From the NCBI GenBank assembly GCA_013334225.1, contig JAAXXY010000007.1, positions 23,961 to 87,960 of the forward strand: a stretch of DNA of 64,000 bases, read 5' to 3'. A program made the position numbers and the translations under genes. Each line of letters starts with the position of its first letter. Positions within the stretch are counted from its first letter, which is position 1. The stretch is from Chlorobiaceae bacterium. GTDB taxonomy: Bacteria > Bacteroidota > Chlorobiia > Chlorobiales > Chlorobiaceae. Below the pieces are notes generated by a model. It was not told the origin of the DNA. It searched no databases and was given only the letters and a program-made list of their open reading frames with translations. This document shows positions 1 through 64,000 of the stretch, in pieces.

Positions 1-2
1 CT

Positions 3-617
3 TCGATCCTTAACAATGTTGCCGAACTTTACAGTGAAACGAAGCAATTTGATGCAGCACTTCAGCTTTACCAGAAAGCTCTCGCCATATTTGAAAAAAC
101 AGAAGGGCCGATGCATCCTGATGTCGCATCCTCAATAAGCGGTATTGCGTCGATTTATCTTCGCCAGAGCCAATATACCGGTGCCGAGCTGCTTTTCCAG
201 AAAACCCTTTCCATTCAGGAACAGGCTTACGGGTCATTCCATTCTGAAGTGGCCAAAACAATGCAGAACCTTGCTTCAGTCTGCAGGCTTCAGCAGAAAT
301 ACGATGCAGCCCAGCAATATATGAAGCGCTCCATGGACATGACGATGAAAATATTTCCTCCTCATCATCTGAATGTCGCGAAATCACTGAACTCGATGGC
401 CTTGATCTATGATTCGCGCGGACAGTATGCCGTTGCCGAAGCTTATTACCGCAAGGCTCTTGTTATCTGCGAAAGCAACAGGGGCAAAGGTAACTACGAT
501 TATGCGCAGATCCTTGATAACATGGCACAGATGTACTTGAAAATGGGACGGCAGAAACAGTCTGAATCGCTTTCAAACAAAGCCAGGAGCATTCGGGATG
601 AAGCCGACAACAGGTAA
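3..617 (+). CDS. Tetratricopeptide-repeat protein (5' truncated by window edge)
   Basis: Frame is open from base 3 (ILNNVAELYSETKQFDAALQLYQKALAIFEKTEG...) and continues into the listed ORF; repeated TPR_12/kinesin-light-chain-like motifs. Confidence 0.85.
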   Translation, partial: SILNNVAELYSETKQFDAALQLYQKALAIFEKTEGPMHPDVASSISGIASIYLRQSQYTGAELLFQKTLSIQEQAYGSFHSEVAKTMQNLASVCRLQQKYDAAQQYMKRSMDMTMKIFPPHHLNVAKSLNSMALIYDSRGQYAVAEAYYRKALVICESNRGKGNYDYAQILDNMAQMYLKMGRQKQSESLSNKARSIRDEADNR

Positions 618-923
618 CTCCCGGTTTCGATTCTGGTAACGTGGTTAAATAGTTGTCGTTTTATAAAAAATAAAATCGTACTATGCTGACAGTTTTATTA
701 CGTGGTGAATATGCTAAGAAAGGATGCACGGATTTGCCTGGATGTTTGCTGATTCCATGGTTCCTGTGTTTGTTGCGAAACGATGACAGGTGGTTTTTAT
801 AAGCCGCTAAGATCGTATGTTTTCGGTTAACGAGAACTCTTCTTCATTTTTTTCTTTCCTGCATTGCGGCCACATCTGCCTCATACGAGGCTTTTTTCAT
901 CAATGACAGGAACAGAAAACACA

Positions 924-2714
924 ATGGACGAACAGCAATTGCTTTTGACGGATTTCCGCAGCCTCGAGTTGCCGGAACCACTTATGAAAGTGCTTGAAGA
1001 GGTCGGATATGAAAACCCGACCCCGATTCAGGCCCAGACAATTCCACTTCTTCTCGAAGGCCGGGATGTTGTCGGACAGGCTCAGACCGGTACCGGTAAA
1101 ACCGCGGCATTCGCTCTTCCCGTACTTTCCAATATCCGGTTAGCCCGGGCCGAACCGCAGGCGCTCGTGCTTGCACCGACGAGAGAGCTTGCCATTCAGG
1201 TTGCCGAAGCTTTTCAGCGCTATGCCGAGTACCTCACCGGATTTCATGTATTGCCGATTTATGGCGGCCAGGATTACGGAGTGCAGCTTCGCATGCTGAA
1301 GCGCGGCGTGCATGTTGTAGTAGGTACTCCCGGAAGGGTGATGGACCATATGAGGCGGGGTTCGCTGAACCTTGATGCGATACAGTGCCTCGTGCTCGAT
1401 GAAGCTGACGAGATGCTCCGCATGGGCTTCATCGACGATGTGGAATGGATTCTCGAACAGACGCCGAAAGAGAGGCAGGTGGCTCTTTTCTCGGCAACCA
1501 TGCCGGCCCAGATACGCAGGATAGCACAGAAGTACCTGAAAAATCCTGCCGAAATCACCATTCAGAAAAAAACCGCAACTGTCGAGACGATCCGCCAGCG
1601 TTACTGGATTGTCGGCGGAAGCCACAAAATTGATATCCTGACCAGGATTCTCGAATTCGAGCCGTTCGAAGGGATCATCATATTTGTACGCACGAAAACC
1701 ATGACGCTGGAACTGGCCGAGAAACTTCAGGCAAGAGGTTATGCCGCTGCAGCCCTGAACGGTGACATGGCCCAGGCACAGCGTGAAAGGACCATCGATC
1801 AGCTGAAGGACGGGTCGCTCAGCATTCTTATTGCAACCGATGTTGCGGCGAGGGGGCTCGATGTCGAACGGATCAGCCATGTGATCAATTACGATATTCC
1901 ATCCGATACGGAATCCTACGTGCACCGCATCGGACGTACCGGCAGGGCAGGCCGCAGCGGCGAGGCGATCCTCTTCGTTTCACCGAGGGAAAAAAACATG
2001 CTTTATGCCATCGAGAAGGCGACGCGCAGCAGGATCGAACTGATGGAACTTCCATCTACGGAGGTGATCAACAACAAGAGGGTCGCGAAATTCAACCAGA
2101 AGATCACCGACCGCATAGCAGCTGAAGATCTCGGCTTTTACAGCAATCTTATCGAGCAGTACTGCCACGAGCACGATGTTCCCGTAATTGAAGCCGCAGC
2201 GGCCCTTGCCTCTCTGCTTCAGGGCGACACGCCACTGTTACTGTCGAACAAGCCGGAAAAGGTAAGGTATAATGAAGATCGTCCGGGATCTGAACGACGG
2301 GATCGTGGAGTGCAGAAAGATCGGGGACCTTTGAAAAAGAAAAGCAGGGGCGAAGCATACGGCGAAGAACGCAGGGAGCGTTATCGCCTCGAGGTCGGAA
2401 GCACCCACGGCGTAAAGGCGGGAAACATTCTCGGAGCGATTCTCAACGAAGTTGGTCTCGATCCCGAATCGGTCGGTCAGATTTCCATCCAGGATGATTT
2501 CAGCACGGTTGAACTTCCCGAAGGGATGCCGGACAATGTTTTTCATGAGCTTCGCAAGGTCAGGGTCTGCGGTCGTCAGCTGAGGCTGTCAAAGGTGAAT
2601 GAGGATGAACGGCATTCATCCTACGGTCCAAAAAAAGCGTTCAAGAAAGCTCCAAGAAAAGCCGGAAAGGAAACTGAATTTTTCACCGGCAATAAAAAGA
2701 AGCGGAAGGGATAA
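924..2714 (+). CDS. deaD: DEAD-box ATP-dependent RNA helicase, DeaD/CsdA type with C-terminal RNA-binding domain
   Basis: AQTGTGKTAAF, PTRELA, VLDEADEML, SATMP, HRIGRTGRAGR motifs; probable start MDEQQLLL at 924. Confidence 0.93.
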   Translation: MDEQQLLLTDFRSLELPEPLMKVLEEVGYENPTPIQAQTIPLLLEGRDVVGQAQTGTGKTAAFALPVLSNIRLARAEPQALVLAPTRELAIQVAEAFQRYAEYLTGFHVLPIYGGQDYGVQLRMLKRGVHVVVGTPGRVMDHMRRGSLNLDAIQCLVLDEADEMLRMGFIDDVEWILEQTPKERQVALFSATMPAQIRRIAQKYLKNPAEITIQKKTATVETIRQRYWIVGGSHKIDILTRILEFEPFEGIIIFVRTKTMTLELAEKLQARGYAAAALNGDMAQAQRERTIDQLKDGSLSILIATDVAARGLDVERISHVINYDIPSDTESYVHRIGRTGRAGRSGEAILFVSPREKNMLYAIEKATRSRIELMELPSTEVINNKRVAKFNQKITDRIAAEDLGFYSNLIEQYCHEHDVPVIEAAAALASLLQGDTPLLLSNKPEKVRYNEDRPGSERRDRGVQKDRGPLKKKSRGEAYGEERRERYRLEVGSTHGVKAGNILGAILNEVGLDPESVGQISIQDDFSTVELPEGMPDNVFHELRKVRVCGRQLRLSKVNEDERHSSYGPKKAFKKAPRKAGKETEFFTGNKKKRKG

Positions 2715-2769
2715 GGCGCCTTCAGTGTTAAAAAGCTCTGATTGTCGTATATTGAAGTAAAGTCGGAAG

Positions 2770-2798
2770 ACAGAACCGGTCGTCATGACCGGTTCTGT
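2770..2798. promoter_or_regulatory. Perfect 12-bp inverted repeat hairpin upstream of MBL-fold gene
   Basis: acagaaccggtc-gtcat-gaccggttctgt, ends 24 bp before the likely start codon at 2823. Confidence 0.6.
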
Positions 2799-2822
2799 CG
2801 GAACGATTAAATGGAGCAAGCC

Positions 2823-4226
2823 ATGGAACTTCAGTTTTACGGTGCTGCAGGGCGGGTTACCGGATCCTGCCATATTCTCAGGGCCGGAGGATTAACCATT
2901 CTGCTGGACTGCGGCCTCATCCAGGGGAAAAAAGAGGAAGAAGCCCTCAACCGGGCTCCTTTTCCCTTCGATTCTTCGTCTATTGATGCTGTTGTTCTGA
3001 GCCACGGACATATCGATCATTCAGGCCGCCTTCCGCTCCTCGTGAAACATGGTTTCAGAGGTCCTGTTTATACCCAGCAGGCAACGAAAGAGCTCTGCAG
3101 GATACTGCTTCTCGACTCCGCTTCGCTTGCCGAGCATGATGCCGCTTACCGGAGAAAGAATCCCGAGGTCAGGCGTGATCTTCATGCCGAACCACTGTAT
3201 ACCCGTAAGGATGCTATTCTTGCTCTGGAAACCCTGACGGGTATGCCTTACAATGTCCGCCGCGAGATACTTCCCGGAATAACCATCCGGTTCCAGGACG
3301 CCGGACATATTCTTGGATCAGCGCTTGTCGAAGTATGGATAAAGGAAGGAGAGGTTACCCGGAAACTGGTTTTCAGCGGGGATGTCGGACAATACGGCAG
3401 CCCGATCCTTAAAGATCCGGAAACCATCGATGAAGCTGATGCTGTGATCATTGAAAGCACTTATGGCGACAGGCTTCACCGGGAACTCGATCTGACCCTT
3501 GCTGAAATCGGCGGGATCTTGCGTACGGCATGCGATATGTGCGGAAATATTCTCATTCCGGCATTCGCCATTGGCCGCAGTCAGGAGTTGCTTTATCTTT
3601 TCGCTCAGTATTTTGCGAACTGGGACCTTGATCGCTGGCAGGTTTATCTCGACAGCCCCATGGCTATAGAAGCAAGCAGAATCTACTGGGACTATCCGGA
3701 ACTGTTCGATGAGGAAGCGCTCGAGTTCCGGAACGGACGGAAAGGGATGCCTTATCTGAAGAACCTTCATCTTACCGCGAGGGTCGAGGAGTCACAGGCG
3801 ATCAACAAGATCAGACAAGGGGCCATAATCATTGCAGGGAGCGGTATGTGCAATGGAGGCAGGATTCTGCATCATCTCAAGCACAATATCGAGCGCCCGG
3901 AATGTTCCCTGATCATTACCGGTTACCAGGCTGAAGGTACCCTTGGCAGGGAACTTGTCGATGGCGCGAAGAAGGTTATGATTCATGGTACAAGTTATCA
4001 TGTCAGCTCCTCTCTCCATACAATCGGTGGTCTTTCGGCCCATGGAGACCAGAATGATCTGCTTCGCTGGCTCGGGGGTTTCAAAAGCAACCCGGAAGTT
4101 TATGTGGTCCATGGTGACGAGGGAGTGAAAAAAATATTCAGGGATATCATCGAAGAGAAACTGCATATGAAGGCCTCGATTCCCCGGACAGGGGACCGCA
4201 TCGATCTGGCTGCACTGACACGTTAA
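2823..4226 (+). CDS. MBL-fold/beta-CASP RNA-processing exonuclease-like protein
   Basis: SHGHIDHSGRLP, DAGHILGSA, FSGDVG, beta-CASP and GLSAHGDQ motifs. Confidence 0.88.
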   Translation: MELQFYGAAGRVTGSCHILRAGGLTILLDCGLIQGKKEEEALNRAPFPFDSSSIDAVVLSHGHIDHSGRLPLLVKHGFRGPVYTQQATKELCRILLLDSASLAEHDAAYRRKNPEVRRDLHAEPLYTRKDAILALETLTGMPYNVRREILPGITIRFQDAGHILGSALVEVWIKEGEVTRKLVFSGDVGQYGSPILKDPETIDEADAVIIESTYGDRLHRELDLTLAEIGGILRTACDMCGNILIPAFAIGRSQELLYLFAQYFANWDLDRWQVYLDSPMAIEASRIYWDYPELFDEEALEFRNGRKGMPYLKNLHLTARVEESQAINKIRQGAIIIAGSGMCNGGRILHHLKHNIERPECSLIITGYQAEGTLGRELVDGAKKVMIHGTSYHVSSSLHTIGGLSAHGDQNDLLRWLGGFKSNPEVYVVHGDEGVKKIFRDIIEEKLHMKASIPRTGDRIDLAALTR

Positions 4227-4396
4227 CCGGAATCCAGGATAATTACCGGTCCTGCCGTTTTATTATAAACCCATCATTCTGTTGTATCTGACGGATCTAT
4301 TCCTATTTTGTTGTGGATCCGAAAAGATGAATGTTCTGTTCCAGCAGCTGGTCAGAATGTGCAGGTATGTTTTTTTATGTTGATAAATGTGATTCC

Positions 4397-4876
4397 ATGT
4401 CAGTTACTTCGTTCAGGGAGTTAGTCCCTATTCTCCAGACCGCAATCGGTCCGATGATTCTTATCTCCGGCCTCGGTCTGCTTATTCTTACCATGACCAA
4501 CAGGCTTGGCCGGATCATCGACCGGTCAAGGTCTCTGCTCGATGATCTTGAATCCAACCCGGAATCGTATGTCCTGAGGATCAACAGAGAGGTTGCCGTT
4601 CTCTGGAAAAGGGCCAGGTATATAAGGACCGCTATCCTGTTAGCCTGCATGACCTGTTTCGGCGCTTCAATTCTGATCATCATGCTTTTTTTGAGCGCAC
4701 TGACGAATATCGATCTGCCGATGCTGCTTTCATCGGTTTTTATTTTCAGCATGCTCTGTCTGAGCGGTTCCCTGATCTTTTTTTTCATTGATGTGAACCT
4801 GACTCTTTCGGCTTTGAAAATAGAGATGGAGAGCCATGACAAGAAACGGGTCATTCTCGAAATGAAAGGGTATTGA
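4397..4876 (+). CDS. DUF2721-like membrane protein
   Basis: SVTSFRELVPILQTAIGPMILISGLGLLILTMTNRLGRIIDRSR plus two later TM segments. Confidence 0.7.
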   Translation: MSVTSFRELVPILQTAIGPMILISGLGLLILTMTNRLGRIIDRSRSLLDDLESNPESYVLRINREVAVLWKRARYIRTAILLACMTCFGASILIIMLFLSALTNIDLPMLLSSVFIFSMLCLSGSLIFFFIDVNLTLSALKIEMESHDKKRVILEMKGY

Positions 4877-4919
4877 TCGAACCCCCCTTCAGTTGTTCCG
4901 AAGACATGCAGTTTGTTCC

Positions 4920-5864
4920 TTATCCTCTGGGGTGAAATGTTTTATGCACTTCCTTGATGAAGGACCTGTCAAGATGCGTATAGATCTGGGTAGTGACAAT
5001 TGAGCTGTGTCCCAGCATCTCCTGGACTGAACGCAAATCGGCACCGCCTTCGAGCAGATGGGTGGCAAACGTATGTCTGAAGGTATGTGGACTGATCTCC
5101 TTTTCTATTCCGGCCAGGGAAGCATACTGCCGCACTATGTTGAAAATCGCCATACGTGAGAGCTTTCTGCCTCTTGCATTGAGAAACAGATAGTCTTCCG
5201 AATCCCGCCGGACAAGTGATATCCGCAGTTCATTTATATAACGGGTGGTCCATTCGATAGCGGATCGTCCGACCGGCACAAGTCTTTCTTTCGAGCCTTT
5301 CCCGAAAATCCTTGCAAAACCGGCATCGAAATAAAGGTTCTGCTGCTGCAGGTTTACAAGTTCACTTACTCTTATACCGGTTGCATAAAGAAATTCAAGG
5401 ACCGCTTTGTCCCGGAGATGGAATTTACCTGCGGGAATCTGTGTGAGCGGAGCATCGAGGATACGCATGGTTTCATCGACCGTAAGCACTGAGGGAAGGT
5501 AACGTGACTGCCTGGGCTGATGCAGGTTTTCTGCCGGGTTTGTAACGAGAATACGATCGGTTGCAAGGAATTTGTGGAATGACCGTATGGCAGAAATATT
5601 CCTGGCCAGGGAACTGGCTTCGAGGCCGGTATGATAAAGGGATGTAATGAATTCCTGGACAAGGGGAGGCATGATCTCGGAAAGTGAACCGATATGGTCC
5701 TGCATGAAAAGCAGGTAGCGTTCGAGATCATGTTGATAGGACAGTCTCGTGTTTTCCGAAAAGTTGCGTTCGATAAGCAGGTAGTTCAGGAACCCATCGA
5801 GAACACTCCTGTATTGGACATCAAGCATGAGCGGATGTTTGATTAAAAACAAAAGATACAACAA
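4920..5864 (-). CDS. xerD: Site-specific tyrosine recombinase XerD
   Basis: N-terminal SAM-like domain and catalytic R...HTFRHTFATHLLEGGADLRSVQEMLGHSSIVTTQIYTH; real start is probably internal (MLDVQYRS). Confidence 0.9.
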   Translation of the reverse strand: MLYLLFLIKHPLMLDVQYRSVLDGFLNYLLIERNFSENTRLSYQHDLERYLLFMQDHIGSLSEIMPPLVQEFITSLYHTGLEASSLARNISAIRSFHKFLATDRILVTNPAENLHQPRQSRYLPSVLTVDETMRILDAPLTQIPAGKFHLRDKAVLEFLYATGIRVSELVNLQQQNLYFDAGFARIFGKGSKERLVPVGRSAIEWTTRYINELRISLVRRDSEDYLFLNARGRKLSRMAIFNIVRQYASLAGIEKEISPHTFRHTFATHLLEGGADLRSVQEMLGHSSIVTTQIYTHLDRSFIKEVHKTFHPRG

Positions 5865-5865
5865 A

Positions 5866-5975
5866 GATCGGTCCGATCCGACCGATCAGTCGGATCTTGT
5901 AAATCCGTCCGATCCGTCATATCGGTCCGATCTTGTAAATCGGTCCAATCGGTCCAATCGGACTGATCTGTCCAA
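5866..5975. repeat. GATCGGTCC-type short tandem/dispersed repeat block
   Basis: gatcggtccgatccgaccgatcagtcggatcttgtaaatccgtccgatccgtcatatcggtccgatcttgtaaatcggtccaatcggtccaatcggactgatctgtccaat. Confidence 0.85.
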
Positions 5976-6055
5976 TAAACTTTTTAAAAACGAAATATTT
6001 ACGTAATATATAAGAGAAGACATAACCGGCAAATTCTCAAAACAACGGAGAGAGT

Positions 6056-6835
6056 ATGGGCAGGATCAAACCAGGGGGAGGATATCGTGAATTGCGAAGC
6101 TTTCAGATTGCTACTATCATTTACGATGCGACCTGGCGGTTTTGTGAACAATACCTTGATGCTCGATCGCGAATGAGTGATCAGATGATCCAGGCCGCCC
6201 GAAGCGGTCGACAGAATATTGCCGAGGGAAGCAGGGCATCCTCGGCCTCATCGCAGACCGAGCTCCGGCTGGTAAATGTCGCCCGTTCAAGTCTTGAGGA
6301 ACTGCTGCTCGATTACGAGGATTTCCTGCGGCATCGTCATCTTGCTCAATGGGCCCCTGGTTCTCCGGAAGCTATGGAGGTGAGAAGGAGTGGTGTTTCT
6401 GATCGGACCGATATGACCGATCGGTCCAATCGGACAGATCAGTCGGCTACCAGGCAATCCGACGATCTCCGCTATGCTCTTTATAATCGCTGGCTTGATC
6501 ACGCGGATCCGGCAATCAGGTCCAACGCAATCATTTGTCTGATCCATCAGGCAAACTATCTGCTCGATCGTCAGATTGAAACCCTTGAGCGCGAGTTTGT
6601 CGAAGAAGGGGGCTATAGTGAACGGCTTGCTGCTGCCCGTCTTGAAGAGCGGAACAGAAAGAAACAGGATATGACCGATCAGTCCAATCAGTCGGATCAG
6701 TCCGATTCTTTTCCCCATTGCCCGAAATGCGGAAAACCGATGGTACTGCGTACAGTACGAAATGGCAAGAGTACCGGCAGGCAGTTCTTTGGTTGTACCG
6801 GTTACCCGGAGTGCAAGGGTATAGTGGAAATCTGA
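6056..6835 (+). CDS. Four-helix-bundle (S23/'four helix bundle suffix') protein with C-terminal zinc ribbon
   Basis: Four-helix-bundle signature (ARSGRQNIAEGSRASS) and CPKCGKPMVLRT...FFGCTGYPECKGIVEI zinc ribbon; two in-frame SDRTDMTDRSNRTDQS-type insertions. Confidence 0.8.
   Translation: MGRIKPGGGYRELRSFQIATIIYDATWRFCEQYLDARSRMSDQMIQAARSGRQNIAEGSRASSASSQTELRLVNVARSSLEELLLDYEDFLRHRHLAQWAPGSPEAMEVRRSGVSDRTDMTDRSNRTDQSATRQSDDLRYALYNRWLDHADPAIRSNAIICLIHQANYLLDRQIETLEREFVEEGGYSERLAAARLEERNRKKQDMTDQSNQSDQSDSFPHCPKCGKPMVLRTVRNGKSTGRQFFGCTGYPECKGIVEI
6402..6446 (+). repeat. In-frame (S/T)(D/N)(R/Q) DNA repeat inside CDS, block 1
   Basis: cggaccgatatgaccgatcggtccaatcggacagatcagtcgg, encoding SDRTDMTDRSNRTDQS. 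Confidence 0.8.
6667..6708 (+). repeat. In-frame (S/T)(D/N)Q DNA repeat inside CDS, block 2
   Basis: gatatgaccgatcagtccaatcagtcggatcagtccgattc, encoding DMTDQSNQSDQSD. Confidence 0.8.
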
Positions 6836-6851
6836 AGTTTTCATGGTATTT

Positions 6852-6904
6852 TTGATCAGAACGATATGACCGATCAGTCAGATCGGACCGATCGGTCCAA
6901 TCAA
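6852..6904 (+). repeat. Same repeat family between four-helix-bundle gene and deaminase gene
   Basis: tttgatcagaacgatatgaccgatcagtcagatcggaccgatcggtccaatc. Confidence 0.8.
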
Positions 6905-6916
6905 AAGAAAAACACC

Positions 6917-7363
6917 ATGAACACCGATCACGAATTTATGAGGCTGGCTTACGATGAGGCCAGAAAAAGTTATGAAGAGGGTGGTGTCCCGGTAGGCGCT
7001 GTCATGGTCGAAGAGGGAAAGGTTGTTGCCTCGGGACATAACAGAAGAGTACAGGATGGAGATCCAACCTCACACGGTGAAATGGATTGCATTCGCAATG
7101 CAGGCAGGAGAGCTCGGTATGATTCCATTACATTGTATACTACCCTCTCTCCCTGTATGATGTGTTCGGGTACAATTGTACAGTTCGGCATCAAACGAGT
7201 CGTTGTCGGTGAGGACAGGAGTTTCACCGGCAATATCCGGTTTCTTCAGGATCATGGAGTCGAAGTGCTGCTGCTGCAGGATGAGCAATGCGAAGCACTC
7301 ATGAGGAAGTTTATCAGGGAACGTCCTGATCTGTGGGATGAAGATATAGCCGGAAACGACTGA
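6917..7363 (+). CDS. Nucleoside/cytosine deaminase, resembling yeast Fcy1-type cytosine deaminase
   Basis: HGE and LSPCMMCSGTI zinc motifs; tail FIRERPDLWDEDI resembles Fcy1 FIDERPQDWFEDI. Start MNTDHEFM at 6917 is preferred because the upstream ORF extension is repeat DNA. Confidence 0.8.
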   Translation: MNTDHEFMRLAYDEARKSYEEGGVPVGAVMVEEGKVVASGHNRRVQDGDPTSHGEMDCIRNAGRRARYDSITLYTTLSPCMMCSGTIVQFGIKRVVVGEDRSFTGNIRFLQDHGVEVLLLQDEQCEALMRKFIRERPDLWDEDIAGND

Positions 7364-7369
7364 GATCGG

Positions 7370-8701
7370 TCAGATTTTTTTCAACCTCTGACAGAATCCT
7401 CCGTCAAACCCCGGCAGGTCTCCGGGTAGTGTAAGGAGGCTTCCTTTTTCTTTCGCTTCCTTTCTGAAGAGCACAGGCAGGCCGGAACAATCGGTATCTA
7501 TTTCAAATCCGGGGTGTCTTGCCATGAAAGACTCTATCTGGAGTTCATTTTCTTCGGGTTCGATCGAGCAGGTTGCATAGACAAGAATTCCACCGCTTTC
7601 AAGCAGTTCGGCGGTATGGTCGAGCAGTTCAGCCTGAAGCCTGACGAGTTCCATCAGTGTATCGATGTTGAGTTTCCAGCGAAGTTCCGCACGCCTTCCG
7701 AGCACTCCCGTTCCGGTACATGGCGCATCGAGCAGGATAAAGCCGGCTTTCTTTTCCGGTTGAAAACGCCTCGCATCAGCCGCTATTGTTTCAATGATGG
7801 TGATTCCGAGTGCCCGGGCATGTTTTTCGAGCTTAAGCAGTTTCTGTTCATAACGGTCGATGCAGATGATTTTACCCTTGTTCTGCATCAGTTCAGCCAT
7901 GAACATGGATTTTCCGCCGGGTGCGGCACACAAATCGATCACCGTGCTTCCAGAAGACGGGTTCAGCAGAAGACACGCGAGGGCTTGTGTGGGATTTTGA
8001 ACGGAAAGCAGCCCATCGCGGATAGGTGCTTCGAAATTCTGAAACTCCTTTGAAAAAAAGAAATACCCTATACCGCACTCTTCTCTCTCGATGTCCGTCA
8101 ATGCGGGATTTGAAAAGAATTCTTCAACCGATGTTTTCAGCCTGTTGATCCTGAAGCCGAAAACCGGAGACTGATTGTTGCAGGCAAGGAGCGTTTCAGT
8201 CCTGCTCCTGCCGTATGTTTCGATCCACCGGCCGACAAGCCATGCAGGATGCGAGTATTTCAGCGCCAGCTGTTCGATGGGTTCTTTGTCTTCAAGCCAT
8301 TGGTCGAGCTGCACATTTTCACGGGTGATTTTACGCAGTACGCCGTTGGTGAGTTTTGCCAGTCTTTCGCCCTTGTATTTCCTGGCAAGTTTTACGCACT
8401 CATGAACGGCGGCCCAGTCAGGAACCTTGTCAAGGTAAAGCAGCTGGAACGTTCCCATTCTCAGAATGTTCACCAGAACGGGGGCCGCTTTTGCAAGGTT
8501 GTGATGATAAAAATGCGAGATGATGAAATCGAGCAGGCCTCTGTAACGCAGGACACCGTTGACAAGAGTGGTGGCAAGTGCACGGTCGGCACGGTTGCAT
8601 GAAGAGTTGTCGAGTGCCTGATGCAGGAGAGTGTCGGATTTCGATGATCCGGTTTCAAGTGCCTGAAGGACATTGAGGGCCAGTTCCCGTGCCTTTTTCA
8701 T
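7370..8701 (-). CDS. rsmB: 16S rRNA (cytosine-C5-)-methyltransferase RsmB (NusB domain + SAM methyltransferase)
   Basis: N-terminal NusB-like region; DLCAAPGGKSMFMAELM, LDAPCTGTGVLGRRAELRW, YATCSIEPEENE. Confidence 0.9.
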   Translation of the reverse strand: MKKARELALNVLQALETGSSKSDTLLHQALDNSSCNRADRALATTLVNGVLRYRGLLDFIISHFYHHNLAKAAPVLVNILRMGTFQLLYLDKVPDWAAVHECVKLARKYKGERLAKLTNGVLRKITRENVQLDQWLEDKEPIEQLALKYSHPAWLVGRWIETYGRSRTETLLACNNQSPVFGFRINRLKTSVEEFFSNPALTDIEREECGIGYFFFSKEFQNFEAPIRDGLLSVQNPTQALACLLLNPSSGSTVIDLCAAPGGKSMFMAELMQNKGKIICIDRYEQKLLKLEKHARALGITIIETIAADARRFQPEKKAGFILLDAPCTGTGVLGRRAELRWKLNIDTLMELVRLQAELLDHTAELLESGGILVYATCSIEPEENELQIESFMARHPGFEIDTDCSGLPVLFRKEAKEKGSLLTLPGDLPGFDGGFCQRLKKI

Positions 8702-8810
8702 GATGATAAAGAGAGGCTGATTTTATAACGTGTTTCTTACCTGTGACTTGTAAAATACTATTCCCTGTTGTATACTGTTAAGACATAATGTTCTTTTATT
8801 TGTTTTCAAG

Positions 8811-10320
<1,510 letters not shown>

Positions 10321-10324
10321 GAGC

Positions 10325-11401
10325 ATGAAAGCATATAAAGGGCAAATATCTGACCAGACGAGATTTTTCGAAACGGACGAACCTTTCCTTTGCGAACTTG
10401 GAGGAACTCTTCCTTCACTGTGTGTTGCATACAGGACATGGGGAAATCTGAATGAACGCAGGGATAACGTCGTACTGATCTGTCATGCACTTACGGGCTC
10501 CGCCGACGCGGATGGATGGTGGGACGGAATGTTTTCAAAGGGCGGAGCTTTCGATGAAACATCGGATTTCATTATCTGCAGCAATGTGCTCGGGAGTTGC
10601 TACGGTACGACAGGACCACTGTCTGTGAACCCTCTCAGCGGACGCCATTACGGTCCCGACTTTCCCAGTATAACCATACGGGATATGGTTCATGTACAGC
10701 GAAGGCTTCTCGCATCGCTGGGAATTGACAAGGTGAAGCTCGCTGTAGGTGCCTCCCTTGGAGGCATGCAGGTGCTCGAGTGGGGATTTCTCTACCCAGA
10801 AGTTGTTGATGCCTTGATGCCTATGGGAGCCTCGGGACGCCATTCAGCCTGGTGCATCGCCCAGAGCGAAGCTCAGCGTCAGGCGATTTATGCAGACAGG
10901 GACTGGAACTTCGGATGGTACAGCGAGGACATGCCTCCGGCAAAAGGTCTTGCAGCAGCGAGGATGATGGCCATGTGCACCTATCGAAGTTTCGAGAATT
11001 TCCAGACAAGGTTCGGCCGGGAAATACAGAAAGGGAGCACATTCAAGGCTGAAAGTTACCTTCACCATCAGGGGCGGAAACTTGTCGAACGGTTCGATGC
11101 CAATACTTACGTGATCCTCACGAAAGCCATGGACATGCACGACCTTGCCCGGGGCAGGGGAGTGTACGAAGAGGTGCTTGCCTCCATGCAGCTGCCGGTT
11201 GAGATACTGTCGATATACTCCGATGTTCTCTATCCCAGGGAGGAGCAGGAAGAGCTTGCGCGATATATGCCGAATTCAAGGCTTCTCTACCTGCAGGAAC
11301 CATACGGCCACGACGCTTTCCTTATCGACGTGGAAACGGTAAGCCGTATGGTCAGGGAGTTTCTTGACAGGAAGCCCCTCGATGTTCAACCTTCCGCTTG
11401 A
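10325..11401 (+). CDS. metX: Homoserine O-acetyltransferase
   Basis: alpha/beta hydrolase with [30 protein letters not shown]. Confidence 0.92.
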
Positions 11402-12678
11402 GTGATCTCTGCAAACCCGGTATAGGGCTGGAGCACATCGGGAATGCGGATGGTGCCTTCGGGTGTCTGATAATGTTCGAGAAGGGAAACCATCAGGCGA
11501 GATGTGGCAAGTCCCGATCCGTTAAGGGTATGCACGAACTCGGGTTTCGACTTGCTGTCTGCCTTGAAGCGGATATTCGACCGTCTTGCCTGATAGTCCT
11601 CGAAGTTAGAGCAGCTCGATGCTTCGAGAAACTTCCCTTCCGCCGGTGACCAGACCTCGATATCGTAGCATTTCGCGGCATTGGCACTGATATCGCCGCT
11701 GCAGAGCAGCAGGACACGGTAGGGAATTTTCAGAGCGGCAAGGATTGCTTCGGCGCTTTCGAGGATCTCTTCAAGCGCTGCATAAGACTCTTCCGGTCTT
11801 GTGAATTTCACCATTTCCACCTTGTTGAACTGGTGCACCCTCAGGAACCCTCTGGTATCCTTGCCGTAGCTTCCGGCTTCCCTGCGAAAACAGGCCGAAT
11901 AGGCTGCATAAGAGATCGGCAGTGCTTTCGGGTCGATCATTTCTCCGCGGTGCAGGTTTGTTACCGGTACTTCGGCGGTGGGAATGGCGTAGAGGTCGTC
12001 CTCCTGCATATAGTAGACCTGATCGGCAAATTTCGGCCACTGTCCGGTTCCCCGCAGCGATTCACGGTTCACGAAAAACGGCGGAAATATCTCGGTGTAT
12101 CCGTTGGCGGTATGGTGGTCGAGCATGAAATTGATCAATGCCCTTTCGAGCCGGGCCCCTTTTCCTATATAAACGGGAAACCCTGCGCCGCTTATTTTTG
12201 CCCCCCGCTCGAAATCCAGAATTTTAAGAGATTTACCCAGCTCGAGATGATTTTTGAGAGGAAAGTCGAGATGGTAGCTGAAATCGACAGGTCCTTTGCA
12301 GAGCTGGTTGTCTTCGGCTGAGCGGCCTGCCGGAACGGATTGGTGCAGTTTGTTCGGAAGAGCAAGAAGGATATTTTCCATCTCCTCTTCAAGCTGTGCG
12401 AGCATGGTATCCATACCGGAGATTTCGTCAGACACGGATTTCATTCTGCCGATCAGCTCTTCGGACGAACCGGTTCCACTTTTCCTGATGTCTGCAATTT
12501 CTTTTGAGACCTTGTTGCGAAGGGCTTTAAGGTCGTCAGACCTTTGTACCAGTTCCTTGCGTTTTTTATCGAGGTCGAGTAATTGCGATACTTTCGGCTC
12601 TTCTGAAGAGAGTTGCCTGTTCTGCAGCATAATGACGACCTCATCCGGGTTCTGACGGATGTAATTGATATCGAGCAT
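11386..12678 (-). CDS. serS: Seryl-tRNA synthetase
   Basis: [14 protein letters not shown] start; class II motifs [44 protein letters not shown]; overlaps the metX 3' end by 16 bp. Confidence 0.95.
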
Positions 12679-12695
12679 GTTTACGGGGAAGAATG

Positions 12696-13154
12696 TTAAG
12701 CTGAAAGCAGCGATTTGACGATTTCCTGCACTTTGTTGCCGTCGGTTTTGCCTTTGAGCACTTTCATGGCTTCACCCATGACTCTGCCCATATCTTTCAT
12801 CGACGATGCACCGGTTTTTGCAACAATCTCTCCGATCACCGAACGCACTTCGTCGTCGGACATCGGCGCCGGAAGATATTCTTCGATGACTTTCAGTTCC
12901 GCCTGTTCGATCAAGGCAAGATCGGGACGGTTTCCGGCAGTGAACTGCTCCATGGCGTCGCGCCGTTTTTTTGCAAGGCTCGAGAACACTTCGATTTCCT
13001 GTTCCGGGGTAAGTACAGCTTTTCCTCCCACTCTGATCGAAACCTCTTTTTCAAGCAGTGCGGCACGTATGGAGCGGATTGCGTTAAGGCGGTCCTTGTC
13101 ACCGCTTTTCATTGTCTCTTTCAGGTCCTGGTCTATTTTTTCTTTCAGGCTCAT
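12696..13154 (-). CDS. GatB/YqeY domain protein
   Basis: [37 protein letters not shown]...[12 protein letters not shown]...[16 protein letters not shown]. Confidence 0.88.
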
Positions 13155-13236
13155 GATGTTTTGATCAATATTTCGTAAACGGAAAAGGGAAAATACGGGA
13201 AAAAAAAGAGCTTTCCCACAACAGCTTCAGTTTTGC

Positions 13237-13968
13237 TCAATCATTGATATCTCCGCCGACAGGTCTGAAAACAAGCTCCTCAACCGTTGTTCTTCCCGGC
13301 AGGAGATAGGCTCCGACAAGCGGTCCGGAAATATCCTCAGGCATCATCATGACTTTTTTCATTTCTTCCGGGACTTCGCCCCACATGGGAGTAAAGACAG
13401 CCCCAGGCATGACCTCCGTTATCCTGACATTGCATGATCTTGCGTGCAGACGCATGACCTCGACAAGTCCTTTCTGGCCGAACTTCGACATGCAGTAGAG
13501 TGCCGAACTTTTAAATGCAGTTCGAGCAGCAACGGAGGTGATGAAGAAGATATGGCCGGAGTGCTGTTTCTCCATTACCGGAAAGACTTTCTGTGTCAGA
13601 AAAAAAGTGCCTTTGAGGTTGACCGACATGGTATACTCATAATCATCCTCCGTCAACTCGGCAAGAGGTCCGAAGCGTCCGACCCCGGCGTTGTTTACGA
13701 GGCAGTCGATTTGTCCGTAACGCCTGAAGGTGGTGTCGACGATATTCCCGATTTTTGCTGTGTCTGCAATATCAGCCTGGAAGATTTCGGTTTCAGCTCC
13801 AAGCCTTCCGCACTCCGACGAAAGGGGCTCGAGGTCTGAAAGTGTTCTTGATATGAGAATCAGGACGGGATTGAAATTATTGTGTTTTCCGGCTTCTTTC
13901 GCAAAATCAAGAGCGATGGATCTGCCGATACCCTTGCCGGCTCCGGTTATGATTATGATGTTTTTCAT
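13237..13968 (-). CDS. Short-chain dehydrogenase, sepiapterin reductase-like (Chlorobium type)
   Basis: TGAGKGIGRSIALDFA, NNAGVGRFGPLAELTEDDYEYTMSVNLKGTFFLTQ, YCMSKFGQKG; resembles recalled C. tepidum sepiapterin reductase. Confidence 0.8.
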   Translation of the reverse strand: MKNIIIITGAGKGIGRSIALDFAKEAGKHNNFNPVLILISRTLSDLEPLSSECGRLGAETEIFQADIADTAKIGNIVDTTFRRYGQIDCLVNNAGVGRFGPLAELTEDDYEYTMSVNLKGTFFLTQKVFPVMEKQHSGHIFFITSVAARTAFKSSALYCMSKFGQKGLVEVMRLHARSCNVRITEVMPGAVFTPMWGEVPEEMKKVMMMPEDISGPLVGAYLLPGRTTVEELVFRPVGGDIND

Positions 13969-14172
13969 TTTTTGATGTGTTCTGGAAGTGAAATTTTTTT
14001 TATTTTTCTTACTGAAAATCTATGGTTTTTTATTAACAATCGTTATTTTTATCGTGCGGTGTGAAATAACAGAGATAATCATATGTTTAATTGCGGGTTA
14101 GCTGATTGCAGCTATTCCATTAAGTGATTCTTTTGCTCTGATTTATTTTAATGATTTATCCCCGAAGTTATC

Positions 14173-14433
14173 ATGGCAAGAAGTAAAGTCAAATGGTTTG
14201 ACGGTAAAAAAGGCTACGGATTTATTTTGAATCCTGATGGTGGTGAGGACATTTTTGTTCATTTTTCAGCAATTGTCTCAGAGCAGAGTTTCAAGGTGCT
14301 GAATCAGGATGCCGAAGTGGATTTCGAGCTGGACAAAACACAGAAAGGTCTGCAGGCGAAAAACGTTCGTGAAATACCGGTCGTCGAAAGCCTTGTGGAA
14401 ACACTTCCTGTTAATGCCGAGTCATTCGGTTGA
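14173..14433 (+). CDS. Cold-shock-domain protein with C-terminal extension
   Basis: SKVKWFDGKKGYGFI...DIFVHFSAI. Confidence 0.9.
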   Translation: MARSKVKWFDGKKGYGFILNPDGGEDIFVHFSAIVSEQSFKVLNQDAEVDFELDKTQKGLQAKNVREIPVVESLVETLPVNAESFG

Positions 14434-14590
14434 AGATGGCTTAACCCCAAAGCTGAAAAAAGGCGGAAATATTGTACAGGCATGCAAATGCCAGGTGTGT
14501 TATTCCATAACATCATGGCGGAGCTCTGTCCATCCCCCTCTTTTTGCCTTTCATTTCGATATGATTCTATCTGGAACAGTCAGGTACTTC

Positions 14591-15262
14591 TCATGCAAGC
14601 AGGGCATTTTCCCTGAAACTGAACCAGCCGGTTTTCCCTATGATGATATGGTCAAGCAATTCTATCTGTATAATCGAGCTTGCCTGTTTGAGAAGGCTTG
14701 TTACCTGCCTGTCTGCATTGCTTGGCTCCACATCACCCGATGGATGGTTGTGCACCAGGATGATGGCGTGCGAGCTTTCCCGGATTGCTGACTTGAAAAC
14801 CTCTCTCGGGTGAATGAGAGAAGCGTTCAATGTGCCGACCGAGACAAGCTCGTTTTTCATGATCTGGTTTTTGGTGTTCAGGTGCAGAACATAGAGATGC
14901 TCTTTTGTATCGTCATGTATCCTTCCCTCCATGTATTCGAAAACATCTCGTGCGGTATTGATTTTTCTGCAGAGATTCCGGCTATAAGAAAGTCGACGGT
15001 TGAGTTCAAAAATCGAAACGATCTGCATGGCCTTCGCTTTACCGATTCCTTTCACTTTCTGAAGCTCACCGATTGTACTGTCAGGAAGTTTTTCAAGGCC
15101 GAACCGGGCAATGATTTCATTGCAGGTATCCAGGATATTGAGATGTCTGGTGCCTGATCCGAGAATGATTGCAAGAAGTTCTGCCGGACTGAGTGATGAG
15201 GGTCCACTGCTCAGGAAGCGTTCTCTTGGACGGTTGTCCGGATCGAGGTCATGGATCCTCAT
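14591..15262 (-). CDS. radC: RadC/JAB-domain DNA repair family protein
   Basis: [43 protein letters not shown] motif. Confidence 0.92.
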
Positions 15263-15499
15263 GATTATGGTGTTTTTTGATATCCGATGAATAAAGAGTA
15301 AGATATGTGTAATTTCCGGATATCAAAAACAGTAAATGAAAAAAATGCCGGTTATCATTTATGAATGAAATGACCGGGCAGCTGTATTTTTGTCTGGAAA
15401 TCAGGAAGCGTATTCAGGTGGGATTGGTGAATTCCGGAGCGTGTTTTTTATTCAGAGGGAGTCCCGATAAAGAGATGAAAAAATCTTTTTCAGGAAATA

Positions 15500-15667
15500 T
15501 CAATTCTCGTTCTGTTTATCACCATGGTCATTATTTCTTTTTTTCTGCTGTAGATAACGGCGCAGGTTGAGAATACCGAATACGGCACTGACAGAAACAA
15601 TCCAGGCAAAAAGTATTAACAGCTTTGTCGTTTCATTTATATTCTCAAGCATGTTATCCAGTTCCAT
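15500..15667 (-). CDS. Small (55 aa) single-TM protein candidate
   Basis: MELDNMLENINETTKLLILFAWIVSVSAVFGILNLRRYLQQKKRNNDHGDKQNEN*, one hydrophobic segment followed by a positive stretch; not in the supplied track. Confidence 0.45.
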   Translation of the reverse strand: MELDNMLENINETTKLLILFAWIVSVSAVFGILNLRRYLQQKKRNNDHGDKQNEN

Positions 15668-16283
15668 GTGTTGCCGGTTGACAATAGATCACAAATATAT
15701 GAATCCCGGAACAAGTCTTCAGATTTATTTTTCCTCATGAAAAATGGTTTCCTGATCGTCGTATCAACGGTAAGACCGTGCGGTTATATGATTATCCGGC
15801 ATTTTATATGCTGGATAGCGGATTGCTTTGTCTGAAGGGTACATGCGTTCCGGAAAATGTGATACTGCAGGGTCAATGGGGAATATCCGGATGATTTACT
15901 TGCCGCGCGACGGGTACAGATTATGAAAAGGGACGCATTGCAGAATCAGAGATCATCGAAAAGGGAACGCCTTTTCTTGTTGTTTTCCTTGTCACATCTG
16001 TTTTTTTTCTGCATTACGCAACGGCGAAATCTGAAAAACATGTAAGAAGATCCGACAAGCAAAACCCAACCAAGAAGCAAATGTATATCGCCTCTTTCAA
16101 ATACTTCCATAAAGGTTTCTCTGGGGGATGAAGGGAATAAAAAAACAATATACGAAGTTGTGGAAAATAAAATACTTCGTTTTGTAATGAAGCCATTAAA
16201 AAAATTTAAAAAATAAAAGATGATTGATTACAGTCTTGGAAGCATGATGTACAATTACAGGATACATTTTGAAGCAAAAAAAA

Positions 16284-16317
16284 GAGGCTGTCACATTTTT
16301 ATTTACGGGACAACCTC
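16284..16317 (-). terminator. Rho-independent terminator of ilv-leu-cimA operon
   Basis: Minus strand GAGGTTGTCCCG...GTGACAGCCTCTTTTTTTT. Confidence 0.8.
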
Positions 16318-16342
16318 CATTTGAATATGATTCAAAAACCTG

Positions 16343-17935
16343 TCAGCAGGCAGGGACAGCTGATTTGTTCATATAGAGATGATAATTGATGCTGTCCTGG
16401 AGCGCCTGGAGGCTGGCTTCGATAATATTTGTCGAAACACCGACTGTTCCCCAGGTTGTGCGGCCGTTGCCAGTTTCGATCAGTACACGTACTTTCGCAC
16501 TGGTTCCGCGTTTTTCCTCGAGCACACGCACCTTGTAATCCACGAGACGCATTGCCTTTATCTCGGGATAGAAACGGCTCAGAGCCTTGCGCAGTGCCTT
16601 GTCGAGCGCATTGACCGGTCCGTCACCGTCAGCCGCAGTCAATTCCACCTCGTCAGCGACCCGGACCTTGAGAATTGCCTGATCGACGTTTTTTGCGTCT
16701 TTCCCTGACTCGATGTGCACCTTTGTTTCCAGTACTTCGAAAAAGGGATGAAAATTGCCGAGTTCTTTCTGCAGGATAAGTTCGAACGATGCTTCAGCGC
16801 CGTCGAACTGGTAACCCTTGTGTTCGAGTTCCTTGATGTTGTGCACGATTTTCTTGAACACCTCGCTTTTTTCAGGGATCGTGATGCCGAGTTCCTGGGC
16901 CTTGTAACGGATGTTGCTCTGTCCGGACAGTTCGGACACCAGTACCCGCTGACGGTTCCCGACGAGGGCCGGATCGATGTGCTCGTAGAGCGAGCTTTCC
17001 TTCATTACAGCGCTGACATGGATACCTCCCTTGTGCGCGAAGGCTGATTTCCCTACGAAAGGAGCTTTCGAGTTCGGGGGCAGGTTCAGTATCTCGTACA
17101 CGTAGTTCGAGAGCAGCGTCAGCTGGCCAAGATGCTCGACAAAGGTGAAACGGCCATCGAGCTTGAGCATGATGTTCGGAATGATGCTGATGAGATTCGC
17201 GTTGCCGCACCGTTCACCGATGCCGTTGATGGTGCCCTGGATATGCGTCGCTCCGGCTATCACCGCGGCAATGGAGTTCGCGACGGCAAGGTCGCTGTCA
17301 TTGTGGCAGTGGATTCCGATCGGAACGTTCGCCGCTAGGCGTACGGATTTTACGATCTCGATCACTTCATGGGGCAGTGTGCCGCCATTCGTATCACAGA
17401 GCACAACTTTCGACGCTCCGCCCTCGACCGCAGAACGGATCATTTTCAGCGCGAACTCCCGATTGCTTTTGTAACCGTCGAAAAAATGTTCCGCGTCGAA
17501 AATTACTTCCCGGCCTTCATTTCTGAGAAAAGCCACCGATCTGAAGATCAGTTCGGCATTTTCTTCGTCAGAGATGCCGAGTCCTTTCTTGGAGTGCGCG
17601 TTCCAGGTTTTGCCGAATATAGTGATGACAGGCGTTTCTGAACGCACCAGTCCCAGCAGGTTGGGATCGCTTTCCACTTCCGATGCCAGACGGGCGGTAG
17701 AGCCGAAAGAGCAGAGCCTTGCGTGCCTGAGATTCAGGTTGCGGGCCTTGCTGAAAAACTCCTCGTCTTTCGGATTGCTGCTCGGCCATCCGCCTTCGAT
17801 GAAGTCCATACCGAACTCGTCGAGCCTTTCGGCGATAAGCAGCTTGTCCTGTACCGAAAGGGTGATATGCTCACCCTGCGTGCCGTCGCGAAGTGTCGTA
17901 TCGTATAGTTCTATAAGCTTTGCGCCTTTTGTCAT
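16343..17935 (-). CDS. cimA: (R)-citramalate synthase CimA-type
   Basis: LIELYDTTLRDGTQGEHITLSVQDKL, GGWPSSNPKD, HCHNDSDLAVANS, C-terminal LeuA dimer domain. Confidence 0.88.
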   Translation of the reverse strand: MTKGAKLIELYDTTLRDGTQGEHITLSVQDKLLIAERLDEFGMDFIEGGWPSSNPKDEEFFSKARNLNLRHARLCSFGSTARLASEVESDPNLLGLVRSETPVITIFGKTWNAHSKKGLGISDEENAELIFRSVAFLRNEGREVIFDAEHFFDGYKSNREFALKMIRSAVEGGASKVVLCDTNGGTLPHEVIEIVKSVRLAANVPIGIHCHNDSDLAVANSIAAVIAGATHIQGTINGIGERCGNANLISIIPNIMLKLDGRFTFVEHLGQLTLLSNYVYEILNLPPNSKAPFVGKSAFAHKGGIHVSAVMKESSLYEHIDPALVGNRQRVLVSELSGQSNIRYKAQELGITIPEKSEVFKKIVHNIKELEHKGYQFDGAEASFELILQKELGNFHPFFEVLETKVHIESGKDAKNVDQAILKVRVADEVELTAADGDGPVNALDKALRKALSRFYPEIKAMRLVDYKVRVLEEKRGTSAKVRVLIETGNGRTTWGTVGVSTNIIEASLQALQDSINYHLYMNKSAVPAC

Positions 17936-17938
17936 AAA

Positions 17939-18505
17939 TCAGCCCTGGGCCATTAAATTTTCCTGCCTTGCGTAGGCAAATATACCTCCTGCCTGAACGA
18001 TGCTGAAGACATCGCCGAGCGGGTTGAGCTTGTAGACGGTACTCGTGCTGAGGTTCTCTACCGTGTTTGCCTCGATGTCGATTTTCAGTTCCTCACCTGT
18101 TTTCACGATCTGGTTGAGGTGCTCTGCGGTCTCATAAGGAATGACGAAGCCGCCGTCAACGCAGTTTCGGTAGAAGATCCTCGCATATGATTCCGCTACG
18201 ATCGCTTTCGCACCCGCCACCTTGAGGGAGAACGGAGCATGTTCCCTCGACGAGCCGCAGCCGAAGTTTGGTCCTGCCACGATAATGGAGTATTCGGATT
18301 CGAACTCGCCATCCTTTACGAAAGGAATGTTTCCATCAGGAAGCCCTCCTTCCGGAAGCGGTACGCCTGAAAGGGCATATTTGCCGTACATTTTCACCTC
18401 ATCCGGTTTGGAGAGGCTGTAAACGAGATGTTCGGCCGGGATGATCTGGTCGGTGTCGATATTCTTGCCTAACACGTAGGCTTTTCCCTGAATGATGTTT
18501 TCCAT
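17939..18505 (-). CDS. leuD: 3-isopropylmalate dehydratase small subunit
   Basis: GKNIDTDQIIPAEHL, GPNFGCGSSREHAP. Confidence 0.9.
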   Translation of the reverse strand: MENIIQGKAYVLGKNIDTDQIIPAEHLVYSLSKPDEVKMYGKYALSGVPLPEGGLPDGNIPFVKDGEFESEYSIIVAGPNFGCGSSREHAPFSLKVAGAKAIVAESYARIFYRNCVDGGFVIPYETAEHLNQIVKTGEELKIDIEANTVENLSTSTVYKLNPLGDVFSIVQAGGIFAYARQENLMAQG

Positions 18506-18558
18506 TGTTGAAAGTTCCTTACAAGTTCATTCAAATCATTGACTTATCATTTCATCGA

Positions 18559-19857
18559 TCAGAGGAAATCCCTTGGATCGGTGAGTTTTCCGGTTATAGC
18601 CGAAGCGGCTGCCGTGAGCGGAGATGCGAGGTATACTCCCGCATGCTTGCTGCCCATGCGTCCGGGGAAATTACGGTTCGTTGTAGATACCACGACGTCG
18701 TTGTCTACCGAACGTCCCACCGTGTCTGCCGGACCGCCAAGGCACGCTGCGCACGAGGGCAGTGCGATGCTGCAGCCCGCATTTTCGAATATCGATTTAA
18801 GCGTTTCTCCCTGGTACTGTTCGCATTCCAGGTCCTGCATGACCTTGACCGTTGCAGGAACGATATTGGTCAGGACCGATACTTTCTTTCCCTTCAGGAT
18901 TTTGGCCGCCATCCGGAAATCTTCGAGCTTTCCGCCGGTGCACGAGCCGATATAGGACTTCGTGATTTTCGTGCCCTGCACGCTTCTTACCGTTGCCCTG
19001 TTTTCCGGGCTGTGCGGCTGTGCGACGACAGGCTCGAGCTCACGAACGTTGTAGCGGTATTTACTGTGGTAGCGAGCACCCGGATCGCTCTGGAAAATCT
19101 CGTACGGTTTCGACGTCTTCGACTTCACATACGCTTCGGTGATGCTGTCGGCTGCAATGATGCCGTTCATGCCGCCGGCTTCGATGGCCATGTTGGTGAG
19201 CGTCATCCTTTCTTCCATAGGCAGGGAGAAGACCGCCTCACCGTCAAACTCCATTGCGCGGTAGGTGGCTCCATCGGTACCGATATCGCCAAGGATCTGC
19301 AGGATCAGGTCCTTGGCCGTCAGATATTCCGGCATTTCGCCGTCGAAGGTGAACTTCATCGATTCAGGCACTTTTTCCCACAGCTTTCCGGTGCCGAGAA
19401 TGAATGCGGCGTCGGTGTTGCCGATACCGGTGCCGAACATGCCGAACGCACCGGATGTGCAGGTGTGTGAATCGGTGCCGAACAGTACGGTACCCGGCAG
19501 GTTGAACCCTTCCTCGGCAAGCGCGACGTGGCAGACGCCCTTGTAACGATCGGTGCCGACATCGTAATAGTTAGGCAGGTCCTGTTCCTTCGCGAACTGC
19601 CTGAGCAGGTCGATGTTGCGGTGTGCATGCTCGTTGGCCGTGAAGATGTAATGGTCTGGAAGCACCACGACCTTTTCAGGGTCCCAGACTTTTGCGTCAG
19701 GACCGAACTCCTCCTTGAAGATATCGAAGGTCGGCGGGCCGCAGACATCGTGTGTCAGCAGTATATCGACGTTGAGCCAGACGTTCTCCCCGGCATCTAC
19801 GAACTTCCGGTTTGCTGCCCTGGCAAGGATTTTCTGGGTTATTGTCTGTTCCATCAT
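18559..19857 (-). CDS. leuC: 3-isopropylmalate dehydratase large subunit
   Basis: GTDSHTCTSGAFGMFGTGIGNTDAAF, YIGSCTGGKLEDF, PSCAACLG, TTNRNFPGRMGS. Confidence 0.92.
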   Translation of the reverse strand: MMEQTITQKILARAANRKFVDAGENVWLNVDILLTHDVCGPPTFDIFKEEFGPDAKVWDPEKVVVLPDHYIFTANEHAHRNIDLLRQFAKEQDLPNYYDVGTDRYKGVCHVALAEEGFNLPGTVLFGTDSHTCTSGAFGMFGTGIGNTDAAFILGTGKLWEKVPESMKFTFDGEMPEYLTAKDLILQILGDIGTDGATYRAMEFDGEAVFSLPMEERMTLTNMAIEAGGMNGIIAADSITEAYVKSKTSKPYEIFQSDPGARYHSKYRYNVRELEPVVAQPHSPENRATVRSVQGTKITKSYIGSCTGGKLEDFRMAAKILKGKKVSVLTNIVPATVKVMQDLECEQYQGETLKSIFENAGCSIALPSCAACLGGPADTVGRSVDNDVVVSTTNRNFPGRMGSKHAGVYLASPLTAAASAITGKLTDPRDFL

Positions 19858-19863
19858 GGTTTG

Positions 19864-21486
19864 TTAAACCCCGTTGTCTGTTATTGTTTCGGTTGTACTG
19901 TTCTGGAAATGAAGCCTGCGCAGGCCGAGTGCCTGCAGGTACGCTTTCGCGCTGGCTTCGATAACGTCGGTCGATACACCTCTTCCGTTGAATGATATGT
20001 TTCCGTCCCTGATCCGGACCAGGGCTTCACCGAGGGCCTGCCTGCCGGCTGTGGCGGAACGTACGGTATAGGTGCTCACCATCGATTCGATGCCGAGAGC
20101 CCTTTCGATAGCCCTGAAACACGCATCGACCGGACCGTCGCCGGTAGCGGATTCCTCATACACCTGGCTGTCATGCTTTATTCTCACGGTTGCTGTCGGG
20201 ATCGATGCGGTTCCGCTGTTGATATGCATGTAGTCGAGCAGGTAAGTCCCTCCCGGCCTGCTCATTTCGTCGCCCATCAGTACTCTGAGGTCATCGTCGT
20301 ACACTTCTTTCTTTTTGTCGGCTATATCAAGGAAACGGCGGTAAACCGTTTCAAGTTCCTGGTCACCGAGTTTGTAGCCAAGTGCGGCAAGCCTTGCCTG
20401 AAGGCCATGCTTGCCGGAATGGCGTCCGAGCACGATGTTTGTCTGCGGCACACCGACCGATTCGGGTGTCATGACCTCGTAGGTTTCACGGCTTTTCAGC
20501 ATACCGTCCTGATGGATGCCGGACTCATGCGAGAATGCGTTGTCGCCTACAATTGCCTTGTTCGGCTGGATGATCATGCCGGTGAAAGCGGAGACCATAC
20601 GGCTGGTATTGTAAATTTCTTCGGTCACGATGCCTGTCCTGAAATTGTGCAGGTCGCTCCGGACTTTCAGCGCCATGACGATCTCTTCGAGCGAAGCGTT
20701 TCCGGCGCGCTCGCCGATACCGTTCATTGCGCATTCGATCTGTCGGGCGCCACGCTCGACAGCACTGAGCGAATTGGCAACAGCGAGGCCGAGGTCGTTG
20801 TGACAGTGGACGCTGATCACGGCTTTGCTTATGTTCGGCACGCCCGCGACAAGGCGGGCTATCTTTTCACCGAATTCCGACGGCCAGGTGTAGCCGGTCG
20901 TATCCGGAATATTGACTGTTGTGGCTCCGGCATCGATAACAGCAGAGATAATTTCGGCAAGGTAACCGGGATCGGTCCTTCCTGCGTCTTCGGCTGAAAA
21001 CTCCACATCGGGAGTAAAAGTTTTGGCGAACTTCACTGCATCGACCGCCATCTGCAGCACGGTCCCTTGTTTTTCCTGAAGGCTCGCACCGTAGCGGTCG
21101 CTTCCGAACTTGCCGAGAATGTGTATGTCGGATGTGCTGATGAAGGTATGAATCCTCGGTTTGAGGGCATCTTTCAGAGCCTTCCATGCAGCGGTGATGT
21201 CGTTTTCCACGGCTCTTGCAAGTGCCGCGATGACCGTATGCGATTCCGAGCAGATACGCTGCACTGCCTCGAGCTGCAGAGGGGAAGATGCCGGGAAACC
21301 GGCTTCTATGACATCCACACCGAGCTTTTCGAGCTGACGGGCAATCTCAACCTTTTCCTGAACATTCAGGGAGGCCCCTGGGGATTGCTCTCCGTCGCGC
21401 AGCGTTGTATCGAAAACCAGGATTTTTTCTCTCACGTTACCTTCAGCCCTTGTTTTGTCAGGCGCCGAGGTGCCTGATGATTGCAT
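19864..21486 (-). CDS. leuA: 2-isopropylmalate synthase
   Basis: LVFDTTLRDGEQSPGASL, VEFSAEDAGRTD, HCHNDLGLAVANSL; annotated start overlaps leuB, and an internal GTG start is possible. Confidence 0.93.
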   Translation of the reverse strand: MQSSGTSAPDKTRAEGNVREKILVFDTTLRDGEQSPGASLNVQEKVEIARQLEKLGVDVIEAGFPASSPLQLEAVQRICSESHTVIAALARAVENDITAAWKALKDALKPRIHTFISTSDIHILGKFGSDRYGASLQEKQGTVLQMAVDAVKFAKTFTPDVEFSAEDAGRTDPGYLAEIISAVIDAGATTVNIPDTTGYTWPSEFGEKIARLVAGVPNISKAVISVHCHNDLGLAVANSLSAVERGARQIECAMNGIGERAGNASLEEIVMALKVRSDLHNFRTGIVTEEIYNTSRMVSAFTGMIIQPNKAIVGDNAFSHESGIHQDGMLKSRETYEVMTPESVGVPQTNIVLGRHSGKHGLQARLAALGYKLGDQELETVYRRFLDIADKKKEVYDDDLRVLMGDEMSRPGGTYLLDYMHINSGTASIPTATVRIKHDSQVYEESATGDGPVDACFRAIERALGIESMVSTYTVRSATAGRQALGEALVRIRDGNISFNGRGVSTDVIEASAKAYLQALGLRRLHFQNSTTETITDNGV

Positions 21487-22516
21487 TTGTCATATCGGTT
21501 GTCGAAACACTCTTTTCACCCGGTTTCGCGATATCGGCGGTCCTTATGCCCGAAGCAAGCGCATTCTCGATCGCTCCGTATATCTCGGCAGCGATGTCTG
21601 TTCTGCGGAAACTGTGCTCGAACATCATGGCAACCGAGGCGATGGTCGCGATCGGGTTGGCGATGTTCCTTCCGGCGATGTCCGGTGCGCTGCCGTGGAT
21701 AGGCTCGTACAGGGCGTGTTTGGTGCCGATGCTTGCCGAAGGGAGCATCCCGAGGCTGCCGGTGATCATTCCGGCAATGTCGCTGAGGATGTCGCCGAAG
21801 AGGTTGCCGGTCACGATGACATCGAACTGCTTCGGGTTGCGGACGATCTGCATCGCTGCATTGTCGACATACATATCGCTCAGTTCAACATCATGATACT
21901 CCTTGTGTACCTCGTGCACGACATTCCTCCAGAACTGTGAGACTTCGAGAACGTTTGCCTTGTCGATGGACATGACCCTGCCCTTACGCTTGCGGGCCGC
22001 CTCGAAAGCGAGCCTGGCAATGCGTTCAACTTCGTAGCGTTCGTACACCATGGTGTTCCAGCCGCGGTTCTCGTCATATCCGCGGGGCTGTCCGAAATAG
22101 ATTCCGCCTGTAAGCTCCCTGAACACGAGGAAGTCGGTTCCCCTGACCACTGCGTCCTTAAGCGACGAAGCCTCGACAAGTGCATCGTAGACCTTCGCCG
22201 GCCTGAGGTTCGCGAAAAGTCCGAGCTCCTTGCGTATCCTCAGGAGTGCCGCTTCCGGTTTCTTTTCGTGAGGCAGGTTTTCCCATTTGGGTCCTCCTAC
22301 CGCACCGAGCAGGACCGCATCGCAGTTCCTGCATGCTTCGAGCGTGTCGTCGGTGAGCATTTTACCATGCAGGTCATATGACGCACCTCCGAAGGGGTGC
22401 TCTTCGACCGTATATTCGAGTCCATGTTTTTTTGCAACTGCGCCAAGGACCTCGAGGGCCCCCGCGACAACTTCCGGGCCGATTCCGTCGCCCGGTATCG
22501 AAACTATTCTGTACAT
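21458..22516 (-). CDS. leuB: 3-isopropylmalate dehydrogenase
   Basis: MYRIVSIPGDGIGPEV, RELTGGIYFGQPRG, GSLGMLPSASIG, EPIHGSAPDIAGRNIANP. Confidence 0.93.
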   Translation of the reverse strand: MYRIVSIPGDGIGPEVVAGALEVLGAVAKKHGLEYTVEEHPFGGASYDLHGKMLTDDTLEACRNCDAVLLGAVGGPKWENLPHEKKPEAALLRIRKELGLFANLRPAKVYDALVEASSLKDAVVRGTDFLVFRELTGGIYFGQPRGYDENRGWNTMVYERYEVERIARLAFEAARKRKGRVMSIDKANVLEVSQFWRNVVHEVHKEYHDVELSDMYVDNAAMQIVRNPKQFDVIVTGNLFGDILSDIAGMITGSLGMLPSASIGTKHALYEPIHGSAPDIAGRNIANPIATIASVAMMFEHSFRRTDIAAEIYGAIENALASGIRTADIAKPGEKSVSTTDMTNAIIRHLGA

Positions 22517-22532
22517 GATTCTCCCGTCCTTC

Positions 22533-23531
22533 TTATTTCCTGACAAGCCAGCTCATCATGTCGCGAAGCTTCGCACCGACTTTTTCGATCGGATGCAGGC
22601 TGTTATCCTTTCTCAGCCGGGAAAGGTTATTGTAGCCTCCGTTGCACTCGTCGATGAACTCTTTCGCGAAACTTCCGTCCTGAACCTCGGTGAGGATTTT
22701 CTTCATTTCAGCCTTCACCGCCGGGGTGATGACGCGGGGTCCGCGGGTCATGCCGCCGTACTCTGCCGTATCGCTGACGGAAAAGTTCATTCTTGAAAGG
22801 CCGCCTTCATAATAGAGGTCGACGATGAGCTTCAGCTCGTGCATGCACTCGAAATAGGCAAGCTCTTCCGGATATCCGGCTTCGACCAGGGTTTCGAACC
22901 CGGCCTTGATCAGTTCGGCAGATCCGCCGCAGAGCACGGCCTGTTCTCCGAACAGGTCGGTTTCGGTTTCGTCCTTGATGTTTGTTTCTATAACGCCGGC
23001 TTTTGTGCCGCCGAGGCCTTTCGCCCACGCGAGAGCCTGCTGTTTCGCCTCACCGGTGTAATCCTGGTGAACGGCGATAAGGCACGGTACGCCGTTGCCT
23101 TCGGTGAAGGTGCGGCGGACGAGATGGCCGGGGCTTTTCGGCGCGATCATGATGACGTTTATCGTTTCAGGCGGCACGATCTGCTTGTAATGGATATTGA
23201 AACCATGCGCGAAAGCGAGTGTGTTGCCCGGAACCAGGTTAGGCAGGATCTCGTTTTCATAGATGGTTTTCTGGTACTGGTCGGGCAGGAGCACCATGAT
23301 GATATCGGCCCATTTCGCTGCATCGGCAACCGTGTTGACCTGGAGACCGGCTTCTCTTGCCTTTGCACAGGAGGAACTGTCGGGGCGGAGGCCCACACAG
23401 ACGTTCAGACCGCTGTCCTTGAGGTTCAGGGCATGAGCATGACCCTGACTGCCGTAACCGAGTATCGCTATATTTTTCCCCTGGAGATAACCGAGATCGG
23501 CATCCTGCTCATAGTAAACGTTCATCTTCAA
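22533..23531 (-). CDS. ilvC: Ketol-acid reductoisomerase
   Basis: [42 protein letters not shown]. Confidence 0.95.
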
Positions 23532-23558
23532 ATAGTTTAGATTGATTGATAAAATAGT

Positions 23559-24047
23559 TTATTCTCCCCGGTGTATCGCAACAACGCCGGAACGGGCAAG
23601 CTCCTTTATGCCATAGGGCTTGAAGATATCAATGGACGTATTGATCTTGTCCGGAGAACCGATGACCTCAATAGTAATGGATTTTTGCTTGATATCCACG
23701 ACTTTTCCTTTAAAAACGTTGATGAGCTCAAAAATCTCGTGCTGCGTGGTTTTGCTGAGCTTCAGCGTCATCAGCAGCAGCTCTCTTTCGACATGCGGCT
23801 GCCTGGTCAGATCGGTGACCTTGATGGTGTCGATGAGCCGGTTGAGCTGCTTGAGCACCTGGTTGATGATCTGGTCGTCACCCCTGGTCACGATGGTCAT
23901 ACGCGAGATTTCCGGATCCTCGGTTTCACCGATGGAGATGCTTTCCAGATTGAACCCTCGCGCGCTGAACATGGCCGCGACGCGGTTCAGGGAGCCGAAC
24001 CTGTTTTCGACGAGAACAGAAATGATGTGCTTCATAGTCCGATTCAA
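23559..24047 (-). CDS. ilvN: Acetolactate synthase small subunit
   Basis: HIISVLVENRFGSLNRVAAMFSARGFNLESISIGETED, ACT domain. Confidence 0.93.
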   Translation of the reverse strand: MNRTMKHIISVLVENRFGSLNRVAAMFSARGFNLESISIGETEDPEISRMTIVTRGDDQIINQVLKQLNRLIDTIKVTDLTRQPHVERELLLMTLKLSKTTQHEIFELINVFKGKVVDIKQKSITIEVIGSPDKINTSIDIFKPYGIKELARSGVVAIHRGE

Positions 24048-25765
24048 ACCATTGTTTTAGGGTTTAACCTTGCAAGGAGCATGTCTGAAATCGCTCCTCC
24101 CGCAGGCACCATTGGGAAAACCATATCTTTTTTGACAACCCTGCAGTCGACGAGGACCGGCCCGTCGTTGTAGTCGAGGGCGATTTTGATCGCTTCCTTC
24201 GCATTTTCAGGGTTGTCGGCCATCAGGGCCTTGCATCCGAACGCTTCGGCAAGCTTGACAAAATCAGGATTGCTGTCGCCGAGATCGGTGAAGGAGTACT
24301 TCTCCTTGTGGAAAAGCTCCTGCCATTGGCGTACCATGCCGAGATAGCTGTTGTTGATCAGGAATATCTTGACAGGTATCTTGCAGTAGACCGCCGTGAC
24401 AAGCTCCTGGATGTTCATCATGAACCCTCCGTCCCCGCAGAACAGCACGACGGGCCGGTCCGTAATGCCGAATGCCGCGCCGATGGCCGCAGGAAGGCCG
24501 TAGCCCATGGTGCCGAGCCCGCCGCTCGATATGATGGAGCGTGGATTCAGGAACGTATAGAACTGACTCGTCCACATCTGGTGCTGGCCGACATCGGTCA
24601 CGACAACGGCATTACCGACAGTCTGCCTGGAAACCTCCTCGATGACGAACTCGGTTTTCAGCGAGTCCGGTTCGAGCGTGTAGTTGAGCGGGCATTTTTT
24701 GCGCCACTTCTCTATTTCGGCAAGCCAGGAATCATGGTTTTCCGTTTTTTCCGGCATCTCCTCGAGAAGGGATGCGAGGAAATCCCTGGAGTCGCCGACG
24801 ACAGGCAGGTCAACCTTGATATTCTTGTCGACGTTGGTAGGGTCGATATCGTTGTGGATCTTGTAAGCCTGTGTAGCGAACGCGTCGATTTTTCCGGTAA
24901 CCCTGTCATCGAACCGGGCGCCGACGGCGATGAGCAGGTCGCAGTTGTTGACCGCCTGGTTAGCCCAGTAAGTGCCGTGCATGCCGAGCATACCCATGCT
25001 CAGGGGATGGTTGCCCGGGAAGGCTCCAAGTCCCTGCAGGGTCATGGTGACCGGGATACTGTACTTTATGGCAAGCGCCCGAAGCTCTTCCGATGCTTCT
25101 GCCGTAATGACGCCGCCGCCGACATAGAGCAGTGGACGTTTCGCTTTCGCGATTTTATGCGCGGCTTTTTCAATCTGGTTCTTGTGGCATTTGAATGTCG
25201 GTTTGAACCCGCGGATTTCAACTGTTTCCGGCCACTCGAACGCGCAGGTGGCCGCCAGTACGTCCTTGGGCATATCGACGACAACCGGTCCGGGCCTGCC
25301 TGTCGTGGCGAGATAGAATGCCTTGCGGATGGTGATCGCGAGTTCTTTGACATCCTTGACCAGGAAGTTGTGCTTGGTGATCGGCCTGGTGATGCCCACG
25401 ATATCGGCTTCCTGGAAAGCGTCGTTGCCGATGAGTGAGCTCGGGACCTGGCCCGTGAACACAACTATCGGGGATGAGTCCATGTAGGCATTGGCAATAC
25501 CGGTGACGGTGTTGGTTGCGCCCGGCCCCGACGTGACGAGGACTACGCCGGGTTTTCCGGTTGCACGGGCGTACCCTTCGGCCATGTGGGTCGCGCCCTG
25601 TTCGTGACGGACAAGGATGTGTCTGATGTCTTCGATATCGTGGAGCGTCTCGTAGACTTTCAGCAGCGATCCTCCGGGGTACCCGAAGATATATTCGACG
25701 TTTTCACGCCGCAGGCATTCGAAGAATATTTCCGATCCGTTCAGCATCTGGCCTGTTGTATGCAT
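24044..25765 (-). CDS. ilvB: Acetolactate synthase large subunit
   Basis: ThDP enzyme: EYIFGYPGGSLL, VRHEQGATHMAEGYARATGKPGV, GDGGFMMNIQELVTA. Confidence 0.95.
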   Translation of the reverse strand: MHTTGQMLNGSEIFFECLRRENVEYIFGYPGGSLLKVYETLHDIEDIRHILVRHEQGATHMAEGYARATGKPGVVLVTSGPGATNTVTGIANAYMDSSPIVVFTGQVPSSLIGNDAFQEADIVGITRPITKHNFLVKDVKELAITIRKAFYLATTGRPGPVVVDMPKDVLAATCAFEWPETVEIRGFKPTFKCHKNQIEKAAHKIAKAKRPLLYVGGGVITAEASEELRALAIKYSIPVTMTLQGLGAFPGNHPLSMGMLGMHGTYWANQAVNNCDLLIAVGARFDDRVTGKIDAFATQAYKIHNDIDPTNVDKNIKVDLPVVGDSRDFLASLLEEMPEKTENHDSWLAEIEKWRKKCPLNYTLEPDSLKTEFVIEEVSRQTVGNAVVVTDVGQHQMWTSQFYTFLNPRSIISSGGLGTMGYGLPAAIGAAFGITDRPVVLFCGDGGFMMNIQELVTAVYCKIPVKIFLINNSYLGMVRQWQELFHKEKYSFTDLGDSNPDFVKLAEAFGCKALMADNPENAKEAIKIALDYNDGPVLVDCRVVKKDMVFPMVPAGGAISDMLLARLNPKTMV

Positions 25766-25776
25766 AGCTTCTTTAT

Positions 25777-27474
25777 TTATTTGATTTCACAGGAAACAGG
25801 ACTTTTCAGGACAGCGCCGGTATTCGCCGACGTCACCAGCTGGGAATATCTCCCGAGATAGCCCTTTTTGATTTTAGGCTCGAATTCCTTCAACGCGGCG
25901 AGCCGTTCGGTTATCACTTCAGCGGAAAGGTCCACCGATATGGTTCTCTGAGGAATATCGATGGTTATGCTGTCTCCCGGCAGCAGTGCCGCGATCGGGC
26001 CTTTTTCAGCTGCTTCGGGAGAAACATGACCGATACAGGCCCCCCTCGATCCGCCCGAAAAACGTCCGTCGGTGATGAGCGCTACCGAAGACCCGAGACC
26101 GAGTCCCATGATCGCGCTGGTAGGGGAGAGCATTTCCGGCATTCCCGGGCCGCCTTTCGGTCCTTCGTAGCGGATGACCACGACATCGCCGGCTTTCACA
26201 TCTCCTTCCATGATACCTTTGATCGCATCATCCTGACAGTCGTATACCTTTGCAGGACCGGTGTGCTTCATCATTTCCGGTGCGACTGCTCCGGTTTTCA
26301 CCACAGCTCCCTGCGGCGCGAGGTTGCCGTAAAGCACTGCAAGGCCTCCGGTCGCTGAATACGGGTTCTCGATGCTCCTGATGACCGAATGGTCCATCAC
26401 TTCCGTATTTTCAATGTTCTCTCCGAGGGTTTTCCCTGTTACCGTCATCGCCGAAAGGTCAAGCAACCCGTCGATTTTGCTCAGTTCCTTCAGGATTGCG
26501 GAAATTCCCCCTGCGCGGTCGACGTCTTCTATATGGACATCCATCGTGGCAGGGCTGACCTTGCAGATATAGGGAGTTTTTGCAGAAAGCCCGTTCAGTT
26601 CCGAAAAATCGAAATCGAGCTCCGCTTCTGTAGCGATCGCGAGTGTGTGCAGGATCGTGTTGGTGCTTCCTCCCATCGCTAAATCGAGTGCAAAGGCGTT
26701 AAGAAGCGCTTTTCTGGTAAGGATGTCCCTTGGCCTGATATTTTCGTTCACGAGCCCGACGATGCGGCGGGAAGCCTCCCTGACAAGATCGATCCTTCTC
26801 GGATCCTGGGCGAGGATGGTACCGTTGCCGGGCAGGGCGAACCCGAGCGCCTCGCACAGGCAGTTCATAGAGTTTGCCGTGAACATGCCGGAGCAGGATC
26901 CGCATCCCGGGCAGGCGTTGTCTTCGTAGGATTCCAGCTCGCTTTCGCTGATATTGCCTGCGCTGTACTGACCGACCGCCTCGAAGACCGAGATCAGGTC
27001 GACGGTTTTGCCGGAAGGTGTATGGCCCGCCTTCATCGGGCCACCGGAAACGAATATGACGGGAATGTTGATGCGAAGCGCGGCCATCATCATTCCCGGC
27101 GTGATCTTGTCGCAATTGGGTATGCAGACCAGCCCGTCGAGACGGTGTGCTTCGGCGACGGTTTCAACACTGTCAGCTATGAGCTCGCGGCTCGCGAGTG
27201 AATACCGCATGCCGATATGTCCCATGGCGATGCCGTCACAGACCCCTATCGTATTGAACTCGAAAGGAACGCCGCCGGCCTTGCGGACCTCTTCCTTCGC
27301 GATTCTGCCAAATTCCTGCAGATGGGCATGGCCGGGGATCAGCTCGTTGAAAGAGTTACAGATCCCGATAAAGGGTTTTTTGAAATCATTGTTGGAAGTG
27401 ATTGAACCGGTCGCTTTAAGCAGACTGCGGTGCGGAGCTTTTTCAAATCCTTTTTTTATGGTATCAGATCTCAT
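25777..27474 (-). CDS. ilvD: Dihydroxy-acid dehydratase
   Basis: [52 protein letters not shown]; start 27474, downstream of the attenuator. Confidence 0.94.
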
Positions 27475-27503
27475 TTCATTATCAGTATTTAAATTTTTCA
27501 AAC

Positions 27504-27534
27504 AAAAAAACTCGGGTAGCGCCGTTCCCGAAGC
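27504..27534 (-). terminator. Attenuator-like intrinsic terminator upstream of ilvD
   Basis: Minus strand cTTCGGGaacggcgctaCCCGAGTTTTTTTG, 30 bp before the ilvD start. Confidence 0.75.
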
Positions 27535-27588
27535 CACTGAAATGAAAAGTCTGAAAGAGGTAAATGGACTTGGGACCGGCTCTGAAAA

Positions 27589-27762
27589 TCAGAGTACAAG
27601 AATGCTCACTACCGGGAGCACCACTGGGATGACGATTCCGATCCTTGAAGAGAAGGAGTTCGACAGCTGCTCTGCCTGGGCAGTGCGATCTGAAGGAGTT
27701 ATTGATGCAGAAGCACAGGAACTCCTGCAGGAATGAACATTATGTTGATCAGATGCGGACAT
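27589..27762 (-). CDS. BCAA-rich leader peptide (57 aa) for ilv operon attenuation
   Basis: MSASDQHNVHSCRSSCASASITPSDRTAQAEQLSNSFSSRIGIVIPVVLPVVSILVL*; 12 of the last 17 residues are I/V/L; lies between the ilvD promoter region and the terminator. Confidence 0.7.
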   Translation of the reverse strand: MSASDQHNVHSCRSSCASASITPSDRTAQAEQLSNSFSSRIGIVIPVVLPVVSILVL

Positions 27763-27957
27763 TGACGCGAAAAGGTTTCTTCCAATAAGAAAACTAAATA
27801 ATCACCGCAATTTAATGTGAAAGTTTTATTAAAACAAAAACAAAAAAATCGGACCGTGATGATCATTACTTTTTTATTCTGAAGAGTTAAAATGATATTT
27901 TTTATGCATTCAGAGTACTGTTCAGTGTTTTTTTCAAGCAAATAACAAATCAGAACC

Positions 27958-29532
27958 ATGCTGAACCTTCAAGCTCCTTTACCTCAGGACCTCCCGGTCT
28001 TTTTTTTAACCATCAGCCTCGTTTTGTTTTTTGTGCTTCTTGCGGAAATGCTGACGAGAAAATTCAGCGTCAATACGTTAGTTGCCAGAAAAGTTGTTCA
28101 TTTTTCCTTCGGTGTCGCCATTTTTTTCCTGCCGGACTATTTCCAGTCAAACTTTTATCCTGCACTTGCCGCCTCGCTTCTCATAGTTCTCGGCAGCCTC
28201 AACCTGAAATTCGGGTGGTTCAGATCCCTGCTTTCCGGTCATGGCATCAGTGACGCTCAGCCGGGTGCGGTAAAAAGCTACGGCTCCATTTATTTCCCTC
28301 TCATTCTGCTGCTCCAGATCCTTTTCCTGTGGGAATCACATAAATGGATACTCCAGCTTTCAATGCTTGTCATGGGGATAGGCGATTCGCTTGCCGCGCT
28401 GGTCGGCAGCTCGGTTGGAAAAAAACATATCGAGCATCTGACGAAGAGTCCGAAGACCGTTGAAGGCTCTGTCACAATGTTTTTATGTTCATTCCTGCTG
28501 CTCTCTGTCGGGTTTATGGTTTTCAATACGAATTTCAGCGGCGGACTTGCAGGGCAGCCGATCCTGATGCTTCTGGCCCTCGCCCTGCTTCTCGCCCTTG
28601 TGGCAACTGCCGTAGAAGCGATGCTCTCACATGGTCTCGACAACTTTTTTATTCCTGCTTCTATATCGTATGTGCTCTATGTTCTCGAAGTGAACCATAC
28701 CGTACAGCTTGGAAATTTCCTTGTCGGAGGGCTTTTTGCATTCCTGCTCGCTGTTTTTTCCATCAAGGTCAAGTTTCTCAACAACAGTGGCGCTACGGCC
28801 ACTTTCCTTCTCGGTACCACGATTTTCGGTATCGGTGGGTTGACCTGGACGGTGCCTCTGCTTACATTCTACCTTCTTTCCTCGGTCCTCTCGAAGCTGG
28901 GCAAAAAAAGGAAAGCGAAATTCGATCTCGTTTTCGAGAAAGGATCCCAGCGTGATGCCGGTCAGGTCTATGCAAACGGAGGAATAGCATGGATAATGAT
29001 GATCATTTTTTCCCTGACGAACGATCCTGCGATATTTTTCGCTTATCTCGGAACGCTTGCGGCTGTTCAGGCCGATACATGGGCAACGGAAATCGGCACC
29101 ATGTGGCCGAACCCTAAAGCCTGGCTTATCACTACTTTCAAGGAAGTTCCTGTTGGAACCTCAGGAGGAGTTTCCGTTCCGGGGACATCCGGAGCTTTCA
29201 TCGGTTCGCTTTTTATCTGTGCAAGCTCGGTGCTCATGAATGTTCAGTGGGTTGCATCTTTCGGGATCATTCAGTCACTTCTCCTGATCGGTTTTTCAGG
29301 ACTTCTTGCAAGTCTTGTTGACAGTTTTTTTGGAGCTACGGTCCAGGCTCAGTATTTTGACCCTATCAGGGAAAAAGTGACGGAACGGACCCATAGCGTC
29401 GCCCCTGATGGAGTACTGGTTGAAAACAGGCTCCTTAAAGGAATCCCCTTTGTCAACAACGATCTGGTCAATACGTTTTGTGCCATTTCAGGTTCGGCTC
29501 TTGCATATTTCGTGATCGAAAACCTGAAGTAG
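27958..29532 (+). CDS. Fusion of phytol/dolichol kinase-like (VTE5-type) and DUF92 (VTE6-type) domains
   Basis: N-terminal ARKVVHFSFG...MGIGDSLAALVGSSVGKK; C-terminal DUF92: GTTIFGIGGLTWTVPLL, YANGGIAWIMMI, QADTWATEIGTMWP, GTSGGVSVPGTSGA. Confidence 0.8.
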   Translation: MLNLQAPLPQDLPVFFLTISLVLFFVLLAEMLTRKFSVNTLVARKVVHFSFGVAIFFLPDYFQSNFYPALAASLLIVLGSLNLKFGWFRSLLSGHGISDAQPGAVKSYGSIYFPLILLLQILFLWESHKWILQLSMLVMGIGDSLAALVGSSVGKKHIEHLTKSPKTVEGSVTMFLCSFLLLSVGFMVFNTNFSGGLAGQPILMLLALALLLALVATAVEAMLSHGLDNFFIPASISYVLYVLEVNHTVQLGNFLVGGLFAFLLAVFSIKVKFLNNSGATATFLLGTTIFGIGGLTWTVPLLTFYLLSSVLSKLGKKRKAKFDLVFEKGSQRDAGQVYANGGIAWIMMIIFSLTNDPAIFFAYLGTLAAVQADTWATEIGTMWPNPKAWLITTFKEVPVGTSGGVSVPGTSGAFIGSLFICASSVLMNVQWVASFGIIQSLLLIGFSGLLASLVDSFFGATVQAQYFDPIREKVTERTHSVAPDGVLVENRLLKGIPFVNNDLVNTFCAISGSALAYFVIENLK

Positions 29533-29569
29533 TCTTTATGAACAATGAACCTTAATTTCCGTTATCCTT

Positions 29570-30229
29570 ATGCATGATTCCAAGTTCGGGGTTTTAGGCC
29601 TCATTTCCGATGCCGGTCCTGTTGTGCTTTTTGTCCTTGCCGTACTTCTCCTTTTTTCAATTGTGTCGTGGGCCATCATCGCCTACAAGTTCAGTTATGT
29701 AAGGAAATCAAGACATGAATCCGCGGCGTTCCTTGATTATTTTTTCGAGGTCTACAACGTCGAAAAGATCTTCGCTGAAAGTGAAAACTACAGAAACGGC
29801 TCTCTTCCAAGGGTTTTTCGAGCCGGGTATGTAGAATACCGGGCTATGAGCGACCTTAGCGATGTCCGTCAGGTAAGGGCGCGGGTAGCAAGGGCGGTCA
29901 AAAGAGAGGCAAATGCTGAAGCAAAGAGACTTGCCGCACTTGTTCCTTTTCTTGCAACGGTTGGCAATACCGCACCGTTTATCGGACTGTTCGGTACGGT
30001 GTGGGGGATCATGAGCTCTTTCCAGAATATCGGTCTTACACAATCGGCATCCCTCGCAGCCGTCGCCCCCGGCATTTCGGAAGCGCTGATCGCGACAGCC
30101 GCAGGCCTTGCCGCCGCCATACCGGCAGTTATAAGCTTTAACTATTTTACTCATGAGATCGGCACTATCCAGCAGGATCTCGATGAGTTTTCTTCGGAAT
30201 TTGTTTCGGTCTGTATCAAAGAACAATAG
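29570..30229 (+). CDS. tolQ: MotA/TolQ/ExbB proton channel family protein
   Basis: ATVGNTAPFIGLFGTVWGIMSSFQNIG, ISEALIATAAGLAAAIPAVISFNYF. Confidence 0.9.
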   Translation: MHDSKFGVLGLISDAGPVVLFVLAVLLLFSIVSWAIIAYKFSYVRKSRHESAAFLDYFFEVYNVEKIFAESENYRNGSLPRVFRAGYVEYRAMSDLSDVRQVRARVARAVKREANAEAKRLAALVPFLATVGNTAPFIGLFGTVWGIMSSFQNIGLTQSASLAAVAPGISEALIATAAGLAAAIPAVISFNYFTHEIGTIQQDLDEFSSEFVSVCIKEQ

Positions 30230-30244
30230 ATTGAGAGCAAGGAT

Positions 30245-30667
30245 ATGATGGTTTCAGGAAAAGGCAGGCTGATGAGTGATATCAATGTCACTCCATTTGT
30301 CGACGTCATGCTGGTGCTGCTTATTATTTTCATGGTGACGGCTCCCATGATGACCCATGGTGTGAAGGTCGATACCCCGCAAACCTCGCATCAGCGAATG
30401 GATGTCGATGAAAAAGCCGTCATCATAAGCATCGATGCTTCACGGCAGGTGTTCATCAACCAGTATCAGCTCAATTCTTCGGAAGTTCGGAACCGTTTGC
30501 CGACTATCCTTGACGTGAAACGGACAAGGGAGGTTTATCTCAAGGCAGACAAATCTCTTCCCTATGGTGTAGTAATGGATGTGATGGCTCAGATCAGGGA
30601 TGCCGGTATCGAAACGATCGGAATGGTGACCCAGCAGGCAGCTGTTAAAAAGGATGGCAGGAAATAA
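30245..30667 (+). CDS. tolR: TolR/ExbD family protein
   Basis: MSDINVTPFVDVMLVLLIIFMVTAPMM. Confidence 0.9.
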   Translation: MMVSGKGRLMSDINVTPFVDVMLVLLIIFMVTAPMMTHGVKVDTPQTSHQRMDVDEKAVIISIDASRQVFINQYQLNSSEVRNRLPTILDVKRTREVYLKADKSLPYGVVMDVMAQIRDAGIETIGMVTQQAAVKKDGRK

Positions 30668-30676
30668 CAGGGGAGT

Positions 30677-31513
30677 ATGAAGAATAGCCGGAAGCTGATT
30701 CAGACGACAGACAAAAAATTTCTTTTTTGGCTTGGTGCAGCTGCAGCGATGCATGCTGCCGTCCTTGCTATTTCCCTTTTTCTCTGGATGCTCGATGCAA
30801 ACCGGCATATCAGAACGAGAGTGATCGATGTCACGTTTGTTTCTCTTCCGGGTTCCGAAGGGGCCAGACAGTCATCCGACAACAATGCCAGTATTGAAGC
30901 TGCTGCGGAACAATCTCCTGAAAAGCCGCTTGCGCAGAAAAAGGAAAAGAGCGTTCCTGAAGAATCACAGGTCCCGCCGAAGAAAATTCCCGAGGAACCG
31001 GTTAAGCCAAAGGTCAACGAAAATCCTGCCGATATCAGCAAAACTCTCGAGCGATTGAAACAGAATGTCGACAAAAAACCCCAGCCTCAGCCGGCGAGCG
31101 GATCGATGAACAGCGCGCTTGCCGCTCTTCAGCAGAAAGTCAAGTCCGAAGGTAACTCAGGAACGGGTACCGGATCCGGTGGCAGAGGCGGCGTTGGAAG
31201 CGGTTATGGCAGCGGAGGAACGGCTGATCCCTACAAGGCGCAGATCGCCATGATCATTCAGAAGAACTGGGAGTTTTCCAAACTCATGGTGAGAAACAGT
31301 TTCGGCATGGAAGTCTACGTCCGCATCAATATCCTTCCTGACGGCACGATCCGCGAAATAATCTTTGACCGTAGGGCTCAAAGCGAGTACCTGAACAATT
31401 CGGTCAAAAAAGCTCTTGAAAAATCCACTCCTCTTCCTGGCCTTCCCAAAGGACAGGGAAACCCTGACCTCTGGATAGGTTTCGTCTTCACTCCCGAGGG
31501 TATCGAAAAGTAA
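30677..31513 (+). CDS. tolA: TolA/TonB C-terminal domain protein
   Basis: Single TM, P/K/E-rich linker, C-terminal TonB-like QKNWEFSKL...VYVRINILPDGTIREIIFDRRAQSEYLNNSVKKAL. Confidence 0.8.
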   Translation: MKNSRKLIQTTDKKFLFWLGAAAAMHAAVLAISLFLWMLDANRHIRTRVIDVTFVSLPGSEGARQSSDNNASIEAAAEQSPEKPLAQKKEKSVPEESQVPPKKIPEEPVKPKVNENPADISKTLERLKQNVDKKPQPQPASGSMNSALAALQQKVKSEGNSGTGTGSGGRGGVGSGYGSGGTADPYKAQIAMIIQKNWEFSKLMVRNSFGMEVYVRINILPDGTIREIIFDRRAQSEYLNNSVKKALEKSTPLPGLPKGQGNPDLWIGFVFTPEGIEK

Positions 31514-31722
31514 TGCTGATACATCATCCCCACGATTCAGCCGTTTTTTTGAGATAACGTTTGCCGGTTTAACCTCCCCTGGTTTCAACTCCTGATGTTC
31601 CTGCCTTTTTCCGTTTACGTGATGATTATAAGTTTCTGCGGTATGAACTTTTCTTCTTTCCTGCGGGATTTTTTGCTTATTTGTATTATAAGAGAACAAT
31701 GCGCGTATAAAATAGTAAAATA

Positions 31723-32278
<556 letters not shown>

Positions 32279-32536
32279 GTATGTATTACAAATACGATGG
32301 TTCTGAAAGGCTTGGAGTGTCTGGAACTTCCCTGAGACAAGGTTAAATGGTGAATAATACCGAAATAGCACTTCATTTGGTTTGCTTTTACCCTTTAATA
32401 GAAGAGTTTTGTTTTTGTGTATACTCTTATTGCTTATATTTAGAGAAGTTGAGATTATTAAGGCGGATACCCTGTTGTATATGATGAAAATGTAAACGGA
32501 CATGCATCACAGAACTTTGTTTTTTCTGTTTAATTC

Positions 32537-33892
32537 TTGTTCGGGACCCCTCAAACATTAAAGCGATCCGGTGTTTTTATGCGAATTTTCAGGAATACAG
32601 TTGCATATTTTCTTGTTTGCCTGTTCTGTTCAGCCATTATTTCTCTGCCTTGTCTTGGGGCAGAAACAGGTGAGTATATTGCAATTCGAAAGGAAGGGGC
32701 AGGCAAAATAGCGATAGTCCTCAACAAACCTGAAGCACAGGGCAAGAAAGAGAGTGGCTGGGCTCAGAACCTTGATACCGTAGTCAACAATGGCCTGAGT
32801 TTTACAGGCTTGTTTTCGATCATTCCTCCTCCTCTCAATGTCAAGGATACCAGTGATCCGAAGAATATAAAGATCAATTTCGGAGCTCTCAGTTCAGTAG
32901 GCTCGGAAATTTATGCAGGAGGTACGGTTACGAAAAAAGCCGGGGATGTCGTGCTCGACATGGAGGTGTATGAAACGGCATCGGCAAAACAGATTCTCCG
33001 GAAAACCTATACCGGACCTGAAGATCAGCTGCGTGCGATGGGTCACGCCTTTTGTGCCGATCTTGTTGAATTGCTGACCGGAAAGAAATCGTTTTTCGGA
33101 AGCAAGATTGTGTTTGTCTCGAACTCTTCAGGCTCTAAAGAGATCTATCAGTGTGATTTCGACGGAGATGGAATCCGGCAGCTGACCTCGCTGAAATCGA
33201 TTTCTCTTACACCGGCATATTCACCTGATGGAAAATATCTTGCCTATACCAGTTTCAGTTCCGGCCCTCCGTCCCTCTTTATCAAGAATCTTGCCACCGG
33301 TGTCAATGCCAAGGTTGCAAAGGAAGGGATAAGTGTCGATCCCGGATGGAGGAACAATAATGAACTATCCACGACCCTTTCTTACGAAGGCGATCAGGAA
33401 ATCTACCTTATAAGGCTTGATGGTTCGATTGCACAAAGGATTACCCGAAACAGAGGGATCGATGTTTCGCCGACATTTTCACCGGATGGAAGCAGAATGG
33501 CATTTGTTTCTTCAAGAAACGGTCTGCCCCAGATATTTATCCAGGACCTTCAATCCGGTCAGGTAAAAAGGCTCACATTCAGCGGTCGTTACAATACCCA
33601 GCCATCATGGTCTCCCAATGGAGATAAAATAGCATATTCAACATGGGAAAGTAACGGTGAAATAAATATATTTGTAATAAATCCCGATGGGTCGGGACTG
33701 GTGCAACTGACACGCAAATGCCGTGAAAATGAATATCCTTCCTGGTCACCTGACGGGAGCATGATTGTATTCGGTTCCAATCGTGAAGGGAAGAAAAAGA
33801 TATTTGTCATGAACGCAAATGGTGAAAACCAGAGGCATCTTTTACAAATGGATGGCGAACAGATGCAGCCATCATGGTCTTTATTCCGGTAG
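32537..33892 (+). CDS. tolB: Tol-Pal system beta-propeller protein TolB
   Basis: Signal peptide, TolB N domain, repeated SPDGKYLAYTS/SPDGSRMAFVS/SPNGDKIAYST WD40-like repeats. Confidence 0.9.
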   Translation: MFGTPQTLKRSGVFMRIFRNTVAYFLVCLFCSAIISLPCLGAETGEYIAIRKEGAGKIAIVLNKPEAQGKKESGWAQNLDTVVNNGLSFTGLFSIIPPPLNVKDTSDPKNIKINFGALSSVGSEIYAGGTVTKKAGDVVLDMEVYETASAKQILRKTYTGPEDQLRAMGHAFCADLVELLTGKKSFFGSKIVFVSNSSGSKEIYQCDFDGDGIRQLTSLKSISLTPAYSPDGKYLAYTSFSSGPPSLFIKNLATGVNAKVAKEGISVDPGWRNNNELSTTLSYEGDQEIYLIRLDGSIAQRITRNRGIDVSPTFSPDGSRMAFVSSRNGLPQIFIQDLQSGQVKRLTFSGRYNTQPSWSPNGDKIAYSTWESNGEINIFVINPDGSGLVQLTRKCRENEYPSWSPDGSMIVFGSNREGKKKIFVMNANGENQRHLLQMDGEQMQPSWSLFR

Positions 33893-33934
33893 TACTCTTT
33901 TTCTCTTTTGAAATAACCTTAAAAAGGGGGTATC

Positions 33935-34393
33935 ATGAAAAACTTTCAACCTTTATTAAAAAGCATTTTTATTCCTGCGATGTTCTTTCTTGGAGCATGT
34001 TGCTGCGAGAAGGACATCGTGCCGCCGCCACCGCCGCCACCACCGCCGCCACCGCCGCCGCAAGTTGTTCTTGGCGATATTTTCTATGATTTCGACAAAT
34101 CCGACATCAGAATGGATGCTGTCGAGCAACTGAAAGTCAATGCCAAATGGATGAATGAAAATCCAGCGAGAAATCTCATCATCGAAGGACATTGCGACGA
34201 GAGGGGTACCAACGAATACAATATGGCTCTCGGCGAACGTCGTGCCAACGCTGCCAAAAACTCCATGCTCAATTATGGTCAGAATCCTGCCAGGATGAAG
34301 ACAATCAGCTATGGTGAAGAAAGGCCGTTTGCTACAGGTCATGATGAAGCTTCATGGGCTCAGAACAGAAGGGCTCACTTTGTTGGTGAATAA
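33935..34393 (+). CDS. pal: Peptidoglycan-associated lipoprotein with polyproline tract
   Basis: Lipobox-like [17 protein letters not shown], OmpA-like [23 protein letters not shown]. Confidence 0.9.
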
Positions 34394-34411
34394 CAGGCTG
34401 TAGTGAGAACC

Positions 34412-34445
34412 ATCAGGGGCAGGCATCTTCATGTCTGCCCCTGAT
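34412..34445 (+). terminator. Hairpin between the two pal-like genes
   Basis: atcaggggcag-gcatcttcatgt-ctgcccctgat followed by ttattt; 11-bp perfect stem. Confidence 0.7.
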
Positions 34446-34473
34446 TTATTTAATTATAAAATGAGATGAAGCC

Positions 34474-34968
34474 ATGAGAAAGCAGATCAACAGTGTACTT
34501 GTGATTGCAATGATGATGATCGCCGGATGTTCATCAAATGAATCAGTGGCTCCTTCCGGAGGAACAGCTACCATTGAGCCGACTCCTCCCCCGTCAACTT
34601 CCATAAAAACTGGTTATGGATTTGATCAGTGGCAGCAGGGCCCTCTCGGTGATGTATTTTTTGAATTTGACAGTGCTGATCTCGGTTCTGATGCTGAGCA
34701 GCAGCTCAGAGACAACGCGGATTGGCTAAAGGGAAATTCCCCGAAATCGGTTATGATCGAAGGACATTGCGATGAAAGAGGAACTTCAGAGTACAACCTT
34801 GCCCTTGGAGACAGGCGCGCTAAAAGTGCAAAGGAATTCCTGACACGATTAGGTATAGGTGCTTCCCGTCTTGAAACCATTTCATACGGTGAAGAACGTC
34901 CTTTTGCTCTTGATCATAATGACGAAGCCTGGGCAAAAAACCGCCGCGACCATTTCGTCGTGAAATAG
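34474..34968 (+). CDS. Second Pal/OmpA-family lipoprotein
   Basis: Lipobox [36 protein letters not shown]. Confidence 0.88.
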   Translation: MRKQINSVLVIAMMMIAGCSSNESVAPSGGTATIEPTPPPSTSIKTGYGFDQWQQGPLGDVFFEFDSADLGSDAEQQLRDNADWLKGNSPKSVMIEGHCDERGTSEYNLALGDRRAKSAKEFLTRLGIGASRLETISYGEERPFALDHNDEAWAKNRRDHFVVK

Positions 34969-34983
34969 TGAAATATCGGATAT

Positions 34984-35014
34984 AAGGCCTCAGGTTTGTG
35001 AGGCCTTCTTTTTG
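34984..35014 (+). terminator. Rho-independent terminator after second pal gene
   Basis: aaggcctca-ggtttg-tgaggcctt-cttttt. Confidence 0.8.
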
Positions 35015-35060
35015 TCAAACGGTTTAATGTCTGGCCCAACCTGCCAATAATGAACTATCT

Positions 35061-35870
35061 TTGCTGATCATGAACAATAAAATAAGGCCATTTTTCATTG
35101 TTTCCATGCTTGGAGTATCAGCATGTGCCACTCAACAGGATCTGACCGTTGTCCAGAGTGATATGCAGAAACTGAAATCAGATACGGAAACCGTCAAATC
35201 TCAGACAGCCGGCTCCTATTCCGATATTCAGCAGATGCATGACGAGATTTCCTACCTCAAAGGACGTATAGAGGAAATCAATCATAATAATTACGAGTCT
35301 TTTGGACGCCTTGGAATGGAAGATTCTCTGCTGGTGCACAAGGTCGATCAACTGGAAACAAGATTGCAGAAAATCGAGCAGTATCTCGGGTTTGGAGAAA
35401 AACCTTCAGTTCCGCCACAAACACAGGTTTCAGCTGCGCTTCCGCCTGCATCACAATCAACGGCGCCTAAACCTGCTGATGCACTGAAAAAGCCTGTGGA
35501 AATTCAGAGTGATACGGGATTGTTCAAGGATGGTCTCGACAAGCTTAACAGGAAAAACTATACGGCGGCAAGGGAGAGTTTCAGCACTTTGATCCAGAAA
35601 TATCCGAAATCAGAGCTTGCTGACGATGCGCAGTTCGATATTGCCGATTGTTATTTCAATGAGAAATGGTATGAGAAAGCCATTCTGGAGTATCAGGTCG
35701 TCATAGCAAAATATCAGAAAAGCAACAAACGTCCTGCTGCTCTCTACAAACAGGCACTCTCTTTTGAAATGATTGGTGACAAAACAAACGCTCAGGCAAG
35801 ATATAAAGATATTGTGAAGCTCTATCCGAAATCCACAGAAGCGATTCTGGCACAAAAAAAATTACAGTAA
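35061..35870 (+). CDS. Tol-Pal associated TPR protein (YbgF/CpoB-like)
   Basis: Coiled-coil N terminus; FKDGLDKLNRKNYTAARESFSTLIQKYPKSELADDAQFDIADCYF TPRs. Confidence 0.82.
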   Translation: MLIMNNKIRPFFIVSMLGVSACATQQDLTVVQSDMQKLKSDTETVKSQTAGSYSDIQQMHDEISYLKGRIEEINHNNYESFGRLGMEDSLLVHKVDQLETRLQKIEQYLGFGEKPSVPPQTQVSAALPPASQSTAPKPADALKKPVEIQSDTGLFKDGLDKLNRKNYTAARESFSTLIQKYPKSELADDAQFDIADCYFNEKWYEKAILEYQVVIAKYQKSNKRPAALYKQALSFEMIGDKTNAQARYKDIVKLYPKSTEAILAQKKLQ

Positions 35871-36076
35871 GCCGGATTACCCTGCAATTCCAGACCGTAA
35901 ATCGCAGATCGATCGGAAACATAAAGAGACTGTCTCAAAAGGAACGGTGGTAAAGCAAAAAGGGCTCCCTGAAAATGTAGCCCTTATCGTTTAAACTTTA
36001 AGCTGTGGTGAGCAGAACCCGGTCTGTCAGTCAAAACCGATCGGATGAATATTTCAGAAAGAGGTAAGAAAAAGAA

Positions 36077-36118
36077 GGCTGCCTCATAATCAAATCATGA
36101 GACAGCCTCTTTAAGTTT
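36077..36118. terminator. Hairpin terminator between convergent genes
   Basis: gaaggctgcctcat-aatcaaatc-atgagacagcctc tttaagttttttc. Confidence 0.65.
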
Positions 36119-36162
36119 TTTCAACTCTTTTTTCAAAAAATCCGGAAGGATAGACTCCGGTA

Positions 36163-36630
36163 TTATTTGAAAAATTCGTCAAGTGTATACGTTTTCCTGT
36201 CTATTTCTACAGAAAGCTGACGGTGCAGGGTATCGTAGAATACGGGAATATCCCTCATCGTCCATTTGACACCGCGTTTATCGAAATCGATAACATAACG
36301 GTTTTCATTATCCAGCACTTTCTGTTGCAGATTAATTCCAATATCCGGTTGTGTCGTCAGAACATAAAGTTCGATTTCCCCCGAAATAACCTTGTCGATC
36401 ATTCCCTTTGTCGGCAGGAGTGTGCGGCGACCGGATGCGGGACTGATCTCCAGTTGAAGTTTTCCGCTTCTGTCCCGTTTGGCGGAAATGATAAAATACT
36501 TTTGGGCTTTGTGTACGGCATTGCCTGACCAAGGTCCTGATGTGCTTACTCTGACCTGATTCACTGCGGTGTCCGGACGGCTGAGCTGTGGTCGCATCGT
36601 TTGCAGGGTTAAAATTTGCAAATAAAACAC
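36163..36630 (-). CDS. Hypothetical protein
   Basis: 155-aa [49 protein letters not shown]..., immediately downstream of the dnaK region; no family recognised. Confidence 0.6.
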
Positions 36631-36735
36631 GAACGGGTGTTCTGCCTTTTATTATTTGTAAGTTACCAAAACAAGTATAAATAACAAAGGGATTCGTGCG
36701 AATCCCTTTGTGCCGTTTCAAGTTTTGTTTCGAGG

Positions 36736-38649
36736 TTATTTGTTGTTGCCGTCGATTACTTCGTACTCGGCATTCTGGACTTCACCGTCACTGCTGCCGC
36801 TCGTGGTTCCGCCGGATGGTGCTCCCGGGTTGGCATGCGGTTCTCCGGCGCCCTGTGACTGATAGAGCTGAGATGCAATGTCGTTCCACTCCTTGTTGAG
36901 CTGGTCCATGGCATCCTTGATCGATTCGATGGTGCCGTTTTTGTAAGCTTCCTTGAGCTTTTCAAGTGCACCTTCAAGAGAGGCCTTCTTGTCCGAAGGA
37001 ATTTTATCGCCCAGATCCTTCAGCTGTTTTTCGGTGCTGAAAATAAGAGAATCCGCAGTGTTCCGGGTGTCGATCTCCTCCTTTTTCTTCTTGTCTTCAT
37101 CGGCATGCATCTTTGCATCCTGCTTCATTTTTTCGACTTCAGCATCGCTGAGCTTGCTGCTTGCCTCGATTCTGATGCTTTGTTCCTTTCCGGTTGCCTT
37201 GTCTTTTGCCGATACATTGAGGATGCCGTTGGAATCGATATCAAAGATGACCTCGATCTGCGGTATTCCCCTCGGTGCAGGAGGAATGTCGCCGAGATGG
37301 AACCTTCCAAGCGTTTTGTTGTCTCGGGCCATCGGACGCTCACCCTGCAGTACATGGACTTCAACAGAAGTCTGGTTGTCTGCCGCGGTCGAGAATACTT
37401 CCTGTTTTCTTGTCGGAATGGTGGTGTTCGCATCGATAAGCTTTGTCATTACGCCGCCAAGGGTTTCGATGCCCAGAGAGAGCGGAGAGACGTCAAGCAG
37501 AAGCACGTCGGTAACATCGCCTTTCAGAACGCCGCCCTGGATAGCTGCGCCGATTGCGACGACCTCGTCGGGGTTGACGCTTTTGTTCGGTTCCTTTCCG
37601 AAAAATTCTTTTACGAGAGACTGAACTTTCGGGATACGTGTCGAACCGCCGACCAGCACAACCTCATCGATATCCTTCAGATCGAGTTTGGAATTCTTGA
37701 CCGCGCGGTGGCATGGGTCGAGCAGTTTGTCGAACAGCTCGGCAGAAATCGCTTCGAATTTCGCACGGGTAAGGTTGATGACAAGGTGTTTCGGACCTTC
37801 CTGTGTCGCGGTGATGAACGGAAGGTTGATTTCAGTGTCGGTTCTCGATGAGAGCTCGATTTTTGCTTTTTCAGCAGCTTCTTTCAGACGCTGCAGGGCG
37901 ATCGGGTCGTTCCTGAGGTCTATTCCTTCCTGTTTTTTGAATTCGTCTGCCAGAAAATCGATGATTTTCTGGTCGAAGTCGTCGCCACCGAGATGGGTGT
38001 CGCCGTCGGTGGACTTCACTTCAAAAACACCGTCGCCGAGCTCGAGAATGGAGATATCGAATGTGCCGCCTCCAAGGTCGAACACCGCAACCTTCTCATT
38101 CTCCTGTTTGCGGTCGAGCCCGTATGCAAGAGCTGCAGCGGTAGGTTCGTTGATTATTCGCTTGACGTCAAGGCCTGCGATACGGCCGGCATCCTTCGTC
38201 GCCTGCCTCTGGGCATCGTTAAAATATGCAGGTACGGTAATGACCGCTTCACTGACTTTTTCACCAAGGAAATCCTCTGCAGTCTGCTTCATTTTCTGAA
38301 GAACCATCGCCGAAATTTCCTGCGGCGAGTAGACTTTGTCGTTGATTTTCACCCTTGCCTCGCCGTTTTCGTTGACGACTTCGTAAGGGGCAATCTTTTT
38401 TTCATTCGGGACCTCGTCGTATTTGCGTCCCATGAATCTTTTGATCGAAAATATAGTGTTTCTCGGGTTGGTGATGGCCTGTCTTTTTGCGGCCTGCCCA
38501 ACGAGACGGTCTCCCGTTTTGGTGAACCCGATGATGGACGGAGTAGTGCGGCTGCCTTCAGAGTTTTCAATAACTGTTGGCTGAGTGCCCTGCATGACCG
38601 CAACACATGAGTTCGTGGTGCCGAGATCGATGCCGATAATTTTACCCAT
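36736..38649 (-). CDS. dnaK: Molecular chaperone DnaK
   Basis: [44 protein letters not shown]; full length. Confidence 0.97.
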
Positions 38650-38723
38650 AATGAATTTCCTCTTTTGAGATGTATAAATTCCGGGTTCTGCATCTGTGAT
38701 GTGAACCCGGATTTATGGTTAAC

Positions 38724-39122
38724 TTAACTGATTGCTATTTCTTTTGTCTTTTTCACCGGTACGGCTTTCGGCAGGCTTACATGAAGCACGCCATTGTCGA
38801 AATCTGCGGTGATATGCTCCCTGTCGATAATTTCTCCGAGATTGAAGCTCCGTGAAAAGCTTCCGTATGCTCTTTCAATCCGGTGATAGTTTTTCCTTGT
38901 TTCTTCCGTTTCCTGCTTTCTCTCTGCTTTGATGGTCAGCATATCGTCCTCGATATTGAGTGCAATATTTTCCTTGGTAATACCCGGTAGTTCTGCATCG
39001 ATATGGAATGCCTTTTCATCCTCGGAAATGTCGACTTTGAATGCCGGAGTTGCCGGCATTTGTGCACCTGACCAGATATCATCAAACAACTTGAGCGGAT
39101 CTTTCGATAATTTTACAAGCAT
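38724..39122 (-). CDS. Hsp20/alpha-crystallin family small heat-shock protein
   Basis: [47 protein letters not shown]. Confidence 0.92.
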
Positions 39123-39426
39123 GATTTTCTCCTTTTTAAATGTGCCTTTTTGATAAAATTTGATAGAGATGTTCTCTCTCTGCCATTAATAGATCAAAAA
39201 CCATGCCAAACCGATTTATTGCCTGTTCAGGATAAAAGACGTGTCATAAATGACGGGATTAGTGTAAAAATGTCATACTTGTTGATGGGGGATTGTTAAT
39301 ACTGTCAGACAACATTGAAAAATGATTTTCTATTCAGTGCAAAAAAGGGAAAAAAGTCCTGCAGGATGATTTAACCCCTGACATCAGGGAAGGAGAGTGG
39401 GTGAGAAAAGCTGAAGTATGAAGGGG

Positions 39427-39822
39427 TCAGGTTGAAATGTTCGAATTGATTTTCTGGACCCAGCTCAGACGGTCCTGAAGATTTTCAACTACGCTTTTCG
39501 AAATGAGATAGCAGGCGTAGATAATGCTTTCATCCGCTATCCGGTAATAACATTTCAGACCTGATTTTCTGCGGTTCACTACACCGTTATCATGCATCAG
39601 TGCAAGATGTTTGGAAATGTTGGCCTGACTGGCATTGACCTTTCTAACGATTTCCTGAACCGTATGTTCCTTTTCACAGAGAACCCTCAGAATTTTCAGT
39701 CGCATTGGTTCAGAAAGCAGCTTGAATCGGTTCGAAACCTCTTCGAGCATTTCATCCGGCGTATTGAGATTCCATTTATTGACCTCTTCCTCTGTGATAG
39801 TAATGATCTTATTCATAACCAA
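39427..39822 (-). CDS. ArsR-family transcriptional regulator
   Basis: [51 protein letters not shown]. Confidence 0.9.
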
Positions 39823-39962
39823 CCTGTTGCAGATCCGTGTAATATGCCTGTTTTATACAGATATTCCATTAAGGAAATATTAGTTATATAGCCATAAATT
39901 CATACAATTCAAACCTGAAAAGTTATTAAAAACCGGTTATTAAAAGCGTTCCGGGGCATATT

Positions 39963-40214
39963 TCAGAGGAGAGTGTCTTCGGTTTCTTTGGTGTCGATGT
40001 TGGAAAGCTGCATTATTGAGGAAACAAGGGAAGGCGGTGCTTTGAATCTCACGATTTTTTCCCTGATGATCATTTTCGTTTTCTTCGCTTCTTCATACTC
40101 GATTCTGCATATCTCGCACTCTGAAAGGTGAAGAAGAAACATCTGTTCTTCTTTCAGGGTAAGCTCGCCGTCAATGGCGACGCTCATCAGTACCCGTGTC
40201 TTGTTGCAGTTCAT
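39963..40214 (-). CDS. Zinc-finger anti-sigma factor-like protein
   Basis: MNCNKTRVLMSVAIDGELTLKEEQMFLLHLSECEICRIEYEE, H-x3-C-x2-C ZAS motif; next to the ECF sigma gene. Confidence 0.78.
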   Translation of the reverse strand: MNCNKTRVLMSVAIDGELTLKEEQMFLLHLSECEICRIEYEEAKKTKMIIREKIVRFKAPPSLVSSIMQLSNIDTKETEDTLL

Positions 40215-40245
40215 GATATAAAAAATTTTATGCGAATTGATAGTA

Positions 40246-40872
40246 TTACTCTGTCTCGGTATTGAATCCGAATTTTTTAGCATAATTCTCAAGTTGTGCG
40301 CGAAGCAGCTTTCTTCCTCTATACAACCTCGATCTGACCGTACCGATAGGGCTCTCTACCATATTTGCAATTTCCTCATAGGTAAATCCTTCAATATCAC
40401 ACAACTGTATCACTTCCCTGAACTCCTCGGGTAACGACTGAAGGGCCATATAAACCTCTTCATGCATCAAAGTATGGAAATAATCGGCTTCAGCTTCAGT
40501 CGTATCGGTTCTGGTATCCTTTATCGAATGGTAAAAGTCTTTAATGAGATCATAATCGACTTTACCCGGTTCTTTTGAATTTTTTCTAAAACTGTTGATA
40601 TAATTGTTTTTAAGGATTTTAAACAGCCAGGCCTTGCAGTTTGTTCCCCGCTCGAAAGAATTAAAAAATCTGTATGCTTTCAGATAGGTTTCCTGGACAA
40701 GATCTTCGGCGTCATCCGGGTTCATGGTGAGGTGAAGGGCATAGTTGTACAGTGAATTGATATGGACAACGGCCTCTTTCTGAAACTCCAGCTGTTTCTG
40801 AAGTTCCTCACGGGAGTTATGTTCTTTTTTCGACCCTGCTTTCGCAGGATGTTTTGTATCAGATTTAGTCAT
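40246..40872 (-). CDS. ECF RNA polymerase sigma factor (RpoE-like)
   Basis: [85 protein letters not shown]. Confidence 0.92.
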
Positions 40873-40994
40873 ACGACAGAATCTTCAGGCTTCATTTGAG
40901 GGTTAAAGGCATTATGTAATCTATAACCATAAAGTAATTATTTTTTAAATAATATATTTTCATTCATTTCCGAACTACCGGACAGTAAAATATC

Positions 40995-42521
40995 ATGCAT
41001 GACGTTATTGAAAGATCTGCCGATGTGATCATTATCGGCTCAGGGATCGGGGGCCTTACAACTGCCGCACTCCTGCAGCAGCAGGGGATTTCAACGCTTG
41101 TTTTCGAGAAAAACCGGCATCCAGGTGGTAGCTGTTCTTCCTTCCAGCGCGAAGGGTACCATTTCGACGCCGGTGCTTCGGTTTTTTACGGCTTCGCTGA
41201 AAACGGCCGAAGCGGCACGCTCAATCTCCATACCAAGATTTTCAGGAAGCTCGGTATAGAGGTGAAAACTGTGCCGGACCCGGTTCAGATCCATTACCAT
41301 CTGCCGAACGGTTTTTCGCTACCCGTCTATTATGACCGGCAGGCCTTTATCGACAGGCTTGCAGCCCGTTTTCCCCATGAGAAAAAAGGAATAGCTGAAT
41401 TTTACCGTGAGCTTGAAGAGGTATATGACATTCTCAGTTCCCTTCCGGCAGGTTCACTTGAAGATATCGTACACCTTGGCGGGGTAGGTTTGAACAACCC
41501 GTTGAAGACCATTGCACTTGCCATGAAAACATTCCGTTCGATGGGCAGGACCGCCAGGAAATACATCGTCGATGATGAACTGCTCAGGTTCATCGATATG
41601 GAAGCATATTCATGGGCTGTCCAGGATGCGGGAGCAACTCCGCTGGTGAATGCCGGCATCTGCCTCGCTGACCGCCATCATGGAGGTATCAACTATCCGC
41701 TCGGCGGATCAGGTTCGATACCGCAGGCATTATGCAGGGGGATCGAAAAATTCGGGGGTATCGTACGGTTTCAATCGGAGGTTTCCGGAATCATACTTGA
41801 AAACGGAGAGGCTCGGGGAGTCAGGCTTTCTGACGGAAGTGAATTTTTTGCAAAGGCTGTTGTCAGTAATGCAACAGTCTGGGATACCTTCAACCGTCTC
41901 ATTACCGATTCCCGTTTCAGGGTCGATGACTCTCGTTTTCTCAGGGCCCCGAGCTGGTTTCAGCTTTTTCTCGGCGTCGATGCATCAGTGATTCCTAAGG
42001 ATTTTTATGTCCATAATATTCTTGTCGATGACTGGAACCGGTATAGCCAGCCGGGAGGTACGATCTATTTTTCCGCCCCGACACTGCTTGATCCCTCGCT
42101 TGCCCCGCATGGCAAGCATACCATTCATGTATTCGTTACTGCGGAAGCGGACGACTGGGAGAAGTACCAGAGAGGGAGCAGGGAGTACCGTGAAGCCAAG
42201 GACGCTCTTGCCGAAAATGTCATTTCCCGGACGGAGCGGATTTTGCCGGGGTTGTCGAAAGCCATCGAATTGAAGGTTCTCGCATCGCCTCTGACCCATG
42301 AGCGTTACCTGAACCGGTACAAGGGTTCCTATGGTCCCTTGCTGAAGCCCGGTCAGAATATCCTGCAGAAGCCGCAGAATACCACACCGGTCAAAAACCT
42401 GTTTGCCGTGGGTGACAGCACCTTTCCAGGGCAAGGGGTCATAGCCGTAACCTATTCGGGCGTTTCCTGTGCTTCCTATATCGCAAGGAAGCTTGGAAAG
42501 CCGCTTGAATATCTTTTCTGA
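40995..42521 (+). CDS. crtH: CrtH-type carotenoid isomerase / phytoene desaturase family FAD oxidoreductase
   Basis: ADVIIIGSGIGGLTTAALLQQQGISTLVFEKNRHPGGSCSSFQREGYHFDAGASVFYGF; NLFAVGDSTFPGQGV. Confidence 0.8.
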   Translation: MHDVIERSADVIIIGSGIGGLTTAALLQQQGISTLVFEKNRHPGGSCSSFQREGYHFDAGASVFYGFAENGRSGTLNLHTKIFRKLGIEVKTVPDPVQIHYHLPNGFSLPVYYDRQAFIDRLAARFPHEKKGIAEFYRELEEVYDILSSLPAGSLEDIVHLGGVGLNNPLKTIALAMKTFRSMGRTARKYIVDDELLRFIDMEAYSWAVQDAGATPLVNAGICLADRHHGGINYPLGGSGSIPQALCRGIEKFGGIVRFQSEVSGIILENGEARGVRLSDGSEFFAKAVVSNATVWDTFNRLITDSRFRVDDSRFLRAPSWFQLFLGVDASVIPKDFYVHNILVDDWNRYSQPGGTIYFSAPTLLDPSLAPHGKHTIHVFVTAEADDWEKYQRGSREYREAKDALAENVISRTERILPGLSKAIELKVLASPLTHERYLNRYKGSYGPLLKPGQNILQKPQNTTPVKNLFAVGDSTFPGQGVIAVTYSGVSCASYIARKLGKPLEYLF

Positions 42522-42527
42522 GGATCT

Positions 42528-43748
42528 TCAGCAGGCGGCAAGAAGCATTTCGATCTCCCTGAACGGAAAATCGGTGAGTTCGGAAAGGATTTTCTTGGTG
42601 ACGTATCCTTTGAAAACATAGGTACCCTTCCTCAGGCTGTGACTTTTCCAGAGGATGTCCGGAATGGTTTCATGGTCCGTGAGTTTCAGGAGGAATGGCA
42701 GCAGGGTGTTTGTCAGAGCGAAAGATGCGGTTTTTGCAACGGCTGAAGGAATGTTTGGTACGCAGTAGTGTGTTACGCCATGTTTCACGTAAATCGGGTT
42801 GGTATGTGACGTATGCCTGCTTGTCGCGAAACACGCACCCTGGTCTATCGACACATCTATAATCACGGAACCGGGTTTCATCAATTTGACCACCTGTTCG
42901 CTCACCAGAGGTTTGCTGATCTTCTGTTTCGGGCTGAGGGCACCGATGATGACGTCCGAAATTTTTGCAAGCTGCGAGATGTAATGGTCATTGGCAATCG
43001 CCGTGACAAGGTGACGGTTGAAAAACGCCTCGAACCTCCTGAGCCTGTTGATCTCCTTGTCAATCACGGTTACCTGCGCACCGAGCCCGAGAGCGTCCTG
43101 AGCGGCAAAGAGCCCAACGGTTCCCGCCCCGATGATCGTGACATGTGCAGGCGGAACCCCTGCGATGCCACCGAGCAGGATGCCGCTGCCGCCGTAACCG
43201 GTTTCAAGGTATTTTGCTGCGGTCTGGACGGCAAGCGATCCGGCAATTTCGCTCACTGTTCTTACGATAGGCAGTTCGCCGTCCCTTGTTTCGATAAACT
43301 CGAATCCGAGTGCGGTGATATTCTTTTCAATAAGTGTCCTTATCATATGCTGGCTGACCGTTCCCAGATGGACCGCAGAGATGAGCATCTGTCCATTCAT
43401 GAGAAGGGAGAGCTCCTCAGGCTGGGGAGGGGAGACCTTCACGATGACATTTGCCTGGCTGTATAGTTCGTCGGCACTTTCGGCAATCTGTGCCCCTGCT
43501 TCCGAATAGTCGACGTTGGAAAAATTGCAGAATTTGCCGGCGGAATCCTCGATAATAACCTTGATTCCGTGTTCAACCAGTATCTGCACTCCGGGCGGAG
43601 AAATTGCAACCCGCCGTTCGTCCTGAGCCCGTTCCCTGGGAATGCCGAGAACGATACTCATGGTTTTTTCGGGCTTGATCAGCCAGCGTTCAAGAGTCTT
43701 TGCACCCAGCTCGAACTCGATATTTCCAAAATCAGACGAATACCCCAT
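42528..43748 (-). CDS. ald: Alanine dehydrogenase family protein
   Basis: VLGIPRERAQDERRVAISPPGVQILVEHGIKVIIEDSAG; VTIIGAGTVGLFAAQDALGLGAQVTVID. Confidence 0.82.
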   Translation of the reverse strand: MGYSSDFGNIEFELGAKTLERWLIKPEKTMSIVLGIPRERAQDERRVAISPPGVQILVEHGIKVIIEDSAGKFCNFSNVDYSEAGAQIAESADELYSQANVIVKVSPPQPEELSLLMNGQMLISAVHLGTVSQHMIRTLIEKNITALGFEFIETRDGELPIVRTVSEIAGSLAVQTAAKYLETGYGGSGILLGGIAGVPPAHVTIIGAGTVGLFAAQDALGLGAQVTVIDKEINRLRRFEAFFNRHLVTAIANDHYISQLAKISDVIIGALSPKQKISKPLVSEQVVKLMKPGSVIIDVSIDQGACFATSRHTSHTNPIYVKHGVTHYCVPNIPSAVAKTASFALTNTLLPFLLKLTDHETIPDILWKSHSLRKGTYVFKGYVTKKILSELTDFPFREIEMLLAAC

Positions 43749-43789
43749 CTGGAGTCCAAAATTATCATTATGCTATTTCAGCAACAGAG

Positions 43790-44476
43790 CTAAACCTGTT
43801 TTACTGTTATGGTCACCGGTTCAAAAGCCGGAGCTTTTTCGGATTCACAGCAAGGTCCGCAAATACCCGGCAACTGTAAACGTCCGCCAGTCAGTGAACT
43901 GATAGCATTTCCCGCCGTACTGACTAAACCCCTGGCTCCGCCGCAGAGGATGGATGCCGGGAATTGCAGGAAGGGGAAAGTTTCCATGAAAGAACTGACC
44001 GCCAGAAGTGAAGCAGGTCCAAGTCCGCTTCCGATTTTTTTCAGAGTATCTACAGGATTGAGCCGGCCCTCCCTGACGCGGTTGAAGATGTTGGAAACGC
44101 CGCCGGGAAGCTGGTTGACCACATTGTATCCGATTGTCTGGGCATAGGTGATGAATCCCGGAACATTGAGACCAAGCACGATTCTTCTCAGGTTTTCCGC
44201 CCTTGTCAGGACCTTGATCGAACCTTCCTTCCTGATGGTGGTCCGGCAGGCAAGGCGGCCGCCTTCCTGGAGAAGCTTGTCTGAGATGAATGTTTTTTCG
44301 TCCGTACCAGGTTCGGAGAGGCAGTCGGCACCTTCTTTTACATAAACAAAACAGCTCTGGCAGATACCGTTTCCACCGCAGATATATCCAATGTGACTTT
44401 TATTGTTCTGGGCAACTTTCAGAAGGAGATCGCCTACCTGTACTTCACAGGGCCTGTCGTTAATATGGATGATCAT
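43790..44476 (-). CDS. Chlorosome envelope protein with N-terminal 2Fe-2S ferredoxin domain (CsmI/J/X family)
   Basis: IGYICGGNGICQSCFVYVKEGADCLSEPGTDEKTF...GGRLACRT; hydrophobic/Gly-rich C-terminal Csm domain. Confidence 0.85.
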   Translation of the reverse strand: MIIHINDRPCEVQVGDLLLKVAQNNKSHIGYICGGNGICQSCFVYVKEGADCLSEPGTDEKTFISDKLLQEGGRLACRTTIRKEGSIKVLTRAENLRRIVLGLNVPGFITYAQTIGYNVVNQLPGGVSNIFNRVREGRLNPVDTLKKIGSGLGPASLLAVSSFMETFPFLQFPASILCGGARGLVSTAGNAISSLTGGRLQLPGICGPCCESEKAPAFEPVTITVKQV

Positions 44477-44557
44477 GGTTTCAGGGATTTATTGAATAGA
44501 AACAAACCTCGGCAAACTCTAACTCCGGAATATAATCAATTTTTTTCTGAGCCTCAA

Positions 44558-44592
44558 CCGCGGCCTGCCGATCTGAAACTAACAGGCCGCGG
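44558..44592. promoter_or_regulatory. Perfect 10-bp GC-rich hairpin between the chlorosome Fe-S protein genes
   Basis: ccgcggcctg...caggccgcgg. Confidence 0.6.
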
Positions 44593-44631
44593 AAGATTGA
44601 GGAGACAAAAAGAACAATGATTCAATATATA

Positions 44632-45258
44632 TCAGGCGGCAATCGAGGACGAAATCGAAATCGGTTTCTTATCCTTGCCATGACTGTCCGTCACGCAGGT
44701 CCCGTTGGTATCGTGGCCTCCAGTGTGCGCGTCCTGGGTTAAAGTGCTGCATCCGCATCCCTTGGCCGGTGATACCGTCGACTGCAAGGCATCTGCAATC
44801 AGCGTGATGGCGTCTCCGATTCCCTTCAATACATCGGAGATCAGCTGCAGCAGGTCAAACTTTCTTCCTGCCTGAATGCGCATGGTGTCAGGAAACTTTA
44901 CAAGCGCTTCACGGCCCATTTTTCCTGCATAACCGACAAGCTCTACGGGATTTGCTTCGAACATCTGCTTGACCTCTTCGACAGTTGAAACAATATTGAT
45001 GGTACCGGGCTTTTCGATTGTCGTCAGGCAGGCCATTCTTGTTCCTTCATGAATGAGATTGTCGGACAGCAGTGCCTTTTCGGAATCGCTGAGCGGTGAA
45101 AGCAGATCAGCCCCCTCAAGGACCTTCACGTAACAGGTCTGGCAGATACTGTTTCCTCCGCAGAAATACCCGATATGGGCATGGTTTTTCCTGGCTATAT
45201 CCAGCAGCCTGTCACCAACATTCGCCTCGTATACTTTATTGTTGATTGTGATATTCAT
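44632..45258 (-). CDS. Chlorosome envelope protein with N-terminal 2Fe-2S ferredoxin domain (CsmI/J/X family)
   Basis: [52 protein letters not shown]; paralogous to the neighbouring ORF. Confidence 0.85.
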
Positions 45259-45409
45259 TGATGTATCGTTTTATTATTAATCAGACAATTTAAGTCCTCT
45301 TTTTTGAAACACAGCCGTCACAGCAAAAGTTGCTCGAAATGCCAAAAAACGGCATTCTTTTTTTTACTCCGGCAACGATAAGTTGCAAGAAAATTCTGAT
45401 AAAGGGGCT

Positions 45410-45496
45410 GTCATTCTGAATGAAGCTTAGCGGAATGAAGAATCCATTTTATTACTATGCAATGATTTATGGATTCTTCGCTTTGCTCAGAATGAC
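45410..45496. repeat. Long interrupted palindrome (GTCATTCTGA...TCAGAATGAC)
   Basis: gtcattctga / tcagaatgac outer arms and gaagaatccat / atggattcttc inner arms. Confidence 0.8.
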
Positions 45497-45545
45497 AAAA
45501 TTGGAACTATTGTTGCTAACCAGGATTGACAGTTTTAATCACTGA

Positions 45546-45640
45546 GGGTCAAATTCCCCGAAGCTTGCTTCGTGAAAGAATAATCTCCATATGAATTCAT
45601 ACCCCGCTGCTTGCTGCGGGGTAGTTGATTCGTCCGAGTA
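45546..45640. repeat. REP-like palindromic intergenic repeat
   Basis: attccccgaagcttgcttcg and taccccgc-tgcttgct-gcggggta. Confidence 0.7.
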
Positions 45641-45673
45641 ATAAATGAAAGCTTGATGTATTATGAAAAGATG

Positions 45674-48600
45674 TCAGGCTTGATTTTGAACCGCTTGTAC
45701 CTTCGATGCCTCTTCGAGTTTCCGGAAGAGTTCGATATAGCGATGGATCAGCACTTCGGGCGTCGTATCCGGTCCTGACGGATGGTTCAGCAGAAGCTTC
45801 ATTTTTTTGTCAAAGCGGAAACCGGGTTGAAATTCCTGCATCCAGGGTTCCTGGACAGCAGTGAAGAGGTACTGGTAAAATTCCCTGTGCGAGAGATGCT
45901 CGTTCTGCTGGTCCGGCAGGAACAGGGTGAGGGTTTTGGGCTGGAGGTCTATTTTTTCCAGGCCGATCGCTGTACAGACAAGCTTGAATCTGCTGAGCGC
46001 GAGCATGTTCGTCACCTCCTCAGGCAGCGGGCCGAAGCGGTCCCTGAGCTCATTTGCAAGGGCATCGATCTCTTTATCGGACGAGGCCTTCGAGATTTTT
46101 TCATAAAACGCGAACCTCTCGTGTGTCGCACCGATGTAGAATTCGGGAATGAGCGCGTTGAAGAAAAAGACAAGGTCGCAGCTCTTCACAAGGGCCGCTG
46201 CGGTTATGGCTTCCGTATCGAACAGATGGCTGAAATCCGTGGATTTCAGTTCGGCCACGGTTTCCTCGAGCATTTTCTGGTAGAGGTCGAAACCGAGCTC
46301 ATGGATGTATCCCGACTGCTCGGCACCGAGCAGGTTGCCCGCCCCGCGGATATCGAGGTCGCGAAGGGCGATGTTGAAGCCTGAACCGAGTTCTGTGAAA
46401 CTTTCGATCACGGCAAGTCGCTGCACAGCTTCTCTTTTAAGGGTATGAAGTGGCGGAGCGATCAGGTAGCAGTAGGCTTTCCTGTCGCTTCTGCCGACCC
46501 TGCCGCGGAGCTGGTAGAGGTCGGACAGTCCGAACATGTCAGCCCTGTTGATGAGGATGGTATTCGCATTCGAAATGTCGAGCCCCGAGCCGATGATCGA
46601 TGTGGAGATCAGCACATCGACCTCTTTCTGCATGAAATCCATCATGATCTTTTCGAGCTCTCTTGACGGAAGCTGTCCGTGCGCATAGACGATCCTTGCC
46701 GAAGGCACCAGCTCCCTGAGGGTATGCAGTACTTCCTCGATGGACGAAATCCTGTTGTGCAGGAAAAAAACCTGGCCTTCACGCTGGATTTCCCTGCGGA
46801 TCGCGGACTGGATAAGCGAAGGGTCGTAATCGGTAATGATCGTCTCGACCGGCTGGCGGTTTTTCGGCGGGGTCGAGACAATAGAAAGGTCCCTTGCACC
46901 GAGCATCGAAAACTGCAGCGTTCTGGGTATCGGTGTCGCAGACATGGTCATGGTATCGACATTGGGGAACTGCTCGCGCAGTTTCTCCTTGACCTCGACG
47001 CCGAAATGCTGTTCCTCATCGATAACGAGCAGGCCGAGATCCTTGAAATGGACATCTTTCGATACCAGCCGGTGTGTGCCGATCACGATATCGATTTTGC
47101 AGGATTCAATCTTTTTCAGGATCTCCTGCTGGTCCTTGCGCGGGATGAAACGGCTCAACACCGCTATCGAAATGGGAAAATTTTCGAACCGTTTCGTGAA
47201 CGAATCGAAATGCTGGTGAGCGAGGATGGTTGTCGGAGTCAGCACGGCAACCTGCTTTTTCGATTCCACGGCCTTGAATGCCGCCCTCATGGCGATTTCG
47301 GTCTTTCCGAACCCGGCATCGCCGCAGATCAGCCTGTCCATCGGATGGGGAGACTGCATGTCTTTCTTGACCTCTTCGATCGCCTTGAGCTGGTCCGGCG
47401 TTTCATCGAAGATGAAGGATGCTTCGAATTCCCGCATGAAAATGGAATCGGGACCAAATGCGAAACCCGGCTGCATTTTGCGCTGGGCGTAAACTTTTAT
47501 GAGATTGATGGCGATATCGCGCAGTTTCTTGCGGACCTTGTCCTTTTTTGCGGCCCATTTCGAGCTTCCGAGTTTCGAAAGGGTCGGGCTGGACGTTTCC
47601 GACGCTGAATATTTCGACAGCAGGTTGATGTTCTGAACATTGACATAGAGCTGGTCACCACCCTCATACTCGATCAGCACGGATTCCTGTTCGGAATTGC
47701 CGACAGTGATGGTTTCGAGGGATTTGAAGATACCGATACCGTAATCTTCATGGACTACGTGATCGCCGACTTTCAGCTTCTGTAGGTCCTTGAGGGAAAT
47801 GCCCCGTATTTTACGCTTGCGGTGGGCCTTGTGTGCATGCAGCTTACCGAAGATGTCAGATTCGGTATACAGGTCCAGGGCGCCGAAAATGAACCCGGAA
47901 TAAAGGTTGACGGGAACCCAGCTGACTTCAGGGATCACGGTACTTCCTGAGTTGGCGATCTCGTCGGCGAGAAAGTCGCTCAGTTCCCTGATTTCACGCT
48001 GAGAGCCGGTTGCAAAAATCGGAGTTTTCCTTTCGGCAGCCTCCTGCTGGATCAAAGCAGCAAGAACACGGAAATTCGCATTGAGCTTTTTCTGCGGCAG
48101 GGAGCCGAAATTGATTGCTGTCTGCGAAGAAGGTTGTACCCTGATGCAACGGAAGCGCGAAATAGTGCTGAAGAGCTCATCCCGGTTGTCGAGCACTGAA
48201 TATTCCTGCATGTCGTCGAGCATGACGATCGTTGCAGGGTCGAGGTAATCAAAAAGAGTCGTACTGCCGCCGCTTTCGGTAAATCCTGCGGTGAGGCTGG
48301 CCTGTTGCATTGTTTTGCCTGAAAGCTGGCTGTTGATGTCGAAAACGCGGATCGATGAAACAGTGTCGCCGAAGAATTCGATCCGGATCGGTTCCGTCGC
48401 ACCGAAAGGAAAGACGTCGATAATCGAGCCTCTGACGGAGTATTCTCCTTCATCCTCCACAAATTCCCTCGGTTCGAAACCGTTCGAGGAAAGGAACTGT
48501 TTGAGATTTTCATATCCGGCATCCCGGTCGAGCGAAAGGCTGAAGATTCGGGCAGCAGAATCTTCAGGTGAGCAGAGGGTACGGTCCAGGTCGTCGAAAA

Positions 48601-49012
48601 AGGAGAGGATGACCGATTTTCTTTTTTTGGTTATCGAGAGAATCGAAAGAGAAAGTTCATCCGACGTATTGCAGACCGAACCTTCGGGAAGCAAGGCTTC
48701 AAGATCGTTTTCATAGAGTTCAAAACTGTACTGGCCGCACAGGAGCAGTATCGGGGCCGGCTGGTCGGTAAACAGGGCCGATGCGAGAAGCGAAGGGAAC
48801 GATCCCTGAAGCCCCGTAATCTCTACCGGTTCGAACACGCCTGCATCATTGGCGCGAAGACCGGAAATGGCCTGTTTGAGGGAAATATAGGGAGCTGACT
48901 TCGTTACGGCATCGAAAAGAAAGGCGGTATTCCTTCTGGTCACTGCAGCACTACGCGTCTCGTCATGTGATAACGTTTTCATATGAAGCTTACAAAACAT
49001 ATTTTCATGCAT
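45674..49012 (-). CDS. mfd: Transcription-repair coupling factor
   Basis: RecG-like helicase motifs ([39 protein letters not shown]), CarD/RID domain [20 protein letters not shown]-terminal domain. Confidence 0.95.
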
Positions 49013-49065
49013 GATCCCGGCAAAACGTAACCTTAAACCAGCGCTGGCAGGGAAGATAGCTATAT

Positions 49066-50034
49066 ATGGAAAAAATTCTTGAACTGAAAAACCTCAGGAC
49101 CTATTACTCGACCGACAGCGGTACGGCAAAAGCCGTCGACGGAGTGAGTTTTTCACTTGGACGGAACTCAACGCTCGGTGTCGTTGGTGAGTCCGGTTGC
49201 GGAAAATCGGTGACCGCTCTTTCCATCATGCGCCTTGTTCCCATGCCTCCAGGCTACTTTGCCGGAGGGGAGATACTCTGGAAAGGAACCGATCTCCTGA
49301 AACTGTCCGAAGAGCAGATGAGGAAACTGAGGGGTGACGAGATCGCCATGATCTTCCAGGAACCCATGAGCTCCCTCAACCCGGTCTTCAACTGCGGAAG
49401 CCAGATTATGGAGCAGATCCTCATTCACCGGGATATAAACCACGAAGAGGCGAAGAAACGTTCAATCGAACTGCTCCACCTTGTCGGCATTCCCAACCCT
49501 GCTGAGCGGTTTTCCTCATACCCCCATGAACTTTCGGGTGGAATGCGACAGCGAGTCATGATCGCCATGGCGCTTTCCTGCAATCCCTCTCTTCTGATCG
49601 CAGACGAACCGACAACTGCACTCGACGTAACCGTGCAGGCTCAGATCCTCGACCTTATCGGAAAGCTCCAGTCCGACACCGGTATGAGCGTGATGCTCAT
49701 CACCCATGACTTCGGTGTTGTAGCTGAACTTTGCGAGGAGGTGCTGGTGATGTATGCATCGAGAGTTGTTGAAAAAGGGGCCGTCAGGCAGATTTTCAGC
49801 AATCCGCTCCATCCCTATACTCGGGGACTCATGAAATCCATTCCCAGGCTCGGTGCTCCCAAGGAGCGGCTTCACGTTATCGAAGGGAACGTGCCAAGCG
49901 CCGTGAACCTGCCGGAGGGGTGCAGGTTTGCCGGAAGGTGCCCGCTTGCGGATGATCGCTGCCGCCGGGAGCAGCCGGATCTTCTGGAATACGAACCCGG
50001 TCATGATGCGGCATGCTGGAAGGCCGGTCAATAA
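49066..50034 (+). CDS. Oligopeptide/dipeptide ABC transporter ATP-binding protein
   Basis: Walker [37 protein letters not shown]-terminal oligo_HPY. Confidence 0.92.
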
Positions 50035-50154
50035 ACCGGAGGAGAGTCTCACTAACGTCCAATGTTGATGAGAACGATGAGCGAAGAGGGAAAGAGCGTA
50101 TATTGAAAAAGAGATGCGAAAATAACAGGAGAGAGAAACGAAAACAGCGAAAAC

Positions 50155-50850
50155 GTGACGGACCCAGTTATTCTCATTGTCGAGGATGACCAGAACCTTG
50201 GAAACCTTCTGGTTTACAATCTTGAAAAAGCAGGTTTTCACTGTCATCTATGCAGCAGCGGAGAAGAGGCGCTTCGCGACCTTTCACAGAGGAGTGTTGA
50301 CCTTGTGCTGCTCGATATCATGCTGCCCGGCATCGACGGTTTCGAAGTCTGCCGGAAAATAAGGCAGCATCAGCTTTACCGGGATATACCCATCATCATG
50401 CTCACGGCAAAGGGAGAGGAGATCGACAGGATCCTCGGTTTCGAGCTCGGCATCGACGACTATGTCGTCAAACCGTTCAGTCCCCGTGAACTGGCCCTGA
50501 GAATCCGCGCGATCCTCAAGCGTGACAGGCGCCATGGCGGAAGAGTGGCCGATATTCTCAGGGCGGGAGCTCTCGAAATCGATATGTCACGCCATACCGC
50601 GTCGCTCGACGGAAAAGAGCTGGTGCTTACCATGATGGAGTTCAAGCTGATGGCGGCGCTCCTTAAAAGGAAAGGGGAGGCCCAGTCGCGCGAGTCGCTC
50701 TTGAGCGACGTCTGGGATATCGACCGGAGCATCAATACCAGGACCATCGATACGCATATCACGAGGTTGCGTGAAAAACTCGGCGAGACCGGGAGCATGA
50801 TCAAAACAGTCAGGGGTTTCGGGTACAAACTCGAGGAAAACGGGAGCTGA
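50155..50850 (+). CDS. phoB: Winged-helix response regulator (PhoB/OmpR)
   Basis: Receiver domain LLDIMLPGIDGFEV, C-terminal Trans_reg_C; GTG start. Confidence 0.85.
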   Translation: MTDPVILIVEDDQNLGNLLVYNLEKAGFHCHLCSSGEEALRDLSQRSVDLVLLDIMLPGIDGFEVCRKIRQHQLYRDIPIIMLTAKGEEIDRILGFELGIDDYVVKPFSPRELALRIRAILKRDRRHGGRVADILRAGALEIDMSRHTASLDGKELVLTMMEFKLMAALLKRKGEAQSRESLLSDVWDIDRSINTRTIDTHITRLREKLGETGSMIKTVRGFGYKLEENGS

Positions 50851-50854
50851 AACC

Positions 50855-52633
50855 ATGCAGGTTAAAGCTTCGTTGAGGTTCGGCGCCATTACCGGTTCGG
50901 TCGTTTTTCTGTCGGCGGTCGTGAGCCTCTTCGTATTCGGGTTGCAGATGAAGGAGCGCATCCATGCCTCGGTCCGTGAGGAGCTTCGACGCAACCTTCT
51001 GTTCAATGCGGAATTGTTGTCGGACAAGCCTTCCGGATGGGATGACCCGGCGTTTCCTGAAGAGCGGGCACGTAAAATCGGCGAGGCGCTCGATGTCAGG
51101 GTTACTTTCATCGATACCGGCGGGCGGATTATCGGCGACTCATACCTCCCGTTCGAAAAACTGCATCTTGCCGAAAACCATGCCGACCGTCCTGAAGTCC
51201 GGGGTGCACTTGGAAAAGGTTTCGGAGAAGATTCCCGGCACAGCAGGACGGTAAGAGAGAAGATGCTTTATCTGGCTGTTCCGCTTGGCAAGGGAAAGCC
51301 TTATGCCATCATGCGTTTTGCCAAGCCGCTTTACAAGATCGGTATATTCAGCAGCGGCATCGAGGATGATATGGAACGGGCCCTCATCATAATGCTGGTT
51401 TTCTCAATTTTTTCAGGTGTCCTGCTCGCCGTTTTCTTCAGCCGGCCGCTCAGGGACCTGGCGGAAACGGCGGAAAAAAGAGTTCGCGGCGATTTCAGCG
51501 GCAGCGCGGCTGTCGATCACGGGGAGGAAACCGGGAGGATAGCCCGGGCAATAAACTATCTGAGCGATGAGATCAACCGGATGCGGTTCAGCGGGGAGTG
51601 GTACCGGGCGGCTTTTTCCGGTATCCGCGAAGCGGTGATCGTGACCGATGCCAATGGGGACATCATTCTTGTCAATCCGGCAGCGTCACGGAAATTCCGG
51701 ATCGAAGGCGCGATGCTCAAATCGAGGCCTGTAAAGGGCATCGGTGAAAGGGTGCTCCGTGAACTGCTCGAAAAAGTCCATTCCGAAAAGTCGATACTGC
51801 TGAAGGAAGAGTGTTCCATCCTGACCGACAAGGGAGTGCGCATCATGCAGGTCAGCACCATGCCCATCAGGAAAGATGAAAAATTTCAAGGCATGGTGTT
51901 CGTGCTCAACGACATCACCAGACTGCGCAATCTCGAACGCATGCGCAGGGATTTCGTTTCGAGTGTTTCACATGAACTGCGCACACCGCTCAGCAGCATC
52001 AAGGGATATACTGAAACATTGCTCGAAGGTGCCATCAGCGAACAGGAGCATGCAACGGCCTTTCTGCAGATCATCCTGCAGGAGAGCGAACAGCTGGAAG
52101 CCCTTGTGAATGATGTGCTCGATCTGTCGAAGATCGAATCGGGGCGTATTGAATACCACTTCAAACCGGTATCAATTGCAAACGCGGTCACCAGATCGGT
52201 CGATCTTCTCCGGCGTCAGATTGAACAAAAGGAGATCCGTCTCGATGTTACGATCCCTGAGGATCTTCCGTCGGTATTTGCAGATGAGGAATACCTCGAT
52301 ATTGTCGTTCGCAATCTGCTCGACAATGCCATCAAATATGTGGACGACCGGAACGGAAAAATCAGGATTTCTGCCTTCAGAAGCGGTGATAGCGTGCATC
52401 TCGATGTGGAGGATAATGGTATCGGCATTTCGACCCAGGACCTCGACCGCATTTTCGAGCGCTTCTACCGGGTCGACAAGGCCCGTTCACGCAAATCCGG
52501 GGGGACCGGGCTCGGGCTCTCGATCGTGAAGCACATCGTCCTTGCCCACAGAGGAAATATAACTGTCCGCTCCCGCCTGAACCAGGGTTCGGTGTTCAGC
52601 GTGGTCCTTCCTGTTGCGGCTGGTCATGAATAA
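50855..52633 (+). CDS. phoR: PhoR-like sensor histidine kinase (HAMP-PAS-HisKA-HATPase)
   Basis: FVSSVSHELRTPLSSIKGYTETLLEGA; VRNLLDNAIKYV; GGTGLGLSIVKHIV. Confidence 0.87.
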   Translation: MQVKASLRFGAITGSVVFLSAVVSLFVFGLQMKERIHASVREELRRNLLFNAELLSDKPSGWDDPAFPEERARKIGEALDVRVTFIDTGGRIIGDSYLPFEKLHLAENHADRPEVRGALGKGFGEDSRHSRTVREKMLYLAVPLGKGKPYAIMRFAKPLYKIGIFSSGIEDDMERALIIMLVFSIFSGVLLAVFFSRPLRDLAETAEKRVRGDFSGSAAVDHGEETGRIARAINYLSDEINRMRFSGEWYRAAFSGIREAVIVTDANGDIILVNPAASRKFRIEGAMLKSRPVKGIGERVLRELLEKVHSEKSILLKEECSILTDKGVRIMQVSTMPIRKDEKFQGMVFVLNDITRLRNLERMRRDFVSSVSHELRTPLSSIKGYTETLLEGAISEQEHATAFLQIILQESEQLEALVNDVLDLSKIESGRIEYHFKPVSIANAVTRSVDLLRRQIEQKEIRLDVTIPEDLPSVFADEEYLDIVVRNLLDNAIKYVDDRNGKIRISAFRSGDSVHLDVEDNGIGISTQDLDRIFERFYRVDKARSRKSGGTGLGLSIVKHIVLAHRGNITVRSRLNQGSVFSVVLPVAAGHE

Positions 52634-52680
52634 AGATGTGAAAAGCTGCAGACAAAACATTTTCCTGAATATTCTGAAAC

Positions 52681-53373
52681 ATGATCATTCCACCTGAACG
52701 ATACGAGCCTGAACGGGTTGAACCGGCGAGGCTCGAGGGTTGGCTGAGTTTTTCACTTGATTTCTTTTCCGGTCCGGAACTGCAGAACCCCTATCTGGAT
52801 GTGACGCTGCAGCTCGATATTACGGAAGCTTTTGCCAGATATACTGCAATCAAGTCATCCTGCGGAAAGGGCACATTTTTCGCTTACCTCCTCTGGCATC
52901 TCGCCCGGACACTGCAATCCCACCCTTCGTTCAACCTCCGCCGTGCCGGCGAAGAGTGGTATTTACTGCATAATCCGCCGATTTTCATTCCCGTAGCTGT
53001 AGGAGGTGCAGTGCGTTTTCGTGAAATAGTGCTCGAGGATGTTTACCGGCAGGATTACCGGACGTTCATCGACGTTTATCTCGAAAAGCTTGCAATCGCT
53101 CGCAGGCCGGACGGAGATCCTGAAAATTCCACCGAGGTTTTCAATTTTGCACATTTCATCGGCAACCTGCCAAACCTGAGGTTCACAGGCTTGACGCTGC
53201 ACTGGCATCCGGTACAGATGCAGGGCCAGAGCTTTTTCTATTTCGGGCAGCGATACAGCGAAGGAGCACGTCTTCTGATGCCCTTGTCCGTTAAAATGCA
53301 TCATGCCTGCACAGATTTCTTTGTGCTCGATGAACTGATCACCGATTTCAACCTGCGATTGGCTGGGCAGTAG
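52681..53373 (+). CDS. Chloramphenicol acetyltransferase-like (CATA) protein
   Basis: Resembles CAT fold; C-terminal LMPLSVKMHHACTDFF resembles the PLSVQVHHAVCDG active-site region. Confidence 0.72.
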   Translation: MIIPPERYEPERVEPARLEGWLSFSLDFFSGPELQNPYLDVTLQLDITEAFARYTAIKSSCGKGTFFAYLLWHLARTLQSHPSFNLRRAGEEWYLLHNPPIFIPVAVGGAVRFREIVLEDVYRQDYRTFIDVYLEKLAIARRPDGDPENSTEVFNFAHFIGNLPNLRFTGLTLHWHPVQMQGQSFFYFGQRYSEGARLLMPLSVKMHHACTDFFVLDELITDFNLRLAGQ

Positions 53374-53427
53374 ACTGTTTCCACCGGTAGTTCTGCAGGT
53401 GGATCTGTGTACAGGTTATCCGGCTGG

Positions 53428-53961
53428 TCAGGCCCCCCCCTGTCCGTTCGAGAGAAGTCCGGAAAGAGCTGCATCGCTGATGATTTTGCGGTGGAGCGGG
53501 ATACGGACTTCCGGCCTCAGGTCATGAGGGTAGAACCCCGCTTCGAAGAGTTCGTGGTTGATTGCGATGGAATTGTTGTCAACGATAACCTTGTAGGCGA
53601 TGACGAGCAGAGAGCCGTACATTTCCACTTCGCGGTGGTAAACACCGATCAGGCTGTCGATTTCGCCCCGGAGCGATGTCTCTTCATGCAGCTCCCGCAG
53701 GCAACCTTCATGCGGTTCTTCGCCCGCTTCGAGGAATCCCCCCGGGAGGGCCCATTCGTTGAATGCCGGATCATGAGCCCGTCTGACCAGCAGTAGTTCG
53801 TCGGCCCTGTTGACCGCATAAGCTACGGCGACAGGCAGGGGATTGATGTAATGTACCCATGAACAGGATGGGCAGAACTTCCGCTCCCGCCCGTCGACAA
53901 AACCTTGTTCAAGGGGATTTCCACAAATCGGACAAAAAAAGTAGAGTTTCATCCTGCGCAA
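53428..53961 (-). CDS. NUDIX hydrolase with N-terminal zinc ribbon
   Basis: CPICGNPLEQG...CPSC; GGFLEAGEEPHEGCLRELHEET. Confidence 0.9.
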   Translation of the reverse strand: MRRMKLYFFCPICGNPLEQGFVDGRERKFCPSCSWVHYINPLPVAVAYAVNRADELLLVRRAHDPAFNEWALPGGFLEAGEEPHEGCLRELHEETSLRGEIDSLIGVYHREVEMYGSLLVIAYKVIVDNNSIAINHELFEAGFYPHDLRPEVRIPLHRKIISDAALSGLLSNGQGGA

Positions 53962-54028
53962 GAAACTTTTAATAACAGCGTTTCATTTACAAGGGAAAAC
54001 ATATCAATAATTGAAATAAGTTTCATTC

Positions 54029-54505
54029 ATGTCAGCAAAATTACTTGAACCGGGTCTGCCTGCACCTTCATTTACTGCAAAGGACCAGGACGGCAAGACA
54101 GTTTCCCTCGAAGAGTACCGCGGAAAGAAGGTTCTGCTGTATTTTTATCCGAAGGACGACACCCCGGGATGTACTGCCGAAGCTTGCGCTTTTCGCGATA
54201 ATTTGCCTAAATTCAGCTTGTCAGGGGTTGATGTGCTTGGCGTAAGTGTTGATGATGAAGGAAAACACAGGAAGTTTGCCGACAAGTTCCAGCTTCCGTT
54301 CAGGCTGGTGGCCGACACGGACAGGAATATTGTTGAAGCATATGGTGTATGGGGTCTAAAGAAATTTATGGGACGTGAATACATGGGCACCAACCGCGTC
54401 ACTTACCTGATCGATGAACAGGGGGTGATTGAAAAGGTCTGGCCGAAAGTGAAGCCGGCCCAGCATGCTGAGGAGGTGCTCGATTATCTTCAGAAAAAAA
54501 CCTGA
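54029..54505 (+). CDS. bcp: Thiol peroxidase / bacterioferritin comigratory protein
   Basis: LLYFYPKDDTPGCTAEACAFRD. Confidence 0.93.
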   Translation: MSAKLLEPGLPAPSFTAKDQDGKTVSLEEYRGKKVLLYFYPKDDTPGCTAEACAFRDNLPKFSLSGVDVLGVSVDDEGKHRKFADKFQLPFRLVADTDRNIVEAYGVWGLKKFMGREYMGTNRVTYLIDEQGVIEKVWPKVKPAQHAEEVLDYLQKKT

Positions 54506-54514
54506 AAAAATCGA

Positions 54515-55078
54515 ATGGTTAACGAATTTGAAAAACTCGAAGCCGGAAAACTTCTGCTTGCTTCAGCCAATCTTCTTGAATCGAATTTCAAGCGGACTGT
54601 AATGATCATTTGCGAGCATAACGATAAAGGGTCGCTCGGTTTTATCCTGAACCGCCCGATGGAATTCAAGGTCTGCGAAGCAATTACCGGGTTTGAGGAG
54701 ATAGAAGAGTTGCTGCACATGGGAGGCCCGGTGCAGGTCGATAGCGTGCACTTTCTCCATACGAGGGGGGATGTGATCGACGGTTCCTTTGAAGTTCTTC
54801 CAGGCCTGTTCTGGGGGGGCGACAAGGACCAGTTGAGCTTTCTTATCAATACCGGCGTTATCCTTCCGTCCGACGTCCGCTTTTTCCTCGGCTATGCCGG
54901 CTGGACTGCCGGGCAGCTCGAGACCGAGTTCGAAGAGGGTGCCTGGTATACCGCTGACGCTTCGAAGGAAATCGTTTTCAGCGATGCATACGAGAGGATG
55001 TGGAGCCGTACGGTCCGTTCGAAAGGCGGCGAATACCAGATTATCGCTAATTCTCCCGAACTTCCCGGGCTCAACTGA
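54515..55078 (+). CDS. YqgE/AlgH family protein
   Basis: LEAGKLLLASANLLESNFKRTVMIICEHNDKGSLGFILNRP; GGPVQ; FLGYAGWTAGQLETE. Confidence 0.92.
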   Translation: MVNEFEKLEAGKLLLASANLLESNFKRTVMIICEHNDKGSLGFILNRPMEFKVCEAITGFEEIEELLHMGGPVQVDSVHFLHTRGDVIDGSFEVLPGLFWGGDKDQLSFLINTGVILPSDVRFFLGYAGWTAGQLETEFEEGAWYTADASKEIVFSDAYERMWSRTVRSKGGEYQIIANSPELPGLN

Positions 55079-55194
55079 CCTCTTTTGACAAGTCATCCCC
55101 GCCCGGGAATTAAAAGGGTGGGGATGATGTTGTTCTTTAGGCTGAAAAAGCATATATACAATTGCTTCCAAGCATTATTGTTCTTTGTAAATCT

Positions 55195-55593
55195 GGGGAT
55201 GACAGGCTTTCGACAGGGCATGTGTGATATTGAGTTGCACTCCGAGTTTCAGCATGGATGGACTCGTTAAAGAAGTCTATGTACCTATTAGATGCAGACG
55301 ATCATTCGTATGCAATGGCTGCCTGATTAGCAAAAGTTAACTCACCAGCCATCGTCCGACCGGGGGATGCGCTTACTCTGAATCCGGCGGATGGCATAAC
55401 CCGCGCTTGAGCTTCGGCTCGCGCAAGTAGGCTCCTTCTTCTTTTTCCCTGGAAAGGGGAAGGGTAAACACAGGGATAGTGAAACGGCCTTTACAGGTGT
55501 AGTTCCGTTTCACGAAACACCGAACACCTGAGATGAGTGTGGTAGCTTCATAGAGCAATGTTCTGGACGCGGGTTCGAGTCCCGCCATCTCCA
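55195..55593 (+). ncRNA. ssrA: tmRNA (SsrA)
   Basis: 5' GGGGATGACAGGCTTTCGACAGGG; tag ORF GCAGACGATCATTCGTATGCAATGGCTGCCTGA (ADDHSYAMAA*) at 55294-55326; 3' GGACGCGGGTTCGAGTCCCGCCATCTCCA; acceptor GGGGATG/CATCTCC pairs. Confidence 0.95.
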
Positions 55594-56048
55594 CTTTTGA
55601 CCTATCCGGTAGCCTCCGGAAAAGTCCGGAAACCCTTGAGAAATCAGGGTTTTCCGTGTTTTATTCGCTGTGTTGACTCAGGTGTTATTTACCGTGCAGT
55701 TGGCGTAAAGTTTTCTGAATTTAAGGCACCTCAATCAATTTCTTCTGAATCTCGATTGCAGCGTTGTCAAGACACGCAGGGATCGAAATCCTCATCCTGA
55801 AAACTTTCGGGACTCCGGTTTTGGAGTTTATCACGATAAGATCGGGACACCGTCTGCCTTGCACTCGTGCTTCTCACTACAATAAATACAATAAATAGAA
55901 GTACCCTGTAGTGGTACTGTGAGGCGGTCAATTTCCATCTTATTTGAACTATCAGAAAAACATATATCAGTTTTTTATGTAAGTTGCAATTGTATCCCGT
56001 CTCGTAACCTGTTTCACAATCTATCTTTAAACATATCCCTGAATCACG

Positions 56049-57563
56049 ATGTCATTCAGTAATAATGCTTTTTTCCTGTTAAAGGATTACTCTGAATCTG
56101 CGTTCATCATCGATATTCAAGGCACCATCCTTGAAGCAAACTCAGTTGTAATTTCCAGATTTTTCAACGATCTCGGTGATGTTCACGGCATGAACGTATT
56201 TGATCTAATATCAAACGTATTTCATGAGCCGGAACTTGCGGTCAGCCGAAAAGCCATGGTAGATAAGGTAGTTTCAACGGGACAGTATCACATTTTCGAT
56301 GACGAATCATTAGGTCGTGTTTTACGAAACTCCATATACCCTATAAAAAATTCGGAAGGGAACACCGCCCGACTTCTGATTATTGTCCAGGACATTACTG
56401 CACAGGTCCTGGCTGAGAAACAGGCCAGGAAAACAGAGGGTGTCTACAAAGCGCTTATCGACGCTATTCCCGGCTCCGTTTTTGTCCTGGACAAAGAGTG
56501 CCTTATACATAGCAGTAATGATTTTGCCATTGAGCTGTTCAGTGATCACACAGGAAAAATTCAGCACAATGATTTTTTCGATCTCATATTCGAAGAAGAT
56601 CGTGAAAATTTAAAAGAGAAATTGACTGAGCTTTTCAATTCTGGTTTCATTGAGGCTGATGAAGTAAGGATGCATACTCATGGTAACCGAAAAAGGTACG
56701 ACTGGTTCAGCATCAACGCCCAAAGAGCAGTGATCGGCACTAACGAATATCTTGTACTTGTCTGTATCGATATCAATCGGCAGAAACATGACGAAGCGCG
56801 ACTGATCGGGTACAGAAAATGGATGGTCATGGCGATGGAATCCGGTAATACGGGGCTCTGGGACTGGAATGTCAAAACAGATGAAGCCCTTTGGTCAAAC
56901 AAAATATGGGATCTCTATGGAATAAAAAAAGTATCGGGACAACATCCATCCTTTAAACTCTGGGAAACATCCGTTCATCCCGATGACAAGGAGGCGGTTA
57001 TCGGAGCTCTGAAGCAGGCTGTTAAACTACTGGCTGATTTGAATATCGAATATCGTGTTGTTCATCCGAACGGCTCGATTTCCTGGGTGCTGGTTAATGG
57101 AAAACCGGTCTTTAACTCCAGGGGGGAGGCACATCGATATTGCGGGATTGTAATAGATATAACGGATCAAAAGCAATTGGGAGAAGAGATTCACCTGACA
57201 CGAGAACTTCTTAATCAGGCACTTGAGAAATTACACATCGGATGGTTTCACACGAGCCTGAAGGACTATTCGACTATCAGAACGCTTGAGCATGCCCGGA
57301 TTTTCGGCTACGATACCCTGAATTCCGACTGGTCTTTAAGTGAATTTTTCAAACACATTGATATTGAGGATCGGGAAAGGGTCCAGAAGCAACTGTTCGA
57401 CTCAATAGCAAACCACAAAGATTTTATCGTTGAATGTCAAATCAGGAAAGCTGATGGCGAAAAGCGCAGGATTTGGGCCTCAGCGTCCCTTCAGTATGAT
57501 AAAGACGGAAATGTTACTCATATTCTGGGCATAGTACAGGATATCACTGATCGATTGTCTTGA
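56049..57563 (+). CDS. Multi-PAS/PAC domain protein without recognisable output domain
   Basis: Several PAS/PAC motifs (RLLIIVQDITAQVL, YLVLVCIDINRQK, HRYCGIVIDITDQKQ, HILGIVQDITDRLS*). Confidence 0.8.
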   Translation: MSFSNNAFFLLKDYSESAFIIDIQGTILEANSVVISRFFNDLGDVHGMNVFDLISNVFHEPELAVSRKAMVDKVVSTGQYHIFDDESLGRVLRNSIYPIKNSEGNTARLLIIVQDITAQVLAEKQARKTEGVYKALIDAIPGSVFVLDKECLIHSSNDFAIELFSDHTGKIQHNDFFDLIFEEDRENLKEKLTELFNSGFIEADEVRMHTHGNRKRYDWFSINAQRAVIGTNEYLVLVCIDINRQKHDEARLIGYRKWMVMAMESGNTGLWDWNVKTDEALWSNKIWDLYGIKKVSGQHPSFKLWETSVHPDDKEAVIGALKQAVKLLADLNIEYRVVHPNGSISWVLVNGKPVFNSRGEAHRYCGIVIDITDQKQLGEEIHLTRELLNQALEKLHIGWFHTSLKDYSTIRTLEHARIFGYDTLNSDWSLSEFFKHIDIEDRERVQKQLFDSIANHKDFIVECQIRKADGEKRRIWASASLQYDKDGNVTHILGIVQDITDRLS

Positions 57564-58332
57564 TACCAAATGTGATTTTACTCACACAAGGATTCAGCGA
57601 AGCATCTCCAAACATATCTGCTGGCGTTCGCACTGTTGCTGCGGGATTTGAGGGCGGTACCGGGGTAGTGATTATACACTGCAGGGACATAGTGATCCTG
57701 ACAAATTGGGAACTGCCTGCAATCGATCGAAACATTTCGATGAGCGACGAAGGATGATACAGACCTGGGTTGATTATCTGGAGAAGCTGACGGTCAGTAC
57801 GGAGCGGATGTTAAGACTGTGATGAATTTGCCTGGACAGAAAAAAATGCAAACAATACTCGTTTACCTGTATGCGTTCGATGAGGACATGAGGGCTGGGG
57901 TTGAATGGATTTGAATAAAGACGTATCAGCTCACAGTCTCTGAAATTTAGACATCTCACCTTACTGCATGCAGCATGCCTTTCCGGCAATGCTGCTGACT
58001 GCAGGCACACTGTTGTATATGGTTTCTGATATGCTGGACCATGTTCGATAAAGATGACAGCGGTGTATTTGAAGTTCCTCGATTCTGCGGTATCTGAGGC
58101 TTCAGAGTGAATGCGAATCGATATGCCGACAACTCAGACTGTTCCGTTACGGATGGTCAAGGTAGGAGGATAATTTGGTTAAAAGTTGTGTTGATTTCCA
58201 TAAAATGAAGTTATATATACTGCTATATTACTTTAAAAAGCATGTTTTTAAGAACTAATCACAATTCTTTTGTGTCTATTAACTGCAATACTTAACTTAT
58301 AAGTGAAATAACGAGGTTTTAAGATTGTACCT

Positions 58333-58788
58333 GTGGATTTCGGCGATGCTGGTTCTATCTATACTATTCAGTTTCAGGGGGAAAATCAGACAGAATTTGA
58401 CAAGTTCCTTGAAAATAAATGGGTACATGAAGAAGAAGAATCTCTTGAAAGGCTTCTTGCAAAGCTCAAATCCATGTCAACCATTTGGGGTTTTCCCGAT
58501 GGGATGTTCAAGGTAAAGGAAGGGAAGTTTTCTGATTACGTTGTGGCTTTACGTGAAGGCAAGTTACGTCTTTATTGCTTGCGAATCGAGGATGTTCTGC
58601 TTGTTACAGGTAATGGTGGATGTAAGACCTCAAGGACGTATCAGCAGGATCCTCATTTGCATAGTTCGGTCAAGGATTTACAGATGGTGCACAAGGTCAT
58701 CATGAGCAGGATTGCTACCGGCAGGACTCATGTCGATCGCATTACAGGGGTGTTGCGAGGTTCTCTTAATTTCTATACAGATAAATAG
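58333..58788 (+). CDS. HigB/RelE-like toxin candidate
   Basis: 151-aa small protein (GDAGSIYTIQF...KLRLYCLRIEDVLLVTGNGGCKTSRTYQ) immediately upstream of an XRE gene; start codon uncertain (GTG or upstream ATT/TTG). Confidence 0.55.
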   Translation: MDFGDAGSIYTIQFQGENQTEFDKFLENKWVHEEEESLERLLAKLKSMSTIWGFPDGMFKVKEGKFSDYVVALREGKLRLYCLRIEDVLLVTGNGGCKTSRTYQQDPHLHSSVKDLQMVHKVIMSRIATGRTHVDRITGVLRGSLNFYTDK

Positions 58789-58790
58789 TT

Positions 58791-59102
58791 ATGTCGATAT
58801 CGCCTTTTCAGAAGCTTGTTGAGAGCATTCCCCCGGTTACAAGGAGGTATGTTAATCGGCAGGTTGGATTAGCTGCTACTGTTGCAGAGGTACTGAAATC
58901 AAAGGGGATGACCCAGCGAGAACTTGCCGAAAAAATCGGGAAGAAAGAGTCTTATATCAGCCGGATTTTGTCAGGCTATGCCAATACGACCCTGAAGACG
59001 ATTTCCGAACTGGAAGAAGCTTTGGGAGAGGATATTATCAGTTTTAATCTTCAGAGAAACGTTGCCAGACAAAGCCCGGTGATCATGATGAATGAGGATT
59101 GA
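58791..59102 (+). CDS. XRE-family HTH protein, putative antitoxin
   Basis: KSKGMTQRELAEKIGKKESYISRILSGYANTTLKTISELEEALGEDI; 2-bp gap from the upstream ORF. Confidence 0.82.
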   Translation: MSISPFQKLVESIPPVTRRYVNRQVGLAATVAEVLKSKGMTQRELAEKIGKKESYISRILSGYANTTLKTISELEEALGEDIISFNLQRNVARQSPVIMMNED

Positions 59103-59338
59103 GCTTGTCACTCTGCCATCTGCATTCAGACAAGACTACGTATAAACGTCATTATGTTGCGAAGTATGTCCTGAGGCTGTTCTGTGAATCTGCATAGCGG
59201 CGAGAAGCCATCCGATCCCTTCATCCCGATGGAATTGCCTGCGTATACGAGCCATCAGCAAAATCTCCTTTTTTACAAAAATGTGATAATTCAGTCCACC
59301 GAACACGTCTTTACCGGGATTTGGCTTCTATCCGTCCC

Positions 59339-59448
59339 AATTCCGTATATTGCGCGTAGTAGTGTCCCGACCATTCCATAATCATAGAATCTCGGAAATG
59401 ATGGCATTCCTGCTTATACCTTATCCGAGCACAAAACAGTAACCCGTT
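59339..59448 (+). promoter_or_regulatory. Conserved 5' flank of pentapeptide-TIR gene, copy 1
   Basis: aattccgtatattgcgcgtagtag...ttatccgagcacaaaacagtaacccgtt, aligns with the flanks of the two downstream genes. Confidence 0.6.
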
Positions 59449-60693
59449 ATGGCGAATCCTGAACATGTGGCGATTCTGAAGCAGGGTCTCGATGTATGGA
59501 ATAGGTGGAGGAAAGATAATCCCGAGATTATTCCTGATTTAAAAGAAGCTAATCTAAGAGAAGCCGATCTGAGAGATGCCAATCTCAGAGGAGCCAATGT
59601 CAGTGGAGCCGATCTCAGTGGTGCCGATCTCAGTGGTGCCGATTTGAATAGAGCCTATCTGGATAGATCCAATATCAGTGGAGCCATTATGAATAGAGCC
59701 TATTTCAGAAAAGCCAATCTGAATAGAGCTTATTTCAGAGGAGCCGATTTGATTAGAGCCGATTTCGGTGGAGCCTATATGATTAGGTCTGATTTCAGAG
59801 GAGCCGATCTCAGCGAAGCCAATCTCAGCGGAGCCGATCTGAGAGATGCCAATCTCAGAGGAGCTAATGTCAGAGGAGCCGATCTCAGCGAAGCCAATCT
59901 CAGCGGAGCCGATCTCAGCGGAGCCAATCTGAATAGAACCTATTTCAGCGGAGCCAATCTCAGAGATGCCAACCTCAGCGAAGCCGATTTAAGCGAAGCC
60001 AATCTCAGAGGAGTCAATCTTATTAGAGCCAATCTCAGAGGAGTTAATTTTAACAACTCAAAAGTTGGCGCTACAGCATTTAATAACAATGATCTCAGTA
60101 CTGTAAATGGCCTTGATACTGTAAGTCATGAAGGCCCATCCAGTATCGATATAGATACACTTTTCAAATCGAAAGGCAATATCTCCGAAGTCTTCCTCCG
60201 TGGCTGTGGTGTGCCGGATCAGATGATCGAGTATGCAAAATCCCTGACCTCCAGCCCCATCGAATACTACTCCTGCTTCATCAGCTACAGCCACATGGAC
60301 GATGAGTTTGCACGGCGGCTTCATAACGACCTTCAAGCTGCCGGTGTCAGGTGCTGGTTTGCGCCGCATGACATGAAGATTGGCGATAAAATCCGGCCAA
60401 CCATTGAGGATTCAATCCGCGTTTATGACAAGCTACTCCTGATCTTATCTACCAATTCCGTAAATAGTAAATGGGTCAAGCATGAGGTGGAACATGCGCT
60501 CGATCAAGAAATCAAGAGAGATAAGCCGATTCTTTTTCCCGTTCATTTGGATAACACTGTCATGGAGAGTGATGCTGGTTGGGCAGCAAATATCAAAGAT
60601 ACCCGCCATATCGGGGATTTCATTCGGTGGAAGGACCATGATGCCTACCAGGAGGCATTCACGCGGTTGCTGCGTGATTTGAAGGCGGGGTAG
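59449..60693 (+). CDS. Pentapeptide-repeat protein with C-terminal TIR-type domain (copy 1)
   Basis: MANPEHVAILKQGLDVWNRW N-terminus; long A(D/N)LSGA repeats; YYSCFISYSHMDDEFARRLHNDLQAAGVRCWFAPHDMKIG...NSKWVKHEVEHAL. Confidence 0.9.
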   Translation: MANPEHVAILKQGLDVWNRWRKDNPEIIPDLKEANLREADLRDANLRGANVSGADLSGADLSGADLNRAYLDRSNISGAIMNRAYFRKANLNRAYFRGADLIRADFGGAYMIRSDFRGADLSEANLSGADLRDANLRGANVRGADLSEANLSGADLSGANLNRTYFSGANLRDANLSEADLSEANLRGVNLIRANLRGVNFNNSKVGATAFNNNDLSTVNGLDTVSHEGPSSIDIDTLFKSKGNISEVFLRGCGVPDQMIEYAKSLTSSPIEYYSCFISYSHMDDEFARRLHNDLQAAGVRCWFAPHDMKIGDKIRPTIEDSIRVYDKLLLILSTNSVNSKWVKHEVEHALDQEIKRDKPILFPVHLDNTVMESDAGWAANIKDTRHIGDFIRWKDHDAYQEAFTRLLRDLKAG

Positions 60694-60712
60694 AGATCAC
60701 ACGGCATGCCTG

Positions 60713-60844
60713 TTATTCGGGTGTTAGGGGATTCTTTTTATTCTTGCCACGTTTCTTGATTACAAGGAAGAGATAAATCCCGCCAACAGTGGAAACCCAC
60801 ACTGACAGCAATTCAATTTTATTGACTTCGGATAAACAAAACAT
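60713..60844 (-). CDS. Tiny (43 aa) single-TM ORF candidate
   Basis: MFCLSEVNKIELLSVWVSTVGGIYLFLVIKKRGKNKKNPLTPE*; hydrophobic core then basic tail; no clear RBS. Confidence 0.25.
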   Translation of the reverse strand: MFCLSEVNKIELLSVWVSTVGGIYLFLVIKKRGKNKKNPLTPE

Positions 60845-61053
60845 ATATACTTAAAAAAAGAAGAGGGGAGCAGATTGAGCCTGAGGGGGAGACATCAACG
60901 CTGTAACGATCGTAAAATACTACAATTATGTAAGGTAATGTAAAAATTTTGAGGAACCTAAAATAAATCCTCTGCTAAAGCGGATGATTTTGAACGTCCT
61001 TTGAAAAAATAGAGCCGTCTCTCAACTGTCTGGTCCCTGTCTTTTATCTGTCA

Positions 61054-61163
61054 ATATTCCGTATCTTATCCGTAGTAGTAACCGAGCGTTCCAAAACCCA
61101 AACGTTACGGATATGCACTTTCCCCTGCCCGTATCTTTTCCGAACCTCAAGCCGTAACCAGCC
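61054..61163 (+). promoter_or_regulatory. Conserved 5' flank of pentapeptide-TIR gene, copy 2
   Basis: atattccgtatcttatccgtagtagtaaccgagcgttccaaaacccaaacgttacggatatgcac... Confidence 0.6.
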
Positions 61164-62228
61164 ATGGCGAATTCTGAACATTTGGAGATTCTTAAGCAGG
61201 GGGTCGAGGTTTGGAATAAATGGAGGGAGGAATATCCACATATTTTACCTGATCTCTGGAGAGCTGATCTTGTTGGGGCCAATCTTGAAAAAGCCAATCT
61301 TGAAAGAGCCAATCTTGAAAGAGCTAATCTCTATGAAGCCAACCTCTATGAAACCAACCTCTATGGAGCCGATCTCAAAGGAGCCAGACTTTTCAGTGTC
61401 GATCTAAGTAGTGCTAATCTCCATAGTGCTGATCTTTATGAAGCTAATCTCCATAATGCAGATCTCGTTGAAGCCAATCTTGCTGGAGCCAAACTCTGCA
61501 GTGCCAGTCTTTTTGAAGCTGATCTCTGGGGAGCCAATCTCCGTGGAGCCAATCTGAGTGGAACCAACCTCTGTGGAGCCGATTTTAATTTAGCAAGAGT
61601 TGGTTTAACCGCATTTAATGATGTTGATATCAGTAACGTGAAGGGTCTTGATACAGTAAAGCATTTTGGACCCTCTACCATCGGCATCGACACCCTTTAC
61701 CGCTCGAAAGGCAATATCTCCGAAGTCTTCCTCCGTGGCTGTGGTGTGCCGGATCAGATGATCGAGTATGCAAAATCCCTGACCTCCAGCCCCATCGAAT
61801 ACTACTCCTGCTTCATCAGCTACAGCCACATGGACGATGAGTTTGCACGGCGGCTTCATAACGACCTTCAAGCTGCCGGTGTCAGGTGCTGGTTTGCGCC
61901 GCATGACATGAAGATTGGCGATAAAATCCGGCCAACCATTGAGGATTCAATCCGCGTTTATGACAAGCTACTCCTGATCTTATCTACCAATTCCGTAAAT
62001 AGTAAATGGGTCAAGCATGAGGTGGAACATGCGCTCGATCAAGAAATCAAGAGAGATAAGCCGATTCTTTTTCCCGTTCATTTGGATAATACTGTCATGG
62101 AGAGTGATGCTGGTTGGGCAGCAAATATCAAAGATACCCGCCATATCGGGGATTTCACCCAGTGGACCGTACCTGATGCGTACAGGGTGGCGTTCGAGCG
62201 GTTGCAGCGGGATTTGAGGGCGGGGTGA
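61164..62228 (+). CDS. Pentapeptide-repeat protein with C-terminal TIR-type domain (copy 2)
   Basis: MANSEHLEILKQGVEVWNKWREEYPHILPDL; A(N/D)LYEA repeats; TIR module nearly identical to copy 1. Confidence 0.9.
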   Translation: MANSEHLEILKQGVEVWNKWREEYPHILPDLWRADLVGANLEKANLERANLERANLYEANLYETNLYGADLKGARLFSVDLSSANLHSADLYEANLHNADLVEANLAGAKLCSASLFEADLWGANLRGANLSGTNLCGADFNLARVGLTAFNDVDISNVKGLDTVKHFGPSTIGIDTLYRSKGNISEVFLRGCGVPDQMIEYAKSLTSSPIEYYSCFISYSHMDDEFARRLHNDLQAAGVRCWFAPHDMKIGDKIRPTIEDSIRVYDKLLLILSTNSVNSKWVKHEVEHALDQEIKRDKPILFPVHLDNTVMESDAGWAANIKDTRHIGDFTQWTVPDAYRVAFERLQRDLRAG

Positions 62229-62246
62229 GCGTTCTTTTTCCGCCAC

Positions 62247-62352
62247 AATTCCGTATCTTATCCGTAGTACCCGAGCGTTCCACAACCCAAACGTCACGGA
62301 TATGCACGTTCCCCTGTCTATACCTTTACCGAACCTTAAGCAGTAACCGACT
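62247..62352 (+). promoter_or_regulatory. Conserved 5' flank of pentapeptide-TIR gene, copy 3
   Basis: aattccgtatcttatccgtagtacccgagcgttccacaacccaaacgtcacggatatgcac... Confidence 0.6.
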
Positions 62353-63753
62353 ATGGCGAATCCTGAACATTTGGCGATTCTCAAGCAGGGAGTGGAGGTA
62401 TGGAATAAGTGGAGGGAAGAACATCCCGAGATTATTCCTGATCTCATCGGAGCCGATCTGAAAGGAGCCTGCCTCGTAAGTGTCCGATCTGAAGGAACCG
62501 ATTTCAGAGAACACAGGCTCGAAGGAACCGAAACGATTCTTGACATTTTGAAAGAACCCGATCTGATCGGAGCCAACTTCCAAGGAGCCAGTTTCGATGG
62601 GGCAATTCTGGAACGCGCCAACCTGGAACAAGCTGATCTTAGAGGAACCAATCTGAAAGGAGCTAATCTGAAAGGAGCCAAGTTGGTACGAGCCGATCTT
62701 AGAGGAGCCAATCTGGAAAGAGCCAACCTCAAAGAAGCTGATCTGAGAGGAGCTAATCTTGAAGGCGTTAATTTTAACGGTGCCAACCTCGAACAAATTG
62801 TTTTCTTCTATACCCATGCCTTTGGAATCAAAAAAAATCTCCCTGCTAAGGCCTTGGCCGATTTTTTTTATCCAGCCGCTACCGATGGTCCTGAACGATT
62901 ATCACCAAAACATCATGCATCGCCTGAAGCAACAGAAAAAAAACAAGAGCGGCCGAAAATCACTGTGGCTTATCCCGAAGTGATTTCTTCAACGCAATGG
63001 GCTACTGTGGATTTATATCTTTATTTGAGGGCTTTCCGTGAACTTGTTCAAGCAGAAATCCGGCGACAGCAAGAAAAATCAAACATAGATTACTCCGCAG
63101 CATCTTCAGAGTTTCCAAAGAGTCTGCCTGTCGGTTGTCCTGTTAAAATTTCACTCGAATCGACTACCCTTCGTATTAATCCGTCAGAATTGACAATAAA
63201 CTGGTATGAGCCTTACAATCGGCTCTCTTTTCGTGTATGTCCAATTGATGATAACAAAGACGGCTATTCTGCCTCCCTTGATGTTGATGTGTTTGCAGAT
63301 GACCTTCCTGCAGCGTCTATGAGATTATCGATTGCAGTCAATTCCGAAGCTCCAACTGAGCATGTTTCAGCTGCTTCATCGGACGCTACGTGGTATGAAA
63401 AAGTCTTTGCCTCATATGCTCGTGAGGATTTGGAACTCGTCAAGCATCTGAAGGAACGTTACGAGGCACTTGGTATGCATATGTTTATTGATCTCGATGA
63501 TTTGCTTTCTGGCGTAGAGTGGGAAAAGGCTCTTGCCGATAAAATTGATAAAAGTGACCTCTTTCAACTGTTCTGGTCTAAGAATGCACGAAAAGCTAAA
63601 TATGTAACCATCGAATGGAAACATGCACTCCGTGCTAGCAAAATCAAGGGCGGAAGATTTATCCGGCCAGTGTACTGGGATGATAAAATTCCGAAAGTTC
63701 CAAAGGCCTTAGCTGATATAAATTTCCGAAAAATAAAGATCGCAGTATCGTAG
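62353..63753 (+). CDS. Pentapeptide-repeat protein with a different middle domain and a divergent C-terminal TIR domain (copy 3)
   Basis: MANPEHLAILKQGVEVWNKWREEHPEIIPDL; A(N/D)L repeats; TWYEKVFASYAREDLELVKHLKERYEALGMHMFIDLDDLLSGVEW...KYVTIEWKHAL. Confidence 0.88.
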   Translation: MANPEHLAILKQGVEVWNKWREEHPEIIPDLIGADLKGACLVSVRSEGTDFREHRLEGTETILDILKEPDLIGANFQGASFDGAILERANLEQADLRGTNLKGANLKGAKLVRADLRGANLERANLKEADLRGANLEGVNFNGANLEQIVFFYTHAFGIKKNLPAKALADFFYPAATDGPERLSPKHHASPEATEKKQERPKITVAYPEVISSTQWATVDLYLYLRAFRELVQAEIRRQQEKSNIDYSAASSEFPKSLPVGCPVKISLESTTLRINPSELTINWYEPYNRLSFRVCPIDDNKDGYSASLDVDVFADDLPAASMRLSIAVNSEAPTEHVSAASSDATWYEKVFASYAREDLELVKHLKERYEALGMHMFIDLDDLLSGVEWEKALADKIDKSDLFQLFWSKNARKAKYVTIEWKHALRASKIKGGRFIRPVYWDDKIPKVPKALADINFRKIKIAVS

Positions 63754-63757
63754 GTTG

Positions 63758-63853
63758 CTTATCAGCGATTTCACCCGGCGGCAGGATCACGATGCATACC
63801 AGGCGGCATTCAATCGACTGTTGGATGATTTGAAGGTGGAGAAGATTAAATAG
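63758..63853 (+). pseudogene. Residual 3' end of a copy-1/2-type TIR gene
   Basis: LISDFTRRQDHDAYQAAFNRLLDDLKVEKIK* aligns with the copy 1 C-terminus HIGDFIRWKDHDAYQEAFTRLLRDLKAG*. Confidence 0.75.
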
Positions 63854-64000
63854 CTTGATTTATATTGTATTATCACAAATGTCCGGTTATAAGTCAAATA
63901 AATCCAACTGGTTACAGGTATAGGTATTCTCAATTGTGCCAGCAGAATTCGTAACTAATTGTAAAATATCGACTTTCTCGAATAGGCTGACACTCAGGAT

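Follow-up and report, generated by a model that had tools for sequence, protein, structure and literature searches.

A candidate ribosome-mediated attenuator with a long branched-chain leader peptide upstream of ilvD in Chlorobia, and similar leaders in related phyla

Introduction

The enterobacterial ilvGMEDA, ivbL and leuL attenuators regulate through leaders of roughly 28–32 codons. The locus upstream of ilvD described here in a Chlorobiaceae bacterium can be likened to these systems by architecture. Both have a leader rich in isoleucine, valine and leucine codons (I/V/L), antiterminator and terminator helices that are predicted to be mutually exclusive, and ilv and leu genes; the chlorobial leader, however, has about 57 codons with the control codons all at its very end, and one device stands before a combined nine-gene ilv-leu-cimA operon. 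Amino-acid attenuators were reportedly predicted "in some cases" in Bacteroidetes/Chlorobi by Vitreschak et al. in 2004, and the Chlorobium ilvD locus may be among the attenuators predicted in that study or by Lopatovskaya et al. in 2010. No paper describing the leader or the ilvD locus came up when the searched library was queried for leader peptides of Chlorobi.

The leader of Staphylococcus aureus ilvD is a 26-aa peptide with a Shine-Dalgarno site (PMC5794164). It shares with the chlorobial locus an ORF carrying Ile/Leu codons directly before ilvD, a terminator past the stop codon and a combined ilv-leu operon, but none of the 12 Bacillota genomes sampled here, which did not include S. aureus, was found to have a leader of the long I/V/L kind before ilvD. 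The Corynebacterium ilvBNC leader, or ilvB-II motif (PMC11857589, PMC10272879), is likewise a case of ribosome-mediated attenuation of branched-chain genes with a conserved uORF, although it precedes another gene (ilvB) in another phylum. Attenuators are regarded as fast-evolving and difficult to trace, and a 2010 survey stated that leader-peptide systems had been described from Proteobacteria and Actinobacteria alone before it added Firmicutes (PMC2965389).

We analysed a 64,000-nt stretch of DNA (the window) in which an earlier reading of the sequence had proposed ribosome-mediated attenuation of the ilvL/ivbL type upstream of ilvD. Our comparative analysis supports that architecture and adds to it a covarying antiterminator predicted to compete with the terminator. 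At a probability of about 0.9, the locus would be a transcription attenuator of the ilvGMEDA/leu type, mediated by the ribosome and placed before an ilvD-B-N-C-leuB-A-C-D-cimA operon. This reading is based on a conserved ORF, its codon run, a promoter, a covarying antiterminator, an overlapping terminator and the joint loss of these parts.

Results

The coordinates and translation of the leader ORF (MSASDQHNVHSCRSSCASASITPSDRTAQAEQLSNSFSSRIGIVIPVVLPVVSILVL*) match those of the original prediction (Table 1). The end of the ORF is as rich in I/V/L as had been claimed, with 13 rather than 12 such residues among the last 17 (12 in the best 15-residue window), and its position ahead of ilvD stands with a small correction of the gap, as 114 nt and not 115 separate the leader stop from the ilvD ATG (27474). 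The window holds 1226 stop-ended open stretches of 30 codons or more; among these, the leader ORF is the only one with at least 12 I/L/V in its last 17 residues. Shuffling the bases of the intergenic region gave an ORF with such an end in 5 of 20,000 cases. No clear Shine-Dalgarno site was found before the leader ATG.

Table 1. Features of the leader locus and the operon behind it, in window positions
Feature	Position	Strand	Details and basis
Predicted promoter	27809..27837	(-)	TTGTTT 27837-27832, 17-nt spacer, TAAATT 27814-27809
Leader peptide ORF	27762..27589	(-)	57 codons, ATG 27762-27760, TGA 27591-27589
Control region	27592..27642	(-)	final 17 codons, including 13 for Ile, Val or Leu
Putative segment 1, GGAUCGG	27638..27644	(-)	MFE fold; can pair with segment 2 CCGGUCC as a weakly supported protector hairpin
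Stop-codon hairpin, CUCUGA-UUU-UCAGAG	27580..27594	(-)	MFE fold
Segment 2 (antiterminator 5' arm), GCCGGUCCCAAGUCCAU	27564..27580	(-)	conservation, pairing test
Segment 3 (antiterminator 3' arm), AGUGGCUUCGGGAACGGC	27521..27538	(-)	overlaps terminator 5' arm
Intrinsic terminator, UUCGGG / CCCGAG	27504..27532	(-)	6-bp stem, 10-nt loop, UUUUUUU 27510-27504; MFE fold
ilvD, dihydroxy-acid dehydratase, operon gene 1	25777..27474	(-)	NCBIfam NF002068, TIGR00110; conserved N-terminus sets start
ilvB, ilvN, ilvC, leuB, leuA, leuC, leuD, cimA	16343..25765	(-)	NCBIfam

The nine genes behind the leader end with cimA, assigned by NCBIfam as a citramalate synthase, and either overlap or lie no more than about 53 nt apart, a spacing which suggests that all nine would be under control of the attenuator. 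An Rfam search of the window returned no family at the leader locus and only two matches elsewhere, a SAM riboswitch (RF00162) at 8811-8917 (+), well above its gathering score, and a tmRNA gene (RF00023) at 55195-55596 (+).

Conservation of the leader was examined across the class Chlorobia, in which 84 of 98 genomes yielded an ilvD gene; the sequence before the gene was inspected in 81. An in-frame ORF ending in an I/V/L run precedes ilvD in 78 of these 81, with the leader stop located about 108–130 nt from ilvD. The alignment of Chlorobi ilvD upstream regions that the original prediction had suggested as a check has in this way found the run to be kept, and the lack of conservation it had named as counter-evidence was observed neither in relatives nor in other phyla (see below). 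For 56 dereplicated leaders, the mean number of I/L/V in the last 17 codons was 9.6 in frame; the two remaining frames gave 1.1 and 3.25. T made up 58% of codon position 2 in the control region. Counted over independent pairs, changes in the control region at codon positions 1, 2 and 3 numbered 53, 34 and 54; the fewest fall at position 2, the pattern that interchangeable I, V and L codons would leave. The control region across relatives is also enriched in GTA, CTA and ATT, codons that are rare in window genes: GTA accounts for 42% of Val codons in the run versus 12% in window genes and CTA for 11% versus 0% of Leu codons, values that are indicative only, as the baseline is 13 window genes and the comparison mixes genera.

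Leader length counted from the ATG is exactly 57 codons in 39 of the 78 genomes and 46–61 in most others. The claim that the leader is unusually long holds against the 26-aa S. aureus ilvD leader but not within the lineage, where about 50–57 codons is normal. Natural short leaders of 27 and 35 codons (L033, L011) retain the MSALN/MSAFN start, which supports the start codon and indicates that the middle of the peptide can be dispensable. The N-terminal two thirds of the leader are under little amino-acid constraint, and in the N-terminal part the other two frames are open in 17/52 and 15/52 genomes. Strong amino-acid selection on the mid-peptide was suggested by counts over all pairs and was set aside, the signal being weak with independent pairs; these gave 49 synonymous changes in the mid-peptide versus 37.4 expected (p = 0.019) and no excess at third positions.

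A promoter-like sequence (TTGTTT-N17-TAAATT) lies 46 nt 5' of the leader ATG in the window, and an equivalent with 16–18 nt spacing is present in 51 of 52 dereplicated genomes versus 6.2 expected from shuffles, at 32–72 nt 5' of the leader ATG. The sister genus has TTGACT/TTGATT-N17-TAACTT/TAAATT. Because this promoter is conserved upstream of the leader ATG, the start site is predicted to lie 5' of the leader ORF, in the window near 27802. A start site 3' of 27589, which the original prediction had named as evidence against itself, is therefore not what the conserved promoter (51/52) points to.

A conserved RNA element of 101 nt follows the leader stop codon. GCCGGUCCCAAGUCCAU and GUGGCUUCGGGAACGGC within it are strongly conserved in sequence and can pair with each other, and this antiterminator helix covaries. 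In 56 sequences, 83% of cells were in standard pairs and 9 of 16 pairs showed changes on both sides; such both-side changes occupied 33 cells versus 14.8 in shuffles, with none of 500 shuffles as high, and no slid register came near the score of the true one. One subclade, for example, has AAGUU/AACUU for AAGUCC/GGCUU. The 1:2 protector helix folds well in the window, with 62% of cells paired across the alignment and covariation not above that of shuffles. By eye, the stop-codon hairpin recurs in the sister genus in GCCUGAC/GUCAGGC-like versions.

The terminator that had been claimed to follow the ORF was found in the window, and its UUCGGG strand is common to the antiterminator. Across the class a median of 7 U occurs in the 12 nt after the hairpin. 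The terminator helix showed no covariation and its register shifts between genomes, behaviour that could follow from one strand having two pairing partners. RNAalifold applied to the whole alignment gave no consensus structure, an outcome expected where folds are mutually exclusive, and the helices were then tested one by one. A generic promoter/terminator scan detected neither element, given the limits it sets on consensus and loop; the terminator was overlooked because its loop exceeds 8 nt. In most Chlorobia a conserved UUUAAUUGC-like motif stands just 3' of the U-tract (corresponding to about 27504-27480 of the window); the window genome lacks it.

For a covariance model of the element, 54 sequences from Chlorobiaceae and two of Chloroherpeton-like origin were used. 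The model found exactly one copy per genome, at the site upstream of ilvD, in 78 of 86 genomes of the family. Three reduced genomes of 1.6–2.1 Mb (L054-L056; G022, G039, G029) have lost both leader and switch and gave no match to the model. L051, L053 and L065 form a clade with a degraded I/V/L run, and in L051 and L065 the terminator tail has lost its U-tract, the 12 nt there containing 2 and 4 U. Codon run and terminator decay together, as would be expected of one device. L054, L055 and L056 still carry a promoter-like motif upstream of ilvD.

Outside Chlorobia, leaders before ilvD in other families of the phylum have 14–15 I/L/V in their last 20 residues. Among genomes of related phyla other than Chlorobia, 39 of 45 had a leader upstream of ilvD, versus 0 of 23 genomes from the unrelated Bacillota, Chloroflexi, Gemmatimonadetes, Nitrospirae and Hydrogenedentota; the same threshold was reached in 6 of 79 regions in an antisense control. 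By group, the leader occurred in 16/18 Ignavibacteria, 6/7 Rhodothermia-like, 3/4 Calditrichia, 10/11 Marinimicrobia-like and 4/5 KSB1/Deferribacteres-like genomes, groups that follow record titles with a few guessed (L170, for example, titled Dehalococcoidia, was placed with Marinimicrobia by leader likeness). These leaders are mostly 49–57 codons long. Three Gemmatimonadetes (L172, L175, L204) have a different shared hydrophobic ORF (..SQLLLSLILSLLLIGVGLIGFGKRTG..) upstream of ilvD, which in L172 and L175 is followed by very strong hairpins (about -67 kcal/mol) and may represent a separate attenuator type.

When run on 157 kb of non-Chlorobia loci, the covariance model gave five matches, all just upstream of ilvD in Ignavibacteria-type genomes, the best with E values of 1.6e-5 and 5.2e-4 and the rest from 0.08 to 5. 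There is good evidence here for common descent of the attenuator RNA in Chlorobia and Ignavibacteria, and common descent is likely for the Rhodothermia-like, Calditrichia, Marinimicrobia-like and KSB1-like leaders. In several Ignavibacteria (L106-L111, L137-L149) the 3:4 hairpin has no immediate U-tract and is followed by a UAUCUGAAG-like element, so the output stage of the attenuator may differ there. The UAUCUGAAG-like element in Ignavibacteria-type genomes may pair near the ilvD ribosome-binding site.

Discussion

In the proposed mechanism, transcription would start 5' of the ORF and a ribosome would trail RNA polymerase across the 57-codon leader. When the supply of charged Ile, Val or Leu tRNA falls short, the ribosome would stall in the last 17 codons, leaving segment 2, just past the stop codon, free; segments 2 and 3 would then pair as the antiterminator, the terminator would be blocked and the nine-gene operon would be transcribed. 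With ample charged tRNAs, the ribosome would reach the stop codon and mask the stop hairpin together with the first part of segment 2; segments 3 and 4 would then pair and transcription would stop in the U-tract. Translation of the leader, stalling and termination in vivo are what we infer from this arrangement.

The same leader and sensing could act through another output, Rho-dependent termination or ilvD translation, in place of the intrinsic terminator. The variable terminator register within Chlorobia and the Ignavibacteria that have the UAUCUGAAG-like element where a U-tract would directly follow the 3:4 hairpin are in keeping with this, and such an output deserves some weight for Ignavibacteria. 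For the locus as a whole we consider it unlikely, as the window has a 6-bp stem followed by seven U, the class has a median of 7 U in 12 nt, and in one clade the U-tract disappeared along with the codon run. That the ORF is a chance feature of an untranslated leader, as its prediction by eye and without annotation might suggest, is negligibly probable for an ORF that is one in 1226 stretches, arises in 5 of 20,000 shuffles and is conserved across the class and beyond.

Two further explanations would move the sensor away from codon-dependent stalling, and we judge each very improbable. A protein- or ligand-binding, riboswitch-like RNA with an incidental ORF could account for the unusual conservation of segments 2 and 3 in sequence as well as in structure, but the I/V/L class is kept despite nucleotide changes, the run of codons is retained in several phyla and missing where the device is lost, and no Rfam family matches the leader region. 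An arrest peptide, in which a long nascent chain would, as in TnaC, halt its own ribosome in response to a small molecule, agrees with a leader that is long, often exactly 57 codons, and hydrophobic at its C-terminus. Against it, the end residues are unconserved, with I, V and L interchangeable and terminal residues varying between genera, and natural versions of 27 and 35 codons exist. Ribosome-mediated attenuation through the I/V/L codons is the reading that we retain.

This kind of attenuator is well known. The present case stands out for its age, for how widely it occurs and for the length of its leader; its occurrence in additional phyla and the homology of the RNA may be new. We give even odds to the broader proposal that one orthologous attenuator descends from the common ancestor of Chlorobia, Ignavibacteria, Rhodothermia, Calditrichia, Marinimicrobia and the KSB1-like phyla, with the leader length of about 50–57 codons itself under selection. 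If this is true, the attenuator would be among the oldest and longest-leader examples described, and a selected leader length would perhaps set ribosome-polymerase timing.

In summary, one candidate peptide-plus-RNA device can be traced throughout the class and, through homology searching, as far as Ignavibacteria; other phyla have leaders that resemble it. Its shortened, decayed and lost copies form a large natural variant series for testing which parts of an attenuator matter. The device would also fill a gap in the regulatory annotation of green sulfur bacterial genomes and is a candidate RNA family for Rfam.

Follow-up and report, generated by a model that had tools for sequence, protein, structure and literature searches.

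Three consecutive genes on the plus strand of the window (the whole 64,000-nt stretch of Chlorobiaceae DNA that was analysed) encode proteins with an N-terminal cap, a pentapeptide-repeat beta-helix and a C-terminal TIR domain, in that order. We modestly favour reading each gene as a one-protein sensor-effector, in which a rod would be joined to a NAD-acting TIR with a role in conflict with phage or other invading DNA; of its two halves, we are surer of the enzymatic one. New in this analysis are a 454-nt conversion tract, an out-of-frame TIR tail scar, and a position 3′ of Type ISP restriction-modification genes in Chlorobium relatives.

Immunity in bacteria, plants and animals depends centrally on TIR enzymes. 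To our knowledge, most of the known bacterial TIR enzymes sense through modules other than pentapeptide rods, and a family that combines such a rod with a TIR, retains its catalytic residues and in one genus repeatedly lies behind Type ISP genes is a concrete candidate for a new kind of sensor, open to testing.

Anatomy and distribution of the pentapeptide-TIR family

The array comprises the following features:

59320-59448, + strand: 5′ leader of gene 1, containing CCGTATATTGCGCGTAG at 59343; 65-66% like its counterparts ahead of genes 2 and 3
59449-60693, + strand: gene 1 (414 aa); cap, long pentapeptide helix, linker and type 1 TIR; W342, E346
60277-60669, + strand: TIR_2 domain of gene 1 (Pfam, residues 277-407)
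61030-61163, + strand: 5′ leader of gene 2, resembling those of genes 1 and 3
61164-62228, + strand: gene 2 (354 aa); cap, pentapeptide helix, linker and type 1 TIR; W282, E286
61812-62180, + strand: TIR_2 domain of gene 2 (Pfam, residues 217-339)
62229-62352, + strand: 5′ leader of gene 3; 81-84% identity to the gene 2 leader
62353-63753, + strand: gene 3 (466 aa); cap, pentapeptide helix, further segment and TIR of another type; Y417, E421
63403-63729, + strand: TIR_2 domain of gene 3 (Pfam, residues 351-459)

The preliminary description of this locus had claimed a shared cap, pentapeptide helix and TIR domain in three same-strand genes, and both the ORF listing of the window and Pfam agree with it. 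The matches underlying this anatomy are all far above chance: for genes 1, 2 and 3, respectively, E-values were 9e-73, 5e-32 and 4e-30 for Pentapeptide and 7e-24, 1e-23 and 9e-17 for TIR_2 (PF13676), the latter with 85, 85 and 62 bits against a curated cut-off of 28. All three proteins carry the tandem A(D/N)LXX repeats that form a beta-helix. The TIR domains are nevertheless of two kinds, near-identical in genes 1 and 2 and different in gene 3 (~25% identity). Ahead of its TIR, gene 3 also has a middle segment of ~155 residues (about 190-345) with no Pfam match, and a single-sequence model of this protein (mean pLDDT 40) was too poor for assignment of the segment. Among 399 genomes of the phylum, gene 3 had no close relatives outside the window's own genome; a cyanobacterial plasmid protein weakly matched the segment plus TIR (27%).

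The stretch common to the three genes begins further upstream than the cap, where it had been placed. In a repeat search of the window, a 239-nt repeat family with 65-100% identity spanned leader and cap in all three genes, and the same search recovered their pentapeptide arrays. The leaders, ~120-130 nt ahead of each gene, are 65-81% identical, and that of gene 1 is 93% identical over 43 nt to the leader of a paralogue on contig C86. The array would have arisen by tandem duplication of a unit consisting of leader and gene.

Searches with genes 1 and 2 and the C86 paralogue recovered 56 loci in Chlorobia, Acidobacteria, Desulfobacterota, Ktedonobacteria, Proteobacteria, Nitrospinia and Bacteroidota, nearly all with the order cap, pentapeptide helix, linker and TIR. 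Genes paired in tandem are found in L052, L056, L058 and L088. Across 48 homologues the part ahead of the linker varies from 84 to 233 aa, in keeping with the proposed layout of fixed cap, variable helix and TIR; majority identity is 62-69% for cap, linker, TIR and tail and 51% for the length-variable helix. Occurrence is patchy: of 99 Chlorobia genomes, a minority have type 1 TIR genes, and remnants are found in others. No phage carriage of the family was found, and plasmid carriage was found only once.

The cap itself is more widely used. A motif search across Chlorobia detected it in 70 of the 99 genomes, and in the window's genome it heads not only the C86 protein, which has the same architecture, but also proteins with an ion-channel end, membrane ends (as judged by eye) and a further, unassigned end (C41). 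We therefore rejected the idea that the motif belongs to a defence family alone. Because the cap heads other protein ends, and because the linker is found without a TIR in L166-L168, cap and helix look like a portable front part.

The family is widespread and apparently unstudied; single relatives are publicly annotated as "toll/interleukin-1 receptor domain-containing protein." A full-text literature search, which most subscription papers lie outside and which does not prove novelty, turned up pentapeptide repeats only in passing in connection with TIR domains, NADases, phage defence or defence islands. Fusions of Orc/Cdc6 proteins to such repeats or to a TIR have been reported (PMC10853773), and pentapeptide repeats have been described as scaffolds of conflict systems (PMC7159879, PMC8195603).

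TIR active site, predicted fold and known systems

A glutamate occupies the predicted catalytic position in all three proteins (E346, E286 and E421), although gene 3, in which E421 was placed by alignment to genes 1 and 2, has Tyr417 where Trp is usual. Compared with PDB entries, the gene 2 TIR matched AbTIR (phmmer E = 2e-10), with W282-VKH-E286 over W-TNY-E; the catalytic residue of AbTIR is E208 (PMC10022894). W282 and E286 are invariant in an alignment of 48 family members, as are S219, C242, W243, D248 and S274. The AlphaFold model of gene 2, built from a 48-sequence alignment, has a mean pLDDT of 88 and a pTM of 0.60, with the placement of rod relative to TIR uncertain, and its TIR part resembles AbTIR bound to a NAD analogue (7uxu) with a TM-score of 0.79 by target length at 2.9 A. 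The TIR fold and the glutamate position proposed in the preliminary description are thus supported. Given that the W-x3-E motif is in the right place and invariant in 48 relatives, and that the predicted fold is AbTIR-like, an enzymatic role can be proposed for these TIRs, and cleavage of NAD by the type 1 TIR of genes 1 and 2 is likely.

Known systems resemble the array proteins in part. AbTIR (PDB 7uwg, 7uxu and 8g83) shares the TIR fold and W-x3-E position with gene 2, but its solved chains have no pentapeptide rod, and gene 3, with Tyr for Trp, matched neither AbTIR nor, well, any other TIR in the PDB comparison. Genes 1 and 2 match Thoeris ThsB (Pfam ThsB_TIR, 3e-8; PADLOC ThsB, 4e-11) as a secondary rather than best PADLOC assignment, and ThsB lacks the rod; no ThsA-like partner (SIR2-SLOG, macro or TM effector) was noticed by eye among the ORFs at 54000-64000, where the end of the window is also the end of the contig. 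The best PADLOC matches of genes 1 and 2 were PDC-S66 and SAVED-TIR (9e-15 and 1e-13), which span the TIR only, and neither gene has a SAVED domain by Pfam. Conversely, HetL, NP275/276, MfpA and Qnr share the right-handed beta-helix and repeat signature with the array proteins but have no TIR, and all matches to Qnr/MfpA equivalogs fell below NCBIfam cut-offs.

Since the fold matches of the gene 2 model include MfpA, Qnr and AlbG, and since neighbours of the family in relatives include DNA-translocating restriction enzymes, the helix could be imagined as a DNA mimic of the MfpA/Qnr kind that docks on restriction or gyrase-like enzymes. We regard this as very improbable. The helix is not strongly negative (net charge +1, -6 and -4 in genes 1, 2 and 3, with a median of -2.8 per 100 aa in the family), and the candidate was set aside for want of support from charge; moreover, the pentapeptide DNA mimics McbG and QnrB had no effect on BREX (PMC7261183). 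In the sensor-effector reading that we prefer, cap and helix would instead make up a rod, with which the protein binds to a partner or scaffold. Bringing rods together would allow the TIR to cleave NAD+ or to make a cyclic ADP-ribose signal, and the cell would be stopped or its growth arrested.

Recombination in the array and remnants in relatives

The following features of the window bear on recombination among family members:

57622-57657, + strand: short TIR-tail remnant between the PAS gene and the toxin-antitoxin (TA) pair; across 36 nt, 89% identical to the gene 2 end
60169-60622, + strand: gene-conversion tract in gene 1 (linker and TIR); 1 mismatch in 454 nt against 61704-62157
61704-62157, + strand: gene-conversion tract in gene 2 (linker and TIR), counterpart of 60169-60622
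63760-63845, + strand: scar, the last ~28 codons of a type 1 TIR, out of frame after the gene 3 stop; 77% identical in DNA to the gene 1 end

Within the 454-nt tract, a single position distinguishes genes 1 and 2, against only ~66-74% similarity per 50-nt interval before it and ~72% after it. From this comparison of sequences, linker and TIR have recently undergone gene conversion, a process that would keep the enzyme ends of the two genes alike.

Gene 3 appears to have had a different fate. The stretch at 63760-63845, at the 3′ end of the interval in the preliminary description, does not belong to this gene and is an out-of-frame remnant of a type 1 TIR. The same junction, a stop followed by the out-of-frame tail, is present in a broken gene on contig C7, so the scar is older than both copies. 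We infer that it is the trace of a replacement of the enzyme end, in which gene 3 would have received a different TIR while the tail of the old one stayed behind. An old frameshift is a less likely source, since the scar resembles the type 1 tail (~77% DNA identity) much more than the gene 3 TIR resembles the type 1 TIR (~25% protein identity). In many Chlorobium genomes these 28 codons also occur as orphan tails, which begin close to the same point (RHIGDF) and lack cap and TIR. Scars of this kind would be sequence-level traces of effector-end replacement.

Such debris could also mean that the array is a recombination playground of decaying, non-functional repeats in which tails and TIRs persist by chance. 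The remnants at 57622-57657 and 63760-63845, the C7 pseudogene and the many orphan tails in relatives fit that view, which we nonetheless consider highly unlikely: all three ORFs of the window are intact, and 48 homologues from many phyla show no variation in the catalytic residues.

Type ISP genes, neighbourhood and role

A repeated positional pattern was seen outside the window's genome. At three Chlorobiaceae loci (L038, from Chlorobium sp. L227-S-6D, L040 and L087), a Type ISP gene, of the LlaBIII type of restriction-modification enzyme, stops 111, 43 and 43 nt before a family gene on the same strand. Counting whole genes, broken ones and tails alike, the family has 40 places in the 99 Chlorobia genomes. 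Of these, 13 are located no more than 3 kb 3′ of a same-strand Type ISP match, where ~0.03 would be expected under random placement, and these 13 come from 11 genomes that are not independent, several remnants sharing flanks. In several of the 11 genomes the linkage probably goes back to one ancestral ISP-TIR locus; few joining events may lie behind it, and the nominal probability overstates the case if read literally. The window's own genome, unlike these relatives, has no Type ISP match. No publication pairing Type ISP enzymes with TIR domains was found by full-text search, with most subscription papers beyond its reach.

An enrichment near defence genes had been anticipated. It was found for the position behind Type ISP genes, in 11 genomes of Chlorobium, but not in general. 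At 12 Chlorobiaceae loci, 145 neighbours matched 43 PADLOC families, compared with 70 for 148 random proteins, in a test whose control includes a CRISPR locus and whose crude repeat filter, together with the omission of proteins >1200 aa, removed many long proteins and missed the Type ISP genes. In other phyla, the 109 immediate neighbours of 33 loci gave just 10 matches to PADLOC families and mostly carried housekeeping Pfams. General defence-island enrichment was accordingly rejected.

Bacterial TIRs may have non-immune roles. The family could therefore consist of solitary TIR NADases, regulators of NAD or of cell death triggered by stress or damage, that move around Chlorobia, with the Type ISP linkage reflecting hitch-hiking of one ancestral locus. 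This explanation seems to us unlikely, though it deserves weight. Outside the Type ISP cases most copies, in Chlorobia as in other phyla, stand alone among housekeeping genes, and the shared flanks of the tail remnants are what few linkage events would leave. The 13 placements behind Type ISP genes speak against it, however, and patchy gain and loss, tandem duplication, conversion and domain replacement would be unusual for housekeeping genes.

A role in defence against viruses is thus plausible for the family, as far as genomic evidence goes. The repeated position behind Type ISP genes suggests that in some relatives the sensor-effector would be an accessory to restriction systems, conflict with phage or invading DNA being its most likely role. 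A more elaborate version, which we offer as a speculation with little chance of being right in full, would make the pentapeptide-TIR protein a backup guard: the rod would monitor the Type ISP enzyme or an anti-restriction product of the invader, and the TIR would kill the cell when restriction fails. Effector ends would then be swapped at a fixed TIR-tail junction, leaving countable scars and a conserved sensor front with different enzyme ends.

Upstream of the array lie a gene for a PAS protein (Pfam) and the following landmarks:

55195-55594, + strand: ssrA (tmRNA)
58333-58788, + strand: toxin-like gene without Pfam match; in PADLOC, candidate set PDC-M64B (2.4e-30)
58791-59102, + strand: antitoxin-like HTH gene; HTH_3; PDC-M64C, 7e-23

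An island integrated at ssrA, as suggested in the preliminary description, was tried and rejected: the 25-nt 3′ end of ssrA is present in a single copy within the window, and the nearest integrase-family gene on the contig (PF00589, at about 4968-5489 of the window) is ~50 kb away. The neighbouring TA pair was recovered as described, both genes matching the PADLOC candidate set PDC-M64 (2e-30 and 7e-23), which counts in favour of the sensor-effector reading. In Chlorobium sp. L304-S-6D the same order of bcp, yqgE, ssrA, PAS gene and pair is found, and the gap between PAS gene and pair, which in the window holds only the 36-nt remnant, contains a full family gene in opposite orientation.

Leader motif and a decayed array on contig C7

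Within the window, CCGTATNTTNNCCGTAG is present at 59343, 61059, 61129 and 62251 and is confined to the leaders of genes 1-3, the alike stretches 5' of each gene (four matches vs. 0.21 expected, with up to two mismatches allowed). It is possibly a regulatory or recombination element. Elsewhere in the same genome (G000), contig C7 carries a related locus:

L036 4000-5310 (C7 20499-21808): decayed array with a gene 3-type TIR

Here a broken copy of the TIR of gene 3 precedes the out-of-frame tail that also stands after gene 3, a copy of the post-gene-1 DNA and a piece of leader. L036 is a decayed array at another place in the window genome.

Cap and pentapeptide modules on other proteins

Cap-bearing proteins of the window genome
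L030 4854-10000 (contig C41), a locus including its neighbour genes: cap + pentapeptide, C-terminal domain of no assigned family
L034 4458-5453 (contig C30): cap + pentapeptide + ion channel (Ion_trans_2, 4e-5)
L035 4701-6080 (contig C74): pentapeptide, two cap-like segments

After the L030 gene come genes for an alpha/beta hydrolase, for a trypsin-like protease carrying TPR-S and for a MAP3K_TRAF_bd/TPR-S protein; the locus resembles a conflict system. The L035 protein has an apparent signal peptide.

TIR-less pentapeptide + linker proteins
L166 1677-5957
L167 2457-6000
L168 2036-4999

By eye, the L166 protein has an N6-methylase-like gene beside it, and those of L167 and L168 adjoin genes that resemble helicases.

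Repeated Type ISP-TIR units and smpB proximity

At L158 (G065:C74) and L154 (G074:C119), a Type ISP restriction-modification gene or fragment plus a TIR gene or tail is present twice in succession, as if the unit had been duplicated. In the acidobacterial locus L052 (9237-9758), smpB (PF01668) directly precedes a tandem pair of family genes, and ssrA lies near the window array; this parallel is probably coincidental.
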